DNA of 64,000 nt from Sphingomonas faeni (lineage in GTDB: Bacteria; Pseudomonadota; Alphaproteobacteria; Sphingomonadales; Sphingomonadaceae): the NCBI RefSeq assembly GCF_030817315.1, contig NZ_JAUSZF010000001.1, forward strand, positions 3,710,078 through 3,774,077, in the 5' to 3' direction. Positions 1 through 64,000 of this stretch are shown here, piece by piece. The translations under genes were made by a program, and so were the position numbers. The first letter of the stretch is position 1. Each line of letters begins with the position of its first letter. The notes under the pieces were generated by a model. It saw only the letters and a list, made by a program, of their open reading frames with translations, had not been told where the DNA came from and searched no databases.

Positions 1-120
1 CAGCGTGAATCCGAAGATGACCGTAACCGCGATCGCTATCGCCATGCCAAGAAAGAAGCGGCGTTCGCTTGCGACGACGCTCCTTCGCGTCGGCCTCGCA
101 ATGTCTAGTGTTACCATCAT
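1..120 (-). CDS. N-terminal 40 residues of a membrane protein (cut by window edge)
   Basis: Reading the minus strand from two adjacent ATG codons at 115-120 gives an open frame that runs off the window. It encodes a basic segment (residues 11-21, rich in Arg) followed by a hydrophobic stretch starting FFLGMAIAIAV, which looks like a first membrane helix. A purine-rich GGGGGCGG lies just upstream of the start. The residue pattern resembles uncharacterised multi-pass membrane proteins of sphingomonads, but only 40 residues are visible and no family can be assigned. The start could be either ATG. Confidence 0.5.
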   Translation of the reverse strand, partial: MMVTLDIARPTRRSVVASERRFFLGMAIAIAVTVIFGFTL

Positions 121-255
121 GCCGCCCCCGCGAGTCGATGCTCAGGCCGGGGAGGATGATCCTAATAGAGCCGAGCGGCAACGTTTATAATGTGCAAGAG
201 CTTACCGAGAATAGTCGGTATCAGATCGAAGGTTAGTGTTCCCAACCGTCCCCGT

Positions 256-616
256 TCAGAGCTGGAGAAGCCTGCTCAGTTGTGCGCCCGTATAGGGTTT
301 CTGTACGAACCGCGCCGCCTTGGGCAGTGCGTCGGTCGTACCATTGTCCGCGCCCGAGGTGACGAGGATCGCGATATCCGGGCGTTGTGCATGCACCAAT
401 TTGGCCAGGTCGATGCCGTTTAGTATCCCCCGGCATGCGGACGTCCGTGAACAGCGCGGAGATATCGGGACGCTCCTGGAGCTTCACCAAGGCGTCGGCC
501 GCATTGCTGGCTTCGACGACTTCGTAGCCGGCATCCTCCAGCGCGAGGTTGGAATGGACCCGAACCAGGGCATCGTCGTCGACGACGAGTATCACGGACT
601 TGGAGATAGCGACCAT
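256..616 (-). pseudogene. single-domain response regulator, frameshifted
   Basis: A CheY-like receiver domain: the frame starts MVAISKSVILVVDDD with the acidic pocket, then has the phosphoacceptor context FTDVRMPG at about residues 57-64. Just after MPG, a run of five G (minus strand, around 425) shifts the frame. In the +1 frame the expected remainder continues, NGIDLAKLVHAQRPDIAIL, the switch residues LVTSG, the Lys-Pro motif QKPY and a stop at 256-258. Removing one G from the run restores a normal receiver of about 120 residues. Either the gene is broken or the read has a homopolymer error. No output domain is present, as in small regulators that work with hybrid kinases. Confidence 0.75.
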
Positions 617-699
617 GGCGGTTCGAACATCCGGCGTGCAGCTCCGTTCCGATATTAATCTTCTTCCTTAACAGAACGGGGCGAAGCGAGCCGTTCATG

Positions 700-730
700 A
701 AAAAGGGGCCCGGTTTCCCGAGCCCCTCCT
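700..730 (-). terminator. rho-independent terminator after pnp
   Basis: On the minus strand a GC-rich hairpin (GGGGCTCGG ... CCGGGCCCC) is followed by TTTTT, starting about 25 bases past the pnp stop codon. Confidence 0.75.
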
Positions 731-754
731 TCGATTGCCGTATGCAGCAAAGAC

Positions 755-3190
755 TTAGTCGCGATCGCCCGTCAGGAACGCCGGCGCGAACTCGGGGGCC
801 TTGTCGCCATCCGAACGTGCAGCACGCTCGCCGCCGCCATTGCCGCCGCCGTCACGACGCGGGCCGCGGCCACCGCCGTTGCCGCCTGCGTCACGGCCAC
901 CGTCGCCGTCGCGACGCGGGCCACGCGAGCCGCGATCACCGCCGCCGCCTTCGCCGCGCGGACCACGGCCACCGCCGCCGCCATCACGACCCCCGCCGTT
1001 GCCGGCATCACGACCGCCATCGCCGTCACGACGCGGACCGCGCGGACCACGATCGCCACCCTCACGGGGCTCACGAGCAGGACGCGTGTCCTCCAGCTCT
1101 TCGCCGGTCGTCTGGTCGACGACGCGCATCGACAGGCGAACCTTGCCGCGCGGATCGATCTCGAGAACCTTGACCTTGACCTCCTGGCCTTCGGTCAGGG
1201 CGTCCGACACCTTCTCGACGCGCTCGTTCTTGATTTCGGACACGTGGACGAGACCGTCCTTGCCACCCATGAAGTTCACGAACGCCCCGAAATCGACCAG
1301 GTTGACGACCTTGCCGTCATAGACCTTGCCGACTTCGGCTTCCTCGACGAGGCCCTTGATCCACTTGATCGCGGCTTCGATCTGCGCGGGGTCGGACGAC
1401 GACACCTTGATCACGCCCTCGTCGTCGATGTCGACCTTGGCGCCGGTCTGCGCGACGATCTCGCGGATCACCTTGCCGCCGGTGCCGATGACTTCACGGA
1501 TCTTCGACTTGTCGATCTGGAAGCTCTCGATGCGCGGTGCGTGGGCGCTGAGTTCTTCACGGGTGTGGTCGAGTGCCTTGGCCATCTCGCCCAGGATGTG
1601 CGCGCGGCCTTCCTTGGCCTGCGCCAGCGCCTTGCCCATGATCTCCTCGGTGATGCCGGCGATCTTGATGTCCATCTGCATCGTGGTGATGCCCTCGGAC
1701 GTGCCAGCCACCTTGAAGTCCATGTCGCCGAGGTGATCCTCGTCGCCGAGGATGTCGCTGAGAACCGCGAAGTTCTTGCCCTCGAGGATCAGACCCATCG
1801 CGATGCCCGACACCGGACGCTTCAGCGGAACGCCCGCATCCATCATGCTCAGCGAACCACCGCAGACCGTCGCCATCGACGACGAGCCGTTGCTCTCCGT
1901 GATGTCCGACAGAACGCGGATCGTGTACGGGAACTCTTCCTTGGTTGGCAGCACCGGGTGGAGCGCGCGCCATGCGAGCTTGCCGTGACCGACTTCGCGA
2001 CGACCCGGCGCACCGAAGCGACCGACTTCACCGACCGAGTATGGCGGGAAGTTGTAGTGCAGCATGAAGTTTTCGTACGAAAGCCCGTTCAGGCCGTCGA
2101 TCATCTGCTCCGCATCGCGCGTGCCGAGCGTGGTGGTGCAGATCGACTGCGTCTCGCCGCGCGTGAACAGCGCAGAGCCGTGCGTACGCGGGAGGAAGTG
2201 GACCATCGCCTCGATCGGACGGATCTGCGTGGTGGTGCGGCCGTCGATGCGCGTGCCGTCCTTGAGGATGGCGCCGCGGACGATCTCCGCCTCCAGCTTC
2301 TTCATCAGTTTGCCAGCAGCCATCTGGTCCTGCGGCGACGCGTCGGCGAATGCCGTCTTGCCCTTCGCACGAGCAGCGTTGAGCAGGTCCGAACGCTTGG
2401 ACTTGTCGGTCACCTTGTAGGCAGCCGCGATGTCTTTGCCGATCAGCTTCTTTAGCTTGTCCTTGGCGGTCGAGAGATCAGCCTGCTCGGCCATTTCCCA
2501 CGGATCCTTGGCAGCCATCTCAGCGAGATCGATGATCAGGTTCGCGGCTTCGCGGCAGGCCTTGTGGGCGAACTGCACGGCGCCGAGCATGATCTCTTCC
2601 GAAAGCTCCTTGGCTTCCGATTCGACCATCATCACGGCCTGGCCGGTGGCGGCGACGACGAGGTCGAGATCGCCAGCCTTGGCTTCCTCGAGCGTCGGGT
2701 TGAGGATGTACGCGCCATCGACGTAACCGACGCGCGCTGCGCCGATCGGGCCCATGAACGGCACGCCCGAGATCGTCAGTGCTGCGGAGGCCGCGACCAT
2801 CGCGAGGACGTCCGGCTCGTTCTCGCCGTCATACGACAGAACCTGGCAGATCACGTTGATCTCGTTGTAGAAACCCTCGGGGAAGAGGGGGCGGATCGGG
2901 CGATCGATGAGACGGCTGGTGAGCGTCTCCTTCTCGGTCGCGCCGCGCTCACGCTTGAAGAAGCCGCCGGGGATGCGGCCGCTTGCGGAGAACTTTTCCT
3001 GGTAATGGACGGTGAGCGGGAAGAAATCCTGCCCTTCCTTGACGGTCCGTGCAGCCGTCACGGCGCACAGAACGACGGTCTCGCCGAGGGTGGCGAGAAC
3101 TGCGCCGTTGGCCTGGCGCGCAACGCGGCCGGTCTCGAGCGTCAGCGTCTTGCCGCCCCACTGGGCGCTTACGGTCTTGGTATCGAACAT
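755..3190 (-). CDS. pnp: polyribonucleotide nucleotidyltransferase (PNPase) with a long Arg/Gly-rich tail
   Basis: Phosphorolytic 3'-5' exoribonuclease and degradosome-type enzyme. Two RNase PH-like halves occupy residues 1 to about 550, a KH domain ([12 protein letters not shown]) about 555-620, and an S1 domain ([20 protein letters not shown]) about 621-692. The protein is 811 residues, about 100 longer than the E. coli enzyme. The extra part (about 693-811) is a low-complexity Arg/Gly/Asp tail with a duplicated [13 protein letters not shown] unit. It ends in a distinct hydrophobic peptide, [10 protein letters not shown]. The tail may bind RNA, like RGG boxes (inference). The ATG start is preceded by GAAGGA and the gene follows rpsO, the classic rpsO-pnp pair. 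Confidence 0.97.
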
Positions 3191-3205
3191 TCTTTTTCCT
3201 TCACT

Positions 3206-3226
3206 CCAAACGCCAGATGCGTTTGG
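3206..3226 (-). promoter_or_regulatory. hairpin in the pnp leader
   Basis: A perfect 8-bp inverted repeat, CCAAACGC / GCGTTTGG with a 5-base loop, ends 15 bases before the pnp start codon and directly before its ribosome binding site. In enterobacteria the pnp leader is a hairpin cut by RNase III for autoregulation. A similar role here is inference; the stem is much shorter. Confidence 0.4.
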
Positions 3227-3350
3227 GGCCTATGTGCGGGCTAAGCCGGCCCGCGGCGGTGTGGAGCGAGTTGTCGCTCCTTGCCAGTGCACCGAATTGT
3301 GTCCTGGCGTTTGCCTCCGCGCGGAATGCGCGGAATCAAAACCCTATATA

Positions 3351-3380
3351 CGAAAACGGCCCCCCGAAGGGAGCCGTTCG
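3351..3380 (-). terminator. terminator/attenuator hairpin after rpsO
   Basis: On the minus strand AACGGCTCCC-TTCG-GGGGGCCGTT forms a 10-bp stem with a UUCG tetraloop and one GU pair. It is followed by TTTCG and starts 3 bases after the rpsO stop codon. It probably separates rpsO from pnp, partly or fully. Confidence 0.75.
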
Positions 3381-3382
3381 TT

Positions 3383-3652
3383 TTACTTGCGGAGACCGAG
3401 CTTCGCGATCAGATCCAGGTAGCGCTGGCCGTCCTTGTGACGGAGATAATCCAGCAGCGTCCGGCGCTTGTTGACCATCATGAGAAGGCCACGACGCGAG
3501 TGGTTGTCCTTCTTGTGGGCCTTGAAGTGCTCGGTCAGGTTCTTGATGCGCTCGGTCAGGATCGAGACCTGGACTTCCGGCGAACCGGTGTCACCCTCGG
3601 CGCGCGAATGCTCCTTGACGAGCTCGGTCTTGCGTTCAGCGGTAATCGTCAT
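3383..3652 (-). CDS. rpsO: 30S ribosomal protein S15
   Basis: An 89-residue protein, the standard S15 length, beginning [15 protein letters not shown] and containing the conserved [16 protein letters not shown] motif that contacts 16S rRNA helices 20-22 and the stretch RTLLDYLR. S15 is a primary binder of the 30S platform. The gene lies 18 bases after truB and upstream of pnp, the order common to most Proteobacteria. Confidence 0.98.
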
Positions 3653-3670
3653 GAATTCATGTCCTCGACA

Positions 3671-4696
3671 TCACATATTGAAACCGCGAACGACCCGGAC
3701 GTCTCCGTCCTCGACCTCGACCAGCGCGACCGGGACAGCGTCCAGTTCGGCGAAGTATTGGCCATCGTCTGCGGCGATCCCGGCCAAGATACGCCCCTGT
3801 CGGAGCGCCCCTGCCTGGTCGGGGGTGAGGGAGAGAGCCGGGATGTCGTCCAGCGCCACCCTCAAGGGCAGAAGTACATCTTCAAGCGCGTTGCCTCTAG
3901 CGAGTTCGTCCAGTTTGTCCAGCGATATCGCGGAGGAGAGGTCGAACGGACCGGCCTTGGTGCGGCGCAGCATGGTGACGTGGCCGACGGTGCCGAGGGC
4001 GAGCGCGATGTCGCGCGCAAGGGAGCGGATATAGGTTCCCTTAGAGACATGCGCTGTAAGCGTGACCTCGTCGAGGGGGGCGTGGGGCAGGGGTGCTTCC
4101 TCCAATTCCTCCCCGGCACGGGGAGGGGGACCGCCGTCCGCTTGGACGGTGGTGGAGGGGGGCTCGCCAAACCCGTTACGCTCGCGGAGATCCCCCTCCA
4201 CCAGCTGCGCTGGTCCCCCTCCCCGTACCGGGGAGGATAGCGAATAAATCGTCACATCCCGGCTCGCGAGCACCACCTCATGCCCGGCCCGTGCGAGATT
4301 GTAAGCCCGCTCCCCATCAACCTTCAGCGCGGAGTACGCGGGCGGCACCTGAGAAATCTTCCCGGTGAACTGCGCGAGCACCGCCTCGACAGCCGCCATC
4401 GTCGGCCGCACGTCAGAGGTAGCCACCGGCACCCCCTCCGCATCGAGCGTATCCGTCTGAACCCCGAACATCACCGTAAAATCATAGATCTTGTCGCTAT
4501 CGAGCATCCGCCCAGCCAGCTTGGTCGCCTCCCCGACGGCAATAGGGAGCACGCCCGTCGCGAGCGGATCGAGCGTCCCCCCATGGCCAACCTTGAACTT
4601 CCCATACCCGCCGCTCCGCAAGGCACGCTTCACCGCCGAAACGCCCTGCGTCGACCCAAGCCCCAGCGGCTTGTCGAGAATGATCCAGCCATGCAT
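3671..4696 (-). CDS. truB: tRNA pseudouridine(55) synthase TruB with an in-frame palindromic-element insertion
   Basis: Isomerises U55 in the T-loop of tRNAs. The catalytic motif GHGGTLDPLATG with its Asp is near residue 45, and the conserved KGTYIRSLA motif follows later. The start MHGWIILDKP fits the family. An ATG 60 bases upstream reads through a repeat element (MSFDFAQDERG) and is rejected. The protein is 341 residues. About 44 residues (roughly 154-197, rich in Pro, Gly, Arg and Glu) between TIYSL and DEVTLTAHV have no counterpart in normal TruB and are encoded exactly by an inverted-repeat element at 4107-4237. The frame continues intact on both sides, so the enzyme is probably functional, with the insert as a surface loop just before the KGTYIRS strand. 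Confidence 0.95.
   Translation of the reverse strand: MHGWIILDKPLGLGSTQGVSAVKRALRSGGYGKFKVGHGGTLDPLATGVLPIAVGEATKLAGRMLDSDKIYDFTVMFGVQTDTLDAEGVPVATSDVRPTMAAVEAVLAQFTGKISQVPPAYSALKVDGERAYNLARAGHEVVLASRDVTIYSLSSPVRGGGPAQLVEGDLRERNGFGEPPSTTVQADGGPPPRAGEELEEAPLPHAPLDEVTLTAHVSKGTYIRSLARDIALALGTVGHVTMLRRTKAGPFDLSSAISLDKLDELARGNALEDVLLPLRVALDDIPALSLTPDQAGALRQGRILAGIAADDGQYFAELDAVPVALVEVEDGDVRVVRGFNM
4107..4237. repeat. palindromic element inside truB (family D-like)
   Basis: A 131-bp unit bounded by 26-bp inverted arms, TCCTCCCCGG(C/T)ACGGGGAGG followed by GGGACC, with an internal hairpin GTCCGCTTGGAC. It resembles the intergenic CCCCTCCC-type elements of this window but sits inside the truB reading frame without disrupting it. 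Confidence 0.85.
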
Positions 4697-4724
4697 GCGC
4701 GTCAGTCCTAGAATATTGGTGTCC

Positions 4725-4796
4725 CCCCGTTCGTCCTGAGCGAAGTCGAAGGACATGGGGTAAAGGTGCTTCGACTTCGCTCAGCACGAACGGGGA
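4725..4796. repeat. palindromic element, family E
   Basis: Inverted repeat with arms CGTTCGTCCTGAGCGAAGTC and GACTTCGCTCAGCACGAACG. It fills the gap between tdk and truB. Copies occur at 5489, 23983 and 43611. Confidence 0.85.
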
Positions 4797-4808
4797 GGGG
4801 AGCAAGGT

Positions 4809-5384
4809 TCAGCCCAAAGCCTCACAAAAATGCCGCCGACACAGCGCGACATACCGGTCGTTCCCGCCAATCTCCGTCTGCCGCCCCTCGGCAATAGCCC
4901 GCCCGTCGCCATCGACCCGCAGGTTCATCGTAGCCTTGCGCCCACACCCGCAAACCGACTTGATCTCCACCAGCGAGTCCGCCAGCGCCAGCAACCGCGC
5001 CGACCCCGGAAACAGCGCCCCCTGGAAATCGGTCCGCAACCCGTACGCCAGCACCGGTATCCCGACCACGTCGCAGATATGCGCAAGCTGGTCGACCTGC
5101 GCCGATGTCAGGAACTGCGCCTCATCCACCAGCACGCACGAAATCGCGTTCTCACCGTGCTGCCGAACCACACAAGCCCCGATATCCGTCCCCGCATCGA
5201 ACGCGATCGCCGGCGCCTCCAGCCCAATCCGCGACGTGATCGTCCCCGCCGCGAACCGATCGTCGATCGCCGCCGTGAACAGCATCGTCCGCATCCCCCG
5301 CTCACGATAGTTGAAGTCCGCCTGCAACAGGTTCGTCGACTTCCCCGCGTTCATCGAGGCGTAGTAGAAATACAGCTTGGCCAT
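4809..5384 (-). CDS. tdk: thymidine kinase (type II)
   Basis: Phosphorylates thymidine to dTMP in pyrimidine salvage. The P-loop is ASMNAGKST near residue 15, the Walker B-like motif is VLVDEAQFL with the catalytic Glu, and the C-terminal half has the lasso region with Cys pairs (CGCG and CRRHFC) that bind structural zinc. The start MAKLYFYYASMNAGKS gives 191 residues, the usual size; an upstream ATG adds only three residues. The gene is inserted between rbfA and truB, flanked on both sides by family E repeats, which is unusual for this operon. Confidence 0.96.
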   Translation of the reverse strand: MAKLYFYYASMNAGKSTNLLQADFNYRERGMRTMLFTAAIDDRFAAGTITSRIGLEAPAIAFDAGTDIGACVVRQHGENAISCVLVDEAQFLTSAQVDQLAHICDVVGIPVLAYGLRTDFQGALFPGSARLLALADSLVEIKSVCGCGRKATMNLRVDGDGRAIAEGRQTEIGGNDRYVALCRRHFCEALG

Positions 5385-5488
5385 TGGGGGCAAAGAGCGG
5401 GAAGGCAGGGGGATGTCCAGAGGCGTCGCAGGCTACGGCTCGAAATCTCAAACCAGAAACCTGCTCCGTCCGACCGTCATTCCACCAG

Positions 5489-5623
5489 CCGTTCGTCCTG
5501 AGTAGCTGCTGAGCTTGTCGAAGCGGCGTATCGAAGGACAGGTCGGCGCGGGCAACCTGTGCTTCGATACGAGCCCTCGATACGCTTCTGCGAAGCTACT
5601 CGGTCTCTACTCAGCACGAACGG
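5489..5623. repeat. palindromic element, family E (long variant)
   Basis: Outer arms CCGTTCGTCCTGAG ... CTCAGCACGAACGG enclose a second nested inverted repeat, GAAGCGGCGTATCGAAGGAC-like and AGCCCTCGATACGCTTC. It occupies most of the 356-base gap between tdk and rbfA. I see no gene in the remainder of the gap. Confidence 0.8.
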
Positions 5624-5740
5624 AGGGGGAGGGGCACGAAAAGCTGAGGGGACAGGCAACGGGGTTCGGCGATGGAGCAATCGCGCACCCCGCCGTAACT
5701 CCTGACTGACTACAAACGCGACGCTAGCAGCCCGCCAAGG

Positions 5741-6130
5741 TCAATCTTCGGTCAGATCCCGCGCGACATGCGGATCACGCAACAACTGGTCGATGTGCGT
5801 GCCCTCGTCGAAGCTCTCGTCCGCGAGGAACTTCAACTTCGCCGCATACCGCATCTGCACCCGGTTCGCGACCTCGCGCTGCAGGTAGGCGGTGTTGGTG
5901 CGCAGCGCCTTCAGCACCTTTTCCTCGTCCTTGCCGAGTAGCGGCTTCACGAAGACGGTGGCGTGGCGGAGATCGGGGGACATGCGGACTTCGGTGATCG
6001 TTACGAGGTGCTTTTCGAGCACCGGATCGTGGACGTCGCCGCGCGCGAGGATGTCCGATAGCGCGTGGCGCGCCTGTTCGCCGACTCGCAGCGAGCGGAC
6101 GGCCTTTGCTTCTGGGGTATCGGTCTTCAT
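5741..6130 (-). CDS. rbfA: ribosome-binding factor A
   Basis: A small KH-like 30S maturation factor, needed for 16S 5'-end processing and cold adaptation. The 129 residues include the conserved [17 protein letters not shown] segment and [28 protein letters not shown] split across the KH fold, both diagnostic. It follows infB, as in most bacteria, separated here by a 110-bp palindromic element. The ATG start is followed by a charged leader, [11 protein letters not shown]. Confidence 0.96.
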
Positions 6131-6138
6131 TCTTCTAA

Positions 6139-6249
6139 CTCCCCTCCCGCCTGCGGGAGGGGCCGGGGGTGGGCGCCCGGCCTCAGCGTATCGTGCCGTG
6201 GATGGCGGGTGCCCACCCCCCAGCCCCCTCCCGCGAGCGGGAGGGGGAG
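6139..6249. repeat. palindromic element, family D
   Basis: Arms CTCCCCTCCCGC(CT)GCGGGAGGGG and the mirrored CCCCCTCCCGCGAGCGGGAGG, each itself a hairpin, with inner GGGTGGGCGCCCGG / GGTGCCCACCCCCC. It fills the gap between infB and rbfA. Confidence 0.85.
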
Positions 6250-6256
6250 CAGTAAG

Positions 6257-9100
6257 TTACAAAGTGCGTTCGCGCATCTCGACTTCGAACGTCTCGAGGA
6301 CGTCGCCGGCCTTGATGTCGACGAAGTTCGACGTGAACGTCACGCCGCACTCCAGTCCCGCACGGACCTCGGCGACATCATCCTTGAAGCGACGCAGCGA
6401 TGCGATTTCGCCCTGGTAGATGATGACGTCGTTGCGCGTGATGCGCGCCTTGAGCGCCTTGCGGATGTTGCCCTCGGTGACGAGCAGACCCGCCGCCTTG
6501 CCATGCTTGCCCGCCGAGAAGACCTCGCGGATATCGGCACGACCGACGACCGTCTCGAACGCTTCCGGCCCAAGCTCGCCAGCCATTCCCGCCCGGATCT
6601 CGTCGATCAGGTCGTAGATCACGTCGTAGTACTTGAACGCGACCTTCTGGCGCTCGGCGATTTCACGCGCCTTGGCGTTCGGACGGACGTTGAAGCCGAT
6701 AATCGGTGCCCCCGAAGCGGCCGCCAGGGTGACGTCCGACTCGGTGATGCCACCGACGCCCGAGCTCAGCACGCGCGCCTTGATCAGGTCGGTGGAGATC
6801 TTGTTGATCGCCCCGACGATCGCTTCGACCGTGCCTTGCGTATCCGCTTTCACGACTAGCGGATATTCGATCGCCTGCTTTTCCTTCAGCGCCGAGAACA
6901 TGCTCTCGAGGCTGGCAGGAACCGATGCGGTCCGCTTGTCGGTCTTCACGCTGCGACGATATTCCGCGACTTCGCGGGCGCGTGCCTCGTTCTCGACCAC
7001 CTGGAACGGATCACCCGCCGCCGGGACACCCGACAGGCCGAGGACCTCGACCGGCATCGCCGGACCGGCTTCCTTGATCTGCTTGCCCTTGTCGTCGACC
7101 AGCGCGCGGACCTTGCCGCTCTCGCCACCGACCACGAAGATGTCGCCGACCCGCAGCGTACCGCGGTTGACGAGGATCGTCGCGACGGGCCCGCGACCCT
7201 TGTCGAGCTTGGCCTCGATCACCGTACCCTCGGCCGCGCGATCCGGATTGGCGCGTAGTTCGAGCAGTTCGGCCTGGAGCTGGATCTTCTCGATCAACGC
7301 ATCGAGACCGATCTTCTTGGTCGCGGAGACTTCGACGTCCTGGACGTCGCCGCCCATGTCCTCGACCACGATCTCCTCGCTCAGCAGGCGCTCGCGCACC
7401 TTCTGGGCATTGGCGCCTTCCTTGTCGATCTTGTTGATCGCGACGATCATCGGCACGCCCGCCGCCTTGGTGTGGGCGATCGCCTCCACCGTCTGCGGCA
7501 TTAGGCCGTCGTCCGCCGCCACCACCAGAATGACGATGTCGGTGACGTCCGCACCACGCGCACGCATCTGCGTGAACGCCTCATGGCCCGGGGTGTCGAG
7601 GAAAGTGATCTTCGACTTGTCCTTCAGCGTGACCTGGTACGCGCCGATATGCTGGGTGATGCCACCCGCTTCGCCGCGCACCACGTCGGTGCCGCGCAGG
7701 GCATCGAGCAGCGACGTCTTGCCGTGATCGACATGACCCATGATCGTGACGACCGGGGCACGCGGCTTGAGCGTCTCCTCGGCATCGTCGATCGTGTCGT
7801 TGGCCAGATCCTGGTCGACATCGCTGACGCGAGTCAGGTTGTGGCCGAACTCGGTGACGAGCAACTCGGCGGTATCCTGGTCGATCGTCTGCGTCATCGT
7901 GACGGGCATGCCCATCTTGAACAGCGCCTTGACGAGGTCGGCACCCTTCTCGGCCATGCGGTTGGCGAGTTCCTGCACCGTGATCGCCTCGGGGACGACG
8001 ACGTCGCGGATCTGCTTGGCCTGCGCCTCGCGCGGACCACCGGTGCCACGACGCTCCTTCTCACGCGCACGCTTGAGCGCGGCGAGCGAGCGAGCGCGTG
8101 CACCATCACCATCGCCGAGCGCGCGGTTGACGGTGAGCTTGCCCGAGGTGCGACGATCGTCGCCCTTGCGGTCACGCTGCTGCGGGCGCGCCGGGACGGC
8201 GTCGCGACGGACGCCACCGGCCGGAGCATTCGCACCGGTCGCACCAGGGCGAGCGGCGGTCGTGCCGGCGTTGCCGGTCGTGGTCGGCGCTGCGGCAGCG
8301 GGTGCTGCGACAGGCTTTGGCGGCGGCGGAGGACGCTCTGGACGTGCGACCGGCGAGAACCGGCGCGGTGCCGGGAATGCCGGATCGCGGGTCAGTTCGA
8401 TGATGGGCGGCGGTGCCGGCGGTGCGACGGGGGCCGGCGCAGGCTTGGGAGCCGGCGCAGGAGCCGCCGCGACCGGAGCGGGCGCAGGCTTCGGTGCAGC
8501 AACCGGTGCCGGGGCAGGCGCCGCAGCAACGGGAGCTTCGACCGGAGCTGGCGCAGGCGCTGGCGTCGGTGCCGCAACCGGAGCGGGAGCCGCTTCGACC
8601 ACAGGGGCGGGCGCGGGCGCCTCGACTGGCTTCGGCGCGGGCGCCTTGGCTTCAGCCTCGGCCCGTGCACGCTCGGCGGCGCGGTTACGCTCATCCTCGA
8701 TCGCCTTGGCGCGCTCGGCCTCCTGGCGACGACGCCCTTCTTCCAGCGTGTTCATGCGCTGCTCTTCGGCCTCGCGGAGCAGCTTGGCCTGGCGCTCCTG
8801 CGGCGACAGATTGCTCTGTTGCTGACGCACGGGGGCGGGCGCAGGCTGCGGTGCGCGCGCCTGTGGTGCCGGAGCGGCGGGCGCCGCGGCCGGGGCGGGC
8901 GCGGCAACCGGGGCGTCCGCGACCTGCACGTCGGGCTCGCCCGGACGGCGCAGGACGCGCGCACGCTTGGTTTCCACGATCACCGTATTCGATCGGCCGT
9001 GGCTGAAGCTCTGCTTCACCTGGCCGGTCTCGACCGTGCGCTTCACACCCAAAGGTGCGCGCATGCCAAGTTTCGGCTTCTCGTTGTCCGTGTCGCTCAC
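6257..9100 (-). CDS. infB: translation initiation factor IF-2
   Basis: The GTPase that delivers fMet-tRNA to the 30S P site. The 947 residues comprise an IF2_N-like segment, a long Pro/Ala-rich linker (about 75-290, with many PAPAP repeats) and an Arg-rich charged segment. The G domain has GHVDHGKTS at about 453, DTPGHEAF and NKID. Domains II, III and IV follow, ending with the C2 fMet-tRNA module. The start is GTG, overlapping the ylxR stop in GTGA. The linker is long and low complexity, as is typical in alphaproteobacteria. Confidence 0.97.
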   Translation of the reverse strand: MSDTDNEKPKLGMRAPLGVKRTVETGQVKQSFSHGRSNTVIVETKRARVLRRPGEPDVQVADAPVAAPAPAAAPAAPAPQARAPQPAPAPVRQQQSNLSPQERQAKLLREAEEQRMNTLEEGRRRQEAERAKAIEDERNRAAERARAEAEAKAPAPKPVEAPAPAPVVEAAPAPVAAPTPAPAPAPVEAPVAAAPAPAPVAAPKPAPAPVAAAPAPAPKPAPAPVAPPAPPPIIELTRDPAFPAPRRFSPVARPERPPPPPKPVAAPAAAAPTTTGNAGTTAARPGATGANAPAGGVRRDAVPARPQQRDRKGDDRRTSGKLTVNRALGDGDGARARSLAALKRAREKERRGTGGPREAQAKQIRDVVVPEAITVQELANRMAEKGADLVKALFKMGMPVTMTQTIDQDTAELLVTEFGHNLTRVSDVDQDLANDTIDDAEETLKPRAPVVTIMGHVDHGKTSLLDALRGTDVVRGEAGGITQHIGAYQVTLKDKSKITFLDTPGHEAFTQMRARGADVTDIVILVVAADDGLMPQTVEAIAHTKAAGVPMIVAINKIDKEGANAQKVRERLLSEEIVVEDMGGDVQDVEVSATKKIGLDALIEKIQLQAELLELRANPDRAAEGTVIEAKLDKGRGPVATILVNRGTLRVGDIFVVGGESGKVRALVDDKGKQIKEAGPAMPVEVLGLSGVPAAGDPFQVVENEARAREVAEYRRSVKTDKRTASVPASLESMFSALKEKQAIEYPLVVKADTQGTVEAIVGAINKISTDLIKARVLSSGVGGITESDVTLAAASGAPIIGFNVRPNAKAREIAERQKVAFKYYDVIYDLIDEIRAGMAGELGPEAFETVVGRADIREVFSAGKHGKAAGLLVTEGNIRKALKARITRNDVIIYQGEIASLRRFKDDVAEVRAGLECGVTFTSNFVDIKAGDVLETFEVEMRERTL

Positions 9101-10050
9101 TCAAATTCCTCAGTCATGTCCACGGCCGGGCGTGTTCCGGTCGATCCGGACGCCTGTTGTATCGGTGGCGCCCCATTTTGTGGTGACGCCGATGCGCCCT
9201 GCGAGGCCGTTTCGCAAGACACGGAAGAAGGTTCGGGGCCGATAAAATGCAGCCAACGGTCGAGCGCTTCGCTCACCCGCTTTGCTGCAGCGCGGTCGGT
9301 CAGGCCAATGTGTACCACATTTTCCCGCCCCAGCGCCAATGCCAATATGGTGCGCGACACAGGGAGTGCCAACCCCCGCAAACCCGAGCCTTCTTCATCG
9401 TTGCCGATGCGCCAGGCCTGGTCGAGCTTTCGGTTGCCATCCTCGGCAGCATCGGACGCATGATAGAGCGTCTTCAGCTTCCCCTGCCGCGCGTTCTGCT
9501 CGATCCGGTCGGAGCCGATCAACACCGTCCCCGACCGCGACTCGAGCCCCAGCCGGTCGAGCGCATTACGCTCCAGCGCGGCTTCGATCTTGGCGGGAAG
9601 CTCGGGATCGATGGTGAACTCGCCGGTCTTGAACGCGCGGGAAAGAGCGCCCTTGAGCTTGCCCTTCTTGATCGCAGCTTCGAGCTCGATTCGAGTTACC
9701 CCGATCCAAGCACCGCGGCCGGGAGCCTTGGCGCGCACATCGGGAAGGATTTGGCCATCGGGCGACAACGCGAGTCGCACCAGATGCGGCCTGACGTCGC
9801 GCTCTCCCGAAAGAATGCACTTGCGGATGGGCATATCGTCATCCCCCTCCCGTATGCGGGAGGGGCCAGGGGTGGGCTCGCGCTCACCTCCATTGCCGCC
9901 CTTAGCTTTAGCCTTGGAAGCGTGAGACTTGGCCGAAGCGTCGCCTTTACCGGAAGCCGGGCGCCCACCCCTCGGTCCCCTCCCGCTTGCGGGAGGGGAG
10001 GAAGGTAGGGTGTCGGTAGCGCCTAGCGCCTCATCGGGAGGGTTCCGCAT
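9097..10050 (-). CDS. YlxR (DUF448) / L7Ae-like RNA-binding fusion with N-terminal repeat insertion
   Basis: The nusA-infB operon RNA-binding protein. A YlxR domain begins PIRKCILSGERD (about residues 74-150), with GRGAWIG and an L7Ae/L30e-like segment after it (about 165-270). The chosen ATG has a perfect AGGAGG six bases upstream and overlaps the end of the tautomerase gene. This start gives MRNPPDEALGATDT, then about 54 residues encoded by a palindromic element (9843-10001), then the YlxR domain. An ATG at 9834, preceded by GGGAGGGGG from the repeat itself, is an alternative that would give 245 residues. The 3' end overlaps infB by four bases. Close homologues without the insert would settle the start. 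Confidence 0.85.
   Translation of the reverse strand: MRNPPDEALGATDTLPSSPPASGRGPRGGRPASGKGDASAKSHASKAKAKGGNGGEREPTPGPSRIREGDDDMPIRKCILSGERDVRPHLVRLALSPDGQILPDVRAKAPGRGAWIGVTRIELEAAIKKGKLKGALSRAFKTGEFTIDPELPAKIEAALERNALDRLGLESRSGTVLIGSDRIEQNARQGKLKTLYHASDAAEDGNRKLDQAWRIGNDEEGSGLRGLALPVSRTILALALGRENVVHIGLTDRAAAKRVSEALDRWLHFIGPEPSSVSCETASQGASASPQNGAPPIQQASGSTGTRPAVDMTEEFE
9843..10001. repeat. palindromic element, family D, inside the ylxR reading frame
   Basis: Terminal hairpins CCCCTCCCGTATGCGGGAGG and CCCCTCCCGCTTGCGGGAGG with inner arms GGGGTGGGCTCGCG / GGGCGCCCACCCC. On the minus strand it reads through without a stop, joining the AGGAGG start at 10050 to the YlxR domain. Confidence 0.85.
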
Positions 10051-10270
10051 GTGCGTCCTCCTGCGCCGGAGTCGTCTTCGGAGCATCGCGGTCGACCAGT
10101 AACTGCCCGCCCGCGCCGTAATTCTCGGTCGAGACCTCTTCGATCACGATCTGCACCGCAGCCGGGTTCTTTCCCAGCCGCTGCACGAGCGACTGGGTGA
10201 CGTCGGCGACGATGCCGGACTTCTGGTCCTTGGTGGCGGACCCCGAGATGCGGATGCTGACGAAGGGCAT
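10031..10270 (-). CDS. 4-oxalocrotonate tautomerase family protein
   Basis: Starts [10 protein letters not shown], so the mature protein would begin with Pro, the catalytic base of the tautomerase superfamily. The 79 residues are close to the 62-75 residues of 4-OT plus a short acidic/polar tail. The pattern VQRLGKNPAAVQIVIEEVSTENYGAGG matches the family's helix and second strand. Its substrate is unknown. It lies between nusA and ylxR with overlaps at both ends (ATGA with nusA, 20 bases with ylxR), so it is almost certainly translated with the nusA-infB operon. Confidence 0.85.
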   Translation of the reverse strand: MPFVSIRISGSATKDQKSGIVADVTQSLVQRLGKNPAAVQIVIEEVSTENYGAGGQLLVDRDAPKTTPAQEDAHAEPSR

Positions 10271-12054
10271 CAGGCCTTGTCGCCCTCGCTCTTCGAGTCG
10301 GTCTTGTCCGCAGCGTCCTCGACCGAAGCGTCGTCCGCCGAAGCGTCCTCAGCCACGGCTTTGTCGGCCGTCGTCTCTTCAGCCGCAGCGTCCTCGACCA
10401 CAGCGTCGTCAGCCGAAGGCTCTTCCACCGGAGTCTCGTCCGCCACGTCAGCTTCAACGTCGTCAGCCGAAGCCTCGGGAGCCTCGTCCTCGAACCAGTG
10501 CGCACGCGCGGCCATGATGATCTCGTTGCCCTGCTCGTCGCTGAGGCCGTACTCCGCGAGGATCCCGCCCTTAGGCTCAGGCCGCTTCGGTGCATCCTCG
10601 TTGCGACGGCGTGGTTCGACGCGCTTCTTCTCGACCAGTTCGTCGGTCGCGAGATCGGCGAGATCGTCGAGCGTCTTGATGCCCGCCTTGCCGAGCGTCA
10701 CCAGCATCGCCTCGTTCAGATACGGCATACCGGCAAGCGCATCGTCGACGCCGAGCGCGGTGCGCTCCTCGCGGCTGGCGGCGTCGCGACGCTCCAAAGC
10801 CTCGGTCGCGCGGTTCTGCAACTCGCCCGCGAGGTCCTCGTCGAAGCCCTCGATGCCGGCGATCTCCTCGACCTCGACATAGGCGACCTCTTCGAGGTTG
10901 GTGAACCCTTCGGCGACCAGCAGCTGTGCGAGCGTCTCGTCGACGTCCAATTCCTTCTCGAACATCGCCGAACGCTCGACGAAGTCCTTCTGGCGCTTCT
11001 CGGAGGCATCGGCTTCGGTGAGGATATCGATCGCCTTGCCGGTCAGCTGCGACGCAAGCCGCACGTTCTGGCCACGACGACCGATCGCGAGGCTGAGCTG
11101 GTCATCGGGAACGACCACCTCGATGCGCTCTTCTTCCTCGTCGATCACGACGCGCGACACGGAGGCCGGCTGCAACGCGTTGACGACGAAGGTCGCGATG
11201 TCGGGCGACCAGGGGATGATGTCGATCTTCTCGCCCTGCATTTCCTGCACGACGGCCTGGACGCGGCTACCCTTCATGCCGACGCACGCGCCGACCGGAT
11301 CGATGCTCGAATCATGCGAGATGACGCCGATCTTCGCGCGCGAACCGGGATCGCGCGCCGCGGCCTTGATCTCGATGATGCCGTCGTAGATCTCGGGCAC
11401 TTCCTGCGCGAACAGCTTCTTCATGAAGTCGGGATGCGCGCGCGACAAAAAAATCTGCGGCCCGCGGTTCTCGCGGCGGACGTTGAGGATCAGCGAGCGG
11501 ATGCGGTCGTTGACGCGCACCACTTCGCGCGGGATCTGCGCGTCGCGGCGGATGACGCCTTCTGCGCGGCCCAAATCGACGACGACATGGCCGAACTCGA
11601 CGCGCTTGACGACGCCGGTGATGATCTCGCCTGCGCGGTCCTTATACTCTTCGAACTGGCGCTCGCGCTCGGCGTCGCGGACCTTCTGGAAGATGACCTG
11701 CTTGGCAGCCTGTGCGGCGATGCGACCGAATTCGATCGGGGGCAGCGGGTCGACGATGAAGTCGCCCAGCGCCGCGTCCTTCTGGAGCTTCTGCGCGCCC
11801 TTGACGTCGACCTGCTTGAAATAGTCGTCGACCGCCTCGACCACTTCGACGACCCGCCACAGGCGCAGATCGCCGGTGTTCGGATCGAGCTTTGCGCGGA
11901 TGTCGTTCTCGGCGCCGTAGCGCGAGCGGGCGGCGCGCTGGATCGCGTCCTCCATCGCCTCGATCACGATCGCCTTGTCGATCATCTTCTCCGACGCGAC
12001 CGAATTCGCGATCGCGATCAGTTCCGCGCGGTTTGCGGTGACTGCCGTGGCCAT
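10270..12054 (-). CDS. nusA: transcription termination/antitermination factor NusA
   Basis: Binds RNA polymerase and nascent RNA to modulate pausing, termination and antitermination. The order is an N-terminal polymerase-binding domain (1 to about 125), an S1 domain (about 135-200), and KH1 and KH2 with [11 protein letters not shown] and [12 protein letters not shown]. Two C-terminal acidic repeats ([31 protein letters not shown]) follow. A hydrophilic tail of about 95 residues of Ala/Asp/Glu repeats ends the 594-residue protein. The ATG start overlaps the rimP stop (TGATG); a TTG one codon upstream is also possible. Confidence 0.97.
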
Positions 12055-12650
12055 CAATGCTGTCCTTCTTCGGTGTCGGCCTCGTGAGCGTCGGGCTCAT
12101 CGGTGGGCGTATCTTGATAGAAAACCTCGTCCGCGCCTTCGGTCGAAAGCGGCGCGGTCGCGGCGATGAGTCGGTCGGTCATGACGAGCTTGGCGTCGGC
12201 GACCTGCGAAAAGTCGATCGTCATGATCTTGTGCTTGTTGACGTCGACGGTGATCTTCGTCCCCTCGACGCCCATCAGGTTGCCCGAGATCTGCTTGCGG
12301 TCCTCGAACGGCTCGACGAGGCGGATGCGCGCCTCCTGGCCTTCCCAGTCTGCGAAGTCCTGCAGCCGGGTCAGCGGACGATCGATACCGGGGCTCGACA
12401 CTTCGAGACGATACGCGTCCTCGCCGACCGGGTCCTTGCCCTCGGCTTCGAGCGCATCGAACTTGTCCGAGATGCGGCGCGACAGCTCGGCGCAATCGTC
12501 GATCAGCAACTGGCGGGTGTCGGGGCGCTCGGCCATCACCTGCAACGTCGGATCGGACTTGCCGCCCTGCATGCGCACGCGCACGAGGCTGAGGCCGAGC
12601 GCCTTTGCCTCGGGTTCGATCAGGTCGGTCAGCAGGGCGATATTCGCCAT
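12054..12650 (-). CDS. rimP: ribosome maturation factor RimP
   Basis: Needed for 30S subunit assembly. The core carries LLIDDCAELSRRISDKFD and YRLEVSSPGIDRPLTR, which are signature RimP segments, followed by an Sm-like C-terminal domain and an acidic tail. The start MANIALLTDLIEPEAKALG gives 198 residues; a possible upstream ATG adds eleven residues unlike the family. It heads the rimP-nusA-infB operon and overlaps nusA. Confidence 0.96.
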   Translation of the reverse strand: MANIALLTDLIEPEAKALGLSLVRVRMQGGKSDPTLQVMAERPDTRQLLIDDCAELSRRISDKFDALEAEGKDPVGEDAYRLEVSSPGIDRPLTRLQDFADWEGQEARIRLVEPFEDRKQISGNLMGVEGTKITVDVNKHKIMTIDFSQVADAKLVMTDRLIAATAPLSTEGADEVFYQDTPTDEPDAHEADTEEGQH

Positions 12651-12828
12651 CGAAATTCCAAACAGGGCCAAAGCACAGGTCATTGCCGCCGCGGAGCAAG
12701 CCCCGCAGCCTCTTCATCTGGCGATGTAGAGAAGTGGTGCCTCTATACGCGGGGTGGCGCTGGTCCGCAAGCGGGCGCAACCTTCATCGGTAACGCCGCG
12801 TTGGCGGAGAGATTTCCGGGAGAAGATC

Positions 12829-13954
12829 ATGATTCTTAAGACGCTGTTCGCCACCAGTCTGCTGTCCGCCACGCTGCTCGCCTCGACCGCCTGTTCCGCA
12901 CAGCCGGCGCCGGGGGGCAAGCCGTTCAAGGAGACGGTCGTCGCCGATTTCGATTCGCCCTGGGCGATGACGTTCCTGCCCGACAAGCGCATGCTGGTGA
13001 CCGAAAAGAAGGGGCAGATGCTGCTCGTCTCCACCGACGGCAAGACGCGGCAGACGGTCGCGACGATCACGGTCGATTCGGCAGGGCAGGGCGGGCTGAT
13101 GGACGTCGTCCTCGCCCCCGATTTCGCGACCAGCCAGCGCGTGTATTTCAGCTATTCGACCGCCGGCGAGGGCGGCAAGGGCGTCGTCCTCGCGCGCGGT
13201 CGCCTGCGTGCGAACGGTGGCGGCGGCGAGCGTCTCGGCGAGATCGAGACGATCTTCAGCGCGCGGCCCTTCGTCGAGGGCAACGGCCATTATTCCGGCC
13301 GCATCGCGTTCTCGCCCGACGGCAAATACCTGTTCTTCACTAATGGCGAACGCCAGAAATTCACCCCTGCGCAAGACCCGAAGATGACGCTGGGGAAAGT
13401 GTTGCGCCTGACGCTCGACGGCAAACCGCGCTCCCGGCAATCCGCTGGTTTCGAAGGGCTTCGCACCCGAGATCTGGAGCTATGGCCACCGCAACCTGCT
13501 CGGGATCGCGTTCGACGCGCAGGGCAATCTCTGGGAGCAGGAGATGGGCCCCAAGGGCGGCGACGAGGTCAATCTCATCAAGCCCGGCCTCAATTACGGC
13601 TGGCCCAACGCGTCGAACGGCAGCCACTATGACGGCCGCGACATCCCCGATCACAAGCCCGGCGATGGCTATGAACCGCCCAAGGTATCGTGGAACCCGG
13701 TAATTTCGCCCGGTGGCCTGATGATCTATTCTGGCAGCATGTTCCCGCAGTGGAAGGGCGACGCGTTCATCGGCGGGTTATCGTCGAAGGCACTGGTCCG
13801 CGTCGACCTGAACGGCACCAACGCGGCAAAAGGCGACCAATGGGACATGGGGGCAAGAATCCGCGAAGTCGACCAAGGCCCCGACGGCGCGATCTGGCTG
13901 CTGGAAGACGGCGGCGACTCGCAAGGCCGCCTGATCAAACTGACCGCGAAGTAA
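12829..13954 (+). pseudogene. PQQ-dependent aldose sugar dehydrogenase (YliI/Asd type), frameshifted
   Basis: Secreted soluble beta-propeller dehydrogenase of the glucose/sorbosone dehydrogenase family. The first part (from MILKTLFATSLL, signal peptide with a possible weak lipobox before Cys22, SD GGGAGAAG) holds FDSPWAMTFLPDKRMLVTEK, GGLMDVVLAPDF and NGHYSGRIAFSPDG. Near 13427-13436 the frame shifts by one base. The second frame then resumes the family sequence: APEIWSYGHRNLLGIAF, MGPKGGDEVN, LNYGWPN, ISPGGLMIYSG, to a stop at 13952-13954. Restored, it would be about 375 residues, a normal size. A single-base insertion near CGCTCCC would explain it; it may be mutation or sequencing error. 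Confidence 0.8.
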
Positions 13955-13961
13955 ACTAAAT

Positions 13962-14069
13962 TCCCCTCCCGCTTGCGGGAGGGGTTAGGGGAGGGCGCGA
14001 CGTACGTACTGGCGACCGGTCTGTGAGGCACGCCCCTCCCCCGACCCCTCCCGCAAAGCGGAAGGGGAG
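13962..14069. repeat. palindromic element, family D
   Basis: Terminal hairpins CCCCTCCCGCTTGCGGGAGG and CCCCTCCCGCAAAGCGGAAG. It lies between the convergent sugar dehydrogenase and thioesterase genes, where it could also act as a bidirectional terminator (inference). Confidence 0.8.
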
Positions 14070-14079
14070 CAGAAGCGCG

Positions 14080-14469
14080 CTAGTCGCGCACGATCAGGTA
14101 ATTCATCCGCGCGGCGGCGATCGGCTTGTCCCGCTCGTCCTGCCACGCCGTCGCCTCGACATTGGCCACCCGCGTCCCCAACCGAGTCACAACCCCCGCC
14201 GCCCGCGTAGGCTTGTCGCGGCCACCGCGCATGAAGTCGACCGTGACGTTCACCGGCTTGATCCGCCCGCCACCCTCAGCCTCCAGCGCATGCTGCAAAG
14301 CCGCAATCGCCGCCATCTCCAGCAACCCCGAGATCGCACCCCCATGCAAAAACCCCGGCCGCCCCAGCACATCATCCGCAAACGGCATCAGCAGTACCGG
14401 CGGCGCGCCGTCCTCGGCTTCGACCGACACGCGGAGAATCTCCGCATAGGGCGGCAGGCCGATCGTCAT
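14080..14469 (-). CDS. PaaI-type hotdog thioesterase
   Basis: A 129-residue single hotdog domain. The helix motif FLHGGAISGLLEMAAIAAL carries HGG and an acidic residue as in the PaaI acyl-CoA thioesterases, followed by VNVTVDFMRGG and GTRVANVEATAW. It probably hydrolyses an acyl-CoA thioester in the cytoplasm; the substrate is unknown. It overlaps the preceding thioesterase gene by four bases (ATGA), so the two are co-translated and may form a heteromer or act on related substrates. Confidence 0.85.
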   Translation of the reverse strand: MTIGLPPYAEILRVSVEAEDGAPPVLLMPFADDVLGRPGFLHGGAISGLLEMAAIAALQHALEAEGGGRIKPVNVTVDFMRGGRDKPTRAAGVVTRLGTRVANVEATAWQDERDKPIAAARMNYLIVRD

Positions 14470-14921
14470 GCCTCGATCCTCCTGTTGAGACCCATGCCGG
14501 CGACATCGCCGACAACCATGAACGTCCCCGCGACATGCGCCAGCGGATCGCCCGGATCGCCGTCATGCGCCTGCCCCCGCACGAACGCGATCGAGCGCGT
14601 GATCCGGTAGCATTCCCCGCGCCCGATCACCGTCTTCCCCGGTGTCGCCGGCCGCAGATAATCGACGCGCAGGTCGAGCGTCGCATGCGGTACGAACGCG
14701 TTGCGCTTGATCCAGATCGCCAGGCTCGTCGCCATGTCCATCATCGTGATGATCGGGCCCGACGCGATCACGCCGCTCGCCGGATCGCCGATCAGCCGTT
14801 CGTCATAGGGCAGCGCAAGCTCCGCCCAGTCGTCGCCATGCGCGTGATAGCGCATCCCCAGCGCGGCGCCGTGCCCGCCGAACCCGCGCGTCGCAAACCA
14901 TTGTGGATCAAAACCAGCCAT
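14466..14921 (-). CDS. PaaI-type hotdog thioesterase
   Basis: A 151-residue hotdog protein: ASGPIITMMDMATSLAIWI is the central helix, with Gly-Pro-Ile in place of HGG and the acidic Asp, then ATLDLRVDYLRPATPGKTV and a long final strand. The start MAGFDPQWFATRG was chosen; a more upstream ATG adds thirteen mostly basic residues. First gene of a two-gene unit with the thioesterase at 14080-14469. An enoyl-CoA hydratase is divergently transcribed nearby, which suggests a shared acyl-CoA context (inference). Confidence 0.82.
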   Translation of the reverse strand: MAGFDPQWFATRGFGGHGAALGMRYHAHGDDWAELALPYDERLIGDPASGVIASGPIITMMDMATSLAIWIKRNAFVPHATLDLRVDYLRPATPGKTVIGRGECYRITRSIAFVRGQAHDGDPGDPLAHVAGTFMVVGDVAGMGLNRRIEA

Positions 14922-15016
14922 GCGCGGAGCCTCTACACGCCGTGTAAGCGCGCGCAACATTGCGGGCGGGGGCGGGGGCGTTTAGCGTCGCTACAAAGAT
15001 CGAGAGGATCGCCAGA

Positions 15017-15799
15017 ATGAACGACCGGGTCACCATCACCGTCGCCGAGGGCATCGCCGACGTCCGCCTCAACCGCGCCGTCAAGATGAACGCGATCGAC
15101 CCAGCGATGTTCGAGGGCATCGCCGCCGCGATCGACCGGCTCAAGGGGATGACGGACGTCCGCTGCGTCGTCCTGTCCGGCGAAGGCAAGGCGTTCTGCG
15201 CCGGCCTCGACATGGCCTCGATGGCGAGCGGCGGCTCGGGGCTGGCACTCGGCGAGCGGACGGCGGAGGGCGCCAACCTTCCCCAGCAGGTCGCCTGGGG
15301 CTGGCGCACCTTGCCGATGCCGGTGATCGCCGCGGTCCACGGCGTCGCGTTTGGCGGCGGGTTCCAGATCATGTCGGGCGCCGACATCCGCATCGCACAT
15401 CCGAGCGCGCGGTTCGCGATCCGCGAGGCGTATTGGGGCCTCGTCCCCGACATGGCCGGTATAGCCCTCTGGCGCACCCTCGCCCGCGACGACGTGCTGC
15501 GCGAACTGACCTACACCGCGAGGGAGTTCGATGGCGCCGAGGCGTTGCGGCACGGTTTCGTCACGCGTCTGTCCGAAGACCCGCTCGGCGAGGCGATGAT
15601 GCTTGCTCGCGAGATCGCGGCGAGGAACCCCCACGCGATTCGCGGTTCGAAGCGCCTCTACAACCTTGCGGCGGATGCGGATGCCGCGACGGTCCTGCTC
15701 GCCGAGACGGAAGAGCAATTGAAGGTCATCCGCACCCCCAACCAGATCGAACAGGTCCGCGCCAACATGGAAAAGCGGGTGGCGGTGTTCGAGGAGTGA
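15017..15799 (+). CDS. enoyl-CoA hydratase/isomerase family protein (crotonase)
   Basis: A 260-residue crotonase fold. The first oxyanion-hole segment is LSGEGKAFCAGLDMASMA (about 55-72) and the second is AVHGVAFGGGFQIMSGADIRIA (about 113-134). The residue after these, EAYWGLVPDMAG, carries the region of the general acid/base; the usual E-G pair is partly replaced, so the reaction could be hydration or isomerisation. Start MNDRVTITVAEG with AGAGGATCGCCAGA upstream. It stands alone between the divergent thioesterases and a repeat cluster. Confidence 0.85.
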   Translation: MNDRVTITVAEGIADVRLNRAVKMNAIDPAMFEGIAAAIDRLKGMTDVRCVVLSGEGKAFCAGLDMASMASGGSGLALGERTAEGANLPQQVAWGWRTLPMPVIAAVHGVAFGGGFQIMSGADIRIAHPSARFAIREAYWGLVPDMAGIALWRTLARDDVLRELTYTAREFDGAEALRHGFVTRLSEDPLGEAMMLAREIAARNPHAIRGSKRLYNLAADADAATVLLAETEEQLKVIRTPNQIEQVRANMEKRVAVFEE

Positions 15800-15832
15800 G
15801 CCGCCCGTCGTTCGCGGGAGAGTAACGCGAAT

Positions 15833-15916
15833 CCGTCATCCTGACGAAAGTCAGGACCCAGAGTACCAAGTGCCGCCCTCAATAACCCTGGGTCCTGACT
15901 TTCGTCAGGATGACGG
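15833..15916. repeat. palindromic element, family A
   Basis: Arms CGTCATCCTGACGAAAGTCA (then GGACCCA) and the exact reverse complement at the other end, with a variable loop of about 24 bases. Further copies at 22554 and 48225 have the same arms but different loops. Confidence 0.9.
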
Positions 15917-15952
15917 AGGGGGGATGGTTCAGAGGTGCCACCCTATTTCCAA

Positions 15953-16045
15953 CCACCCCGGCGAAGGCCGGGGGCCAATTGGAAAGGTGGGAATGTCCTC
16001 GCTTAGCATCGTCCCCCAATTGGGCCCCGGCCTCCGCCGGGGTGG
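15953..16045. repeat. palindromic element, family B
   Basis: Arms CCACCCCGGCGAAGGCCGGG (then GGCCAATTGG) and the mirrored CCAATTGGGCCCCGGCCTCCGCCGGGGTGG split around a loop of about 35 bases. Copies at 29370, 36535 and 46134. Confidence 0.85.
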
Positions 16046-16111
16046 TGCGATACGGATGGCGGAGTGATGCGAGGCAAGGGCGCGGCACGGCAGAGCGGGC
16101 GAGAAGACCCC

Positions 16112-16480
16112 CTACTTCACCCGGTCATACGGCGTGAAATCTCGAAACCGGCAGTAGCCCGACGGAATCGACATGCCCGTCGACACGGTCCGAAACCGAT
16201 CGTTCCGGCACAACTGCCCGCCATAGACATCGACGATCAACGTATCGAGCGGCCGCAGCGAAGCGCACTCCCCGACCGGCCCCGTCTTCCAGGTTCGCTT
16301 TCCCGACTGATGGTACAGGATCGTCTGCGAATCGACGATTTCCGGGCCGTTGAGTTGCCGAAGATCGATGCACCGCACCGGTGCCCCCGCAATCCGTCCA
16401 GCCAGCGGGTCCGACTTTCCCGCCCCGAGCATCCCCACCGTCAGCAGCGCCGCCGCCGCCAGAACCGCCCCGCGCATCAT
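16112..16480 (-). CDS. small secreted cysteine-containing protein
   Basis: A 122-residue protein of unknown function. A hydrophobic leader (MMRGAVLAAAALLTVGMLGAG) predicts export. The mature part has four Cys (RCIDL, GECASL, GQLCRND, GYCRF), suggesting two disulfides in the periplasm. It is a paralogue of the gene immediately upstream: both share a Cys-Ile start, TILY, a central Gly-X-Cys, GQLCR(N/G)D, and a final GxCxFxxFxPY. The start codon overlaps the stop of that gene (ATGATG), so the two are co-translated. I do not recognise the family. Confidence 0.7.
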   Translation of the reverse strand: MMRGAVLAAAALLTVGMLGAGKSDPLAGRIAGAPVRCIDLRQLNGPEIVDSQTILYHQSGKRTWKTGPVGECASLRPLDTLIVDVYGGQLCRNDRFRTVSTGMSIPSGYCRFRDFTPYDRVK

Positions 16481-16893
16481 GGCTTCCGATACGGCACGAA
16501 CTCGCCGAAGCTGCAACTTCCGGTCGGAAAGCGCGAGGCCTGGTCGAACGTCTGCGCGATATCGCCGCGGCACAGTTGCCCGCTCGGCGTCCGCGTCACC
16601 AGGATGTCGCCGCGCCCGATTCCCTCGCACCCGCCAGCCGTGTCGCTGCGATATACCAGCCCGCTATTAACGCGGTACAGGATCGTCGCGCCGTATCCCG
16701 AACTCTGCTTTTGCGGAAACTGGCTGATGCATGTCTCGGGCTTACCCGGCACCAGCCCGGCAAGCTCCTTCGCCAGCTTCTCCTGCACGCCAGCCTCGCG
16801 CACCTGCGCGCGCTCCACCTCCGCCGGGGTCTGCGTACACGCGCCGAGCAATACAGCCGGCAGCATCAAGAGTGGCAGGGTCCGCATCCGCAT
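16477..16893 (-). CDS. small lipoprotein paralogous to the downstream secreted protein
   Basis: A 138-residue protein beginning MRMRTLPLLMLPAVLLGAC, a clear lipoprotein signal with the lipobox LGAC. GAGGAG lies six bases before the ATG. A short charged, coiled segment (AEVERAQVREAGVQEKLAKE) follows, and then a domain with four Cys matching the next gene: ETCISQ, TILYR, GGCEG, GQLCRGD, GSCSFGEFVPY. Likely membrane-anchored in the periplasm, with the neighbouring protein as a soluble partner (inference). Function unknown. Confidence 0.75.
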   Translation of the reverse strand: MRMRTLPLLMLPAVLLGACTQTPAEVERAQVREAGVQEKLAKELAGLVPGKPETCISQFPQKQSSGYGATILYRVNSGLVYRSDTAGGCEGIGRGDILVTRTPSGQLCRGDIAQTFDQASRFPTGSCSFGEFVPYRKP

Positions 16894-16933
16894 CGCAACG
16901 CTCCTCAAAATCCCCACCATCCTCATACGCCTT

Positions 16934-17659
16934 TTACCCGCGAAAATCATCCTTCGCCGCACGATAGCGTGCAAGCTGCTCGATCGACGTCGCCCGCAGG
17001 AACGGGTTGGTCGCGCGCTCGCGCCCGATCGTCGTCGGCACGGTAGGCTCGCCCTTGGCGCGCGCCGCATCGACCTCGGCCATCCGCGTCACGATGTCGG
17101 CATTGTCCGGCTCGGCGACCAGCGCATACCGCCCGTTACTCTGCGTATATTCATGCCCGCAGAACACCTCGGTCTCGTCCGGCAGCACCGAATAGCGCTG
17201 CATGTTCGCGAACATGTCGGCCGGCGTGCCCTCGAACAGCCGCCCACAGCCCATCGCAAACAGCGTATCGCCGGTGAAGATCGCCGCATCGTCGGCAAAG
17301 TGAAACGCGATATGCCCTTGCGTATGCCCCGGCACCGTCATCACGGTCGCCTCGTGCGCGCCGATCCGTACGACGTCACCTTCGCCGACTTGCGCATCGA
17401 GCGTCGGGATCTTGTCCGCCTCCACCGCCGGACCGACGATCGTCGCGCCATAGGCCTTCATCTCGGCGTTCCCGCCGGTATGATCGGGATGCCAGTGCGT
17501 CGTCCACACCCGGTCGATCCGCCAGTCGCGCATCTTCGCGGCGGCGATCACCGGCCCCGCCTCGCCCGGATCGACCACCACCGTCTCGCCCGAGACGGTG
17601 TCGTGGATCAGCCAAGCGTAATTGTCGGAAAGGACGGGGACGCGCACGATATCGAGCAT
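16934..17659 (-). CDS. gloB: hydroxyacylglutathione hydrolase (glyoxalase II)
   Basis: Hydrolyses S-lactoylglutathione to lactate and glutathione, the second step of methylglyoxal detoxification. Metallo-beta-lactamase fold with the binuclear metal motif THWHPDH at residues 54-60, VPGHTQGHIAFH, FTGDTLFAMGCGR with the bridging Asp, and CGHEYTQSN. The C-terminal substrate-binding part ends with NPFLRA. The start MLDIVRVPVLSDNY gives 241 residues, normal for the family. It lies 7 bases after gloA, so both glyoxalase steps are encoded together. Confidence 0.95.
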   Translation of the reverse strand: MLDIVRVPVLSDNYAWLIHDTVSGETVVVDPGEAGPVIAAAKMRDWRIDRVWTTHWHPDHTGGNAEMKAYGATIVGPAVEADKIPTLDAQVGEGDVVRIGAHEATVMTVPGHTQGHIAFHFADDAAIFTGDTLFAMGCGRLFEGTPADMFANMQRYSVLPDETEVFCGHEYTQSNGRYALVAEPDNADIVTRMAEVDAARAKGEPTVPTTIGRERATNPFLRATSIEQLARYRAAKDDFRG

Positions 17660-17666
17660 CAGCGGT

Positions 17667-18083
17667 TCACCACTTGCCGGTGTTCGGCATCGACGCCCAC
17701 GGCTCAGCAGGATCGAGCGCGCCATCCGCCTGCAACAGCTCGATCGAGATGTTGTCGGGGGTCCGCACGAACGCCATGTGCCCGTCGCGCGGCGGCCGGT
17801 TGATCGTCACACCCGAGTCCATCAGCCGCTGGCAGGTGTCGTAGATATTGTCGACGCGGTAGGCGAGATGGCCGAAATTGCGGCCCTCGCCATACTCCTC
17901 GGGATCCCAATTGTACGTCAGCTCCACCTCCGCACCCTCGTCGCCGGGCGCCGACAGGAAGATCAGCGTGAATCGCCCCTTCTCGTTCTCCATCCGCCGG
18001 ACCTCCTTCAGCCCCAGCAGTTCGAAGAACGCGATGGTCTTCGCCGGGTCGGTCACGCGGATCATCGTGTGGAGGTATTTCAT
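17667..18083 (-). CDS. gloA: lactoylglutathione lyase (glyoxalase I)
   Basis: Converts the hemithioacetal of methylglyoxal and glutathione to S-lactoylglutathione. 138 residues with two VOC half-repeats: [19 protein letters not shown], with a metal-binding His, and [15 protein letters not shown], with the second His. Glu ligands lie in AEVELTYN and ISIELLQ. Size and motifs match the nickel/cobalt-type GloA. It is followed immediately by gloB. Confidence 0.95.
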
Positions 18084-18158
18084 GCTTGCTCCGAGCGTTG
18101 TTCGGACCAGCAGATAGGAACGCGCGGCACGGCGTGAAAGGGCGTGCCGACCGGCGCG

Positions 18159-19256
18159 CTATTCCTCCGACCGGATCAGCACCGCCTCACCGATGAGGAA
18201 GAACAGCAGGAATGGGGCCCAGGCGGCGAGGAACGGCGGGTAGGCGCCGAGATTGCCCATCGCCAGCGCGAAATTGTCCGCGACGAAGAACGCGAAGCCG
18301 AGGCCCATGCCGATCACCGCGCGGACGAACAGCTTGCCCGACCGTGCGATCCCGAACGCTGCGACCGCGCCCAGCAGCGGCATCAGCACCGACGACAGCG
18401 GCCCCGACAGCTTGTGCCACAACGATCCCTCGAGCGCCTTGGTCGGCCGCCCCGCGTCGGACAGGTCGCCGATCGCCGCCTTCAGCGCGCCGAACGACAG
18501 CCCGTCCGCATCGACGCTCGCCAGCGTGAACTGGTCGGGCCGCACGTCCTTCGCGATCACCACCGCGCCAAGCGAGCGGACGGTGCCGCTCCTCACGTCG
18601 AACCGGGTCGCGGGGCTTACCTCCCACCCGTTCGCGACGCGCTTGCCGTGATCCGCGCGCAGGATCGCGACCAGGTTGCCGCCCGTACGATCGTACAGCG
18701 TGATCCCTCCGAGCCGTGTCGCGTCACCGCGCCCGCGGCTCTGTGCGACCTCGATCAGATCGTCGCCGTCGCGCACCCATACGTTCGCACGGTCGCCGCG
18801 ATCGATCGGCAGCTTGCCGTAATTAACCTTCTGCCACTGGTTCAACGTCGCGGTGGAGCGCGCAACCACGCGGTCATTGAACACGAAGCTGATCACCGCA
18901 ACACCGAGACTCGCCACCAGCAACGGCGCGAGCACCTGATGCGCGGACAGGCCGGAGCCCTTCAGCGCGACGATCTCGCTGTTCTGGTTCATCGTGATCA
19001 GCGTCAGGATGGTCCCGAGCAGGACCGAGAATGGCAGGAAGCGCGAGACGATCTGCGGCGCACGCAGCGAAACGTATTGCCAGACCTGCGCATCGCCGTT
19101 CCCCGGAAAGGCAAGGATGTCGCCCGAGTTGCTCAGCAGGTCGAGCGCCTGGAGCACCAGCACGAGCGCGGCGAGTACCGCGAACGTCCGCACCAGGAAC
19201 ATCCGGCCCATGTAGATCGCGACCGTCCGCGACGGGAAGAAGCTGACGAGTTTCAT
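18159..19256 (-). CDS. lptG: LptG-type permease of the Lpt transporter
   Basis: Inner-membrane permease of the YjgP/YjgQ family, partner of LptF with the LptB ATPase. 365 residues: three N-terminal membrane segments (about 12-35, 55-80 and 95-115), a periplasmic beta-jellyroll (about 120-260) and three C-terminal segments ending near 355. The segment NQNSEIVALKGSGLSAHQVLAPLL is the typical LptG coupling-helix region. It overlaps lptF by four bases (ATGA). In classical Gram-negatives this pair extracts lipopolysaccharide; the cargo in a sphingomonad may differ (inference). Confidence 0.93.
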   Translation of the reverse strand: MKLVSFFPSRTVAIYMGRMFLVRTFAVLAALVLVLQALDLLSNSGDILAFPGNGDAQVWQYVSLRAPQIVSRFLPFSVLLGTILTLITMNQNSEIVALKGSGLSAHQVLAPLLVASLGVAVISFVFNDRVVARSTATLNQWQKVNYGKLPIDRGDRANVWVRDGDDLIEVAQSRGRGDATRLGGITLYDRTGGNLVAILRADHGKRVANGWEVSPATRFDVRSGTVRSLGAVVIAKDVRPDQFTLASVDADGLSFGALKAAIGDLSDAGRPTKALEGSLWHKLSGPLSSVLMPLLGAVAAFGIARSGKLFVRAVIGMGLGFAFFVADNFALAMGNLGAYPPFLAAWAPFLLFFLIGEAVLIRSEE

Positions 19257-20458
19257 GCGGTCTTGCCCCCGTGCGACTTAGGCCGGAAGCCCGGGATACG
19301 CTTGGTGATCGCCTTGAACGTCTTCGAGAAGACGCGTTCGAGCGCACCGATCGGTTGCCCGCCGGGAACGTAGGCGATCGTGTAATACATCCACAGGATC
19401 AGCCCGGCGAAGATCGTGAAGGGCACCCACAGCGCGATGATCGGATCGATCCGCCCGAGTTCGCCGACGTCCGCCGCGTACTGGTTCACCTTGTGATAGG
19501 TGACGATCATCACGATCGACAGGAACACGCCGAGCGCGGACGAGGATCGCTTGGGCGGCACGCCGAGCGCCAGCGCGAGCAGCGGCAACAGGAACATCGT
19601 CGCGACCTCGGCAAGGCGGAAGTGGAATTCGGAACGGCTGCCGTCACGCTGCTCCAGCGTCGCGCCCCGCTGGCCCTGCTTGGCGAGTTCGGGCAGCGTG
19701 TATTCGAGATTTCGGCCGCCGCGGGTTCGAAAGCTCTCGAACTTGGGCAGGTTGATCGGCAGGTCGTGGCTGGTGAAGGTCAGCACGCGCGGCGTCTTGA
19801 ACTCGGGCTTGTTGTGGACGAGCGTGCCGTTCGCAAGCCGGAAGGTGATGACGTTGGGATCGTCGGTCGCAAGGAACTTGCCCTTCTCCGCGGTGACGCC
19901 CAGCCAGTCGCCGTTCTGGCTCGACGCATGGACGAAGATGCCCGACAACTCGCGACCCTTGTCCTTGCTCTCCTCGATCCGCAGCGTCATCCGCTGGCCG
20001 AGATTGGTGAACTCGCCGACCTTGATCGACGCGCCCAGCGCCCCCGTGCGCAGCTCGAACCGCAGCCCCTCGTAATAATAGCGCGCGATCGGCTGGACAT
20101 AGCCGACGATCGCGAGGTTCAGCAGCGCCAGCGCGATGGTATACATGTACGGCACGCGCAGCAGCCGGTTGTAGCTCATGCCAACACCCCGCAGCACGTC
20201 GAGCTCGGACGAGGTCGACAGCCGGCGGAACGCGAGCAGGATACCGAGCATCAGCCCGATCGGGATACCGAGCCCGAGATATTCCGGCAGCAGGTTCGCG
20301 AGCATTCGCCACACGACGCTGATCGGGCCGCCCTGCGTCGCGACGAAATTGAACAGCCCGAGCATGCGATCGAGCACGAACAGCATGACGGCGATCAGCA
20401 GCGTCGAAAAGAGCGGCACCGCGATCAGCCGGGCCATGTAGCGGTCGATGGATTTCAT
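19253..20458 (-). CDS. lptF: LptF-type permease of the Lpt transporter
   Basis: 401 residues with the same layout as LptG: MKSIDRYMARLIAVPLFSTLL begins the first helix, SELDVLRGVGMSYNRLLRVP is the coupling region, a periplasmic beta-rich domain spans about 140-290, and three further helices follow, ending in a basic tail. It overlaps lptG, forming a two-gene operon. The upstream gap of about 90 bases separates it from the hybrid kinase gene on the same strand. Confidence 0.93.
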   Translation of the reverse strand: MKSIDRYMARLIAVPLFSTLLIAVMLFVLDRMLGLFNFVATQGGPISVVWRMLANLLPEYLGLGIPIGLMLGILLAFRRLSTSSELDVLRGVGMSYNRLLRVPYMYTIALALLNLAIVGYVQPIARYYYEGLRFELRTGALGASIKVGEFTNLGQRMTLRIEESKDKGRELSGIFVHASSQNGDWLGVTAEKGKFLATDDPNVITFRLANGTLVHNKPEFKTPRVLTFTSHDLPINLPKFESFRTRGGRNLEYTLPELAKQGQRGATLEQRDGSRSEFHFRLAEVATMFLLPLLALALGVPPKRSSSALGVFLSIVMIVTYHKVNQYAADVGELGRIDPIIALWVPFTIFAGLILWMYYTIAYVPGGQPIGALERVFSKTFKAITKRIPGFRPKSHGGKTA

Positions 20459-20546
20459 GCGCGGGTTGGGCTCGGTATGCTGGGTCGCGCGGGTATAGGG
20501 GCGACGAGGCGAAGCGTCATCCCCTATCGCAAGCCCTAGTGAACGA

Positions 20547-22502
20547 TCATTCCGCGGCGATCGGGTGATTCGTCTTACGGCGCTCCGCCGCCATCGCCGT
20601 GACGACCGCGCGCTCCAGCCCGTTGAGCGTGAAGGGTTTACGCAACACCTCGTGCCCGCCGAACTGCGCGACGTTCACCTCGCCGGCAAACCCGGTGACG
20701 AACAGCACCGCGACGTGCGGATAGAGCGGCGATAGCGCCGCGATCATTTCCGGCCCGGTCTGACGCGGCATCAGCACGTCGGAGATGATCAGCCCGATCT
20801 CGGGGTTCGCCGCCAACAGCGCGGGGGCAGCCAGCGGATCGTCGCACGCGATCGGATGATGACCGATCTCTTCCAGCGCGCCGGTCGTCGCGGCCAGCAC
20901 GCGCGGATCGTCCTCGACGACCAAAATCTGCAACGTCTCGGGCATCGGGGGCGCGATCGCTTCGACCACCGCGACCGGCGCGGCCGGCAGGGGGCGTGCC
21001 ACGAGACCGGCGGCGCGCGGGAAATACAGCGTGACCGTCGTCCCTTCGCCCGGTGCGGAGACGATCCCGATCTCGCCCTGCAACTGCTGCACCAGCGCGA
21101 ATATCTGACTGAGGCCGAGCCCGGTGCCTTTGCCGACTTCCTTGGTGGTGAAGAACGGCTCGAACACGCGCTCCGCGACGTCCGGCGCCATCCCGCAGCC
21201 GTCGTCGCCGACCATGATCGTGACGTAATCGCCCGCCGCGCACCGGCCGACCTGTTCCGCCGCCAAGGTCGTCGTGCCCGTCGCGACGGTCAGCGTGCCC
21301 CGACCGTTCATCGCGTCGCGCGCGTTGACCGCGAGGTTCAGGACCGCGTTCTCCAACTGGACACGGTCGGCGCGGACGCACCCGCCGGCCGCATCGTCGC
21401 GCACGATGACCGTGATCGCATCGCCCAAGGTGCGGTCGAGAAGGTCCGACATCCCGGCAACCAGTGCGGCGGCGTCGATCGTCTCGGCCTTCAGCGCATC
21501 CTCGCGGCTGAAGGCGAGCAGCCGGCGGGTCAGCGCCGCCGCCCGGTTCGCGCCCTCCGTCGCGCTGTCGATATGCCGGCGGACGCTCTTCGGATCGTTC
21601 CCCAGGTTGCGCCGCGCGAGTTCTAGCCCCCCCAGCACCACTGCCAGCATGTTGTTGAAGTCGTGCGCGATCCCGCCGGTCAGCTGGCCGACCGCCTCCA
21701 TCTTCTGGATCTGGCGCAGTTTCGCCTCCTGCACGCGCAGTTCGGCGGTGGCGGCGGCGACCGCGGTGGTCAGCTCGTCGGCCCGCTCGCGTTCCAACTC
21801 GGCATCGGCCAGCGCGGTCGCGCGCTCGCCGACCGCGCGGATCGTGAACCAGCCGAGCACGATCGCACCGAGCACGATCAGCACGCCGAATATCGCCAGC
21901 ACGCGCGCGATCCAGCTGGACCGTTCGACCGACTTCATCGCCGCCGCGGTCCGTTCGTCGAGCAGCGCGCGCTCGCCCGCGATCAGCGTATCGAGCGTCG
22001 TGTTGATCTCGGCGAGCGTCGGCGATTTCCGCGCCTGGTAATAGCGCGCGAACGCCTGGCCGTTCTTGCCGAAACTCGTGTTGAGCGCCGTCAGCGACAG
22101 CTCCCGGCCGCGCGAATCATAGGCGGCACGGAGGCGGTCGACACGCGGTTGTTGCCCGGGATTGTCGTTGGTGATCCGGTCGAGCCGGTCGATCTGCGTG
22201 CCCGCCAGCAGCCACTCGTCGAAATAGAGCTGCCCCAATTGCTTGTCGCCACTGATCACATAGCGGCCCAGCGACGCCTCCGACCGCGCGATCGTGCCCG
22301 ACAGCGTGCGGGCAAGGATCATCACGTCGTAGCTGTGCGCCTGCAGTTCGAGCGCGCGATCACGCTGGCGATTGGCGTGGCCGAGCGTCACGATCAGCGC
22401 GACTAGCACCGCCGTACCGAGCAGGCCCATGACGACCAGCATCGCGATGCGCCATCTTGCCCCGCCCACCTGGACCGCAGTCTCGACCTCGTCTCGCGTC
22501 AC
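20547..22502 (-). CDS. hybrid sensor histidine kinase with CHASE3-like sensor and receiver domain
   Basis: 651 residues: a membrane helix at about 19-41, a periplasmic helical sensor with the CHASE3-like core SEASLGRYVISGD (about 74-86), a second helix at about 196-216 and a coiled linker. The HisKA motif GGIAHDFNNMLAVV has the phosphorylated His at 280. HATPase boxes are NAVLNLAVNARDAM, GDDGCGMAPD and GTGLGLSQIF. A C-terminal receiver has IISDVLMP with Asp575 and LRKPF. The stimulus is unknown. Start is GTG after AGGATGG. No transcription factor is adjacent, so output is probably by phosphorelay to an unlinked regulator. It lies between spt and lptF, but with no overlap to either. Confidence 0.9.
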   Translation of the reverse strand: MTRDEVETAVQVGGARWRIAMLVVMGLLGTAVLVALIVTLGHANRQRDRALELQAHSYDVMILARTLSGTIARSEASLGRYVISGDKQLGQLYFDEWLLAGTQIDRLDRITNDNPGQQPRVDRLRAAYDSRGRELSLTALNTSFGKNGQAFARYYQARKSPTLAEINTTLDTLIAGERALLDERTAAAMKSVERSSWIARVLAIFGVLIVLGAIVLGWFTIRAVGERATALADAELERERADELTTAVAAATAELRVQEAKLRQIQKMEAVGQLTGGIAHDFNNMLAVVLGGLELARRNLGNDPKSVRRHIDSATEGANRAAALTRRLLAFSREDALKAETIDAAALVAGMSDLLDRTLGDAITVIVRDDAAGGCVRADRVQLENAVLNLAVNARDAMNGRGTLTVATGTTTLAAEQVGRCAAGDYVTIMVGDDGCGMAPDVAERVFEPFFTTKEVGKGTGLGLSQIFALVQQLQGEIGIVSAPGEGTTVTLYFPRAAGLVARPLPAAPVAVVEAIAPPMPETLQILVVEDDPRVLAATTGALEEIGHHPIACDDPLAAPALLAANPEIGLIISDVLMPRQTGPEMIAALSPLYPHVAVLFVTGFAGEVNVAQFGGHEVLRKPFTLNGLERAVVTAMAAERRKTNHPIAAE

Positions 22503-22553
22503 GGCGCCATCCTAACGCGTCGTTGCCCCCGCGCAATGACTTCGATTTCTGGC

Positions 22554-22635
22554 CGTCATCCTGACGAAAGTCAGGACCCAGAGCCAAGCACCGCGGCGTT
22601 CGTAACCCTGGGTCCTGACTTTCGTCAGGATGACG
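22554..22635. repeat. palindromic element, family A
   Basis: Same arms as the copy at 15833 (CGTCATCCTGACGAAAGTCA, GGACCCAG), loop sequence different. Lies between the spt and hybrid kinase genes. Confidence 0.9.
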
Positions 22636-22675
22636 AGGTTCCCGGACGAGACTTACGCCCGGACCGTTAGCCGGC

Positions 22676-23938
22676 TTAGCCGATCACGCCCACGGAACGG
22701 CCCGCGGCCTCGAACATCGCTAGGATCGTCGTGATCTGCTCGTCGGTATGCTCCGCGCACAGCGAGCAGCGCAGCAGGAACGTGCCCGCAGGCGTCGCCG
22801 GCGGGCGCGCCATGTTCACGTACAGCCCGCCCTCTAGCAGCGACTGCCAGATCGCGATCGCCTGTTCCTGGTCGGTAAGAATGACCGCGATGATCGCCGA
22901 ATCCGACGTCTCCGTACCGAGCTTGAACCCCATCGCCTTCAGCCCGCCGTGCAGCCGCCGCGCGTTCTTCCAGAGCTGCGCGCGCTTGTCGTGCGCGGTC
23001 ATCAGTTTGCGGATCGACGTCGCTGCGGTCGCCACCACTGACGGCGGCAGCGAGGCGGTGAAGATGTACGAGCGGCAGGCGAACCGCACCATCTCGAACT
23101 TCGGGTGGTTCGACACGACGAACCCGCCGACAGTGCCGACCGACTTCGAGAAGGTGCCGACCACGAAATCGACCTCGTCGGTCAGCCCCATCTCCTCGTA
23201 CACGCCGCGCCCGTTGGGGCCGAAAAAGCCCATCGAATGCGCCTCGTCGACCAGCACCATGCAGCCATGCTTTTTGGCGACCGCGACCATCTCCTTCAGC
23301 GGGGCGATGTCGCCGAGCATCGAATAGACGCCTTCGAGCACCACCAGCTTGCCGGCTTCCTTGGGCAGGCGACCGAGCCGCTTGTCGAGATCGGTCACGT
23401 CGTTGTGACGGAATCGGACGATCTCGGCGTTGCCCTGCTTGCAGCCGTCGTAGATCGAGGCGTGGCTGTCGGCGTCGAGGATGACGTATTCGCCCTTGCC
23501 GGCGAGCGTTGAGATGATCCCGAGATTGGCCATGTACCCGGTCGAGAACACGATCGCGCCGGTCATGTCGTAGAATTCGCGCAGAGCCTGTTCGACGTCG
23601 ATATGATCGTGGAACGTGCCGTTGAGCATCCGGCTGCCGTTGGTGCCCGACCCGAACGCGTCGAGCGCGTCCTTGCCCGCCTGGATGACGTCGGGGTCGA
23701 AGGTCATGCCCATATAGTTGTAGGTGCCGAGCAGGATCGTGTCCTTGCCGCGGATCACCGCCTGGGTCGGGCCCTTAACCTCGTCCATCACGATCGCGAA
23801 CGGATTGCGCACGCCGCTGGCGATCAGCGCCTCGCGTTCGGCGATCAGCGCGTCGAATTTCGACATGAGATCGCGTTCCGGCGCGACCTCGGGGGCATCG
23901 ACGGGGAGGGCGTGGGCGGTGGTGGCGGCTTCGGTCAT
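22676..23938 (-). CDS. spt: serine palmitoyltransferase
   Basis: PLP-dependent condensation of L-serine with a palmitoyl donor to 3-ketodihydrosphingosine, the first step of sphingolipid synthesis. The alpha-oxoamine synthase fold is complete: His159 in DADSHASIYDG stacks on PLP, Asp231 and His234 are in LVDEAHSMGFFG, and Lys265 in GTFSKSVGTVGG forms the Schiff base. Numbering and the 420-residue length coincide with the soluble homodimeric Sphingomonas paucimobilis enzyme. The start MTEAATTAHALP was chosen; the upstream in-frame extension runs into a repeat. It lies downstream of acp and cerR on the same strand. Confidence 0.95.
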   Translation of the reverse strand: MTEAATTAHALPVDAPEVAPERDLMSKFDALIAEREALIASGVRNPFAIVMDEVKGPTQAVIRGKDTILLGTYNYMGMTFDPDVIQAGKDALDAFGSGTNGSRMLNGTFHDHIDVEQALREFYDMTGAIVFSTGYMANLGIISTLAGKGEYVILDADSHASIYDGCKQGNAEIVRFRHNDVTDLDKRLGRLPKEAGKLVVLEGVYSMLGDIAPLKEMVAVAKKHGCMVLVDEAHSMGFFGPNGRGVYEEMGLTDEVDFVVGTFSKSVGTVGGFVVSNHPKFEMVRFACRSYIFTASLPPSVVATAATSIRKLMTAHDKRAQLWKNARRLHGGLKAMGFKLGTETSDSAIIAVILTDQEQAIAIWQSLLEGGLYVNMARPPATPAGTFLLRCSLCAEHTDEQITTILAMFEAAGRSVGVIG

Positions 23939-23982
23939 GCTAATGATTCCATGAAGTTGGAATGTATCCCGATCCCCAACCA

Positions 23983-24056
23983 CCCCGTTCGCCCTGAGCG
24001 AAGTCGAAGGGTGGCCCCTGGGGCACGGCTTCAACTGCGCTCAGCCCGAACGGGGG
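23983..24056. repeat. palindromic element, family E
   Basis: Arms CCCCGTTCGCCCTGAGCGAA and TTCAACTGCGCTCAGCCCGAACGGGG (imperfect), separating acp from spt. Confidence 0.8.
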
Positions 24057-24074
24057 GCGGGGCCTTGGGCTTGC

Positions 24075-24320
24075 TCAGGCGGCCTTCAACTTCGCGACCG
24101 CGTCGACCAGCTGGCCGACCGTCTCGATCTCGGCCTGCATGTTCATCGTGATGATGATGTCGAATTCGTCCTCGATCGCGGCGACGAAATCCATGACCGT
24201 CAGGCTGTCCCACTCCAGGTCGCCCTGGAACGTCGTCGCATCGGTCAGCGCCACGCCTTTCTTGTTGAACGGCTCGATCTGCGCGGTGATGGTGTCGTAG
24301 ATCTGCTGGCGGTCGCTCAT
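24075..24320 (-). CDS. acyl carrier protein of the sphingolipid cluster
   Basis: 81 residues with the phosphopantetheine attachment Ser39 in LEWDSLTVMDF, flanked by the expected helices and an acidic helix II (FVAAIEDEFDI). It differs from housekeeping AcpP, which has the usual DSLDTVELVM. Position between cerR and spt suggests that it carries the acyl chain used by serine palmitoyltransferase or a later acyl transfer, as reported for the dedicated carrier in the Caulobacter sphingolipid cluster (known there; inferred here). Start MSDRQQIYDT; ATG preceded by GGAAGGATTATA. Confidence 0.9.
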   Translation of the reverse strand: MSDRQQIYDTITAQIEPFNKKGVALTDATTFQGDLEWDSLTVMDFVAAIEDEFDIIITMNMQAEIETVGQLVDAVAKLKAA

Positions 24321-24380
24321 TATAATCCTTCCGGGTGTCGCCACGCATATCTGACAGGAAATTGCGGCGGCTTTTCGGCG

Positions 24381-25292
24381 CTATAGCAGCCCGGCGGCGC
24401 GATACCACGCCGCGGTTTGCGCAAGCGCGTGCGGCGTCGGGACGGAGGGCGTCCAGAGCGCGGCGGGCGGCGGCTTGTGCGACACCCAGTCGGGGTGGCA
24501 AAAATAGCTGACCCGGTCGCGCGTGAGCTTGGCCCTGCGGCGGCGGACGAGACGGTCGACGGCGGATGCGAGCTTCAGGAGGGGGCGGGGGGTCGAGAAC
24601 ACCTTGACTGGCTTGCCGACCGCCCCGTTCACCGCCGTGCCGATCGCGCGTGCGAAATCGCGGTTGTCCCAGCCGTTCGGCCCGCCGTCATCGGGCTCCA
24701 TGATCGACGGCGCGTCGGCGCTCTCGGCGAGTGCGAGCAGCAGCGCGGTGAGATCCTCGACGTACAATAGCGAAACGCGCGTGCCGGACGGGGGCATCGG
24801 CACAAAGCCCGACCGCGCGGCCTTAAAGACGTCGAGCAGTTCAAGATCACGCGGGCCGAAGATCGCGGGCGGGCGGACGATCGTCCAGTCCAACCCCGAT
24901 GTCTGCACGCGCGTTTCCGCCTCGGCCTTCGACCAGCCATAATTCGACAGTGTCGGCTCGCGCGCGGCGAGCGAGGAGACATGGACGAAGCGGCGGATGC
25001 CGGCGGCCCGCGTCGCCTGAAGGATGCCTTCGGTGCCGGCGACATTGCCCTTGCCGAAGCCCGCGCGGTCGGGCGCGTTGACGACACCGGCGACGTGGAT
25101 GACGACGTCGGCGCCTTCGACCAGCGTCGCGAGGCTCTTCGGCCGATCGAGCGCGCCTTCGATCCAGGTCACGCCGATGCGCTTCGCCTGCGGTTTCCGG
25201 GCAAGCGCGCGAACGGTGTGCCCCGTCTCGAGCGCATGATCGATCAGGTGGCTGCCGACGAACCCGGTACCTCCGGTGATGGCCAGGATCAT
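24381..25292 (-). CDS. cerR: NAD(P)-dependent epimerase/reductase, probable ceramide reductase CerR
   Basis: An extended short-chain dehydrogenase of 303 residues. The nucleotide-binding motif GGTGFVG is at 7-13, and the catalytic YGWSK (Tyr118, Lys122) follows SSLAAREP. The C-terminal lobe (from about 190) is the substrate domain. In Caulobacter a homologous gene in the spt-acp cluster encodes the enzyme reducing the 3-keto group of oxidised ceramide. The same neighbourhood here supports that role (inference), although the family also includes sugar epimerases. First gene of cerR-acp-spt. Confidence 0.8.
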   Translation of the reverse strand: MILAITGGTGFVGSHLIDHALETGHTVRALARKPQAKRIGVTWIEGALDRPKSLATLVEGADVVIHVAGVVNAPDRAGFGKGNVAGTEGILQATRAAGIRRFVHVSSLAAREPTLSNYGWSKAEAETRVQTSGLDWTIVRPPAIFGPRDLELLDVFKAARSGFVPMPPSGTRVSLLYVEDLTALLLALAESADAPSIMEPDDGGPNGWDNRDFARAIGTAVNGAVGKPVKVFSTPRPLLKLASAVDRLVRRRRAKLTRDRVSYFCHPDWVSHKPPPAALWTPSVPTPHALAQTAAWYRAAGLL

Positions 25293-25314
25293 GACGGCGT
25301 CCCCGAGGTAAAAG

Positions 25315-25373
25315 CTTGTTCACCCGCGAAGGCGGGTGCCCAGACTGGACACCCGCCTTCGCGGGTGAACAAG
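25315..25373. repeat. palindromic element, family C (perfect copy)
   Basis: A perfect 24-bp inverted repeat beginning CTTGTTCACCCGCGAAGGCG and ending with its exact complement, loop CCCAGACTGGA. It lies between proB and cerR. Related copies occur at 29260, 31037, 36686, 42719, 46264 and 56158. Confidence 0.9.
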
Positions 25374-25383
25374 ACGCGGCCGG

Positions 25384-26481
25384 TCATATGAGCGCCAGAT
25401 GATTGCGGTGCACGAGCGCCGACCGGGGCGCGTAACCAAGGATCGCCGCATGATCGTCACTATGGCGACCAAGCAGCCGCGCGGTATCCGCTGCATCATA
25501 TTCGGCGAGGCCGCGCGCAACCGTCCCGTTCGGCCCCTCGATCGTCACGAGATCGCCACGCGTGAACCCGCCGTCGATCCGAGTCGCGCCAGTGGCGAGC
25601 AAACTCCGCCCCTGTCCAAGCGCTGCCGCAGCGCCCGCATCGACATGGATCGCACCCTTCGCGGTCAGCCCACCCGCCAGCCAAGCCTTCCGCGCGGACG
25701 CGGTGCGTTCGGCGGTGAAGATCGTATGGCGGGCAGGGGTGGAGAGCGGATGCTCGATCCGCCCCGACGCTATCGCCAGCGGAATGCCCGCACCGGTCGC
25801 GATCCGCGCGGCGGCGATCTTCGAGGCCATACCGCCCGAGCCCATGCCGGAACCCGACCCGTCGTCCGCCATCCCCGCGACCGCGTCGATCTGCGGTACG
25901 CTGGCGATATGAGTAGCGGACGGATCAGTATGCGGGTTCGCGGTGTAGAGCCCATCGACGTCGGACAGCAGGATCACGCCCTGCGCTCCGGCCGCCTGCG
26001 CGACGCGGGCGGCGAGACGGTCGTTGTCGCCGAACCGGATTTCCTCGGTCGCGACGCTGTCGTTCTCGTTGATGACCGGTACCACCTTGAGCGACAACAG
26101 CCGGTTGAGCGTCGCTGCGGCGTTGAGATACCGCCGCCGGTCTTCGAGATCGTCGAGCGTGACGAGCATCTGCGCCGCGTTCAGCCCCCGCGCGGCGAGG
26201 AGTTCTGCCCAGACTTGGCTGAGCGCAATCTGGCCGGTAGCGGCTGCGGCCTGCGCGTCTTCGAGGCTGGCGCGGCCACCCTTTGGAAGTCCAAGCCGGC
26301 GTGCGCCCAAGGCAATCGCGCCAGACGATACGATCGCAACCTGCTGTCCCTCGCCAGTCCGGGCGGCGATGTCGGCAACCAGGCCAGCCAGCCACTCCCG
26401 CCGAACGCTCCCATCGGGATCGACTAGCAACGCCGACCCGATCTTCACGATCAGCCTTGCGCAAGACGAAGGTGGAAACAT
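25384..26481 (-). CDS. proB: glutamate 5-kinase
   Basis: First enzyme of proline synthesis, making gamma-glutamyl phosphate. Amino acid kinase domain with VKIGSALLVDPDG, IVSSGAIALGARRLG, VPVINENDSVATEEIRFGDNDRLAA split over the active site and LLSDVDGLYTANP. A C-terminal PUA domain (about 280-365) starts IHVDAGAAAAL. The chosen ATG starts MFPPSSCARLIVKIG (365 residues); a GTG one codon earlier is possible. proA is not adjacent. Confidence 0.95.
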   Translation of the reverse strand: MFPPSSCARLIVKIGSALLVDPDGSVRREWLAGLVADIAARTGEGQQVAIVSSGAIALGARRLGLPKGGRASLEDAQAAAATGQIALSQVWAELLAARGLNAAQMLVTLDDLEDRRRYLNAAATLNRLLSLKVVPVINENDSVATEEIRFGDNDRLAARVAQAAGAQGVILLSDVDGLYTANPHTDPSATHIASVPQIDAVAGMADDGSGSGMGSGGMASKIAAARIATGAGIPLAIASGRIEHPLSTPARHTIFTAERTASARKAWLAGGLTAKGAIHVDAGAAAALGQGRSLLATGATRIDGGFTRGDLVTIEGPNGTVARGLAEYDAADTARLLGRHSDDHAAILGYAPRSALVHRNHLALI

Positions 26482-26486
26482 CACTG

Positions 26487-26588
26487 CTCCCTCTCCCCTA
26501 CGGGGAGAGGGCCGGGGTGAGGGGCGGCCACGAACGGGACCGCCTGGAACAGCCCCTCACCCAACCCTCTCCCCGCAGGGGAGAGGGC
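26487..26588. repeat. palindromic element, family D
   Basis: Terminal hairpins CCCTCTCCCCTACGGGGAGA and CCCTCTCCCCGCAGGGGAGA, with inner GGCCGGGGTGAGGGG / CCCCTCACCCAACC. Fills the gap between obgE and proB. Confidence 0.8.
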
Positions 26589-26599
26589 TAAGACGGCGC

Positions 26600-27646
26600 C
26601 TACAGCGGCGACCATGCGACCGGCACTTCGCCTTCTTCAAGTTCCTTCGCCGCGCCCGGAGCCGGCCCGATCGCCTCGATCAGCTGGTCGAGCACCGCCT
26701 CGATACCAGCGCCGCTCGCCCCCGAAATCGCCATCACCTCAGCGCCACTAGCTTCCGCCAGCTCCGCCGACAGCGCCGCGATCAGTTCCGGATCGAGCAT
26801 GTCGATCTTGTTCAGCGCGACGATCACCTTCTTGTCGGTGAGCCCCTCGCCGTAATTCTCCAGCTCGTCGCGAACGATCCGGTACGATTCGGCCACGTCG
26901 CGGTCGTTCGCATCGACCAGATGCAACAGCACCCGGCACCGCTCGATATGCCCGAGGAACCGGTCGCCGATGCCCGCACCCTCGGCCGCGCCCTGGATCA
27001 GCCCCGGAATATCCGCGACCACGAATTCGCGCTGCTTGTGGCGCACCACGCCTAGCTGCGGCCGCGTGGTCGTGAAGGCGTATTCGCCGACCTTGGCCTG
27101 CGCGTTGGTCACCTGGTTGATGAAGGTCGACTTGCCCGCATTCGGCAGCCCGACCAGACCCGCATCGGCGAGCAGCTTCAGCCGCAGCCAGACCCACGCT
27201 TCGCCGAACGGCCAGCCGGTGCCGTGCTGGCGCGGGGTACGGTTGGTCGAGGTCTTGTAGCTCGCATTGCCGCGCCCGCCGTCGCCGCCGCGGAACAGCA
27301 CTTCGCGCTGGCCGACTTCGGTGAAGTCGATCAGCACCTCTTCCTTGTCCTCCGACAGCACCTGCGTACCGAGCGGAACGCGGATGACGAGGTCCTTGCC
27401 GCCCGCGCCGGTGCGGTTCGAGCCCGACCCGCCCGAGCCGCGTGGCGCGCGGAAATGCTGCGTGTAGCGGAAGTCGATCAGCGTGTTCAGGCCGGCGATG
27501 CATTCGAACACGATGTCGCCGCCCTTGCCGCCATTGCCCCCGTCGGGGCCGCCATATTCGATATATTTCTCGCGGCGGAAGCTGACGGCACCGGGGCCGC
27601 CCTCCCCCGAACGTACGTAGATCTTGGCTTGGTCTAGAAAATGCAT
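26600..27646 (-). CDS. obgE: GTPase ObgE/CgtA
   Basis: Essential GTPase acting in 50S assembly and stress control. 348 residues: the glycine-rich Obg fold (1-158), with [15 protein letters not shown] and [15 protein letters not shown], then the G domain with [23 protein letters not shown] and ALNKIDML. It lacks the third C-terminal domain of Gram-positive Obg, as is normal in Proteobacteria. ATG start [14 protein letters not shown]. Usually found after rplU-rpmA; here those genes lie 2.6 kb upstream with unrelated genes between. Confidence 0.97.
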
Positions 27647-27700
27647 CGCCGCCCCATAGCGAAATTGGCGAAAATCTCCACCCTCTGCGATTCGGGGCTG

Positions 27701-28300
27701 TCAGCAGCGGGCAGGGGCGGCCGCGTCCTTGCTGGCGAGCAGCGCATCGAGTGCCAGTTCGCGCGCCTTCCCGACCGGCAGCCCGAGCGCGCGCGCCATC
27801 GGTGCCCCCATCAGCGCATCGCCGAGTGCCATCAGCACCAGCGTCAGAGTCTGTTCCTGGATCGGCTGGTCGCCAGGCATGTCGCCCTCCGCGAGCTCGT
27901 CGACCAGATCGTGGATCGCGGTCAGGATCGGGTCGAGCGCATCGGTATTCCCCGATAGGATCATCCAGCTCGCCAGCGCCCCTGCGCCGCCCTTGCCGAA
28001 CGCGTCGAAGGTCATCTCCACCACCTCGCGCGGGTCGAGCTCACCCGCCCGCACGCGCAGCACCGCGGCGCCAATCGTGCCGACGATGTCAGCCGCCATC
28101 CGCGTGATCAGCGCAGTATGCAGCGCCTCCGCCGAGCCGAAATGGTGGAGCAGATTGGCGTGCGTCCGTCCGATCCTCCCGGCGACCGCCTTCAGCGTGA
28201 CTGCACTGGGGCCGCTCTCGACGAGCAGGGCGCGTGCAGCCTCGACGGCGGCTTCACGCGATTCGGTAGGGGAGAGTCGCTTGCGCGGTGTTGACGTCAC
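27701..28300 (-). CDS. TetR family transcriptional regulator
   Basis: 199 residues. The helix-turn-helix lies at about 35-57 (VTLKAVAGRIGRTHANLLHHF), with the typical aromatic end of the recognition helix; the rest is a helical ligand domain. It is divergent from the hydrolase gene at 28364, and a palindrome in the 60-base gap is a likely operator (28317-28330), so it probably represses that gene and itself (inference). Start is GTG. The ligand may be an acyl-CoA or similar lipid by analogy; not shown by the sequence. Confidence 0.85.
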   Translation of the reverse strand: MTSTPRKRLSPTESREAAVEAARALLVESGPSAVTLKAVAGRIGRTHANLLHHFGSAEALHTALITRMAADIVGTIGAAVLRVRAGELDPREVVEMTFDAFGKGGAGALASWMILSGNTDALDPILTAIHDLVDELAEGDMPGDQPIQEQTLTLVLMALGDALMGAPMARALGLPVGKARELALDALLASKDAAAPARC

Positions 28301-28316
28301 GGACCGGGGAACCTAT

Positions 28317-28330
28317 TTACATCAATGTAA
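28317..28330. promoter_or_regulatory. candidate TetR operator
   Basis: TTACAT-CA-ATGTAA, arms perfect over 6 bp with a 2-base centre, in the gap between the divergent tetR and hydrolase genes. It overlaps the region where both promoters must lie. Confidence 0.55.
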
Positions 28331-28363
28331 GTAACGAGTGTTCATTCCTGTTTGGAGGTTTCC

Positions 28364-29233
28364 GTGGCGAAAGCAACCACGCCTGCCGATCTGACGATCA
28401 CGCCGCGCGACCGCCGCTTCGGCCGCGGTGCCGCGATTCGCCGCTGGTGGCTCAACGACGATCCGATCGCGACTGCGTTCTACAACGCGCTGTCGGTGAC
28501 GTTTCCGAAGGGCGAGGGCTATTTCGTCGACAGCGTGCGGAAGTTCCGCGAGGGCACGCGGCCCAAGCTCCACGCCCAGATCAACGCCTTCATCAAGCAG
28601 GAGGTGATCCACACGCGCGAGCACGTCGCGTTCAACCGCCACGTGACCGACCAGGGCTATGACGTCGCGCCGTTGATCGTGGACGTCGACGCGGCACTGG
28701 CGCTGACCAAGGGGCGACCCGAAATCGCCAGCCTCGCCGCCACCACCGCGCTCGAACATTTCACCGCGATGCTGGCGCACGAACTGATCGCGAACCCGAA
28801 CCATCTCCGCGGTGGCGACGAGCAAGCGGCGGCGCTGTGGCTGTGGCATGCGGCGGAGGAGATCGAGCACAAGGGCGTCGCCTACGACACGTGGCTGCAT
28901 GCGACTCGCGACTGGCCGCGGTTCACGCGCTGGCGGGTGAAGTCGCTGGTGATGCTGATCACGACGTGGCGGTTCTTCACCGGACGTGCGCGGGGGATGG
29001 CGGAACTGCTGCGGCAGGACGGGCTGACCGGACCGAAGGTGTGGGCGCGGATGGCGTGGTACGCGTTTGGCAATCCGGGGATGGCGCGGAAGGTGGCGGG
29101 TGTGTGGGCGGCATATTTCCTGCCGGGCTTCCATCCGTGGAAGCACGACGACCGCGCGCTGATCGGGCTGGCGGAGAGCGAGTATGAGGCGGCGGTGCTG
29201 CCGGTAGCGAAGCGGGGAGTGGTGATGGCCTGA
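28364..29233 (+). CDS. metal-dependent hydrolase-like protein (PF10118 type)
   Basis: 289 residues, resembling predicted metal-dependent hydrolases of ferritin-like helical fold. It has repeated Glu/His motifs: FIKQEVIHTREHVAFNRH, TALEHFTAMLAHE and AAEEIEHKGVAYDTWL, which together could make a di-iron centre with EExxH elements. Start GTG with GGAGG five bases before it; a TTG just upstream gives an extra four residues. It is controlled by the divergent TetR gene. The reaction is unknown; a lipid or steroid hydroxylation/hydrolysis is speculation. Confidence 0.8.
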   Translation: MAKATTPADLTITPRDRRFGRGAAIRRWWLNDDPIATAFYNALSVTFPKGEGYFVDSVRKFREGTRPKLHAQINAFIKQEVIHTREHVAFNRHVTDQGYDVAPLIVDVDAALALTKGRPEIASLAATTALEHFTAMLAHELIANPNHLRGGDEQAAALWLWHAAEEIEHKGVAYDTWLHATRDWPRFTRWRVKSLVMLITTWRFFTGRARGMAELLRQDGLTGPKVWARMAWYAFGNPGMARKVAGVWAAYFLPGFHPWKHDDRALIGLAESEYEAAVLPVAKRGVVMA

Positions 29234-29259
29234 GCCTCAGGCTCATCCCTCCCCTCGTA

Positions 29260-29338
29260 GTTCTCCCGCGAAGGCGGGAGCCCAGGATACCAAACGACAC
29301 CGCCCGTGATTCCTGGCTCCCCGCGTTCGCGGGGGAAC
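29260..29338. repeat. palindromic element, family C
   Basis: Arms GTTCTCCCGCGAAGGCGGGA (then GCCCAGG) and CCTGGCTCCCCGCGTTCGCGGGGGAAC around a loop of about 24 bases. Confidence 0.8.
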
Positions 29339-29369
29339 GGCTAAAGGCGGTCGTACTATCAGCACGGCC

Positions 29370-29475
29370 ACCACCCCGGCGAAGGCCGGGGGCCAGTTGG
29401 AAAGGTCGCCGTAACGGAGGCGATATCCTCGGTTAGCTATGTCCCCCAACTGGGCCCCGGCCTTCGCCGGGGTGG
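29370..29475. repeat. palindromic element, family B
   Basis: Arms CCACCCCGGCGAAGGCCGGG (then GGCCAGTTGGAAAGG) and CCCAACTGGGCCCCGGCCTTCGCCGGGGTGG; almost the same sequence as 36535-36638, including the loop. Confidence 0.85.
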
Positions 29476-29505
29476 GGCTATCCGCTTACTGCAGGATCGC
29501 GCGAC

Positions 29506-30051
29506 TCACGCTGCAAGCGGCATCGGCGCACATCGGTCGTCATCCAGATCCAGCTCGAACATCACCGCCGGCGCCTCACCACCCCGCCCACGCGACGTCC
29601 GAGCCTCGATCCGCCCCGTAGGCCGAAACCCGAGCTTCGCCAGCACACGCCCCGACGCGGGGTTATCCACGAAATGAAACGCATCCAGCCGGTGCAAGCC
29701 CAGCGCATGCCGCGCCATCGCCACCACCGCCTCGCCAGCCTCCGTAGCATAGCCACGCCCCCAAGCGTCCGGCGCCAGCCAATAGCCGAGCTCATGCCCC
29801 GCATCCGCCGCGCGGATACCGATCCCGCCGACAAGTCGCGGCGTCCCCGCTTCCATCGTCTCAATCATGAAGTGCGGGTCGTGCGGCCCGCGCGGCTGCG
29901 CCAGAAACGCCTCGGCGTCATTGAGCGTATAGGGCCAGGGCGCCCGCGCCAGCTTGGCGACCACGGTCTCATGCCCGATCGCCCGCGCCAGTGCAGGCGC
30001 ATCTTCCGGCCAACCCGGCCGCAATGTCAGTCTCTTGGTGCGCGCGAACAC
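29506..30051 (-). CDS. GNAT N-acetyltransferase (RimJ/RimL type)
   Basis: 181 residues with the acetyl-CoA binding region GYWLAPDAWGRGYATEAGEAVVAMA and the terminal fold element FVDNPASGRVLAKLGFRPTGR. The N terminus begins with RLTLRPGWPEDAPALARAI, typical of the RimL-like group that acetylates ribosomal N termini or small molecules. The target is unknown. Start is GTG with GAGAGAG upstream. Confidence 0.85.
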   Translation of the reverse strand: MFARTKRLTLRPGWPEDAPALARAIGHETVVAKLARAPWPYTLNDAEAFLAQPRGPHDPHFMIETMEAGTPRLVGGIGIRAADAGHELGYWLAPDAWGRGYATEAGEAVVAMARHALGLHRLDAFHFVDNPASGRVLAKLGFRPTGRIEARTSRGRGGEAPAVMFELDLDDDRCAPMPLAA

Positions 30052-30131
30052 GGCTCTCTCCTATCGCGTCATTGGCTGCGCGCATGCCACGTCGGGATGA
30101 CGGGACCGCGACAGCCGCGTGGAGGGAGCAA

Positions 30132-30164
30132 TAAAAAAGGGAGCCGGGGTGACCCGTCTCCCTT
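30132..30164 (-). terminator. rho-independent terminator after rpmA
   Basis: On the minus strand GGGAGACGGG-TCA-CCCCGGCTCCC followed by TTTTTT, 62 bases past the rpmA stop. Confidence 0.85.
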
Positions 30165-30225
30165 GTTCAGGTTCGCTTTCGCGACCCGGGTCACCCTGGT
30201 GGGCAACCCGGATGGTTACCCGATG

Positions 30226-30516
30226 TTATTCGGCTGCTGCTGCCATGTCGGCGGCATCGTTCGCTGCCAGCTCGACCGAGCAGAATTTGCGCCCGAGTTT
30301 GCCCTGGCTGAACACGACGCGGCCATCGACTAGCGCGAACAGCGTGTGGTCAGTACCGATGCCGACGTTGGTGCCGGGGTAGAACTTCGTCCCGCGCTGA
30401 CGCACGAGGATGTTGCCGGCGACGCACGCCTGGCCACCGAACTTCTTTACGCCGAGACGACGGCCTGCCGAATCGCGACCGTTGCGCGAAGAGCCGCCTG
30501 CTTTCTTATGTGCCAT
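30226..30516 (-). CDS. rpmA: 50S ribosomal protein L27
   Basis: 96 residues, starting [20 protein letters not shown], the unmistakable L27 N terminus that reaches toward the peptidyl-transferase centre. It continues [23 protein letters not shown] over the core. It has a 12-residue Ala/Asp-rich tail typical of alphaproteobacteria. It lies 13 bases after rplU. Confidence 0.98.
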
Positions 30517-30529
30517 CTGAAGCTACTCC

Positions 30530-30877
30530 TTATGCCTGAGCGGCCGGGGCGGTGTCGCCCTCGTTGCTCTTGGCGGTCTGGCCACCAACGCTGACGATCT
30601 TCAGGATCGTGTGCTGCTGGCGATGGCCGTTCTTACGACGATAGTTATGACGACGACGCTTCTTGAAGACGATGACCTTGTCCGCCTTCGCCTGCGCGAT
30701 GATCTCTGCAGCGACGACGAAGCCCTCGACGGACCGCAGCTCCGAGCCTTCGCCCGCAAGCAGAACGTCACCCAGCGTCACCGACGCACCTGCATCGCCC
30801 TCGATCTTCTCGATGACGATCTTATCTCCGGCGGCGACGCGATACTGCTTGCCGCCCGTGCGCACGACTGCGAACAT
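30530..30877 (-). CDS. rplU: 50S ribosomal protein L21
   Basis: 115 residues from the ATG of [18 protein letters not shown], the L21 signature; an upstream in-frame GTG would add four residues. The [18 protein letters not shown] segment is the conserved basic RNA-binding strand. The C-terminal tail after about residue 100 is a short acidic/Ala extension. Co-transcribed with rpmA. Confidence 0.98.
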
Positions 30878-31036
30878 GGCCCTTGTCACTTTCCAAATAC
30901 ATGTGCCCCACGAACGCAGGGTCCGCCGGGAGAAGCCGGGCAGCTAAGGGAGGGGGGCGGCGTTGTCAACCGCGAAGGGGCGGGAAAGGGTCGTAAAGAG
31001 GGGCGGCGTAGGGTCGTCCACCGCAACTTCGCAAGA

Positions 31037-31093
31037 TTGTTTCCCCTCACGGGCGGGGACCCAGACTAGACTCCCGCCATCGCGGGAGAACAA
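31037..31093. repeat. palindromic element, family C (diverged)
   Basis: TTGTTTCCCCTCACGGGCGG, then GGACCCAGACTAGACTCCCG and CCATCGCGGGAGAACAAG. Recognisable by the CCCAGACT-GACT centre; mismatches in the stem. Confidence 0.65.
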
Positions 31094-31120
31094 GCTTAGC
31101 TAGACTAGGGTGATTCGCCT

Positions 31121-31516
31121 CTAGTGCCGGTGAACCCGCCGCAACGCGTACCGACCGTCGGCATAATCGCTGAACAGCCCGTCGATAGCTGGATGGTCGA
31201 CCGGCTCGTCGCTGTCGTCCGGCACCAGATTCTGCTGGCTCACATACGCGACGTAGCTCGACTCCATGTTCTCCGCGAGCAGATGGTAGAACGGCTGGTC
31301 CTTGCGCGGCCGAATATCCTCGGGGATCGCCGCATACCATTCGTCGCTGTTCGCAAACACGGGATCCACGTCGAATATCACCCCGCGAAAGTCGAACAAC
31401 CGGTGCCGCACGACGTCGCCGATCGAGAAATTCGCATGCGAGATCGGTGGGGCGACCACTTCGGCGGGAACGATCGGGCGGGTGATGTCGTGAGCGATAC
31501 TGTCGTGTCGGGGCAT
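31121..31516 (-). CDS. hspQ: heat shock protein HspQ (YccV-like)
   Basis: 131 residues. The core from about residue 28 (FSIGDVVRHRLFDFRGVIFDVDP, EWYAAIPEDIRPRKDQPFYH, YVAYVSQQNLVPD) matches HspQ, a small beta-barrel protein that in E. coli acts as a Lon specificity factor and binds hemimethylated DNA in vitro. The first 25 residues (from MPRHDSIAHD) are an extension relative to the 105-residue E. coli protein, so the true start could be later, but no better start codon is seen. Confidence 0.88.
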   Translation of the reverse strand: MPRHDSIAHDITRPIVPAEVVAPPISHANFSIGDVVRHRLFDFRGVIFDVDPVFANSDEWYAAIPEDIRPRKDQPFYHLLAENMESSYVAYVSQQNLVPDDSDEPVDHPAIDGLFSDYADGRYALRRVHRH

Positions 31517-31671
31517 ATCGGCCAATTTAGGGTTTGTTTTGCGCCGCACAAGGAAAACGCGCCGGACGGTGCCCGGAAGCTTGAAATCCGCTTGCGTCCC
31601 CATGGTCACTTCATTAGAGGCCGCGCTTCGACCGATCGGAGGGACTGTTCGCAGCGCCTTGGATGACCTGC

Positions 31672-31761
<90 letters not shown>

Positions 31762-31914
31762 ATTATTTACGACAGCATCGGATATCCGCCGTCAGGCGCA
31801 CCGCCATCGCGCGGCCGCTTGTGCACAGGGCGATGGCAATGCCCTCCGTCGCGGCCTAGACCCTAAGTGGTACGACCGCCGCCGCATCGCCAGGAAAGAT
31901 ACCGCGCCAAGCCT

Positions 31915-32907
31915 ATGACCGACCAGACTCTGGCAGACCTCGGCTGGACTGCGCATTTCGCGGACCAGCTTTCCGAGGACGAGCTTCTCTACTGCCACCC
32001 CGTCCGCGTGATGGCCGTGCACCGTGGCAAGATCGCCGTGTCCGGTGCCGAATCGCAGGGTTTCGTCTCGCCCTACATCGCCGGCGCGCAGCCCGGCGAC
32101 GATCATCCGACGGTCGGCGACTGGCTGCTCGTCGATAATCGCACGCAGGAGGCGACGCGCGTCCTTCGCCGCATGAATCTGTTCAAGCGACGCTCGCCGG
32201 CGGATCCGCGGAAAGATCAGATGATCGCGGCCAACGTCGACACCGTCTTCATCGTCGCATCGTGCAATCAGGATTTCAGCATCGCCCGGCTCGAGCGGTA
32301 TCTCGTGCTGGCGCGCGAAGTCGACGTGCACCCCGTCATCGTCCTCACCAAGGCCGACCTGACCGAGACGCCCGAAGAGTTCGCCGCCGCGGCGCGCGCG
32401 ATCGAGCCGGGATTGCTCGTCGAAACCGTCGATGGTCGCGACAGGACCGACGTCAAGCGGTTGGCGGCATGGTGCGGGTCCGGCAAGACCGTCGCGTTCC
32501 TGGGCTCGTCCGGCGTCGGCAAATCCACGCTCGTCAACGCGTTGCGCGGATCGGACAGCATCGGAACGCAGGCGGTGCGGGCCAAGGACGGTACCGGCCG
32601 CCACACGACGACGGTACGCGAGATGCACCGGCTCGACGATGGTGGCTGGCTGCTCGACCTGCCCGGCATGCGCGAACTGCAATTGTCAGAGGCCGCGACC
32701 GGACTGGCCGAGGTGTTCGACGATATTACGCTGTTGGCGCAGGAGTGCCGGTTCGCCGACTGTTCGCACGGGGTGGAGCCGGGGTGCGCGATCCAGGCGG
32801 CGATCGCGGCGGGGTCGCTGGCGCCGGACCGCTTCGACCGCTGGCGCAAGCTCAACGCGGAGGAAAACGGCGCCGCGTCACGGCTGACGAAGCGTCGGAC
32901 GCGGTAA
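31915..32907 (+). CDS. rsgA: ribosome small subunit-dependent GTPase A
   Basis: Late 30S maturation checkpoint GTPase with a circularly permuted G domain. An OB-fold (about 25-100) comes first, then G4 TKAD at 145-148, G1 GSSGVGKST at 197-205, TGRHTTT (switch I) and G3 DLPGMRE. A zinc site follows (CRFADCSHGVEPGC). 330 residues from MTDQTLADLGW; SD-like GGAAAG is 15 bases upstream. It stands alone downstream of tRNA-Ser. Confidence 0.96.
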   Translation: MTDQTLADLGWTAHFADQLSEDELLYCHPVRVMAVHRGKIAVSGAESQGFVSPYIAGAQPGDDHPTVGDWLLVDNRTQEATRVLRRMNLFKRRSPADPRKDQMIAANVDTVFIVASCNQDFSIARLERYLVLAREVDVHPVIVLTKADLTETPEEFAAAARAIEPGLLVETVDGRDRTDVKRLAAWCGSGKTVAFLGSSGVGKSTLVNALRGSDSIGTQAVRAKDGTGRHTTTVREMHRLDDGGWLLDLPGMRELQLSEAATGLAEVFDDITLLAQECRFADCSHGVEPGCAIQAAIAAGSLAPDRFDRWRKLNAEENGAASRLTKRRTR

Positions 32908-33453
32908 CGACCGCACCGCGCTTCGACGTTTCCTAGCACTCGAACCCATGAAGGCATCGGGGGGCGGCATCGTTACTGTATTGCCGAGGCCGCTACGGCA
33001 ACAGTTCAAGATCTGATAAAGTATAGATCGCCGCGGTGAACTATGCCGGACAAGCAAACGCCCGGACCGTTGCCGATCCGGGCGCCTGCGTGACGATCGC
33101 TCGTCAGCCCCCATTTTTTGCCCTCGCTCTTCGTCTTGCGACGGAGCGGAAAAGCAGTCCCCGAACCACGGCCGTTGCCTGTGTCTCAGCGAGTTTGTTG
33201 CTAGTTATGTCCATGGATTTTGTCACGGTCTTTGCGCGGGCCGTCTCACGATTGAACTGAGCCTGTGGCGATTGCGCAACAGACCAATCTAGACAGTGCC
33301 GGATCGGGACTAATTCGCCTCGAAGCGAGGGGGCCGCCACACCGCCACGCTCGGCTGACGCACGGGCCCGACAACGGGCCCGACAGTTGCCTCGCAACGG
33401 GCCGCGTCCTAGAGCCGCTACACTGCTTCCCTAACGATCGAACCTGGCCGCCC
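32908..33453. other. 546-base gap without a confident gene
   Basis: Between rsgA and lolC. The base composition is less GC-biased than in the neighbours. It holds a perfect 8-bp inverted repeat, CGCCCGGA ... TCCGGGCG (33059-33084), followed by TTT on the minus strand. It also holds a weak small minus-strand reading frame (33104-33214) and an imperfect tandem ACGGGCCCGAC pair near 33360-33385. The lolC promoter must lie in the last part; I see no clear -35/-10 pair. Confidence 0.5.
33104..33214 (-). CDS. possible 36-residue small protein
   Basis: MDITSNKLAETQATAVVRGL and then a strongly basic end (RRRARAKNGG). It lies 20 bases before a terminator-like hairpin (33059-33084) on the same strand, which is the main reason to list it. 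Third-position GC is only about half, unlike the flanking genes, and no clear ribosome binding site is seen. It may be noise. Confidence 0.25.
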   Translation of the reverse strand: MDITSNKLAETQATAVVRGLLFRSVARRRARAKNGG

Positions 33454-34704
33454 ATGATCCTGTCCCGCTACGAACGGATGATAGCCCGCCGCTATCTGTT
33501 GCCGGGCAAGGGGGAGGCGTTCATCTTCCTCGTCGCCTCGATCAGCCTGGTCGCGGTCATGCTCGGCGTCGCCGCGCTGGTGATCGTGATGAGCGTGATG
33601 AACGGTTTCCGCGCCGAGCTGTTCGACAAGATCGTCGGGCTCAACGGCCATGCGGTGGTGCAGGGCGTCGGCAACCGGCTTCCCGACTGGCGCGAGATCG
33701 TCGCGCAGGCGCAGAAGACACCGGGCGTGACCAGCGCGCTGCCGCTGATCGAACAGCCCCTCGCCGCCACCTATAACGGCCGCGCGGAGGCGGTGTTGGT
33801 CCGCGGGATGCGCGTCGACGACATCCGCCGCAATTCGACGATCAGCAACAAGGTCATCATGGGTTCGCTCCAGTCGATCACGCAAGGGTCCGGCCGGATC
33901 GCGATCGGCTCGCGGCTCGCCGAATCGCTCGGCGCTCAGGTCGGCTCCGACATCTCGCTGTTCAGCCCGCAAGGCCAGACCACGCCGTTCGGTACCGTCC
34001 CGCGGATCGTCAGCTACACCGTCGGCGCGATCTTCGAGATCGGCGTCTACGATTACGACAAAGCGTACATCATCATGCCGATCGAGGATGCGCAGACGCT
34101 CCTCCTGATGGGCGACGCGGCCGGCATGGTCGAGCTGAAGACGGTCGACGCGGACAAGGTCGGCGAGATCCTCAAGCCGCTCGCGGACAAGATCGGCGGC
34201 CGTGCAGTGATCGCCGACTGGCGGACGATGAACGCGCAGCTGTTCGAGGCGCTCGCGGTCGAGCGCGTCGCGATGTTCACCGTGCTGTCGATCATCATCC
34301 TGGTCGCGGTGTTCAACATCCTGTCGTCGCTGATCATGCTGGTCCGCGCCAAGACGCGCGACATCGCGATCCTGCGGACGATGGGCGCGACGCGAGGCTC
34401 GATGATGCGAATCTTCATCGTCGTCGGCACCACGATCGGTGCGCTCGGCACGGTTGCGGGCCTCGTGCTCGGGTTCATCTTCCTGTTCTACCGACAGGGC
34501 GTGGTGAACTTCGTCCAGCTCGTCACCGGCCAGAACCTCTGGGATCCCTCGATCCGCTATCTGACCGAACTCCCGTCGAAGACCGACCCCGTCGAGATCG
34601 TCGTGATCGCTTTGATGGCGCTGATCTTCAGCTTCCTCGCGACGCTCTATCCGGCCTGGAAAGCGGCGAGTACCGACCCCGTGCAGGTGCTGCGTTATGA
34701 ATGA
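33454..34704 (+). CDS. lolC: lipoprotein-releasing system permease (LolC/LolE family)
   Basis: Inner-membrane subunit of the Lol ABC transporter, which releases mature lipoproteins to LolA. 416 residues: first helix about 25-50 ([20 protein letters not shown]), the MacB-like periplasmic domain (about 60-270), and three helices in the last 140 residues, with a FtsX-type loop containing [20 protein letters not shown]. One gene appears to stand for both LolC and LolE, as is usual in alphaproteobacteria. It overlaps lolD by eight bases. Confidence 0.95.
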
Positions 34705-35410
34705 AGGCCTCAAGATCGATCGCCAGATCGAGAAGTTCGACGATTACGTCCTCCAGACCAGCGGGCTGACCAAGAGCTTCACGCAAGGCGGCGCGACCAT
34801 CGACGTCCTGCGCGGCGTCGACCTCGCGATCGCGCCGGGCGAGATCGTCGCGCTGCTCGGGCCGTCGGGCTCGGGCAAGTCGACGCTGTTGCAAGCCGTC
34901 GGGCTGCTCGAAGGCGGTTTCCAGGGATCGATCCGGATCGCGGGCACCGAGGCGGCCAAGCTCAACGCGCATGAGCGGACCGTGGTGCGCCGTGACAGCC
35001 TCGGCTTCGTCTACCAGTTCCACCACCTCCTGCCGGACTTCAACGCGACCGAGAACGTCGTCCTCCCGCAGCTCGTCCACGGCGCCACGCGCGCCGAGGC
35101 GGACCGGCGGGCGGCGGAATTGCTGACCCAGCTCGGCCTCGGCCACCGGCTCACGCATCGCCCGAGCCAGCTCTCGGGTGGCGAGCAGCAGCGCGTCGCG
35201 GTCGCCCGTGCGCTCGCCAACAAGCCTGCGCTGGTGCTGGCGGACGAGCCGACCGGCAACCTAGACGAGCACACCGCGGACATCGTCTTCGCCGAGTTCA
35301 TCCGGCTGGTCCGGGAGCAGGGCACCGCCGCGGTCGTCGCGACGCACAACGAGCGGCTCGCGGCCCGCATGGACCGCGTGCTGCGGCTGCACGAGGGGCG
35401 GCTGGCGTGA
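34697..35410 (+). CDS. lolD: lipoprotein-releasing system ATP-binding protein LolD
   Basis: 237-residue ABC ATPase: Walker [10 protein letters not shown] (about 55-63), Q-loop [12 protein letters not shown], signature [15 protein letters not shown], Walker [13 protein letters not shown] and H-loop ATHN. The [11 protein letters not shown] stretch after the Q-loop is typical of LolD. Energises lipoprotein release with the overlapping lolC product. The next gene overlaps its stop (GTGA). Confidence 0.96.
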
Positions 35411-36003
35411 CCTGGGGCGAGACGCCGACGCTCACCGGGCGTCACGTCACGCTCCGCCCGCTCGTCGCCGACGACATGGACGCGCTGGTCGCGGCGGCGT
35501 CGACGGACAACCTCTGGGATACGTTCTACGCCAACGTCGCGATGATGAAGGCGCCGGATCGCTGGCTCGCGGCGGCAATGCGCGAACAGGATTTCGGGCG
35601 GGCGCGGCTGTTCGCGGTGGTGGCTGGCGGGACCGTCGTCGGCACCACGCGGTTCATGCGGATGAACGCTGCGAACAAGCGGCTCGAAATCGGCGGCACC
35701 TTCTATGCGAAGGCCGTGCAGCGCACCGGCGTCAACACCGAGGCCAAGCTGATGTTGCTGACCCACGCCTTCGATGCGCTAGGCTGCGAATGCGTCCAGA
35801 TCCGCACCGATGCGCTCAACAAGAACTCCCAGCGCGCGATCGAACGCCTCGGCGCAAAGCGCGACGGCGTCCTGCGCGGTCATCAGGTGATGGCCGACGG
35901 CCGCTTGCGCGACACGGTGGTCTACAGCATCCTCCGCCACGAATGGCCGGGCGTGCGTCAGAATTTGGCGTATCTGCTGGCCCGCAACGAGGACCGCCCA
36001 TGA
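35407..36003 (+). CDS. GNAT N-acetyltransferase (RimL-like)
   Basis: 198 residues beginning [23 protein letters not shown] start overlapping the lolD stop. The acetyl-CoA region is around [21 protein letters not shown], followed by [26 protein letters not shown], the typical final GNAT element. It resembles the group found next to housekeeping genes in many Proteobacteria with YeeN/RimL-like activity on small molecules or peptides; the substrate is unknown. The glutathione peroxidase start overlaps its stop. Confidence 0.85.
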
Positions 36004-36479
36004 CTGCGATCACCGACTTCACCGTGAAGACCGCCGACGGCAGCGCGGCGTCGCTCGAACCCTATCGCGGCAAGGTGCTGCTGATCGTCAACACCGCCTC
36101 GAAATGCGGCTTCACGCCACAATATGAGGGGCTCGAAGCGTTGCACCGGGACTATGCTGATCGGGGTTTCGAGGTGCTCGCGTTTCCCTGCAACCAGTTC
36201 GGCGCACAGGAGCCGGGTGACGCAGCGGAGATCGCGAACTTCTGCACGCTGACCTACGACGTGACGTTCCCGGTCTTCGCGAAGGTCGACGTCAACGGGG
36301 CAGGGGCGGATCCGCTGTTCGAGCGCCTCAAGTCCGATGCGCCGGGCGTGCTGGGGTCGAAGGCGATCAAGTGGAACTTCACCAAGTTCCTGATCGGGCG
36401 CGATGGGGTAGTCGTCGACCGCTACGCCCCAACGACGAAGCCCGAGGACATCCGCAAGGATATCGAGAAGCTGCTGTAG
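36000..36479 (+). CDS. glutathione peroxidase (Cys type)
   Basis: 159-residue thioredoxin-fold peroxidase. Peroxidatic Cys36 in NTASKCGFT, the FPCNQFGAQEPG motif with Gln, and WNFTKFL with Trp/Asn complete the catalytic tetrad. The second Cys in FPC is the usual resolving Cys, so it likely uses thioredoxin as much as glutathione (family knowledge). ATG overlaps the previous gene by four bases (ATGA). Confidence 0.93.
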   Translation: MTAITDFTVKTADGSAASLEPYRGKVLLIVNTASKCGFTPQYEGLEALHRDYADRGFEVLAFPCNQFGAQEPGDAAEIANFCTLTYDVTFPVFAKVDVNGAGADPLFERLKSDAPGVLGSKAIKWNFTKFLIGRDGVVVDRYAPTTKPEDIRKDIEKLL

Positions 36480-36516
36480 CCCTCAGAGGCAACCCTCAGA
36501 GGCAACCCTCAGAGGC
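36480..36516. repeat. three tandem copies of a 13-base unit
   Basis: CCCTCAGAGGCAA repeated three times (the last copy ends GCGC), directly after the glutathione peroxidase stop codon and before a family B element. Confidence 0.8.
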
Positions 36517-36534
36517 GCCGGCCCACATCTGCCG

Positions 36535-36638
36535 CCACCCCGGCGAAGGCCGGGGCCCAGTTGGAAAGGTCGCAGTAACGGAGCGCGGCCTTGAGTTGGC
36601 AACGTCCCCCAACTGGGCCCCGGCCTTCGCCGGGGTGG
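36535..36638. repeat. palindromic element, family B
   Basis: CCACCCCGGCGAAGGCCGGG ... CCGGCCTTCGCCGGGGTGG with TTGGAAAGGTCGCAGTAACG in the loop; nearly identical to 29370-29475 in opposite context. Confidence 0.85.
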
Positions 36639-36685
36639 CGTCTATAGGAGCGCGCTGCGAACACACAGAGCGCAAGAGTAGAAGT

Positions 36686-36738
36686 GTTCCCCCGCCAAGG
36701 CGGGGGCCCAGACTGGACTCCCGCCTTCGCGGGAGAAC
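36686..36738. repeat. palindromic element, family C
   Basis: GTTCCCCCGCCAAGGCGGGG, GCCCAGACTGGACT, CCCGCCTTCGCGGGAGAAC. Lies just past the 3' end of the hdeD-like gene. Confidence 0.8.
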
Positions 36739-36745
36739 ATCCCGC

Positions 36746-37333
36746 TCAAACCGGAAACGCCGGCGCCCCCTTCTTGTGCGCCAGCGCCGAAGCAACCGAA
36801 GTCACCCCACCAAACAAGAAGCTGATCCCCAACACATACCCCGGCAACGTCAACGCCGACCACGGCAGCGTCGCCAGCACGATCACCGCCAGCACGATGT
36901 TCACCACACCAAGCGCGATCATCAGCCACTTGCCCCGCCGAAACCGCGCCCCGAGCCCGATCTCCAAAGCGCCCCGCACGCCCAACCAAACCGCAATCAA
37001 CAACGTCAGCGAGATCGCCCCCGTAGCCGGCTCGAACGCCATGATCAGCCCGATCACCAGCGACACCAGCCCGAACCCGATCGCATAGCCGCGCCCCTCA
37101 TGCCCCTTGCCGGCAAACCCCGACACGATCGACACGATCCCGGCCGCAATGAGAAACGCCCCGATTACCAACGTCGCGGCATAGGTCGCGGAAAACGGCG
37201 ACACGAACGCCATGATCCCGAGCACCACCGACAGCACGCCGTAAGCCAGGATCCACCCCCAGCCGGCCCCCGCCCGAGGCGTTCCCGCCGCCGTCGTTTC
37301 AGTCTCGGCAAAGTGCCCGCGTGGATCGGTCAT
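36746..37333 (-). CDS. HdeD family (DUF308) membrane protein
   Basis: 195 residues with about six predicted membrane segments: ILAYGVLSVVLGIMAFVSPF, ATLVIGAFLIAAGIVSIVSGF, GFGLVSLVIGLIMAFEP and others, plus a conserved LGVRGALEIGLG loop. In E. coli HdeD contributes to acid resistance at high cell density; the molecular activity is unknown. Start MTDPRGHFAETE chosen; monocistronic, divergent from dnaE. Confidence 0.85.
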   Translation of the reverse strand: MTDPRGHFAETETTAAGTPRAGAGWGWILAYGVLSVVLGIMAFVSPFSATYAATLVIGAFLIAAGIVSIVSGFAGKGHEGRGYAIGFGLVSLVIGLIMAFEPATGAISLTLLIAVWLGVRGALEIGLGARFRRGKWLMIALGVVNIVLAVIVLATLPWSALTLPGYVLGISFLFGGVTSVASALAHKKGAPAFPV

Positions 37334-37438
37334 AAACAAAGCTCCAGAAGTCCCCGCCGCAACGGCTCGTCGTGTCCGGGGTTCCGATCGGACTCATCCC
37401 GGCTGGTCGAATCACGCCACAGCGCCTACCTCTGGTCG

Positions 37439-40400
37439 ATGCATTCCGGTTACGTCCCCCTCCGCGTTTTCTCCTGCTACACCATGCTCGACGGCGCCAT
37501 CGATCCCAAGGCGATCGCCAAGCAGGCGCGCGCGCTGGGCTTCCCCGCCGCAGCCCTCACCGATCGCAACGGGCTCTACGCGGCGATGGCCTATTCGGAT
37601 GCCGCCAAGAAGGACGGCGTGCAGCCGATCATCGGCGTGATGCTCGGCGTCGGTCGCCCCGACATGCCTGACAGCGTCGCGACGCAGTTCGACTGGATCG
37701 CGCTCTACGCGCAGAACATGACGGGCTACGACAACCTCTGCGCGCTCGTCTCGATGGCGCATCTCGACCGCCCGATCGAGATGCCCGCGCACGTCGATTT
37801 CGCAGCCCTCGAACGCCACACCGACGGCCTGATCGCACTGACCGCAGGCGGCGAGGGCGGTCTCGCCCGGCTGTTCGCGGAAGGCCAGCCCGACCGCGCC
37901 CGCGCCTATCTCGACCGCCTGCAAGGCCTGTTCGGCGATCGCCTCTACATCGAACTCGCGCGCCGCAACGACGCCACCGAGATGGCCGCCGAAAACGACC
38001 TCATCGACATCGCCTATGAGCGCAACCTGCCGCTGGTCGCGACCAACCCGTGCTGCTTCACCGAGAGCGCATTCGGCGACGCGCACGACGCCATGCTCTG
38101 CATCGCGCATTCGACCTATGTCGAGACCGAGGACCGCATCCGCAGCTGCCCCGAAGCCTGGATGAAACCCGCGCCGATGATGCATGAGATGTTCGCCGAC
38201 CTCCCCGAAGCGATCGCCAACACCTTGGTGGTAGCCCAGCGTTGCGCGGTAATGGCGCCCTATCGGAAGCCGATCCTCCCCAGCCTCGCCGGCGATATCG
38301 AGGGCGAGGCGAAGCTGCTCCGCGACGACGCCGAAGCCGGCTTGGAAGCACGCCTCGCCCGGATTACCGAACTCCACGGCGAAGGCGAAGAGGGCTGGCG
38401 AGACGTGTACCGCAAGCGCCTCGCGTTCGAGGTCGACGTGATCGTCCAGATGGGCTTTCCCGGCTATTTCCTGATCGTCGCGGACTTCATCAAATGGGCG
38501 AAGGACCACGACATCCCGGTCGGCCCAGGCCGTGGTTCGGGCGCAGGCTCGGTGGTCGCCTGGTCGCTGACAATCACCGACCTCGACCCGATCAAGCTCG
38601 GCCTGCTGTTCGAGCGCTTCCTCAATCCGGAACGCGTGTCGATGCCCGATTTCGACATCGATTTCTGCGAAACCCGCCGCGGCGAGGTGATCCGCTATGT
38701 CCAGGAGAAATACGGCCGCGATCAGGTTGCGCAGATCATCACCTTCGGGAAGCTGAAGGCACGCGCCGTGCTCAAGGACACCGGCCGCGTGCTCCAGATG
38801 AGCTACGGCCAGATCGACCGTCTCGCGAAACTGGTGCCCAACCACCCGACCGACCCATGGACGCTGGAGCGCGCGCTAAACGGCGTCGGCGAACTCGCGA
38901 AGGAATACGCCAACGACAACGGCGTCCGGAAGCTGCTCGATCTGGCGATGAAGCTGGAAGGCCTGCCGCGCCACTCGTCGACGCACGCCGCCGGCGTGGT
39001 GATCGGCGATCGGCCCTTGGCCCAGCTCGTGCCGCTGTACCGTGATCCGCGTTCCGACATGCCCGTCACGCAGTTCGACATGAAATATGTCGAGGGCGCT
39101 GGCCTCGTGAAGTTCGATTTCCTCGGGCTCAAGACGCTATCGGTGCTCCAGAAGGCGGTGCAACTGCTCGCCAAACGCGGCATCGTCGTCGATCTCGATG
39201 CGCTCGAATGGGACGATTCGGGCGTCTACGCGCTCCTGCAAAAGGGCGACACGGTCGGCGTGTTCCAGCTCGAGTCCGAGGGCATGCGGCGCACGCTGTC
39301 GGCGGTGCGCCCGTCCAATTTCGGCGACATCATCGCGCTCGTGTCGCTCTATCGACCGGGCCCGATGGACAACATCCCGTCGTTCGGCCGCCGCAAGAAC
39401 GGCACAGAGGCGATCGACTATCCGCACCCGCTGCTCGAACCGATCCTGTCGGAGACCTACGGGATCTTCGTGTACCAGGAACAGGTCATGCAGGCCGCGC
39501 AGGTCCTGGCGGGCTTCTCGCTCGGCGGCGCCGATCTGCTGCGCCGCGCGATGGGCAAGAAGGTGAAGGCCGAGATGGACGCGCAGCGCGCGGGCTTCGT
39601 CGAGGGCTGCCTGAGCGTCAACGGCATCAAGAAGGCCGAGGCGAACGCGCTGTTCGACTTGATCGACAAGTTCGCCGGCTACGGCTTCAACAAGAGCCAC
39701 GCCGCGGCCTATGCGCTGCTCGCCTACCAGACCGCATGGCTGAAGGCGCATCACCCGCACGAATTCTTCGCCGCCTCGATGTGCTACGACCTGCACCAGA
39801 CCGACAAGCTCGCGATCTTCACCGACGACATGCGCCGCCTGGGTATCACCGCGCTGCCGCCCTGCATCAACGCGAGCCAGGCCGAGTTCGACGTCGAGGA
39901 GAAGGATGGCGAATTGGCCGTCCGCTACGCGCTCGGGGCGCTCAAATCGGTAGGCGAAGGCGCGATGGAGAAGCTCATCGTCGAGCGCGTCCAGAACGGC
40001 CCGTTCGCCGGTCTCGACGATCTCGCCAAGCGAGTCGACCCGCGCCTCCTCAACAAGCGCCAGCTCGAGACGCTCGCCGCCGCCGGCGCGTTCGACTCGT
40101 TCGAGCCCAACCGCGCCGGCATCCACGCCACCGCCGAAACCATCCTCGCGATCGCCGCGCGCACGCACGAACAGAAGACCAGCGGGCAGGGCGGCCTGTT
40201 CGGTGACGCCGAACCCGCGGGCGACGCGATCAAGCTTCCCCCCTCGGTCCGCTGGACGCTCAGCCAGCGCATGGACCAGGAAAAGGAAGCGTTCGGCTTC
40301 TATTTCTCCGCGCACCCGGTCGATCGCCACCGCCACATCGCCAACAGCCACGGCGCCCGCGCCTACACCGCGCTGTCGGAGCTCAACATCCCCGACGACG

Positions 40401-40927
40401 GCAGCCGCGCCGGCGCGACGATGGCGGTGCTGGTCGAGGACGCCCGCTACCGCACTTCCGCACGAGGGAAGCGCTTCATGATGGCGCAATGCTCGGACGC
40501 CAGCGGCCAGTTCATGGCGACCTGCTTCGACGAACAGGTCTCGCGCGATCTTGAGGAAGCGGCCAAGGCCGGCGGCTGCGGCCTGATCACCGTCGAGCTC
40601 GACCGCAAACCCGGCGAGGACACGCCGCGCGTCAGCATCAAGCGCATCCAGCCGTTCGAAGGCCTCGCCAACCTCGCGCGCTTCCAGGTGGTCGTGACGA
40701 TCTCCGACATGGCCGCGTTCGCCGGCCTGGCCTCGTTGCTCGCCGAGCATCGCGGCGCCCGCGGCGAGGTTCGAGTCCGCGCGCAACTCCCCGACGGCGA
40801 AGTCTGCATCCTGCTCGGCCGCGACTTCCTGCTCGACGGAGAGCTTGTCGAGCACATCGAGTCGTTGCACGGTGTCGCCAAGGTGGAGATGAAGACCTCG
40901 GAAACGAGGCTCGCTCTGGTCGGATAA
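37439..40927 (+). CDS. dnaE: DNA polymerase III subunit alpha
   Basis: Replicative polymerase of 1162 residues. PHP domain (1 to about 280, FSCYTMLDGAIDPKAIAKQA), palm/fingers with GPGRGSGAGSVVAW and the catalytic Asp pair in MPDFDIDFCETRRGEV, HSSTHAAGVVIGD, and VYQEQVMQ AAQVLAGFSLGGADLLRRAMGKK in separate parts. A helix-hairpin-helix and OB domain (about 985-1080) follow. The ATG of MHSGYVPLRVFSCYT was chosen because the 356 in-frame residues upstream are Arg-rich shadow of the hdeD-like gene and repeats. The start lies 105 bases from the divergent hdeD-like gene. Confidence 0.96.
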   Translation: MHSGYVPLRVFSCYTMLDGAIDPKAIAKQARALGFPAAALTDRNGLYAAMAYSDAAKKDGVQPIIGVMLGVGRPDMPDSVATQFDWIALYAQNMTGYDNLCALVSMAHLDRPIEMPAHVDFAALERHTDGLIALTAGGEGGLARLFAEGQPDRARAYLDRLQGLFGDRLYIELARRNDATEMAAENDLIDIAYERNLPLVATNPCCFTESAFGDAHDAMLCIAHSTYVETEDRIRSCPEAWMKPAPMMHEMFADLPEAIANTLVVAQRCAVMAPYRKPILPSLAGDIEGEAKLLRDDAEAGLEARLARITELHGEGEEGWRDVYRKRLAFEVDVIVQMGFPGYFLIVADFIKWAKDHDIPVGPGRGSGAGSVVAWSLTITDLDPIKLGLLFERFLNPERVSMPDFDIDFCETRRGEVIRYVQEKYGRDQVAQIITFGKLKARAVLKDTGRVLQMSYGQIDRLAKLVPNHPTDPWTLERALNGVGELAKEYANDNGVRKLLDLAMKLEGLPRHSSTHAAGVVIGDRPLAQLVPLYRDPRSDMPVTQFDMKYVEGAGLVKFDFLGLKTLSVLQKAVQLLAKRGIVVDLDALEWDDSGVYALLQKGDTVGVFQLESEGMRRTLSAVRPSNFGDIIALVSLYRPGPMDNIPSFGRRKNGTEAIDYPHPLLEPILSETYGIFVYQEQVMQAAQVLAGFSLGGADLLRRAMGKKVKAEMDAQRAGFVEGCLSVNGIKKAEANALFDLIDKFAGYGFNKSHAAAYALLAYQTAWLKAHHPHEFFAASMCYDLHQTDKLAIFTDDMRRLGITALPPCINASQAEFDVEEKDGELAVRYALGALKSVGEGAMEKLIVERVQNGPFAGLDDLAKRVDPRLLNKRQLETLAAAGAFDSFEPNRAGIHATAETILAIAARTHEQKTSGQGGLFGDAEPAGDAIKLPPSVRWTLSQRMDQEKEAFGFYFSAHPVDRHRHIANSHGARAYTALSELNIPDDGSRAGATMAVLVEDARYRTSARGKRFMMAQCSDASGQFMATCFDEQVSRDLEEAAKAGGCGLITVELDRKPGEDTPRVSIKRIQPFEGLANLARFQVVVTISDMAAFAGLASLLAEHRGARGEVRVRAQLPDGEVCILLGRDFLLDGELVEHIESLHGVAKVEMKTSETRLALVG

Positions 40928-40945
40928 CAGCTTGGGAGAGCGAGA

Positions 40946-42538
40946 ATGCTGGGTGGAATGCAGGATTTCGAGCTTCGTGTTCCCCGCCTGATCGACCATG
41001 CGGCGCGCGAACACGACGCAAGAGAACTCGTCAGCTACTGGGCCGACGGCCGCGAGACGCGCACCAACTGGGCCGGCATCTCCCGCGACGCCCGCAAACT
41101 GGCGCAGGCGCTCGAAAAGCTCGGCGTAGCCCCCGGCGACCGGGTCGCGACGCTGGCGATGAACCACGCGCATCACCTCGTCGCCTGGTACGGCACGATC
41201 GGCATGGGCGGCGTCATCCACACGATCAACCCGCGCCTGTTCGACGAGCAACTCGTCTACATCGCCAACCACGCCGAAGACCGCGTGATGCTCTACGACA
41301 AGGCGTTCCAGCCGCTGGTCGATCGCCTCCGCGACCAGTGGACCAGCGTGCGCCACTACATCTGCTTCGACGATCTCGGCTCCGACGGTTTCCAGGCGAT
41401 GCTCGACGCCGAGGACGGCGATTACGCGTGGGTCGAAGGCCCCGAGCGCGATCCGTGCATGCTCTGCTACACCAGCGGCACCACCGGCAATCCGAAGGGC
41501 GTCCTCTACACCCACCGCTCGACGATGATCCACGCAATGGCCGAGGTGGCGCCTTGGGTGTTTGATCTGTCGCCCAACGCGGTCGTGCTCCCCGTCGTGC
41601 CGATGTTCCATGCCGCCGCCTGGGGCCTGCCGTTCGCCTGCGCGCTGTCGGGGGCGAAGGTCGTCTATTCCGCGGTCAACGATCCCGCCGTGCTGTGCCG
41701 TCTGATGAACGACGAGAAGGTGACGCATTCCGCCGGCGTGCCGACCGTCTGGCTGGCGATGTTCGGCCACATGGACGCGACCGGCGACGCGCCTGCGCAC
41801 CTGAAGCTCGTCACGATCGGCGGCTCGGCGGCGCCGCGCGCGATGATCGACAGAATCATGGCGATGGGGGCCAGCGTCAAGCATCTCTGGGGCATGACCG
41901 AGACCTCGCCGATCGGCACTGCGGGATTCGCGCCGCCGCACTGGGACGACATGACGCACGACGAGAGGCTCGATCTCGTCGCCAAACAGGGCAGCGTTCC
42001 CTTCGGCATCGAACTTCGCATCATCGACGACGAAGGCGTGGTCCTGCCCCGCGACGGCTCGATCGCCGGCCGGTTGCAGGTCCGCGGGCCGTGGGTCGTC
42101 CAACGCTATTTCGGCGCCGACGAGGACGCGGTCGATGCGGATGGCTGGTTCGATACCGGCGACGTCGCGATGCTCCACACCGACGGCACGATGCAGATCA
42201 CCGACCGTTCAAAGGACGTCATCAAGTCCGGCGGCGAATGGATCAGCTCGGTCGACCTGGAGAACGCCGCGGTCGGCTGTCCGGGGGTTGCGGAGGCAGC
42301 GGCGATCGGCGTGCATCATCCCAAATGGGACGAGCGCCCGCTGCTGCTGGTCGTCCGCAAACCCGGCAGCGAGGTCGGTGAAGCCGAGATCCGCGAGCAC
42401 CTGTCGAAGCACGTCGCCAAATGGTGGCTCCCCGACGCGATCGTCTTCGTCGAAGACCTGCCCCACACCGCGACGGGCAAGCTCCTCAAAACCGCCCTAC
42501 GAGAACGCTTCAAGGATTTCGAACTAGCCGCCGCCTGA
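40946..42538 (+). CDS. long-chain fatty acid--CoA ligase (AMP-forming)
   Basis: 530 residues of the ANL superfamily: P-loop [16 protein letters not shown] (about 171-186), GMTETS (A5), DTGDVAML (A7), [17 protein letters not shown] (A8) and the Lys of A10 in [15 protein letters not shown]. The layout, with a [12 protein letters not shown] motif, matches medium/long-chain ligases annotated as fatty acid-CoA ligase; chain length is not determinable. It lies 18 bases after dnaE on the same strand. Confidence 0.92.
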
Positions 42539-42557
42539 CGTCCCCTTTTTCTTACGT

Positions 42558-42666
42558 CTCCCCTCCCTGGAAGGGAGGGGCCGGGGGTGGGTCGGCTTCC
42601 GCATGGCGATCACGAGTGGCGCAAGCAGGCCGACCCACCCCCAACCCCTCCCTTCCAGGGAGGGGA
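42558..42666. repeat. palindromic element, family D
   Basis: CTCCCCTCCCTGGAAGGGAG and CCCCTCCCTTCCAGGGAGGG, inner GCCGGGGGTGGGTCGGCTTC / GACCCACCCCCAAC. With the family C copy that follows, it fills the 330-base gap before rutB. Confidence 0.85.
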
Positions 42667-42718
42667 GAAAGCGCGGGCGCACCAGCCGAACCAGCCGCGA
42701 TACCAACGGCCCACGCCC

Positions 42719-42777
42719 CTTGTTCTCCCGCGAAGGCGGGAGCCCAGTCTGGATCCCCGCCTTCGCGGGGAAACAAG
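42719..42777. repeat. palindromic element, family C
   Basis: CTTGTTCTCCCGCGAAGGCG, GGAGCCCAGTCTGGATCCCC, GCCTTCGCGGGGAAACAAG. Near-perfect inverted repeat. Confidence 0.85.
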
Positions 42778-42868
42778 ATGTCTGCCTAGCTGGAGGTGCA
42801 GGTGCGCCACCCCAACACCCCAATCATTTCGCACTTGCACAATTCCCACGATCCGGCAGCTTGTCTCC

Positions 42869-43597
<729 letters not shown>

Positions 43598-43610
43598 GAG
43601 ACCACCCACA

Positions 43611-43720
43611 CCCGTTCGTGCTGAGCCCTTCGTCTTCGCTCAGGATAAACTTCGGCACACGCGCCGAAGTCGAAGCACCGCCACCACACATGCCCTTCGA
43701 CTTCGCTCAGGGCGAACGGA
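43611..43720. repeat. palindromic element, family E
   Basis: CCCGTTCGTGCTGAGCCCTTCG ... CTTCGACTTCGCTCAGGGCG, with a second CGAAGTCGAAGCACC inner arm. Lies between rutB and rutC, 16 bases before the rutC start. Confidence 0.75.
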
Positions 43721-43736
43721 GGTAGAGGAGCAACCT

Positions 43737-44120
43737 ATGCCGTTCGAAGCCATCAACCCGCCCCAGTTCCCGACCCCCATCGCGCCCTATTCCGCCGGCG
43801 CGAAGGCCGGCAACACGGTCTACGTCTCCGGCGTGCTGGCGCTCGGCGAGGGTGGCATCGTCCTCCACCCCGGCGACGCCGCCGCCCAAACGCGGGCCGT
43901 TCTAGACACCATCAAGACCACGCTCGAGGCCGCCGGCGCGACGCTGGCAGACGTCGCCTTCAACCACATCTTCCTGAAGGACCTCGCCGACTACGCCGCC
44001 TTCAACAGCGTGTACGCCGAGTATTTCCCCGGTCCCAAGCCCGCGCGCTACTGCATCAAGACCGACCTCGTGAAGCCCGAGTGCCTCGTCGAGATCGCCA
44101 GCATCGCCCACCTCGCCTGA
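43737..44120 (+). CDS. rutC: RutC, RidA-family aminoacrylate deaminase
   Basis: 127 residues of the YjgF/RidA trimer fold: [37 protein letters not shown], and the Arg of [19 protein letters not shown], the active-site pattern of RutC/RidA. It deaminates or speeds hydrolysis of aminoacrylate in pyrimidine catabolism. Preceded by GAGGAG; its stop overlaps the rutD start (TGATG). Confidence 0.93.
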
Positions 44121-44908
44121 TGGTAATCGCGGGCGGCATCCACTGGGAAGAGCACGGCCAGCCCGACGGTCCCGCGATCCTGTTGTCGAGCGGCCTCGGC
44201 GGCTCGGGCAGCTACTGGCAGCCCAACCTCGCCGCCCTCGGCGCCGGCCACCGCGTCATCACCTACGACCACCGCGGCACCGGCCGCTCCGACCGCCACG
44301 TCCCCGGCGACCTGACCGTCGAGGCGATGGCCGCCGACGTCGTCGCGCTCATGGACGCGATCGGCCTCCAAAGCTGCACCTTCATCGGCCACGCGCTCGG
44401 CGGCCATATCGGCCTCGCGCTCGCCTTGGCCGCGCCCGAACGCCTCGACCGCCTCGTCGTCATCAACGGCTGGGCCAAGCTCGACCCGCACACCGCGCGC
44501 TGCTTCGACACGCGGCTTGCGCTGCTGAGCGACAGCGGCCCCCGCGCGTATCTCCACGCGCAACCGCTGTTCCTCTACCCGCCGCAATGGATCTCCGACC
44601 ACCACGACCGGCTCCAGGACGAGGAGGAGGACATGCTCGCGCATTTCCCCGGCGCGGAAATGATCCAGCGTCGCGTCGCTGCGGTCCGCCGGTTCAACAT
44701 CGCCGGTCGGCTCGACGAGATCCGCGTGCCGACGCTGTTGGTAGCCTCCGACGACGACATGCTCGTGCCGCCGTCGGCGTCCGAAAAGCTTGCCGCGGGC
44801 ATCCCCGGCGCGCAGTTTGCCCGGATGGCGGCGGGCGCGCATGCCTGCAACGTGACGCGTGCGGAGCATTTCAATATGTGGCTGCTCGACTGGCTCGACG
44901 GCGAATAG
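44120..44908 (+). CDS. rutD: RutD, alpha/beta-hydrolase of the Rut pathway
   Basis: 262 residues: LLSSGLGGSGSYWQPNLAAL, YDHRGTGRSD, GHALGGHIGLALALA, and C-terminal GAHACNVT with the His. The residue at the usual nucleophile position of GxSxG is Ala (GHALG), as in E. coli RutD, so this is not a typical serine esterase; it is thought to accelerate decay of aminoacrylate or malonic semialdehyde intermediates. The start is the ATG overlapping the rutC stop. Confidence 0.92.
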   Translation: MVIAGGIHWEEHGQPDGPAILLSSGLGGSGSYWQPNLAALGAGHRVITYDHRGTGRSDRHVPGDLTVEAMAADVVALMDAIGLQSCTFIGHALGGHIGLALALAAPERLDRLVVINGWAKLDPHTARCFDTRLALLSDSGPRAYLHAQPLFLYPPQWISDHHDRLQDEEEDMLAHFPGAEMIQRRVAAVRRFNIAGRLDEIRVPTLLVASDDDMLVPPSASEKLAAGIPGAQFARMAAGAHACNVTRAEHFNMWLLDWLDGE

Positions 44909-44917
44909 GAGCGGCAT

Positions 44918-45991
44918 ATGCAGGTCGGCGTCTTCGTTCCCATCAACAACAATGGCTGGCTGATCAGCGAAAACGCGCCGCAGTACAAACCGAGCTTCGA
45001 CCTAAACAAGGCGATCGCGCAGGCGGCGGAGAAGCACGGCCTCGACTTCCTGCTGTCGATGATCAAGCTGCGGGGATTCGGCGGCAAGACCGAGTTCTGG
45101 GATTACGGGCTGGAGAGCTTCACGCTGATGGCCGGGCTCGCCGCCGTCACCGAGAAGATCAAGATCTACGCGACCTGCGCCACGCTGCTGGTCCCGCCCG
45201 CCTACGCCGCGCGGATGTGCAATACGATCGATTCGATCAGCCACGGCCGGTTCGGCCTCAACCTCATCACCGGCTGGCAGCCGCCCGAATACACGCAGAT
45301 GGGTATGTGGCCCGGCGACGAGCATTTCCGCAACCGCTACACGATGCTCGACGAATACGCCCACATCCTCCGCGAGCTGTGGGAGGAGGGGACGTCCGAT
45401 TTCAAGGGCGACTATTACCAGATGACCGACTGCCGCGTCTGGCCCAAGCCGACCGGCGACATGAAGATCATCTGCGCCGGATCGTCCGACGACGGCTTGG
45501 CGTTCTCTGCGAAATGGGCGGACTACGCCTTCTGCCTCGGCAAGGGCGTCAACACCCCGACCGCCTTTGCGTTCAACAACGAGCGCCTAGCCGTGGCGAC
45601 CGCGAAGACCGGCCGCGACGTGCAGATCTTCGTCCTGATCATGATCATCGCCGCCGAAACGGACGACGAGGCGATGGCGAAGTGGCAACACTACAACGCC
45701 GGCGTAGACGTCGACGCGATCGCCTGGCTGATCGATCAGGGCGCCAAGGACACGCACAACAAGGACACCAACGTCCGCCAACTCGCCGCCCCCGAAGGCG
45801 CGGTGAACATCAACATGGGCACGCTGGTCGGCTCGTACGAAACCATCGCGCGCATGCTCGACGAGATGGCCGCGGTCCCCAACACCGGCGGTGTGCTGTT
45901 GACCTTCGACGATTTCTTGGAGGGGGTGGAGGCATTCGGCACCCGTATTCAGCCGCTCATGAAGAGCCGCGCAGGCGTAACCCTAGCCTGA
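44918..45991 (+). CDS. rutA: FMN-dependent pyrimidine monooxygenase RutA
   Basis: 357-residue luciferase-like flavin monooxygenase that opens the uracil ring between N3 and C4. The N terminus [17 protein letters not shown], the substrate region [34 protein letters not shown], and [10 protein letters not shown] are RutA-specific. It needs reduced FMN from a RutF-type reductase, which is not adjacent. It is the last gene of the block, 9 bases after rutD, whereas in E. coli rutA is first. Confidence 0.95.
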
Positions 45992-46020
45992 CGAAACCGT
46001 TCGTTGGCCTAGCCCTCCTG

Positions 46021-46095
46021 TATCTCCCTCTCCCAACGGGAGAGGGAAGGGGCCCGTGGCGACTTCGCTGTGGAAGAGTGAGGGCACGGGAGGAG
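46021..46095. repeat. partial family D element
   Basis: CTCCCTCTCCCAACGGGAGAG hairpin followed by GGGAAGGGGCCCGTGGCGAC and a partial return arm; close in sequence to the first part of 53731-53930. Confidence 0.6.
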
Positions 46096-46133
46096 CGAGG
46101 GCGTCGGTGGCTAAGCTGCCCCCGACCCTAGCC

Positions 46134-46237
46134 CCACCCCGGCGAAGGCCGGGGCCCAGTTGGGAAGAAGAGGTAATAGGGGCCGGCGCTCCGTTACGAC
46201 CACCTTTCCACCTAGGCCCCGGCCTCCGCCGGGGTGG
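46134..46237. repeat. palindromic element, family B (diverged)
   Basis: CCACCCCGGCGAAGGCCGGG ... GGCCCCGGCCTCCGCCGGGGTGG; the inner loop has diverged from the other copies. Confidence 0.8.
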
Positions 46238-46263
46238 TGGCGCTTCGGGAACGCTCAGAAACC

Positions 46264-46316
46264 TGTTCCCCCGCGAGGCGGGGCCCCAGACTGGACTCCC
46301 GCCTTCGCGGGAGAAC
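46264..46316. repeat. palindromic element, family C
   Basis: GTTCCCCCGCGAGGCGGGGC, CCCAGACTGGACT, CCCGCCTTCGCGGGAGAAC. With the two preceding elements it fills the 342-base gap between rutA and the antiporter gene; nothing else is visible there. Confidence 0.8.
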
Positions 46317-46333
46317 GGTGCTTGAACCGGAGA

Positions 46334-48112
46334 CTACGCTACCCGAGGCGTCCGCTTGGCCCGACGTATCCGCGGCTCGGCAATCATATCCGCCGCGTTC
46401 TTGATCTCCTGCCGCAACTCGTCCCGCTTCTCGTGGATCGACGCGATCACCGGCCCCATCGCCACCCCGAGATCGACCAGCACCGCCTCCGCCAGCTGCA
46501 GCGAACTCTCCAAGGTCTCCGGCACCGCATCCGTAACACCAGCCCGATACAACTCCGCCGCATGCGCCGTATCCCGCGCACGCGCCACGATCGGCAAGTC
46601 CGGCGCCAAAGCCCGCACCCGCCGCGCCAGCCGCACGGTCAGCACCGGATCGTCCATCGTCAGGATCAGCGCCTTTGCCGTATGTAGCTTCAGCCGGTCG
46701 ACCAGCTCCGCCCGCGCAACGTCCCCGAACAGCACCGGGTGGCCTTGCGCGCGCGCGGCCTCGACCGAATCGATATCCGCCTCGACCGCGACGTACTTCT
46801 GCCCGTGGACCGCCAGCATGTCCGCCACCATCCGACCCACCCGGCCGAAGCCGATGACGACCGTCCCGGGTCCGTCGTCGTCGATCTCGACATCGCCCGC
46901 GTCCGCGATCGACCGACTCTCCAAGTGCCGCGACACGGTCCGGCCGAGCTTCGCGAGCAGCGGCGTGATCGTCAGCCCGATCGCCGTGACCGTCTGCCAG
47001 AACGAGGCGGTAGACGGCAGGATCAACTGCGCCTGTGCGGCCGTCGCGAGCACGATCAGCGTCGTCTCGGAAGGGCTACCCATCAGCAACCCCGTCTCCG
47101 CCGCAACCCCGCGCCGGGAGTTGGCGACCCGGAGGAACAGGAACGTCACGATCGCCTTGGTCGTGACCACGCCGCTGACCGCGAGCAGCAGCGACGGCCA
47201 GTTCTGCGCGATCAGCCGCAGGTCCAGGCTCATGCCCACTGTGATCAGGAACACGCCGAGCGCGAGGCCCTTGAACGGCGCGGTGATGACCTCGACCTCG
47301 CTGTGATATTCGGTCTCGGCGATCAGCAGCCCCGCCAGCAACGCTCCGACGATCGGCGACAATCCGGCGGCGGTGGTCGCGACGCTGGCGACGATCACCA
47401 CCAGCAGCGATGCGGCGAGGAACAGCTCCGGGCTCTTGGTGCGTGCCGCCTGGCCGAACAATCGGGGCAGGACGAGCCGTCCGCCAATATACATCGCGAC
47501 CACGGTCAGCCCACCGCGCAGTGCGACGCCGGCGATGCCTTGCCAGCCGGCATCGCTCGCCGTCGGCGCCAATGCTCCCAGTACGAAGATGATCGGCACG
47601 AGCGCCAGATCCTCGAACAGCAACATCGCGAACGCACCGCGCCCGACCGCACCGGTCGTGCCGACGAGCGGCAGGACCAGCGCCGTGGACGATAAGGCCA
47701 GCGCAAAGCCCAGCCCGATCGCGCCGGCCCATTCCTGGCCGATGAAATGCAATGCCACGCCGATGATCAGCGCCGAGCCGATCAGTTCGGCCGCGCCGGT
47801 GCCGAACACGAGCCGCTTCATCGACCACAAGCGCTTGAACGAGAGTTCGAGCCCGATCGAGAACAGCAGCAGTATTATGCCGAACTCGGCGAACGGCTCG
47901 ATCGATTCCGGGCTCGATATGGTCACATAATACAGCCACGGCGCGGCGCCGGTCAGCGCGCCCAGACCCGCAGGGCCGACCAGCAGGCCGACGAGGATGA
48001 AACCGATGACCGGGCTCACCCGGAACCGCGCGAACGCGGGAATGACCAGACCCGCCGCGCCGAGAATGACGAGCGCGTCGCTGAAGCCGTGATTGTCGAG
48101 CCGTAATGCCAT
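46334..48112 (-). CDS. Kef-type monovalent cation:proton antiporter (CPA2)
   Basis: 592 residues: about twelve membrane segments (1 to about 385), with the CPA2 core FALALSSTALVLPLVG and FEDLALVPIIFVLGALAP, followed by an RCK/TrkA-N domain with the nucleotide motif VVIGFGRVGRMVADML (about 420) and a short C-terminal helical tail. Probably potassium or sodium/proton exchange controlled by NAD(H) or glutathione-like ligands (family knowledge). No ancillary KefF/G gene is adjacent. Confidence 0.9.
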   Translation of the reverse strand: MALRLDNHGFSDALVILGAAGLVIPAFARFRVSPVIGFILVGLLVGPAGLGALTGAAPWLYYVTISSPESIEPFAEFGIILLLFSIGLELSFKRLWSMKRLVFGTGAAELIGSALIIGVALHFIGQEWAGAIGLGFALALSSTALVLPLVGTTGAVGRGAFAMLLFEDLALVPIIFVLGALAPTASDAGWQGIAGVALRGGLTVVAMYIGGRLVLPRLFGQAARTKSPELFLAASLLVVIVASVATTAAGLSPIVGALLAGLLIAETEYHSEVEVITAPFKGLALGVFLITVGMSLDLRLIAQNWPSLLLAVSGVVTTKAIVTFLFLRVANSRRGVAAETGLLMGSPSETTLIVLATAAQAQLILPSTASFWQTVTAIGLTITPLLAKLGRTVSRHLESRSIADAGDVEIDDDGPGTVVIGFGRVGRMVADMLAVHGQKYVAVEADIDSVEAARAQGHPVLFGDVARAELVDRLKLHTAKALILTMDDPVLTVRLARRVRALAPDLPIVARARDTAHAAELYRAGVTDAVPETLESSLQLAEAVLVDLGVAMGPVIASIHEKRDELRQEIKNAADMIAEPRIRRAKRTPRVA

Positions 48113-48224
48113 GCGCGCGACCTTAGGGGACGCATGACGAATTTGTCACCCGTGGCGTCGTATGACGGCCGACAAGACGTCTACGATGGCTGGATGTGGT
48201 TCGCTACGTTGCCCGCCGCCCGCG

Positions 48225-48306
48225 CGTCATTCTGACGAAAGTCAGGACCCAGAGTTACGGACGCTGACGTTTTTGGCCCTGGGTCCTGACTTTCGTCAGG
48301 ATGACG
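48225..48306. repeat. palindromic element, family A
   Basis: CGTCATTCTGACGAAAGTCA, GGACCCAGAG ... CCCTGGGTCC, TGACTTTCGTCAGGATGACG; one mismatch between arms, new loop. Confidence 0.9.
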
Positions 48307-48317
48307 TGAGGGAAGCA

Positions 48318-48349
48318 GAAAGCCCCGCCCCCTAGAGGGGAGCGGGGCA
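48318..48349 (-). terminator. rho-independent terminator after icd
   Basis: On the minus strand GCCCCGCTCCCC-TCTA-GGGGGCGGGGC followed by TTTCTG, just past the icd stop. Confidence 0.8.
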
Positions 48350-48354
48350 TCAGA

Positions 48355-49575
48355 TCAGGCCCAGTTGGCCATTTCGGTCTCGAGGTTCGACCGGACCTGC
48401 TCGAAGAACTGCTCGGTCGTCATCCACGGCTGGTCCGGGCCGATCAGGATCGCGAGATCCTTGGTCATGTGGCCGTTCTCCACCGTCTGGACGCAGACGC
48501 GCTCGAGCGTCTCGGCAAACTTCGTGACGTCGGGCGTGTCGTCGAACTTGCCGCGATACTTCAGGCCACCGGTCCACGCGAAGATGGACGCGATCGGGTT
48601 GGTCGAGGTCGCCTTGCCCTGCTCATGCATGCGGAAGTGCCGCGTGACGGTGCCGTGCGCCGCCTCGGCCTCGACGGTCTTGCCGTCCGGGGTCAGCAGG
48701 ATCGACGTCATCAGCCCTAGCGACCCGAAGCCCTGTGCGACCTGATCCGACTGGACGTCGCCATCATAGTTCTTGCAGGCCCAGACGAACTCGCCGTTCC
48801 ACTTCAGCGCGCTGGCGACCATGTCGTCGATCAGGCGATGCTCGTAGACGATGCCGGCTTCCTTGAACTTGTCCTTGAACTCGGCCTCGAACACCTCGGC
48901 GAACAGATCCTTGAAGCGGCCGTCATAGGCCTTGAGGATCGTGTTCTTGGTCGACAGGTACACCGGCCATTTCAGGTTCAAGCCGTAATGCATCGATGCG
49001 CGCGCGAAATCGCGGATCGAATCGTCGAGATTGTACATCGCCATCGCGACGCCCGCCGACGGGAACTGGAACACCTCGCGGTCGATGACCGTGCCGTCGT
49101 CGCCTTCGAAGACGAGGCGGAGCTTGCCCGGGCCGGGGACCAGATAGTCGGTCGCGCGGTACTGATCGCCGAATGCGTGACGGCCGACGACGATCGGGTG
49201 CGTCCAGCCCGGAATCAGGCGGGGGACGTTCTTGATCACGATCGGCTCGCGGAAGATGGTGCCGCCCAGGATGTTGCGGATCGTGCCGTTCGGCGACTTC
49301 CACATCTTCTTCAGGCCGAATTCGGTCACGCGCTGCTCGTCGGGCGTGATCGTCGCGCACTTCACCGCGACGCCGTGCTTCTGCGTGGCGAGCGCGCTGT
49401 CGATCGTGACCTGGTCGTCGGTCGCGTCGCGATGCTCGACGCCGAGATCGTAATAATCGAGCTGGATGTCGAGATACGGCTTGATCAGGCGCTCGCGGAT
49501 CCATTCCCAGATGATCCGGGTCATCTCGTCGCCGTCGATCTCCACGATCGGATTCTTAACCTTGATCTTCGCCAT
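48355..49575 (-). CDS. icd: isocitrate dehydrogenase (NADP+), dimeric eukaryotic type
   Basis: TCA cycle oxidative decarboxylation of isocitrate to 2-oxoglutarate. 406 residues of the eukaryote-like homodimeric class (not the E. coli type): [40 protein letters not shown] with the substrate Ser/Asn, [20 protein letters not shown] with metal-binding Asp residues, and HGTVTRHFR / [19 protein letters not shown] start with GGACCCGGATATGGC upstream; a terminator follows. Confidence 0.96.
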
Positions 49576-49763
49576 ATCCGGGTCCTTCGGGGGAGGGGTT
49601 TGGGGAGCGTCTACGGGACCGCGCCGCGGTGATCAACCACCCGGCAGCATCCAGGCTGTCCCTCCAGACTGTCATCGCCCAATCGCTAGCCAACCGCTGG
49701 TGCTGTAAGGAAAAGCCGGTTCATCGTTGTATCGCGCGTCCCGCACGGATAGACCCGCGGGTT

Positions 49764-50492
49764 ATGGCATCGCTCGACAAGCCGCCCGTCACGACCTCAA
49801 CGGTCAAATGGCGATTTCCCGCAGTCCATCCGGAAGGCCACAAATACGTCGCGATCGCGGCTGGCTTCACGCTGCTGTTGACCGTCGTCAGCCACGTGCT
49901 GTTCTGGCCAATGGTGGGCGTCGTGATCTGGGTCGCGACGTTCTTCCGAGATCCGATCCGCACGACCCCACAAGGCGAGGGCTTGATCGTGGCGCCGGCC
50001 GATGGCCTGATCACGATGATCCAGCGCGTCCCGATCCCGCGCGAACTCGCCGGCGTGAACGGCCTCGGCGATGCCCCGCTGGTGCGCGTTTCGATCTTCA
50101 TGTCGGTGTTCGACGTGCACATCAACCGCACGCCGATCGCCGGCACGATCCGGCAGGTCGTCTATATATCGGGCAAGTTCCTCAACGCCGACCTCGACAA
50201 GGCTAGCGACGAGAACGAGCGCCAGCATTTTGTCGTTGAAGATCGCCACGGCATGCGCGTCGGTTTCACCCAAATTGCTGGCCTGGTCGCACGTCGTATC
50301 CTCGGTTTCGTGAAGGCCGGTGACATGGTCGCGGCGGGCCAGCGCATCGGCCTCATCCGGTTCGGCAGCCGCGTCGACGTGTACCTGCCCGATCATGTCG
50401 TACCGCAAGTCTGTCTCGGTCAGCGCAGCATCGCTGGCGAGACCGTTCTCGGCCGCGTCGGCGGCGTTCCGGTCGGAGGCATCGCCCAGTGA
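49764..50492 (+). CDS. psd: phosphatidylserine decarboxylase (short, PSD-A-like)
   Basis: Makes phosphatidylethanolamine from phosphatidylserine. 242 residues: an N-terminal membrane segment ([24 protein letters not shown] in pieces, about 30-55), [24 protein letters not shown], and the self-cleavage motif [10 protein letters not shown] near residue 205, where Gly-Ser splits to form the pyruvoyl group. The start is the ATG of [10 protein letters not shown]; upstream ATGs are possible but poor. The stop overlaps the GTG of pssA, so the two steps to PE are co-translated. Confidence 0.94.
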
Positions 50493-51349
50493 CAAATCGC
50501 GACGAGATCGACGACGGTTCGAACGGTTCGACTGACGCACGTGGCCAAGGGCGGTTCGCCCGTACCCGTCGCGCACCGCGCGGACTTCCCTTGCGGGCGG
50601 TAGCGCCCAACGCGGTGACCGCGCTCGCATTGTGCTCCGGCTTGAGCGGCGTGCGGTTCGCAATCGGCGGGCAATGGGAAAGTGCCGTTGCGATGATCAT
50701 GGTCGCGGGCGTGCTCGACGGACTCGATGGTAGGATCGCGCGCATGCTGCACGGCGAAAGCCGATTTGGCGCGGAACTCGATTCGCTGTCGGACGCCATT
50801 TCGTTCGGCGTCGCGCCTGCGCTGATCGTCTATCTATGGTCCCTAACCGCGTTGCCGCGCGTCGGCTGGATCTGCTCGCTGATCTTCGCGGTGTTCTGTG
50901 CGCTGCGTCTCGCACGCTTCAATGCCAAGATCGACGAAAGCCATCAGCCGCACAAATCAGCCGGCTTCCTAACAGGCGTTCCGGCCCCCGCCGGCGCAGG
51001 CTTGGCGTTGATGCCGATGTTCTTCTGGTTCTGGACCGACGAACCGACTTTCGCATCGCCATACTTCGTGGCGCCGTGGGTCGCGTTCGTCGCGCTCCTG
51101 ATGGTGTCGAGTATCGCAACCTACTCGTGGAGTTCGGTCAAGCTCCGCAGCAACATCCGGTTCGAGGCCATCGCGCTCGTTGTACTGCTAGGCGCCGCGA
51201 TCGTGAGCGCCCCGTGGCATACGCTCAGCATAATCTGCGTGCTGTACCTGATCTCAATGCCGTTCAGCATTGCAAGCTACGGTAAGATTAGGCGGCAGCG
51301 TTCCAGCGGCGGGCGGGTGCCGGAGCCGACATCGCAGCCCAGCGCCTGA
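50489..51349 (+). CDS. pssA: CDP-diacylglycerol--serine O-phosphatidyltransferase
   Basis: 286-residue multi-pass enzyme of the CDP-alcohol phosphatidyltransferase family. The motif [20 protein letters not shown] followed by LDSLSD fits D-x2-D-G-x2-A-R-x8-G-x3-D-x3-D. About eight hydrophobic segments follow. The N terminus has a hydrophilic, Arg-rich extension of about 35 residues. GTG start overlapping psd. The last 62 bases overlap a convergent small gene. Confidence 0.94.
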
Positions 51350-51521
51350 CCGCGATCCGGCGCTCCGCCACGGCCAGTGTGCGGAGCGGCTGGAACGCGG
51401 GTTCAACGTTGCCCATCGCGAGGCGGACAATGCGGTCCCACTGCGGCGCGATCGACGATACGATCATCATACCAGCAACGGCGAATGCACCAGCAAATAC
51501 CATGAAGCTCAGAACCAACAT
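51288..51521 (-). CDS. small single-span membrane protein, unknown function
   Basis: 77 residues from MLVLSFMVFAGAFAVAGMMI, one hydrophobic helix, then a basic polar tail ([28 protein letters not shown]). AGGAAGG lies about seven bases before the chosen ATG; a GTG 51 bases upstream would add 17 residues. It is convergent with pssA, overlapping its 3' end by 62 bases on the opposite strand. I do not recognise a family. Confidence 0.5.
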   Translation of the reverse strand: MLVLSFMVFAGAFAVAGMMIVSSIAPQWDRIVRLAMGNVEPAFQPLRTLAVAERRIAVRRWAAMSAPAPARRWNAAA

Positions 51522-51846
51522 CACGTCCGCCTTCCTATGAGTTGCGAACAAATCCTTAATGTCCGCAAACACTTGGTCAGAAACATCGTTCCGTTCGTCG
51601 CATTTTGAATCCGGCTGTACCGGGTCGAATCAGCGCCGAGTCGAACATCTGTTCCCCTCTGAACCCTTTATGTTCTCATTGCGTTCCATCAGTCAAGCGG
51701 GCCGTGCGCGATTGCTTTTCCCATAAAGCCACGCTAAGGGCCGTGCCTCTAACCCCGCATGGGAGGCATCATAGCCCGGTGCGTCTTGGTCATTCGGCCA
51801 CGACGTCATCCGCTTCCCAGAGGCACAACCGGAAGGATATATCCCT

Positions 51847-52701
51847 ATGGCGGCTCCAGTCGTCTCCATGCAGCAGCTCATCGAAACGGGCGCGCATTTC
51901 GGCCACCAGACGCATCGGTGGAACCCTAAGATGAAGCCTTACATCTTCGGTGATCGTAACGGCGTCCACATTCTCGACCTTTCGCAGACCGTGCCGCTGT
52001 TCGCGCGCGCGCTCGAATTCGTCTCGTCGGCCGTTGCCGGTGGTGGCAAGGTCCTGTTCGTGGGCACTAAGCGCCAGGCGCAGGAGCCGGTCGCTGATGC
52101 AGCGCGTCGCTCGGGCCAGCACTTCGTCAACCATCGTTGGCTGGGCGGCATGCTCACCAACTGGAAGACCATCTCGGGTTCGATCAAGCGTCTCAAGACG
52201 CTCGAGGAAATGCTGTCGGGCGACACCGTCGGCCTGACCAAGAAGGAAGTCCTCCAGCTCACCCGTGAGAAGGACAAGCTCGAGCTTTCGCTCGGCGGCA
52301 TCCGCGACATGGGCGGCATTCCCGACGTGATGTTCGTGATCGACGCTAACAAGGAAGAGCTGGCGATCAAGGAAGCCAACACGCTGGGTATTCCGGTCGT
52401 CGCGATCCTCGATTCGAACGTGTCGCCGGACGGCATCGCCTTCCCGGTTCCCGCGAACGACGACGCGGCCCGCGCTATCCGCCTGTACTGCGAGGCGATC
52501 GCGATCGCAGCGACGCGCGGTGGCCAGGAGCAGCAGCGCCGCACCGGTGCCGACGTCGGCGCGATGGTCGAGCCGCCGAAGGAAGAGGCACTGAGCGCAG
52601 AGCCGACCGTCGAAGCTACGGCTGACACGGCGCAGGCGACCGCGAATGCCGATACCGCTGCAGAATTCGCAGCCGAGGGTGAGCGCCAGATCGACGCATA
52701 A
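51847..52701 (+). CDS. rpsB: 30S ribosomal protein S2
   Basis: 284 residues: [33 protein letters not shown] and [20 protein letters not shown] are S2 signatures. A C-terminal extension of about 50 residues is rich in Glu, Ala and Thr and is longer than in E. coli (241 residues), as is common in alphaproteobacteria. ATG after AAGGATATATCCCT. Followed by tsf. Confidence 0.98.
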
Positions 52702-52722
52702 GCGTCGTCGCCGAACCGTCAT

Positions 52723-52758
52723 GCGGGCGGGGTAGGGCGAAAGCTCTGCCTCGCCCGC
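52723..52758 (+). promoter_or_regulatory. stable hairpin in the rpsB-tsf gap
   Basis: GCGGGCGGGG pairs with CCTCGCCCGC (one GU), then AGGGC-GAAA-GCTCT inside, closed by a GAAA tetraloop. No T-run follows, so it is more likely an attenuator or a processing/stability element than a terminator. Confidence 0.45.
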
Positions 52759-52790
52759 AACCATATTCAGACCCAAAGAGGATAAAAGAC

Positions 52791-53723
52791 ATGGCCGATA
52801 TCACGGCAGCAATGGTCAAGGATCTGCGCGAGAAGAGCGGCGCGGGCATGATGGATTGCAAGAAGGCGCTCAGCGAGAACGCCGGCGACATGGAGCAGGC
52901 AATGGATTGGCTGCGCACCAAGGGGCTCGCAGCCGCCGCCAAGAAGTCCAGCCGTACCGCGGCCGAGGGCTTGGTCGGCGTCGCCGTGTCGGGCACCAAG
53001 GGCGCAGCGGTCGAAGTCAACTCCGAGACCGATTTCGTCGCGAAGAACGACCAGTTCCAGTCGTTCGTCCGTGACGTCACGCAGATCGCGCTCGCAACGG
53101 GTGGCGACATCGAGGCGCTGAAGTCGCAGACGATGCCATCGGGCAAGACCGTCGAGGAAGTTCTGACGAACAACGTCGCGACGATCGGCGAGAACCAGTC
53201 GCTGCGCCGCTCGCGCACGCTGGAAGTCAGCAAGGGTGCGGTCGTTCCGTACATCCACAACCAGGCGGCACCCGGCCTCGGCAAGATCGGCGTGCTCGTC
53301 GCGCTTGAGTCGGAGGCTTCGGACGAGGTTCTCCAGGCACTGGGCAAGCAGCTCGCAATGCACATCGCCGCGGCATTCCCGAAGGCGCTCAACGAAGCCG
53401 ACCTCGACGAGTCCGAGATCGAGCGCGAGCGCGCGATCGCGACCGAGAAGGCCGCCGAATCGGGCAAGCCTGCCGACATCATCGCCAAGATGGTCGAGGG
53501 CGGCATCGCCAAGTACCGCAAGGAGCATGCGCTGGTCAGCCAGCTGTTCGTGATGGACGGCAAGACCAAGATCTCCGACGTCGTCGCCAAGGCCGGCAAG
53601 GATGCGGGCGCTGAGATCAAGCTGGTGGACTATGTCCGCTTCCAGCTGGGTGAGGGCATCGAGAAGGAGCAGTCCGACTTCGCAGCCGAAGTCGCTGCCG
53701 CATCGGGCGTGCCCCAGGCATAA
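52791..53723 (+). CDS. tsf: translation elongation factor Ts
   Basis: Nucleotide exchange factor for EF-Tu. 310 residues: [34 protein letters not shown] and [17 protein letters not shown] cover the UBA-like N domain and core; [20 protein letters not shown] follows, and VSQLFVMD appears in the C domain. ATG after AAAGAGGATAAAAG. Downstream of rpsB as in most bacteria. Confidence 0.97.
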
Positions 53724-53730
53724 AGCCTAC

Positions 53731-53930
53731 TCTCCCTCGCCCCATCGGGGAGAGGGAAGGGGCCCGCGGCTACTTGGCCGTGGGAAGGGTGAGGGGAGTG
53801 GCGAGGTCTCGAACCTCACGCCCCTCATCCGGCCCTGCCGGGCCACCTTCTCCCCAATGGGAGAAGGACAACTACCCCTCTCCCTACGGGGAGAGGGGTC
53901 AGCTTGCGCAGCAAGCGCGGGGTGAGGGCA
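53731..53930. repeat. complex palindromic element, family D
   Basis: A chain of hairpins: CTCCCTCGCCCCATCGGGGA, CCCCTCATCCGGCCCTGCCG, TTCTCCCCAATGGGAGAAGG, CCCCTCTCCCTACGGGGAGA and CTTGCGCAGCAAGCG. It occupies half of the 393-base gap between tsf and pyrH; the rest holds a possible promoter (54055-54083). Confidence 0.7.
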
Positions 53931-54054
53931 AGGGGTGAACCTTTCCGTCACCCTCCCTTTTCCCGCACGCAAGCGCACGCCTCCCTCTCCCGGGGAGATG
54001 CGGAATTGGCCGTCCTCCTCCGCCGAGAGGAAGGAATACCCCGGCGGGACCGGG

Positions 54055-54083
54055 TTGTGTGGAAATCGCCCCCCGCCTAAGGT
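54055..54083 (+). promoter_or_regulatory. possible pyrH promoter
   Basis: TTGTGT, 17 bases, TAAGGT; 33 bases before the pyrH start. Only a pattern match to a housekeeping sigma-70 type site. Confidence 0.3.
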
Positions 54084-54116
54084 CCGCGCCGCCCCGCCAA
54101 TCAATATTCGAGATTT

Positions 54117-54845
54117 ATGACGCCTCCGCGCTACAACCGTATCCTGCTAAAACTGTCGGGCGAGGTCCTGATGGGACCGTCCGGCCTGTCGATCGATCCG
54201 ACCGTCACCGCGCGCGTCGCGCAGGAGATCGCCGACATCAAGGCCAAGGGCTACGAGATCTGCATCGTCGTCGGTGGCGGCAACATTTTCCGCGGCATGG
54301 CGGGCGCTGCACGCGGCATGGACCGGGCGACCGGCGATTACATGGGCATGCTCGCGACCGTCATGAACGCGCTCGCCGTGCAGAACGCGCTGGAGCAGAT
54401 CGGCGTCGACACGCGCGTCCAGTCGGCGATCCCGATGGCGTCTGTCTGCGAGCCATTCATCCGCCGCCGCGCCGAGCGTCACCTGGAGAAGGGCCGCGTC
54501 GTGATCTTCGCGGCGGGCGTCGGCAGCCCCTATTTCACCACTGATTCGGGCGCCGCGCTGCGTGCTGCCGAGATGAAGTGCGACGCGCTGTTCAAGGGCA
54601 CTTCGGTCGACGGCGTCTACAACGCCGATCCGAAGACGCACCCCGACGCGGTGCGCTACGAGACGGTGTCGTATAGCCGCGTGCTGTCCGACGACCTCAA
54701 GGTCATGGACGCGAGCGCGATCGCGCTGTGCCGCGACAACAACATCCCGATCGTCGTCTTCAACATCCGCGAACCCGGCAATCTCGCCGCGGTGCTGGCG
54801 GGTGATGGCGTGTCGACGATCGTCCAGAACGAGCAGGAGCTTTAA
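54117..54845 (+). CDS. pyrH: uridylate kinase (UMP kinase)
   Basis: Phosphorylates UMP to UDP. 242 residues of the amino acid kinase fold: [41 protein letters not shown] and [19 protein letters not shown]. Hexameric bacterial type, allosterically regulated by GTP/UTP (known). ATG of [16 protein letters not shown]. One base separates it from frr. Confidence 0.97.
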
Positions 54846-54846
54846 G

Positions 54847-55404
54847 ATGGCCGCATATGACAAGACCGACCTCGAACGCCGCATGGCGGGTGCCGTCGAA
54901 GCGCTGAAGAGCGATCTCGCAGGGCTTCGTACGGGCCGCGCTTCGACCGCGTTGCTCGATCCGGTGATGGTAACGGTGTACGGCTCGTCGATGCCGCTGA
55001 ACCAGGTCGCGACCGTGTCGGCGCCCGAGCCGCGCATGCTGTCGGTGCAGGTCTGGGACAAGTCGAACGTCGGCCCGACCGACAAGGCGATCCGTTCCGC
55101 GGGGCTCGGCCTCAATCCGATCGTCGACGGCCAGACTCTGCGCCTGCCGATCCCCGACCTGACCGAGGAGCGCCGCAAGGAACTCGCTAAGCTCGCCGGC
55201 CAATACGCCGAGAAGGCGCGCATCGCGGTCCGCAACGTCCGTCGCGACGGCATGGATTCGCTGAAGGTCGACGAGAAGAAGGGTGTGTTCAGCGAGGACG
55301 AGCGCAAGCGTCACGAGACCGAAGTGCAGAAGCTGACCGACGGCATTATCGCCGAACTCGATGCGGCTGCAACCGCCAAGGAAAAGGAAATCCTGGGCAA
55401 GTGA
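54847..55404 (+). CDS. frr: ribosome recycling factor
   Basis: 185 residues, standard length: [58 protein letters not shown] and [12 protein letters not shown]. With EF-G it splits post-termination ribosomes. ATG of [13 protein letters not shown]; stop overlaps uppS (GTGA). Confidence 0.98.
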
Positions 55405-56150
55405 GATTGCAGGCCTCCTCGGCCGCGCCGCTCGTCGCTGTCCCGTCAGGCGGCGCGGTTCCGCGTCACGTTGCGATCATCATGGACGGCAATGGCCGCT
55501 GGGCGAAGAAGCGGTTCCTGCCGCGCTTCGCCGGGCACAAGGCTGGCGTCGAGGCCGTGCGGAAAGTGACGCGGGCCGCGCGCGCGATGGGGATCGAGGC
55601 GCTGACGCTCTACGCGTTCTCGTCGGAGAACTGGCGCCGCCCGGCCGAGGAGGTCAGCGACCTGATGGGGTTGTTGCGGCATTTTATCCGCAGCGACCTC
55701 GACGAACTCGCGCGCGAGAACGTCCGGCTCCGCGTCATCGGCGATTACCACAGCTTTTCGCCCGATCTTGTGGCGATGGTCGACGATGCGATCGCGCGGA
55801 CCGCGAGCAACACCGGCCCGATCCTCGCGATCGCGCTTAACTACGGCGCGCACGCCGAACTGGTGACTGCCGCAAGGCGTCTGGCTGAGCGCGCGCGTGA
55901 CGGGTCGCTCGATCCCGCCAGCATCGACGTTGGCACGATCGAGGCGGAACTCGACACGCACGACCTGCCGCCGCTCGACCTGATGATTCGCACCTCGGGC
56001 GAGCAACGCCTGTCGAACTTCCTGTTGTGGCAGGCAGCCTATGCGGAACTGCTGTTCGTCGACACGCTCTGGCCCGATTTCGACGCCGCCGCGCTCGCCG
56101 ATGCGGTCGCCGCGTTCGGCCAACGCCAGCGCCGCTACGGTGGTCTGTGA
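55401..56150 (+). CDS. uppS: isoprenyl transferase (undecaprenyl diphosphate synthase)
   Basis: Cis-prenyltransferase making the undecaprenyl carrier for peptidoglycan and glycan export. 249 residues: [15 protein letters not shown] with the catalytic Asp, [47 protein letters not shown] and [17 protein letters not shown] start overlapping frr. A family C repeat follows before cdsA. Confidence 0.97.
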
Positions 56151-56157
56151 TCCTTCT

Positions 56158-56236
56158 GTTCCCTCGCGAACGCGGGGGCTCAGGAGCCAGGGACGCCGGC
56201 GTGCGTAACCCTGCACCCCCGCCTCCGCGGGGAAAC
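56158..56236. repeat. palindromic element, family C (diverged)
   Basis: GTTCCCTCGCGAACGCGGGG ... CCCCCGCCTCCGCGGGGAAAC, with imperfect arms; between uppS and cdsA. Confidence 0.6.
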
Positions 56237-56259
56237 GATATTCGGGTTGGAGTGGCCTT

Positions 56260-57087
56260 TTGACGACCCTGCCAGACCCCGCGAAAGCACCCGATCAGGT
56301 GCTTCGAACGCCGTCCAATCTCAAACTGCGGATGATCGCCAGCGTCGCGATGATCGTCGTCGCCAGCATCGCGCTGACGCTCGGCGGGATCGCGTTCTGG
56401 CTGCTCGGTATCCTCGCGGCGCTGTTCATGATGGCGGAATGGTCGATGCTTCAGGGCGTCGACGCCAAGACCAAGCGGATGACTCAGTTCGCGCTGTCGG
56501 TCCCGCTCGCGCTGATGGCGCCGGCGTCGCTGATTCTCGTCATCCATGATTTCTTCACGCTGGGCCTGCTCGCAGGTGCCGCGTTCTTCGTCGTCATCAC
56601 GACGCGCAAGCCCAAGCTGGCGCTCGGCATCGTCTATTGCGGGCTCCCCGTGCTCGCGCTGATGATCATCCGGCGCCAGGACGAGGGTATCCTCTACACG
56701 CTGTGGGCGCTGTCGCTGGTATGGGCCTGCGATATAGGTGCGTTCTTCACCGGGCGGACGCTGGGCGGACCCAAGCTCGCGCCGGTGATAAGCCCGAACA
56801 AGACATGGTCGGGGCTCATTGGTGGCGTCGTGCTGGCGAGCGCGGTCGCGGCGGTGCTCCACACGCAATACGGCCTGCCGATGCGGATGACGCTCGCGAC
56901 GCCGATGCTCGCCGTGCTCGCGCAGATGGGCGATCTTTACGAGAGTTGGTTGAAGAGAATGGCAGGCGTGAAGGACAGCGGCAACATCCTGCCCGGACAT
57001 GGCGGCGTAATGGATCGCCTTGACGGACTGGTCCCGGTCGCGCCGGTCGCGGCGTTCCTCGTCATTCTGCCGCATCTCTACGCATGA
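56260..57087 (+). CDS. cdsA: phosphatidate cytidylyltransferase
   Basis: Forms CDP-diacylglycerol, precursor of all glycerophospholipids. 275 residues with about seven membrane segments and the CdsA signature in the C terminus: ESWLKRMAGVKDSGNILPGH then GGVMDRLDGL. The start is TTG with GGAG nine bases upstream (MTTLPDPAKAP); no ATG precedes the conserved part except within helix one, so TTG is preferred. It overlaps dxr by four bases (ATGA). Confidence 0.94.
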   Translation: MTTLPDPAKAPDQVLRTPSNLKLRMIASVAMIVVASIALTLGGIAFWLLGILAALFMMAEWSMLQGVDAKTKRMTQFALSVPLALMAPASLILVIHDFFTLGLLAGAAFFVVITTRKPKLALGIVYCGLPVLALMIIRRQDEGILYTLWALSLVWACDIGAFFTGRTLGGPKLAPVISPNKTWSGLIGGVVLASAVAAVLHTQYGLPMRMTLATPMLAVLAQMGDLYESWLKRMAGVKDSGNILPGHGGVMDRLDGLVPVAPVAAFLVILPHLYA

Positions 57088-58238
57088 AGACCGTCACGAT
57101 TTTGGGCGCCACCGGCTCGGTCGGCACCTCGACGCTTGACCTGATCGAGCGTGAGCCCGACCGCTTCCGCGTCGTCGCGCTGACCGCGAACTGCGACGTC
57201 GCCAAGCTCGTTGCGGCCGCGATCCGGACCAAGGCCGAGTTCGCAGTGGTGGCGGACGAGGGCTGTCTTCCCGAACTCCGCGAGGCACTGGCCGGTACGG
57301 GCATCCGAGCAGGCGGTGGTGCCGAGGCAATCGCCGAGGCGGCGTCATCGGGCGCCGACTGGACGATGGGCGCAATCGTCGGCTGCGCGGGTCTGAAGCC
57401 GGTGATGGCGGCGATCGAGCAGGGCGGCACCGTCGTGATCGCCAACAAGGAGCCGCTGGTCTCCGCCGGCGACGTCATCCTCGCCGCGGCCAAACGGACC
57501 GGTGCCACGCTGTTGCCTGCCGATTCCGAGCACAACGCGATCTTCCAGTGCTTCGACGCGAGCCGCCCCGAAGGTGTCCGCCGTATCATCCTGACGTGCA
57601 GCGGCGGGCCGTTCCGCGACTGGACCACCGAACAGATGCGCGGCGTGACGCTCGAACAGGCGGTCAAGCATCCCAACTGGTCGATGGGCGCGAAGATCTC
57701 GGTCGATTCGGCAACCTGCATGAACAAGGGTCTCGAACTGATCGAGGCCGCGCGACTGTTCCCGATCGCGCATGACCGGATCGAGATCGTCATCCACCCG
57801 CAATCCGTGATCCACAGCCTCGTCGATCATGTCGACGGATCGGTTCTCGCGCAGCTCGGCCCCCCCGACATGCGCACGCCGATCGCGCATACGCTCGCCT
57901 GGCCGGACCGGATGGCGACGCCGATGGCCCCGCTCGATCTGGTCGCAATCGGCCGACTCGACTTCGAGGCCCCCGACCCGGTCCGCTTCCCGGCGCTCCG
58001 CTTGGCCCGCGAGGCGCTCGACGCCGGCGGAGCGCGACCGGCAATTCTCAACGCCGCCAACGAGGTAGCGGTCGAGGCTTTCCTGCAACGGCGCATCGGC
58101 TTCCTCGAAATTGCCGCAATCGTCGAACATACATTATCATGTTATGACCCGGCCGCGCCGGACAGCGTCGATGCCGTACTGGCGATCGACGCGGAAGCGC
58201 GGGTCTTGGCGGGCGAGCGTGTGAAGGCCAGTCGGTGA
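57084..58238 (+). CDS. dxr: 1-deoxy-D-xylulose-5-phosphate reductoisomerase
   Basis: Second step of the MEP isoprenoid pathway, NADPH-dependent. 384 residues: TILGATGSVGTSTLDLI (NADPH), ANKEPLVSAGDVI, PADSEHNAIFQC, CSGGPFRDW, and SVDSATCMNKGLELIEA; metal ligands Asp/Glu are in these motifs. Begins at the ATG overlapping the cdsA stop. Confidence 0.97.
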   Translation: MKTVTILGATGSVGTSTLDLIEREPDRFRVVALTANCDVAKLVAAAIRTKAEFAVVADEGCLPELREALAGTGIRAGGGAEAIAEAASSGADWTMGAIVGCAGLKPVMAAIEQGGTVVIANKEPLVSAGDVILAAAKRTGATLLPADSEHNAIFQCFDASRPEGVRRIILTCSGGPFRDWTTEQMRGVTLEQAVKHPNWSMGAKISVDSATCMNKGLELIEAARLFPIAHDRIEIVIHPQSVIHSLVDHVDGSVLAQLGPPDMRTPIAHTLAWPDRMATPMAPLDLVAIGRLDFEAPDPVRFPALRLAREALDAGGARPAILNAANEVAVEAFLQRRIGFLEIAAIVEHTLSCYDPAAPDSVDAVLAIDAEARVLAGERVKASR

Positions 58239-58265
58239 AGGCCGGCCATTGAAGGATTACGCGGT

Positions 58266-59399
58266 TTGATCGAAACTCCCGGTATCCTGTTGACCGTCCT
58301 GTCGTTCGCTGCGGTGATCGGGCCCCTCGTGTTCATACACGAGATGGGACATTACCTCGCCGGGCGCTATTTCGGGATCAAGGCGGATGCCTTCGCGGTC
58401 GGTTTCGGACGCGAGATCGCAGGCTTCACCGACAAGCGTGGCACGCGGTGGAAGTTCGGCTGGCTACCGCTGGGCGGCTACGTGAAGTTCGCCGGCGACA
58501 TGAACCCGGCCAGCCAGCCCTCCGCGGAATGGCTGTCGCTCCCCGCCGAAGAACGCCAGCGTACCTTCCAGTCCAAGCCCGTATGGCAGCGCGCGATCGT
58601 TGTGGCCGCCGGCCCGGTCGTGAACTTCGTCGTCGCGATCCTGATCCTCGCCGGCTTCGCGTTCGCGTACGGTGACATCCGCATGCCGCCGATCGTTGGT
58701 GGCACCGTCCCGGGCAGCGCGGCTGCCGCGGCGGGCCTTCAGGCTGGCGATCGGATCACCGGCATTGGCGGCCGGTCGGTCGAAACGTTCGACGACATGG
58801 CGCGCTATGCCCGTATTCGCGCCGGCGAGCGGACCCGTGTCGACGCGATCCGTGGTGACCAACCACTTTCGCGCGATCTCGTCATCGGCACCGAACTCCA
58901 GCGCGATCGCTTCGGCAACGAATATCGGATCGGTCGCCTCGGCATCGCCGGCAGCAAGCCCGTCATCGTCCCCGTCAGCCTGTTCGAGGCGCCGGTCGTC
59001 GCGGTGAAGCGCACCGGACAGATCGTCTCGATGATGGTCGAGACGCTGGGGCAGGTCATCACAGGGCGCCGCTCGGTGAAGGAACTCGGCGGGCCGCTTA
59101 GCATCGCCAAGGTGTCGGGCGAGCAGATGTCGCTCGGGCTCGACGCCTATGTCTTCCTGATCGCGCTGGTTTCGATCAATCTAGGGTTCATCAACCTGCT
59201 GCCAGTGCCGATGCTGGATGGCGGTCACCTGTTCTTCTATGCGATCGAGGCGGTGCGCAGGCGCCCGGTCGAGCCGCAGGTTCAGGAATGGGCGTTCCGC
59301 GGTGGCCTCGCCGCGATCCTCGCGCTGATGCTGCTCGTGACCTTCAACGATCTCGGTAATTTCGGGCTCTGGAAGAATTTGGCCGGCTTGATCGGCTGA
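58266..59399 (+). CDS. rseP: RIP metalloprotease RseP (site-2 protease)
   Basis: Intramembrane zinc protease cleaving anti-sigma factors and signal peptide remnants. 377 residues: the zinc motif HEMGH in the first membrane helix (about 25-29), a PDZ domain (about 125-200, VPGSAAAAAGLQAGDRITGI), and the third zinc ligand motif PVPMLDGGHLFFY near residue 318. Start is TTG, with GAAGGA about twelve bases before it. Upstream of bamA, as is usual. Confidence 0.95.
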   Translation: MIETPGILLTVLSFAAVIGPLVFIHEMGHYLAGRYFGIKADAFAVGFGREIAGFTDKRGTRWKFGWLPLGGYVKFAGDMNPASQPSAEWLSLPAEERQRTFQSKPVWQRAIVVAAGPVVNFVVAILILAGFAFAYGDIRMPPIVGGTVPGSAAAAAGLQAGDRITGIGGRSVETFDDMARYARIRAGERTRVDAIRGDQPLSRDLVIGTELQRDRFGNEYRIGRLGIAGSKPVIVPVSLFEAPVVAVKRTGQIVSMMVETLGQVITGRRSVKELGGPLSIAKVSGEQMSLGLDAYVFLIALVSINLGFINLLPVPMLDGGHLFFYAIEAVRRRPVEPQVQEWAFRGGLAAILALMLLVTFNDLGNFGLWKNLAGLIG

Positions 59400-59455
59400 C
59401 CACGATAGGGCAGGGCGGGCGCGCCTTGTATGTGCACGTTTTTAAGGTGGGTTTG

Positions 59456-62245
59456 GTGACAGCGATCAACGGTTACGATTTCGCGCGTAAGGGCGCCCTG
59501 CTGCTTGCAGGAACGATCCTGTCGGGCGTCCCCGCGTTCGCGCAGACGGCACCCGCCGCCCCGCCTTCTACTGGGCCTGCTGCCGCGCCCACCGGAGCGG
59601 CGGCCCGGAACGGTGCGACGCGAGTCGCTCCGCCTGTAGTAACGCCCGTCGGCGCACCCGTATCCGTGCGAACGATAAAGACTTTGCGCGTCGAGGGATC
59701 GCAGCGCATCGAAGGCGAGACGGTGCTCAGCTACACCAAGCTGCGCGTCGGTATCCCTTACACCGCGGAGACGCTCGATCAGGCGCTGAAGGATCTCCAG
59801 GCCAGCGACCTGTTCGCGGATTACTCGATCGCGGGTGTCGAGACCGGCAACATCGTGCTGCGCGTACGTGAGAACCCGATCATCAACCGCGTGATCATCG
59901 AGGGCAACAAGGCGCTGAAAAGCGACAAGATCACGAAAGAGATCAAGCTCGCGCCGCGCCAGATCTTCACGCGCACCGCGGTCCGCCAGGATATCGCGCG
60001 GATCATCGAGCTGTATCGTCGCCAGGGCCGCTTCGCCGCGGTGATCGACCCGAAGATGGTCAATCTCGACCAGAACCGTGTCGACGTGGTGTTCGAAGTC
60101 AGCGAAGGCCCGAAGTCGAAGGTCCGCCAGATCAACATCCTCGGCAACGAGGTGTTCTCCGACGACCAGATCCGCGGCCAGATGGCGACCAAGCAGTCGC
60201 GCCTGTTCCGGCTGCTCTCGTCGGCCACCAGCTACGATCAGGATCGCCTGTCCTACGATCAGCAGAAGCTTCGCCAGTTCTACCTGACGCAGGGCTATGC
60301 CGATTTCCGCGTGACGTCCGCCGTTGCCGAACTGACGCCGGACAAGAAGGACTTCATCATCACGTACGTGGTGGAAGAAGGTAAGCGCTACAAGTTCGGC
60401 GACGTGACCGTCGACAGCCAGATCCGCGACTTCGACAACACCAAGCTGGCAGCCTCGCTGCCGCTGAAGAAGGGCGATTGGTACAACGCGAAGCTGGTCG
60501 AGGATTCGGTCGACAACCTCAGCCAGACCGCGGGCCTGTTCGGCTATGCGTTCACCGAAGTGAACCCGGAGTTCCAGAAGGACGCCGAGACGCTGACGAT
60601 GGGGATTAATTTCAACATCGCCGAAGCCAAGCGCACTTATGTCGAGCGGATCGAGATCAACGGCAACACGCAGACGCAGGACAAGGTCGTGCGGCGCGAG
60701 ATCCGCCTGGCCGAGGGCGACGCGTTCAACAGCTTCCAGGTCAAGCGCTCGCAGGATCGCATCAACTCGCTCGGCTATTTCGCCGACAAGATGGAGATCA
60801 AGCAGCTGCCGGGATCGGCGCCCGATCGCGTGATCCTGGAGACGAACCTCGAAGAGAAATCGACCGGCGAGCTCCAGCTGTCGGCGGGCTATTCGAGCCT
60901 CGAGCGCTTCATCATCCAGGCGAACATCACGCAGCGCAACTTCCGCGGCAAGGGCCAGGAACTGCGCGCTGGCGTCAATTATTCGAGCTACTCGAAGTCG
61001 GTCGAGCTGGGGTTCACCGAGCCGTATCTGTTCGACAAGAACATCGCGATCGGCGGCGACATCTTCCGCCGCGACTACAACTCGTTCAGCTTCAATGGCA
61101 ATGATCGCCAGACCAACTATTCGCAGGTCTCGACCGGTTTCCAGCTCCGTGCCGGCGTACCGCTCACCGAATTCTGGTCGCTGTCTGCTCGGTATGGCCT
61201 GTCGTATGACGAGGTCAGCCTCGACAACCAGTTCCTGAACCCCGACGGGACGTGCAACCGCCTCCAGGCCGGTAACTATCTCTGCGACGCAATCGGCAAC
61301 CGGTGGACGTCGTCGGTCGGATACTCGCTCAGTCGCGATACGCTCAACAGCCGCCTGCGACCGACCGCGGGCTCGCGCTTCTCGTTCAGCCAGGACTTTG
61401 CGGGCTTGGGCGGCGACGTGAAGTATATCCGCACGCGCCTCGAGGGTTCCAAGTACGCCAATCTCGGCAGCGGGTTCATCGGCTCGATCATTGCAGAGGG
61501 CGGCTATATCCATCCGCTCGAGAAGAGCCCCGGCCCTGGACGCGATCCGATCCGGATCACGGATCGCTTCTATCTCGGCGAGCCACAGTTCCGCGGCTTT
61601 GACATTCGAGGCGTAGGCCCGCGTGTGCTTCGTGCGAGCTATATCAACAACGCGGACGGCACGCAGACGGTACAGACGTCGCGTGATCAGATTCAGGACG
61701 ATGCGCTTGGCGGTCGCGCCTATTATCTGGCGCGTGCGGAGATCGAGATCCCGTTGGGCTCCGGTGCACGTGAGCTAGGCTTGCGGCCTTCGATCTACGC
61801 ACAGATCGGCAGTCTGTTCGGTATCAAGCAGCCGCTGCCGACAGCGACGTTCGACTTCACGCTCGATAAGAACGGCAACCCGGTCTACCAGCCGCTTCCG
61901 GCGCGTGATGCTGCGAACAACATCGTGTACAACAACGTCTATACGCCGGCAGGGGCAACCGCTCCGACGGTTCGCCAGACGACGTGCCAGACCGGATATT
62001 CGGCAACGCCGGGTGCGACTGGCGCGGCATGCGTCGGCGGCGAGGTCAACACGGTCGTACCGGGCACCGCGCCGTTCCAGGAAACCTTCCTCGGAAATTC
62101 GGCCAAGCCGCGCCTGTCCGTTGGTATCGGCGTGAATTGGAACTCGCCGTTCGGCCCGCTCCGTATCGATCTCGCCAAGGCCCTGCTCACGCAGAAGGGC
62201 GACGACCCCAAGCTTATTACTTTCAACGTAGGGACACAGTTCTGA
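59456..62245 (+). CDS. bamA: outer membrane assembly factor BamA
   Basis: Omp85 protein that folds beta-barrels into the outer membrane. 929 residues from the GTG start (AAGGTGGG five bases upstream; a TTG 30 bases upstream is also open): signal peptide (KGALLLAGTILSGVPAFAQ), a Pro/Ala-rich linker (about 35-70), and five POTRA domains (about 75-430). A barrel from about 435 follows, with the conserved RGF-type lid motif QFRGFDIRGVGP and terminal Phe (NVGTQF). An insertion of about 60 residues around 835-895 carries two Cys (TTCQTG, AACVGG) and is not typical; it is probably an extracellular or periplasmic loop. Confidence 0.95.
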   Translation: MTAINGYDFARKGALLLAGTILSGVPAFAQTAPAAPPSTGPAAAPTGAAARNGATRVAPPVVTPVGAPVSVRTIKTLRVEGSQRIEGETVLSYTKLRVGIPYTAETLDQALKDLQASDLFADYSIAGVETGNIVLRVRENPIINRVIIEGNKALKSDKITKEIKLAPRQIFTRTAVRQDIARIIELYRRQGRFAAVIDPKMVNLDQNRVDVVFEVSEGPKSKVRQINILGNEVFSDDQIRGQMATKQSRLFRLLSSATSYDQDRLSYDQQKLRQFYLTQGYADFRVTSAVAELTPDKKDFIITYVVEEGKRYKFGDVTVDSQIRDFDNTKLAASLPLKKGDWYNAKLVEDSVDNLSQTAGLFGYAFTEVNPEFQKDAETLTMGINFNIAEAKRTYVERIEINGNTQTQDKVVRREIRLAEGDAFNSFQVKRSQDRINSLGYFADKMEIKQLPGSAPDRVILETNLEEKSTGELQLSAGYSSLERFIIQANITQRNFRGKGQELRAGVNYSSYSKSVELGFTEPYLFDKNIAIGGDIFRRDYNSFSFNGNDRQTNYSQVSTGFQLRAGVPLTEFWSLSARYGLSYDEVSLDNQFLNPDGTCNRLQAGNYLCDAIGNRWTSSVGYSLSRDTLNSRLRPTAGSRFSFSQDFAGLGGDVKYIRTRLEGSKYANLGSGFIGSIIAEGGYIHPLEKSPGPGRDPIRITDRFYLGEPQFRGFDIRGVGPRVLRASYINNADGTQTVQTSRDQIQDDALGGRAYYLARAEIEIPLGSGARELGLRPSIYAQIGSLFGIKQPLPTATFDFTLDKNGNPVYQPLPARDAANNIVYNNVYTPAGATAPTVRQTTCQTGYSATPGATGAACVGGEVNTVVPGTAPFQETFLGNSAKPRLSVGIGVNWNSPFGPLRIDLAKALLTQKGDDPKLITFNVGTQF

Positions 62246-62910
62246 TGACGACGTTCAAGACGCTTCTCCTCGCCGCGGCGCTCGTCGCGCCTGCCGCCAT
62301 GACCGCGACCGCTGCCGATGCACAGGTTTCGGGCATCGCCGTTGCCGACGCGCAGGGTGCGATCGCCAACTCGAAGGCCTGGACCGCAGCCCGCGCCCAG
62401 ATCGAGACGACCTACAAGGCACAGCTCGACCAGGCCGAGACCCGTCGTCAGGCCGTAGCTCGCGAATTGCAGCCGCTGGTCACCGCGTTCCAGACCGCAC
62501 AGCGTGCGCCCGGCGCGACCGAAGCGACGCTCCGCCCACAGGCTCAGGCGATCCAGACGCGTGAGAACGCGGCGAACCAGGAACTCGCTCGCCTGACGCA
62601 GCCTGCCCAGCGCGCGCAGCAATACGCGATCGAGCAGATCCAGGCGAAGCTCAGCGACGCCGTGACGGCTGCCGTTCGTGCCAAGAACGTCAGCCTGTTA
62701 CTGCGTCCTGAGGCCGCGCTGTTCGCACAGCCGACCGCCGACATCACCGCCGCGATCACGACCGAGCTCGATCGTCTCGTGCCGACCGTCAGCACGGCCG
62801 TGCCGGCGAACTGGCAGCCGAACCAGCAGGGTGGCCAGCAGCAGCAGGGCGCTGCTCCTGCAGCAGCGGGTCGCGCACCTGCCGCAACGCGCACGCCGCA
62901 GGGTCGTTAA
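62245..62910 (+). CDS. OmpH/Skp-like periplasmic chaperone
   Basis: 221 residues: signal peptide (TLLLAAALVAPAAMTATAADA), then a coiled-coil helical body (SKAWTAARAQIETTYKAQLD, QTRENAANQELARLTQPAQR) and VRAKNVSLLLRPEAALF, matching the OmpH/Skp family that escorts unfolded outer membrane proteins. A Gln/Ala/Pro-rich tail ends it. It overlaps the bamA stop (TGATG) and precedes fabZ, the Skp position of the classic cluster. Confidence 0.88.
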   Translation: MTTFKTLLLAAALVAPAAMTATAADAQVSGIAVADAQGAIANSKAWTAARAQIETTYKAQLDQAETRRQAVARELQPLVTAFQTAQRAPGATEATLRPQAQAIQTRENAANQELARLTQPAQRAQQYAIEQIQAKLSDAVTAAVRAKNVSLLLRPEAALFAQPTADITAAITTELDRLVPTVSTAVPANWQPNQQGGQQQQGAAPAAAGRAPAATRTPQGR

Positions 62911-62919
62911 GGTCGGCCT

Positions 62920-63435
62920 GTGACCGAGTCGGTGACTGAAACTGCCGAGACCGGCCCTGCCGAGACGGGTCCGGCTAAAACCGGTCTGGGCCCGCTCGAT
63001 ATCGGGCGCGTCATGGCCGCGTTGCCGCATCGCTACCCGTTGCTGCTGGTCGATCGTGTCGAGGATCTGATCCTCGACACCTCGATCACCGCGATCAAGG
63101 CGGTGTCGATGAACGAGCAGTTCTTCCAGGGGCATTTCCCTGGACGCCCGATCATGCCAGGCGTGCTGATCGTCGAGGCGATGGCGCAGGCGGCGGGGAT
63201 CCTCGCCGTCGAGTCGCTTGGGCTCGCCGGGTCGGGCAAGCTCGTCTATTTCATGGCGATCGACGGTGCAAAGTTCCGCAAGCCGGTCGAGCCCGGCGTG
63301 TTGCTCAAGCTCGAAGTCACGTTCGTCCAGAAGCGTAGCTCGGTATGCAAGTTCGCCGGCCGCGCTATGGTCGATGGCCAATTGGTGGCCGAGGCGAACT
63401 TTACGGCGATGATCGCCGACCCGCCGAAAGCCTGA
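62920..63435 (+). CDS. fabZ: 3-hydroxyacyl-ACP dehydratase FabZ
   Basis: Dehydrates 3-hydroxyacyl-ACP in fatty acid elongation. 171 residues: [11 protein letters not shown] and the active-site pair His72 ([11 protein letters not shown]) and Glu86 (VEAMAQ). A Glu/Thr/Gly-rich N-terminal extension (about 25 residues, imperfect ETGPA repeats) precedes the hotdog fold. Start is GTG. In most Gram-negatives lpxD precedes and lpxA/lpxB follow this gene; here neither is present. Confidence 0.96.
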
Positions 63436-63469
63436 CGCGAGCGTCAGGGCACGCATTCTTGTAAATTCG

Positions 63470-63500
63470 GGCGCGTCCGTGTACGGGCGCGCCTTCCTTT
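63470..63500 (+). terminator. terminator after fabZ
   Basis: GGCGCGTCC-GTGTAC-GGGCGCGCC followed by TTCCTTTTC; the stem is complete with one GU pair. Confidence 0.7.
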
Positions 63501-63539
63501 TCAGGCTGGTCGGAACCAGCCACCTACCGGAGAAGTCCC

Positions 63540-63770
63540 ATGAAGCCCGATACGCACCCCGATTATCACATGATCACCGTCCAGATGACGGATGGCAGCA
63601 AGTACCAGACCCGTACCACTTGGGGTAAGGCAGGCGATGTGATGACGCTCGAGATCGATCCGCTCGCGCATCCGGCATGGACCGGCGGCCGTGGCACGAT
63701 GCTCGACACCGGCGGCCAGGTCGCGCGCTTCAACAAGCGTTTCGGTGGCGGTCTCACGCTCCGCAAGTAA
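63540..63770 (+). CDS. rpmE: 50S ribosomal protein L31
   Basis: 76 residues: [40 protein letters not shown] and AWTGG identify L31. It has none of the Cys residues of the zinc-binding form, so it is the zinc-independent (C-minus) kind. ACCGGAGAAG lies upstream of the ATG; a terminator follows at 63808. Confidence 0.97.
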
Positions 63771-63807
63771 CGTCATTCCGGCTGATGGCCGGATGGCTGC
63801 GATACAG

Positions 63808-63843
63808 AACCGGCGCACGCTGACCAGCGTGCGCCGGTTTTTG
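63808..63843 (+). terminator. rho-independent terminator after rpmE
   Basis: AACCGGCGCACGCT-GACC-AGCGTGCGCCGGTT followed by TTT, a nearly perfect 14-bp stem. Confidence 0.9.
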
Positions 63844-63969
63844 TATTTCTGGTTCGGCGCGGAGAAGCTGGAGTGCCGGGTGAGGTGCTACCGCACCATA
63901 CCGCCTCGGCCCCGCTCAGCTCTTGGCGGGTGACTTTCCGAAAACTGACCTGAAACTGTAAAAAACCGT

Positions 63970-63998
63970 TTGACGGTTCTGTTAGGTGGTCTTAGAGG
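63970..63998 (+). promoter_or_regulatory. strong promoter-like sequence at the window end
   Basis: TTGACG, 17 bases, TAGAGG, preceded by an A-tract (AAAAAA at about 63960-63965) and overlapping a small inverted repeat AACCGT-TTG-ACGGTT. The downstream gene is outside the window. Confidence 0.4.
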
Positions 63999-64000
63999 GG

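Follow-up and report, generated by a model that had tools for sequence, protein, structure and literature searches.

The window, by which is meant the whole 64,000-nucleotide stretch of Sphingomonas faeni DNA that was analysed, contains the gene for the tRNA pseudouridine-55 synthase TruB and, next downstream of it, an open reading frame that we take to be rpsO, the name being given from the protein sequence (Table 1). A palindromic element, referred to here as a member of family A, lies within truB, and a second palindromic repeat, of family F, lies at the 5' end of the gene. The start of the listed open reading frame falls inside this second repeat, which would read MSFDFAQDER if translation began upstream; the likely start of truB is at 4696. 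Family-F-like repeats were also seen within the TruB loop at loci L151, L181 (by eye), L328 and L335.

Table 1. Features at the truB locus (window coordinates)
Feature	Position	Strand	Remarks
Palindromic element, family A	4107..4237	.	131 bp; minus-strand code for TruB residues 154-197
Outer arm TCCTCCCCGGCACGGGGAGGGGGACC	4107..4132	+	With a small internal palindrome
Outer arm, inverted partner GGTCCCCCTCCCCGTACCGGGGAGGA	4212..4237	+	
Side hairpin (GCCGTCC-GCTT-GGACGG)	4133..4149	+	DNA and RNA folds
Inner stem 4150-4161 / 4192-4203 (TGGTGGAGGGGG / CCCCCTCCACCA), apical part between	4150..4203	+	Inverted-repeat search
truB (tRNA pseudouridine-55 synthase)	3671..4696	-	341 aa from MHGW; TruB_N and TruB_C_2 flank the insert
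Second palindromic repeat, family F	4725..4795	.	Arms 30 nt, 93%; 5' end of truB
rpsO (presumed), next gene downstream of truB	3383..3652	-	Open reading frame

The element within truB

An inverted-repeat search paired the outer arms of the element, 26 nt each, at 96% complementarity across a spacer of 79 nt. The element was also far more stable than its shuffled versions when folded as DNA (z -8.6) or RNA (z -9.7), with none of 200 shuffles reaching the same stability. Searching the window with the arm pattern, at up to 3 mismatches, gave four matches against 0.09 expected, all of them within the element itself, and a loose form of the pattern searched across the whole genome, as the sequence-only reading had proposed, gave 21 and 19 matches against none for the reversed control. 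The arms, the folds and the 12 genomic places described below confirm that the element with 26-bp inverted ends described in that reading is real. An assembly artefact, which the same reading had named as a possible refutation, is an unlikely source of the insert, since the same element recurs in the same frame and at the same junction in 15 other genomes. Rfam returned nothing near a gathering score for the element, the matches being nine weak ones to eukaryotic RNA families.

The TruB frame is open throughout the element on the minus strand, translation itself being predicted from the sequence, and the portion encoded by the element amounts to 44 residues of the 341-residue protein, in agreement with the in-frame insertion of about this size that had been claimed. 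Pfam places TruB_N (53-174) and TruB_C_2 (244-302, both in the numbering of a 361-aa frame) one on each side of the insert. The catalytic motif is intact, as had also been stated: residues G40, T41, L42, D43, P44, A46 and G48 of GGTLDPLATG are invariant across 33 aligned TruBs. An AlphaFold model built with 33 sequences (mean pLDDT 87.8) resembles E. coli TruB (1k8w; TM 0.88 by target length and 0.79 by query length), and has residues 159-189 at pLDDT <50 between the strands at 146-154 and 210-217. The insert is accordingly modelled as a disordered loop, consistent with the tolerated loop between two strands that had been envisaged and with the likeness drawn to Rickettsia palindromic elements (RPEs), in that a palindromic selfish repeat is read in frame within a predicted, tolerated disordered loop.

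Family A elsewhere in the genome

With the element as query, 12 places were found in the 4.37-Mb genome at E <1e-3 (overlapping matches merged), of which 11 are 130-192 bp long and too short for a gene, giving the family the short, multicopy and gene-less form with terminal inverted repeats that is expected of MITEs. The copies are sharply bounded, most of them by TCCTCCCC...GGGGAGGA, and the surroundings are usually A/T-rich. Genomic settings are given here for three copies, namely that in truB, one that falls between the 3'-phosphoesterase and ligase domains of LigD, in frame, and one at 2747868, directly behind a stop codon. As with RPEs, a palindrome is thus found in frame within conserved proteins, the open frames in TruB and LigD being predicted. 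Family-A palindromes are easily read through: among the 11 gene-less copies, that in truB included, 45 of 66 frames are open, compared with 30.8 in dinucleotide shuffles.

The twelfth place (G000:C1:2857318-2857759) carries a frame encoding a DUF559 protein (PF04480, E 2.1e-27) between the same ends. The left 70 bp of this copy align with each of the 11 gene-less copies across 48-62 bp and the right 70 bp with 10 of the 11 across 27-68 bp, so that the gene-less copies have their ends in common with a gene-bearing partner, as MITEs do.

Occupants of the same TruB loop in other genomes

The sequence-only reading had expected the insert to be restricted to close relatives, which proved not to be the case. 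TruB was matched in 264 of 267 genomes of the same genus (Sphingomonas in the GTDB sense), and a loop insert was confirmed at the DNA level in 146 of these 264; only loci read at that level were counted, and match counts alone were not used for frequency. With the addition of G012 (completeness <90, and hence outside the 267), 147 inserts were read. The insert-like genomes G107, G170, G209 and G289 were left out of the reading, and rows L062 and L179 of the genus set (anchors missing) and L087 (outgroup) were dropped. An inverted repeat scoring at least 12 was present in 131 of the 147 inserts, the best score among 147 shuffled controls being 11, and 146 inserts fit one of nine palindrome labels, several of which are unrelated in sequence (A 100, A' 9, B 10, C 3, D 18, E 2, F 2, G 1 and H 1); L059 is the sole insert in which no palindrome was recognisable. 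Labels were assigned by fuzzy match to family cores, core clustering having replaced a whole-insert clustering that fused families via shared flanks, with two of the genus labels assigned by eye; labels given by eye overall are those of L142, L181, L333, L346 and L354, and L299, L312 and L319 were set, likewise by eye, to none. A' resembles A, and families B, C and D have in common an initial CGTC and an arrangement of paired hairpins. A further 14 same-genus TruBs read at the DNA level have no insert. Two of these, L060 and L064, seem to keep both element ends and by eye look like scars of internal deletion.

In other genera of the family, 70 loci were read (30 of them selected for an unbroken match and 40 for the lack of one), of which 65 were labelled: 19 hold palindromes (seven labels), 16 hold longer loops without a palindrome and 30 have no insert. 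The 16 longer loops (label N) were at first taken as inserts from split matches, an assignment that was abandoned when no palindrome appeared on reading. The five rows dropped because of the anchor pattern, L338, L341, L348, L353 and L364, were by eye A, C-like, G-like, native loop and native loop, respectively. Longer palindrome-free loops in some other genera (L333, L345-L365) share sequence (GRPDPYDP...), and L350 and L359 have a palindrome on top of a loop of this type, which may itself be an old domesticated insert. Across the class, 140 of 144 genomes had a TruB match, and the match was split at the loop in only three, all of the same bacterial family as this genome, in a survey blind to inserts small enough to stay within one match.

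The presence in all sphingomonad TruBs of an extra segment of unrelated sequence had been offered as a refutation of the original idea. Many TruBs do have an unrelated extra segment, although not all of them do, and the core palindrome idea survives because almost all of the segments read within the genus are themselves palindromic elements. Two further observations were made at individual loci. Genome G062 has two truB matches on different contigs (L138 and L179), the second of which has an in-frame stop and failed the anchors. At L139, L138 and L122 the truB flanks prolong the palindrome past its usual ends, as would be the case if symmetric targets were entered by the elements, or made by them.

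Turnover at the loop and at other sites

Different families occupy the one loop in very similar TruBs. Fourteen disjoint pairs of TruBs that are 93-98% identical outside the loop hold different loop content, 12 of the pairs having two palindrome families and two having a palindrome versus none; pairs were chosen by a greedy procedure that started with the most similar, A versus A' was not counted as a difference, and insert-free TruBs are undersampled. On a TruB tree (fasttree, <300 residues per row, weakly resolved) the minimum number of changes, a rough figure, was 25 for insert presence and 34 for element class. What look by eye like nested insertions were seen in L051 (D inside A), L170 and L212.

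The intergenic site behind the stop codon, noted above for one family-A copy, holds a palindrome in this genome and in all 20 relatives, the 21 occupants being by eye A (5), CCCCTCCCG type (11), A' (4) and B-like (1). Palindromes of four types at one intergenic site indicate that turnover at a single site also takes place outside truB. Since this one orthologous site is filled in all 20 relatives, it provided neither an empty site nor a readable target-site duplication. The linker of LigD shows a similar pattern: among 30 LigD loci that were read, some have A and some have D palindromes in frame, the remainder having other linkers.

Association of DUF559 genes with palindromic arms

Counting fragments, this genome has five DUF559 matches, and as many as 10 are present in a relative. 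Inverted flanking arms scoring at least 16 were found around 41 of 49 DUF559 genes from near the genus (24/29 in a first set plus 17/20), five of the 49 being from other families of the order; the 29 are those usable of 31 genes in the first set, L235 and L241 having been left out because they lie at contig ends. In a class-wide sample such arms flank 13 of 28 DUF559 genes. Control windows with arms of this score numbered 0/229, 0/220 and 0/1000, the threshold of 16 having been fixed after a maximum of 15 had been seen in the first control. DUF559 genes lacking score-16 arms therefore make up 8 of the 49 near the genus and 15 of the 28 class-wide, and in this genome three of five are armed, L247 and L248 being without arms. 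Arms like those of TruB-loop types A, A', E, G and H occur around DUF559 genes, and no tie to DUF559 was seen for families B, C, D and F of the TruB loop. Three of the 41 armed genes (L227, L243 and L261) fall outside all arm labels.

The type of arm follows the nuclease phylogeny. Broad arm labels required 7 changes on the DUF559 tree against a shuffled mean of 22.2, and stricter labels, based on the arms alone (38 rows), required 9 against 19.8, with a minimum of 14 in 500 shuffles; each tree contains one wrong-strand row (L225 with the broad labels, L220 with the stricter), and the association holds in both. The A and A' nucleases form one clade (support 100/99) with rows from four genomes, which includes the armless L248, and the type G nucleases form another (100/95), but neither types E/H nor type I make up a single clade.

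An alignment of the DUF559 proteins has nine invariant columns, E20, D48, E59 and D61 among them. The closest folds to a model of the protein (pLDDT 86) are 3hrl and the homing endonuclease I-Bth0305I (3r3p, E 3e-5), with a weaker match to Vsr (1cw0, E 6e-3), and a profile search also matched the protein to 3r3p (E 2e-5). On these models, a homing-nuclease fold is predicted for the protein of the gene-bearing copy, the copy in truB being gene-less.

Constraint on the insert

Among 16 truB inserts of one lineage (120 pairs), pN/pS was 1.25 in the insert compared with 0.10 in the TruB flanks. Divergence was 0.024 and 0.019 in the two arms, 0.037 and 0.045 in the segments that adjoin them on the inner side, and highest, at 0.167, in the middle of the element, which is near the value for four-fold sites of the flanks (0.187); the stems diverge 4-10 times more slowly than four-fold sites. 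With the encoded peptide free and the stems slow, it follows that the stems are held at the level of nucleic acid within coding sequence. Their upkeep could be due to arm-to-arm correction, to conversion with other copies, or to a function of the hairpin. A T opposite G in the arms has been retained in 15 of the 16 inserts, which argues against frequent correction of either kind, and the few arm changes that were seen are single and uncompensated.

Discussion

The insert in truB is probably a MITE-like, non-autonomous copy of a palindromic mobile element whose fuller member carries a gene for a small DUF559 nuclease of the Vsr/EDxHD type. The observations behind this reading are the ends shared with the DUF559-bearing copy, the association of DUF559 genes with arms, the co-inheritance of nuclease and arm type, the in-frame copies in TruB and LigD, the disordered loop of the model, and the occupation of one loop by different families in TruBs that are otherwise very similar. 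Mechanistically, the DUF559 nuclease would nick or cut target DNA and host repair would copy the element into the cut target in a homing-like manner, which would permit short gene-less copies to move in trans. Insertions would then persist only where they are harmless, that is behind stop codons, in inter-domain linkers and in the TruB beta-hairpin loop, and as only harmless sites would be tolerated, the same places would be hit, lost and refilled by whichever palindromic family is active. The loop peptide would have no selected role. Since families B, C, D and F were not seen tied to DUF559, this nuclease would not explain all occupants of the loop, and those families would need another mover.

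Certain observations sit uneasily with this reading. Armless DUF559 genes exist, one of them (L248) inside the A/A' clade, and the slow stems are unexplained by a purely neutral insert. The latter raises the possibility, which we consider doubtful, that the truB hairpin is retained because it serves a function, such as mRNA processing, folding or attenuation, the peptide being merely its price. Conservation of arms and inner stems in the 16 inserts when peptide constraint is lacking is in keeping with this, as is the finding that 12 of the 14 closest differing TruB pairs hold two palindromes, subject to the undersampling of insert-free TruBs. However, 14 same-genus TruBs are insert-free, and the genomes with two-piece matches suggest many more of them; unrelated sequences of differing size fill the TruB loop, at an intergenic site the same repeats take one another's place, and arm-to-arm correction could also keep stems alike. 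A single ancient TruB insert that diverged by lineage is scarcely credible. While labels A and A' account for 109 of the 147 inserts of the genus, and 16 close relatives apparently have a single orthologous copy in common, the TruB tree, weakly resolved as it is, calls for at least 34 switches of element class, and the reading was rejected because unrelated palindromes occupy the loop in TruBs whose identity elsewhere reaches 98%, barring recombination of the flanks.

As regards the mover, the element could conceivably be a MITE of ordinary IS origin that a classical DDE transposase mobilises in trans, with DUF559 as a passenger or a repair or defence nuclease. Terminal inverted repeats, precise ends, A/T-rich junctions and the DUF559 genes near the genus that are without strong arms are all compatible with such an origin, but DUF559 is the only cargo among the 12 family-A copies of this genome and the type of nuclease tracks the type of arm across genomes, which would not be expected of a random passenger; we regard this explanation as unlikely. 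Mobilisation by a REP/RAYT system, with its tyrosine transposase, appears very improbable. Finding palindromes inside genes and after stop codons is typical for REPs (PMC3733652), although the copies here are 130-192 bp long compared with the 20-40 bp given for REPs. RAYT was rejected as the mover, as no match to Y1_Tnp (PF01797) was obtained at E 10 in the whole genome, where the control set had matches in 10 of 14 genomes.

The preferred reading, that of a DUF559-linked mobile element, has points in common with several known systems. RPEs are palindromes of about 150 bp that are found in frame within unrelated proteins (PMC10969869), and one of them, RPE-1, lies in the TruB gene of R. conorii (PMC3733652). 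The likeness to these is one of behaviour, a palindrome adding in-frame residues to a protein; the host is different, there is a gene-bearing partner here, and several families share one loop. REP insertions in TruB genes were already known elsewhere, PMC3733652 reporting them in S. maltophilia, E. litoralis (spelt 'E. lithoralis') and S. alaskensis, so that the statement in the sequence-only reading that such behaviour is not usually described for sphingomonads was only partly true. The same source places GTAG and CGTC REPs within genes and finds CGTC REPs to lack any association with transposase genes. TruB-loop families B, C and D resemble the CGTC REPs (Di Nocera 2013, PMC3733652) in starting with CGTC and in their paired-hairpin layout, whereas the element in the window has no CGTC tag at its ends, is larger, and belongs to a family with a DUF559-bearing form. 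As with REP-RAYT systems (REPtrons), in which short palindromes accompany a cognate gene flanked by them (PMC3733652), a gene is found here between palindromic arms, but it encodes a Vsr-like nuclease as opposed to a tyrosine transposase, and no RAYT was found in the genome.

The DUF559 protein is matched in fold and in sequence profile by I-Bth0305I (3r3p, EDxHD type), which differs in being, by its PDB name, a mobile-intron protein. We know of no palindromic MITE-like setting for I-Bth0305I or for the Caulobacter protein VsrA. EDxHD enzymes are listed among homing families (PMC6083498). VsrA shares the DUF559 domain, and a role in mismatch repair has been argued for it (PMC12907096); this other role counts against DUF559 as the mover. 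The terms 'palindrom' and 'inverted repeat' are absent from the available portion of that paper. In the literature searched on DUF559, palindromes, MITEs and Vsr homing enzymes, with subscription papers mostly outside it, no title or start of an abstract links DUF559 to palindromic elements. The link with DUF559, the turnover within one loop and the conservation of stems when the peptide is unconstrained look new against that literature.

Taken more broadly, we lean, if only slightly, towards the view that DUF559 nucleases and palindromes are cognate pairs that form a mobile class across the Alphaproteobacteria, the gene-less copies of which move in trans and re-enter the same tolerant loops, with stems conserved while the peptide drifts. 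This would provide a candidate mover for palindromic repeats that abound in a large group of bacteria and would connect DUF559, whose function is unknown, with mobile DNA. The loop of a single enzyme also represents a natural experiment in insertion tolerance, many times repeated, and the gain of sequence by bacterial proteins from selfish DNA becomes testable.
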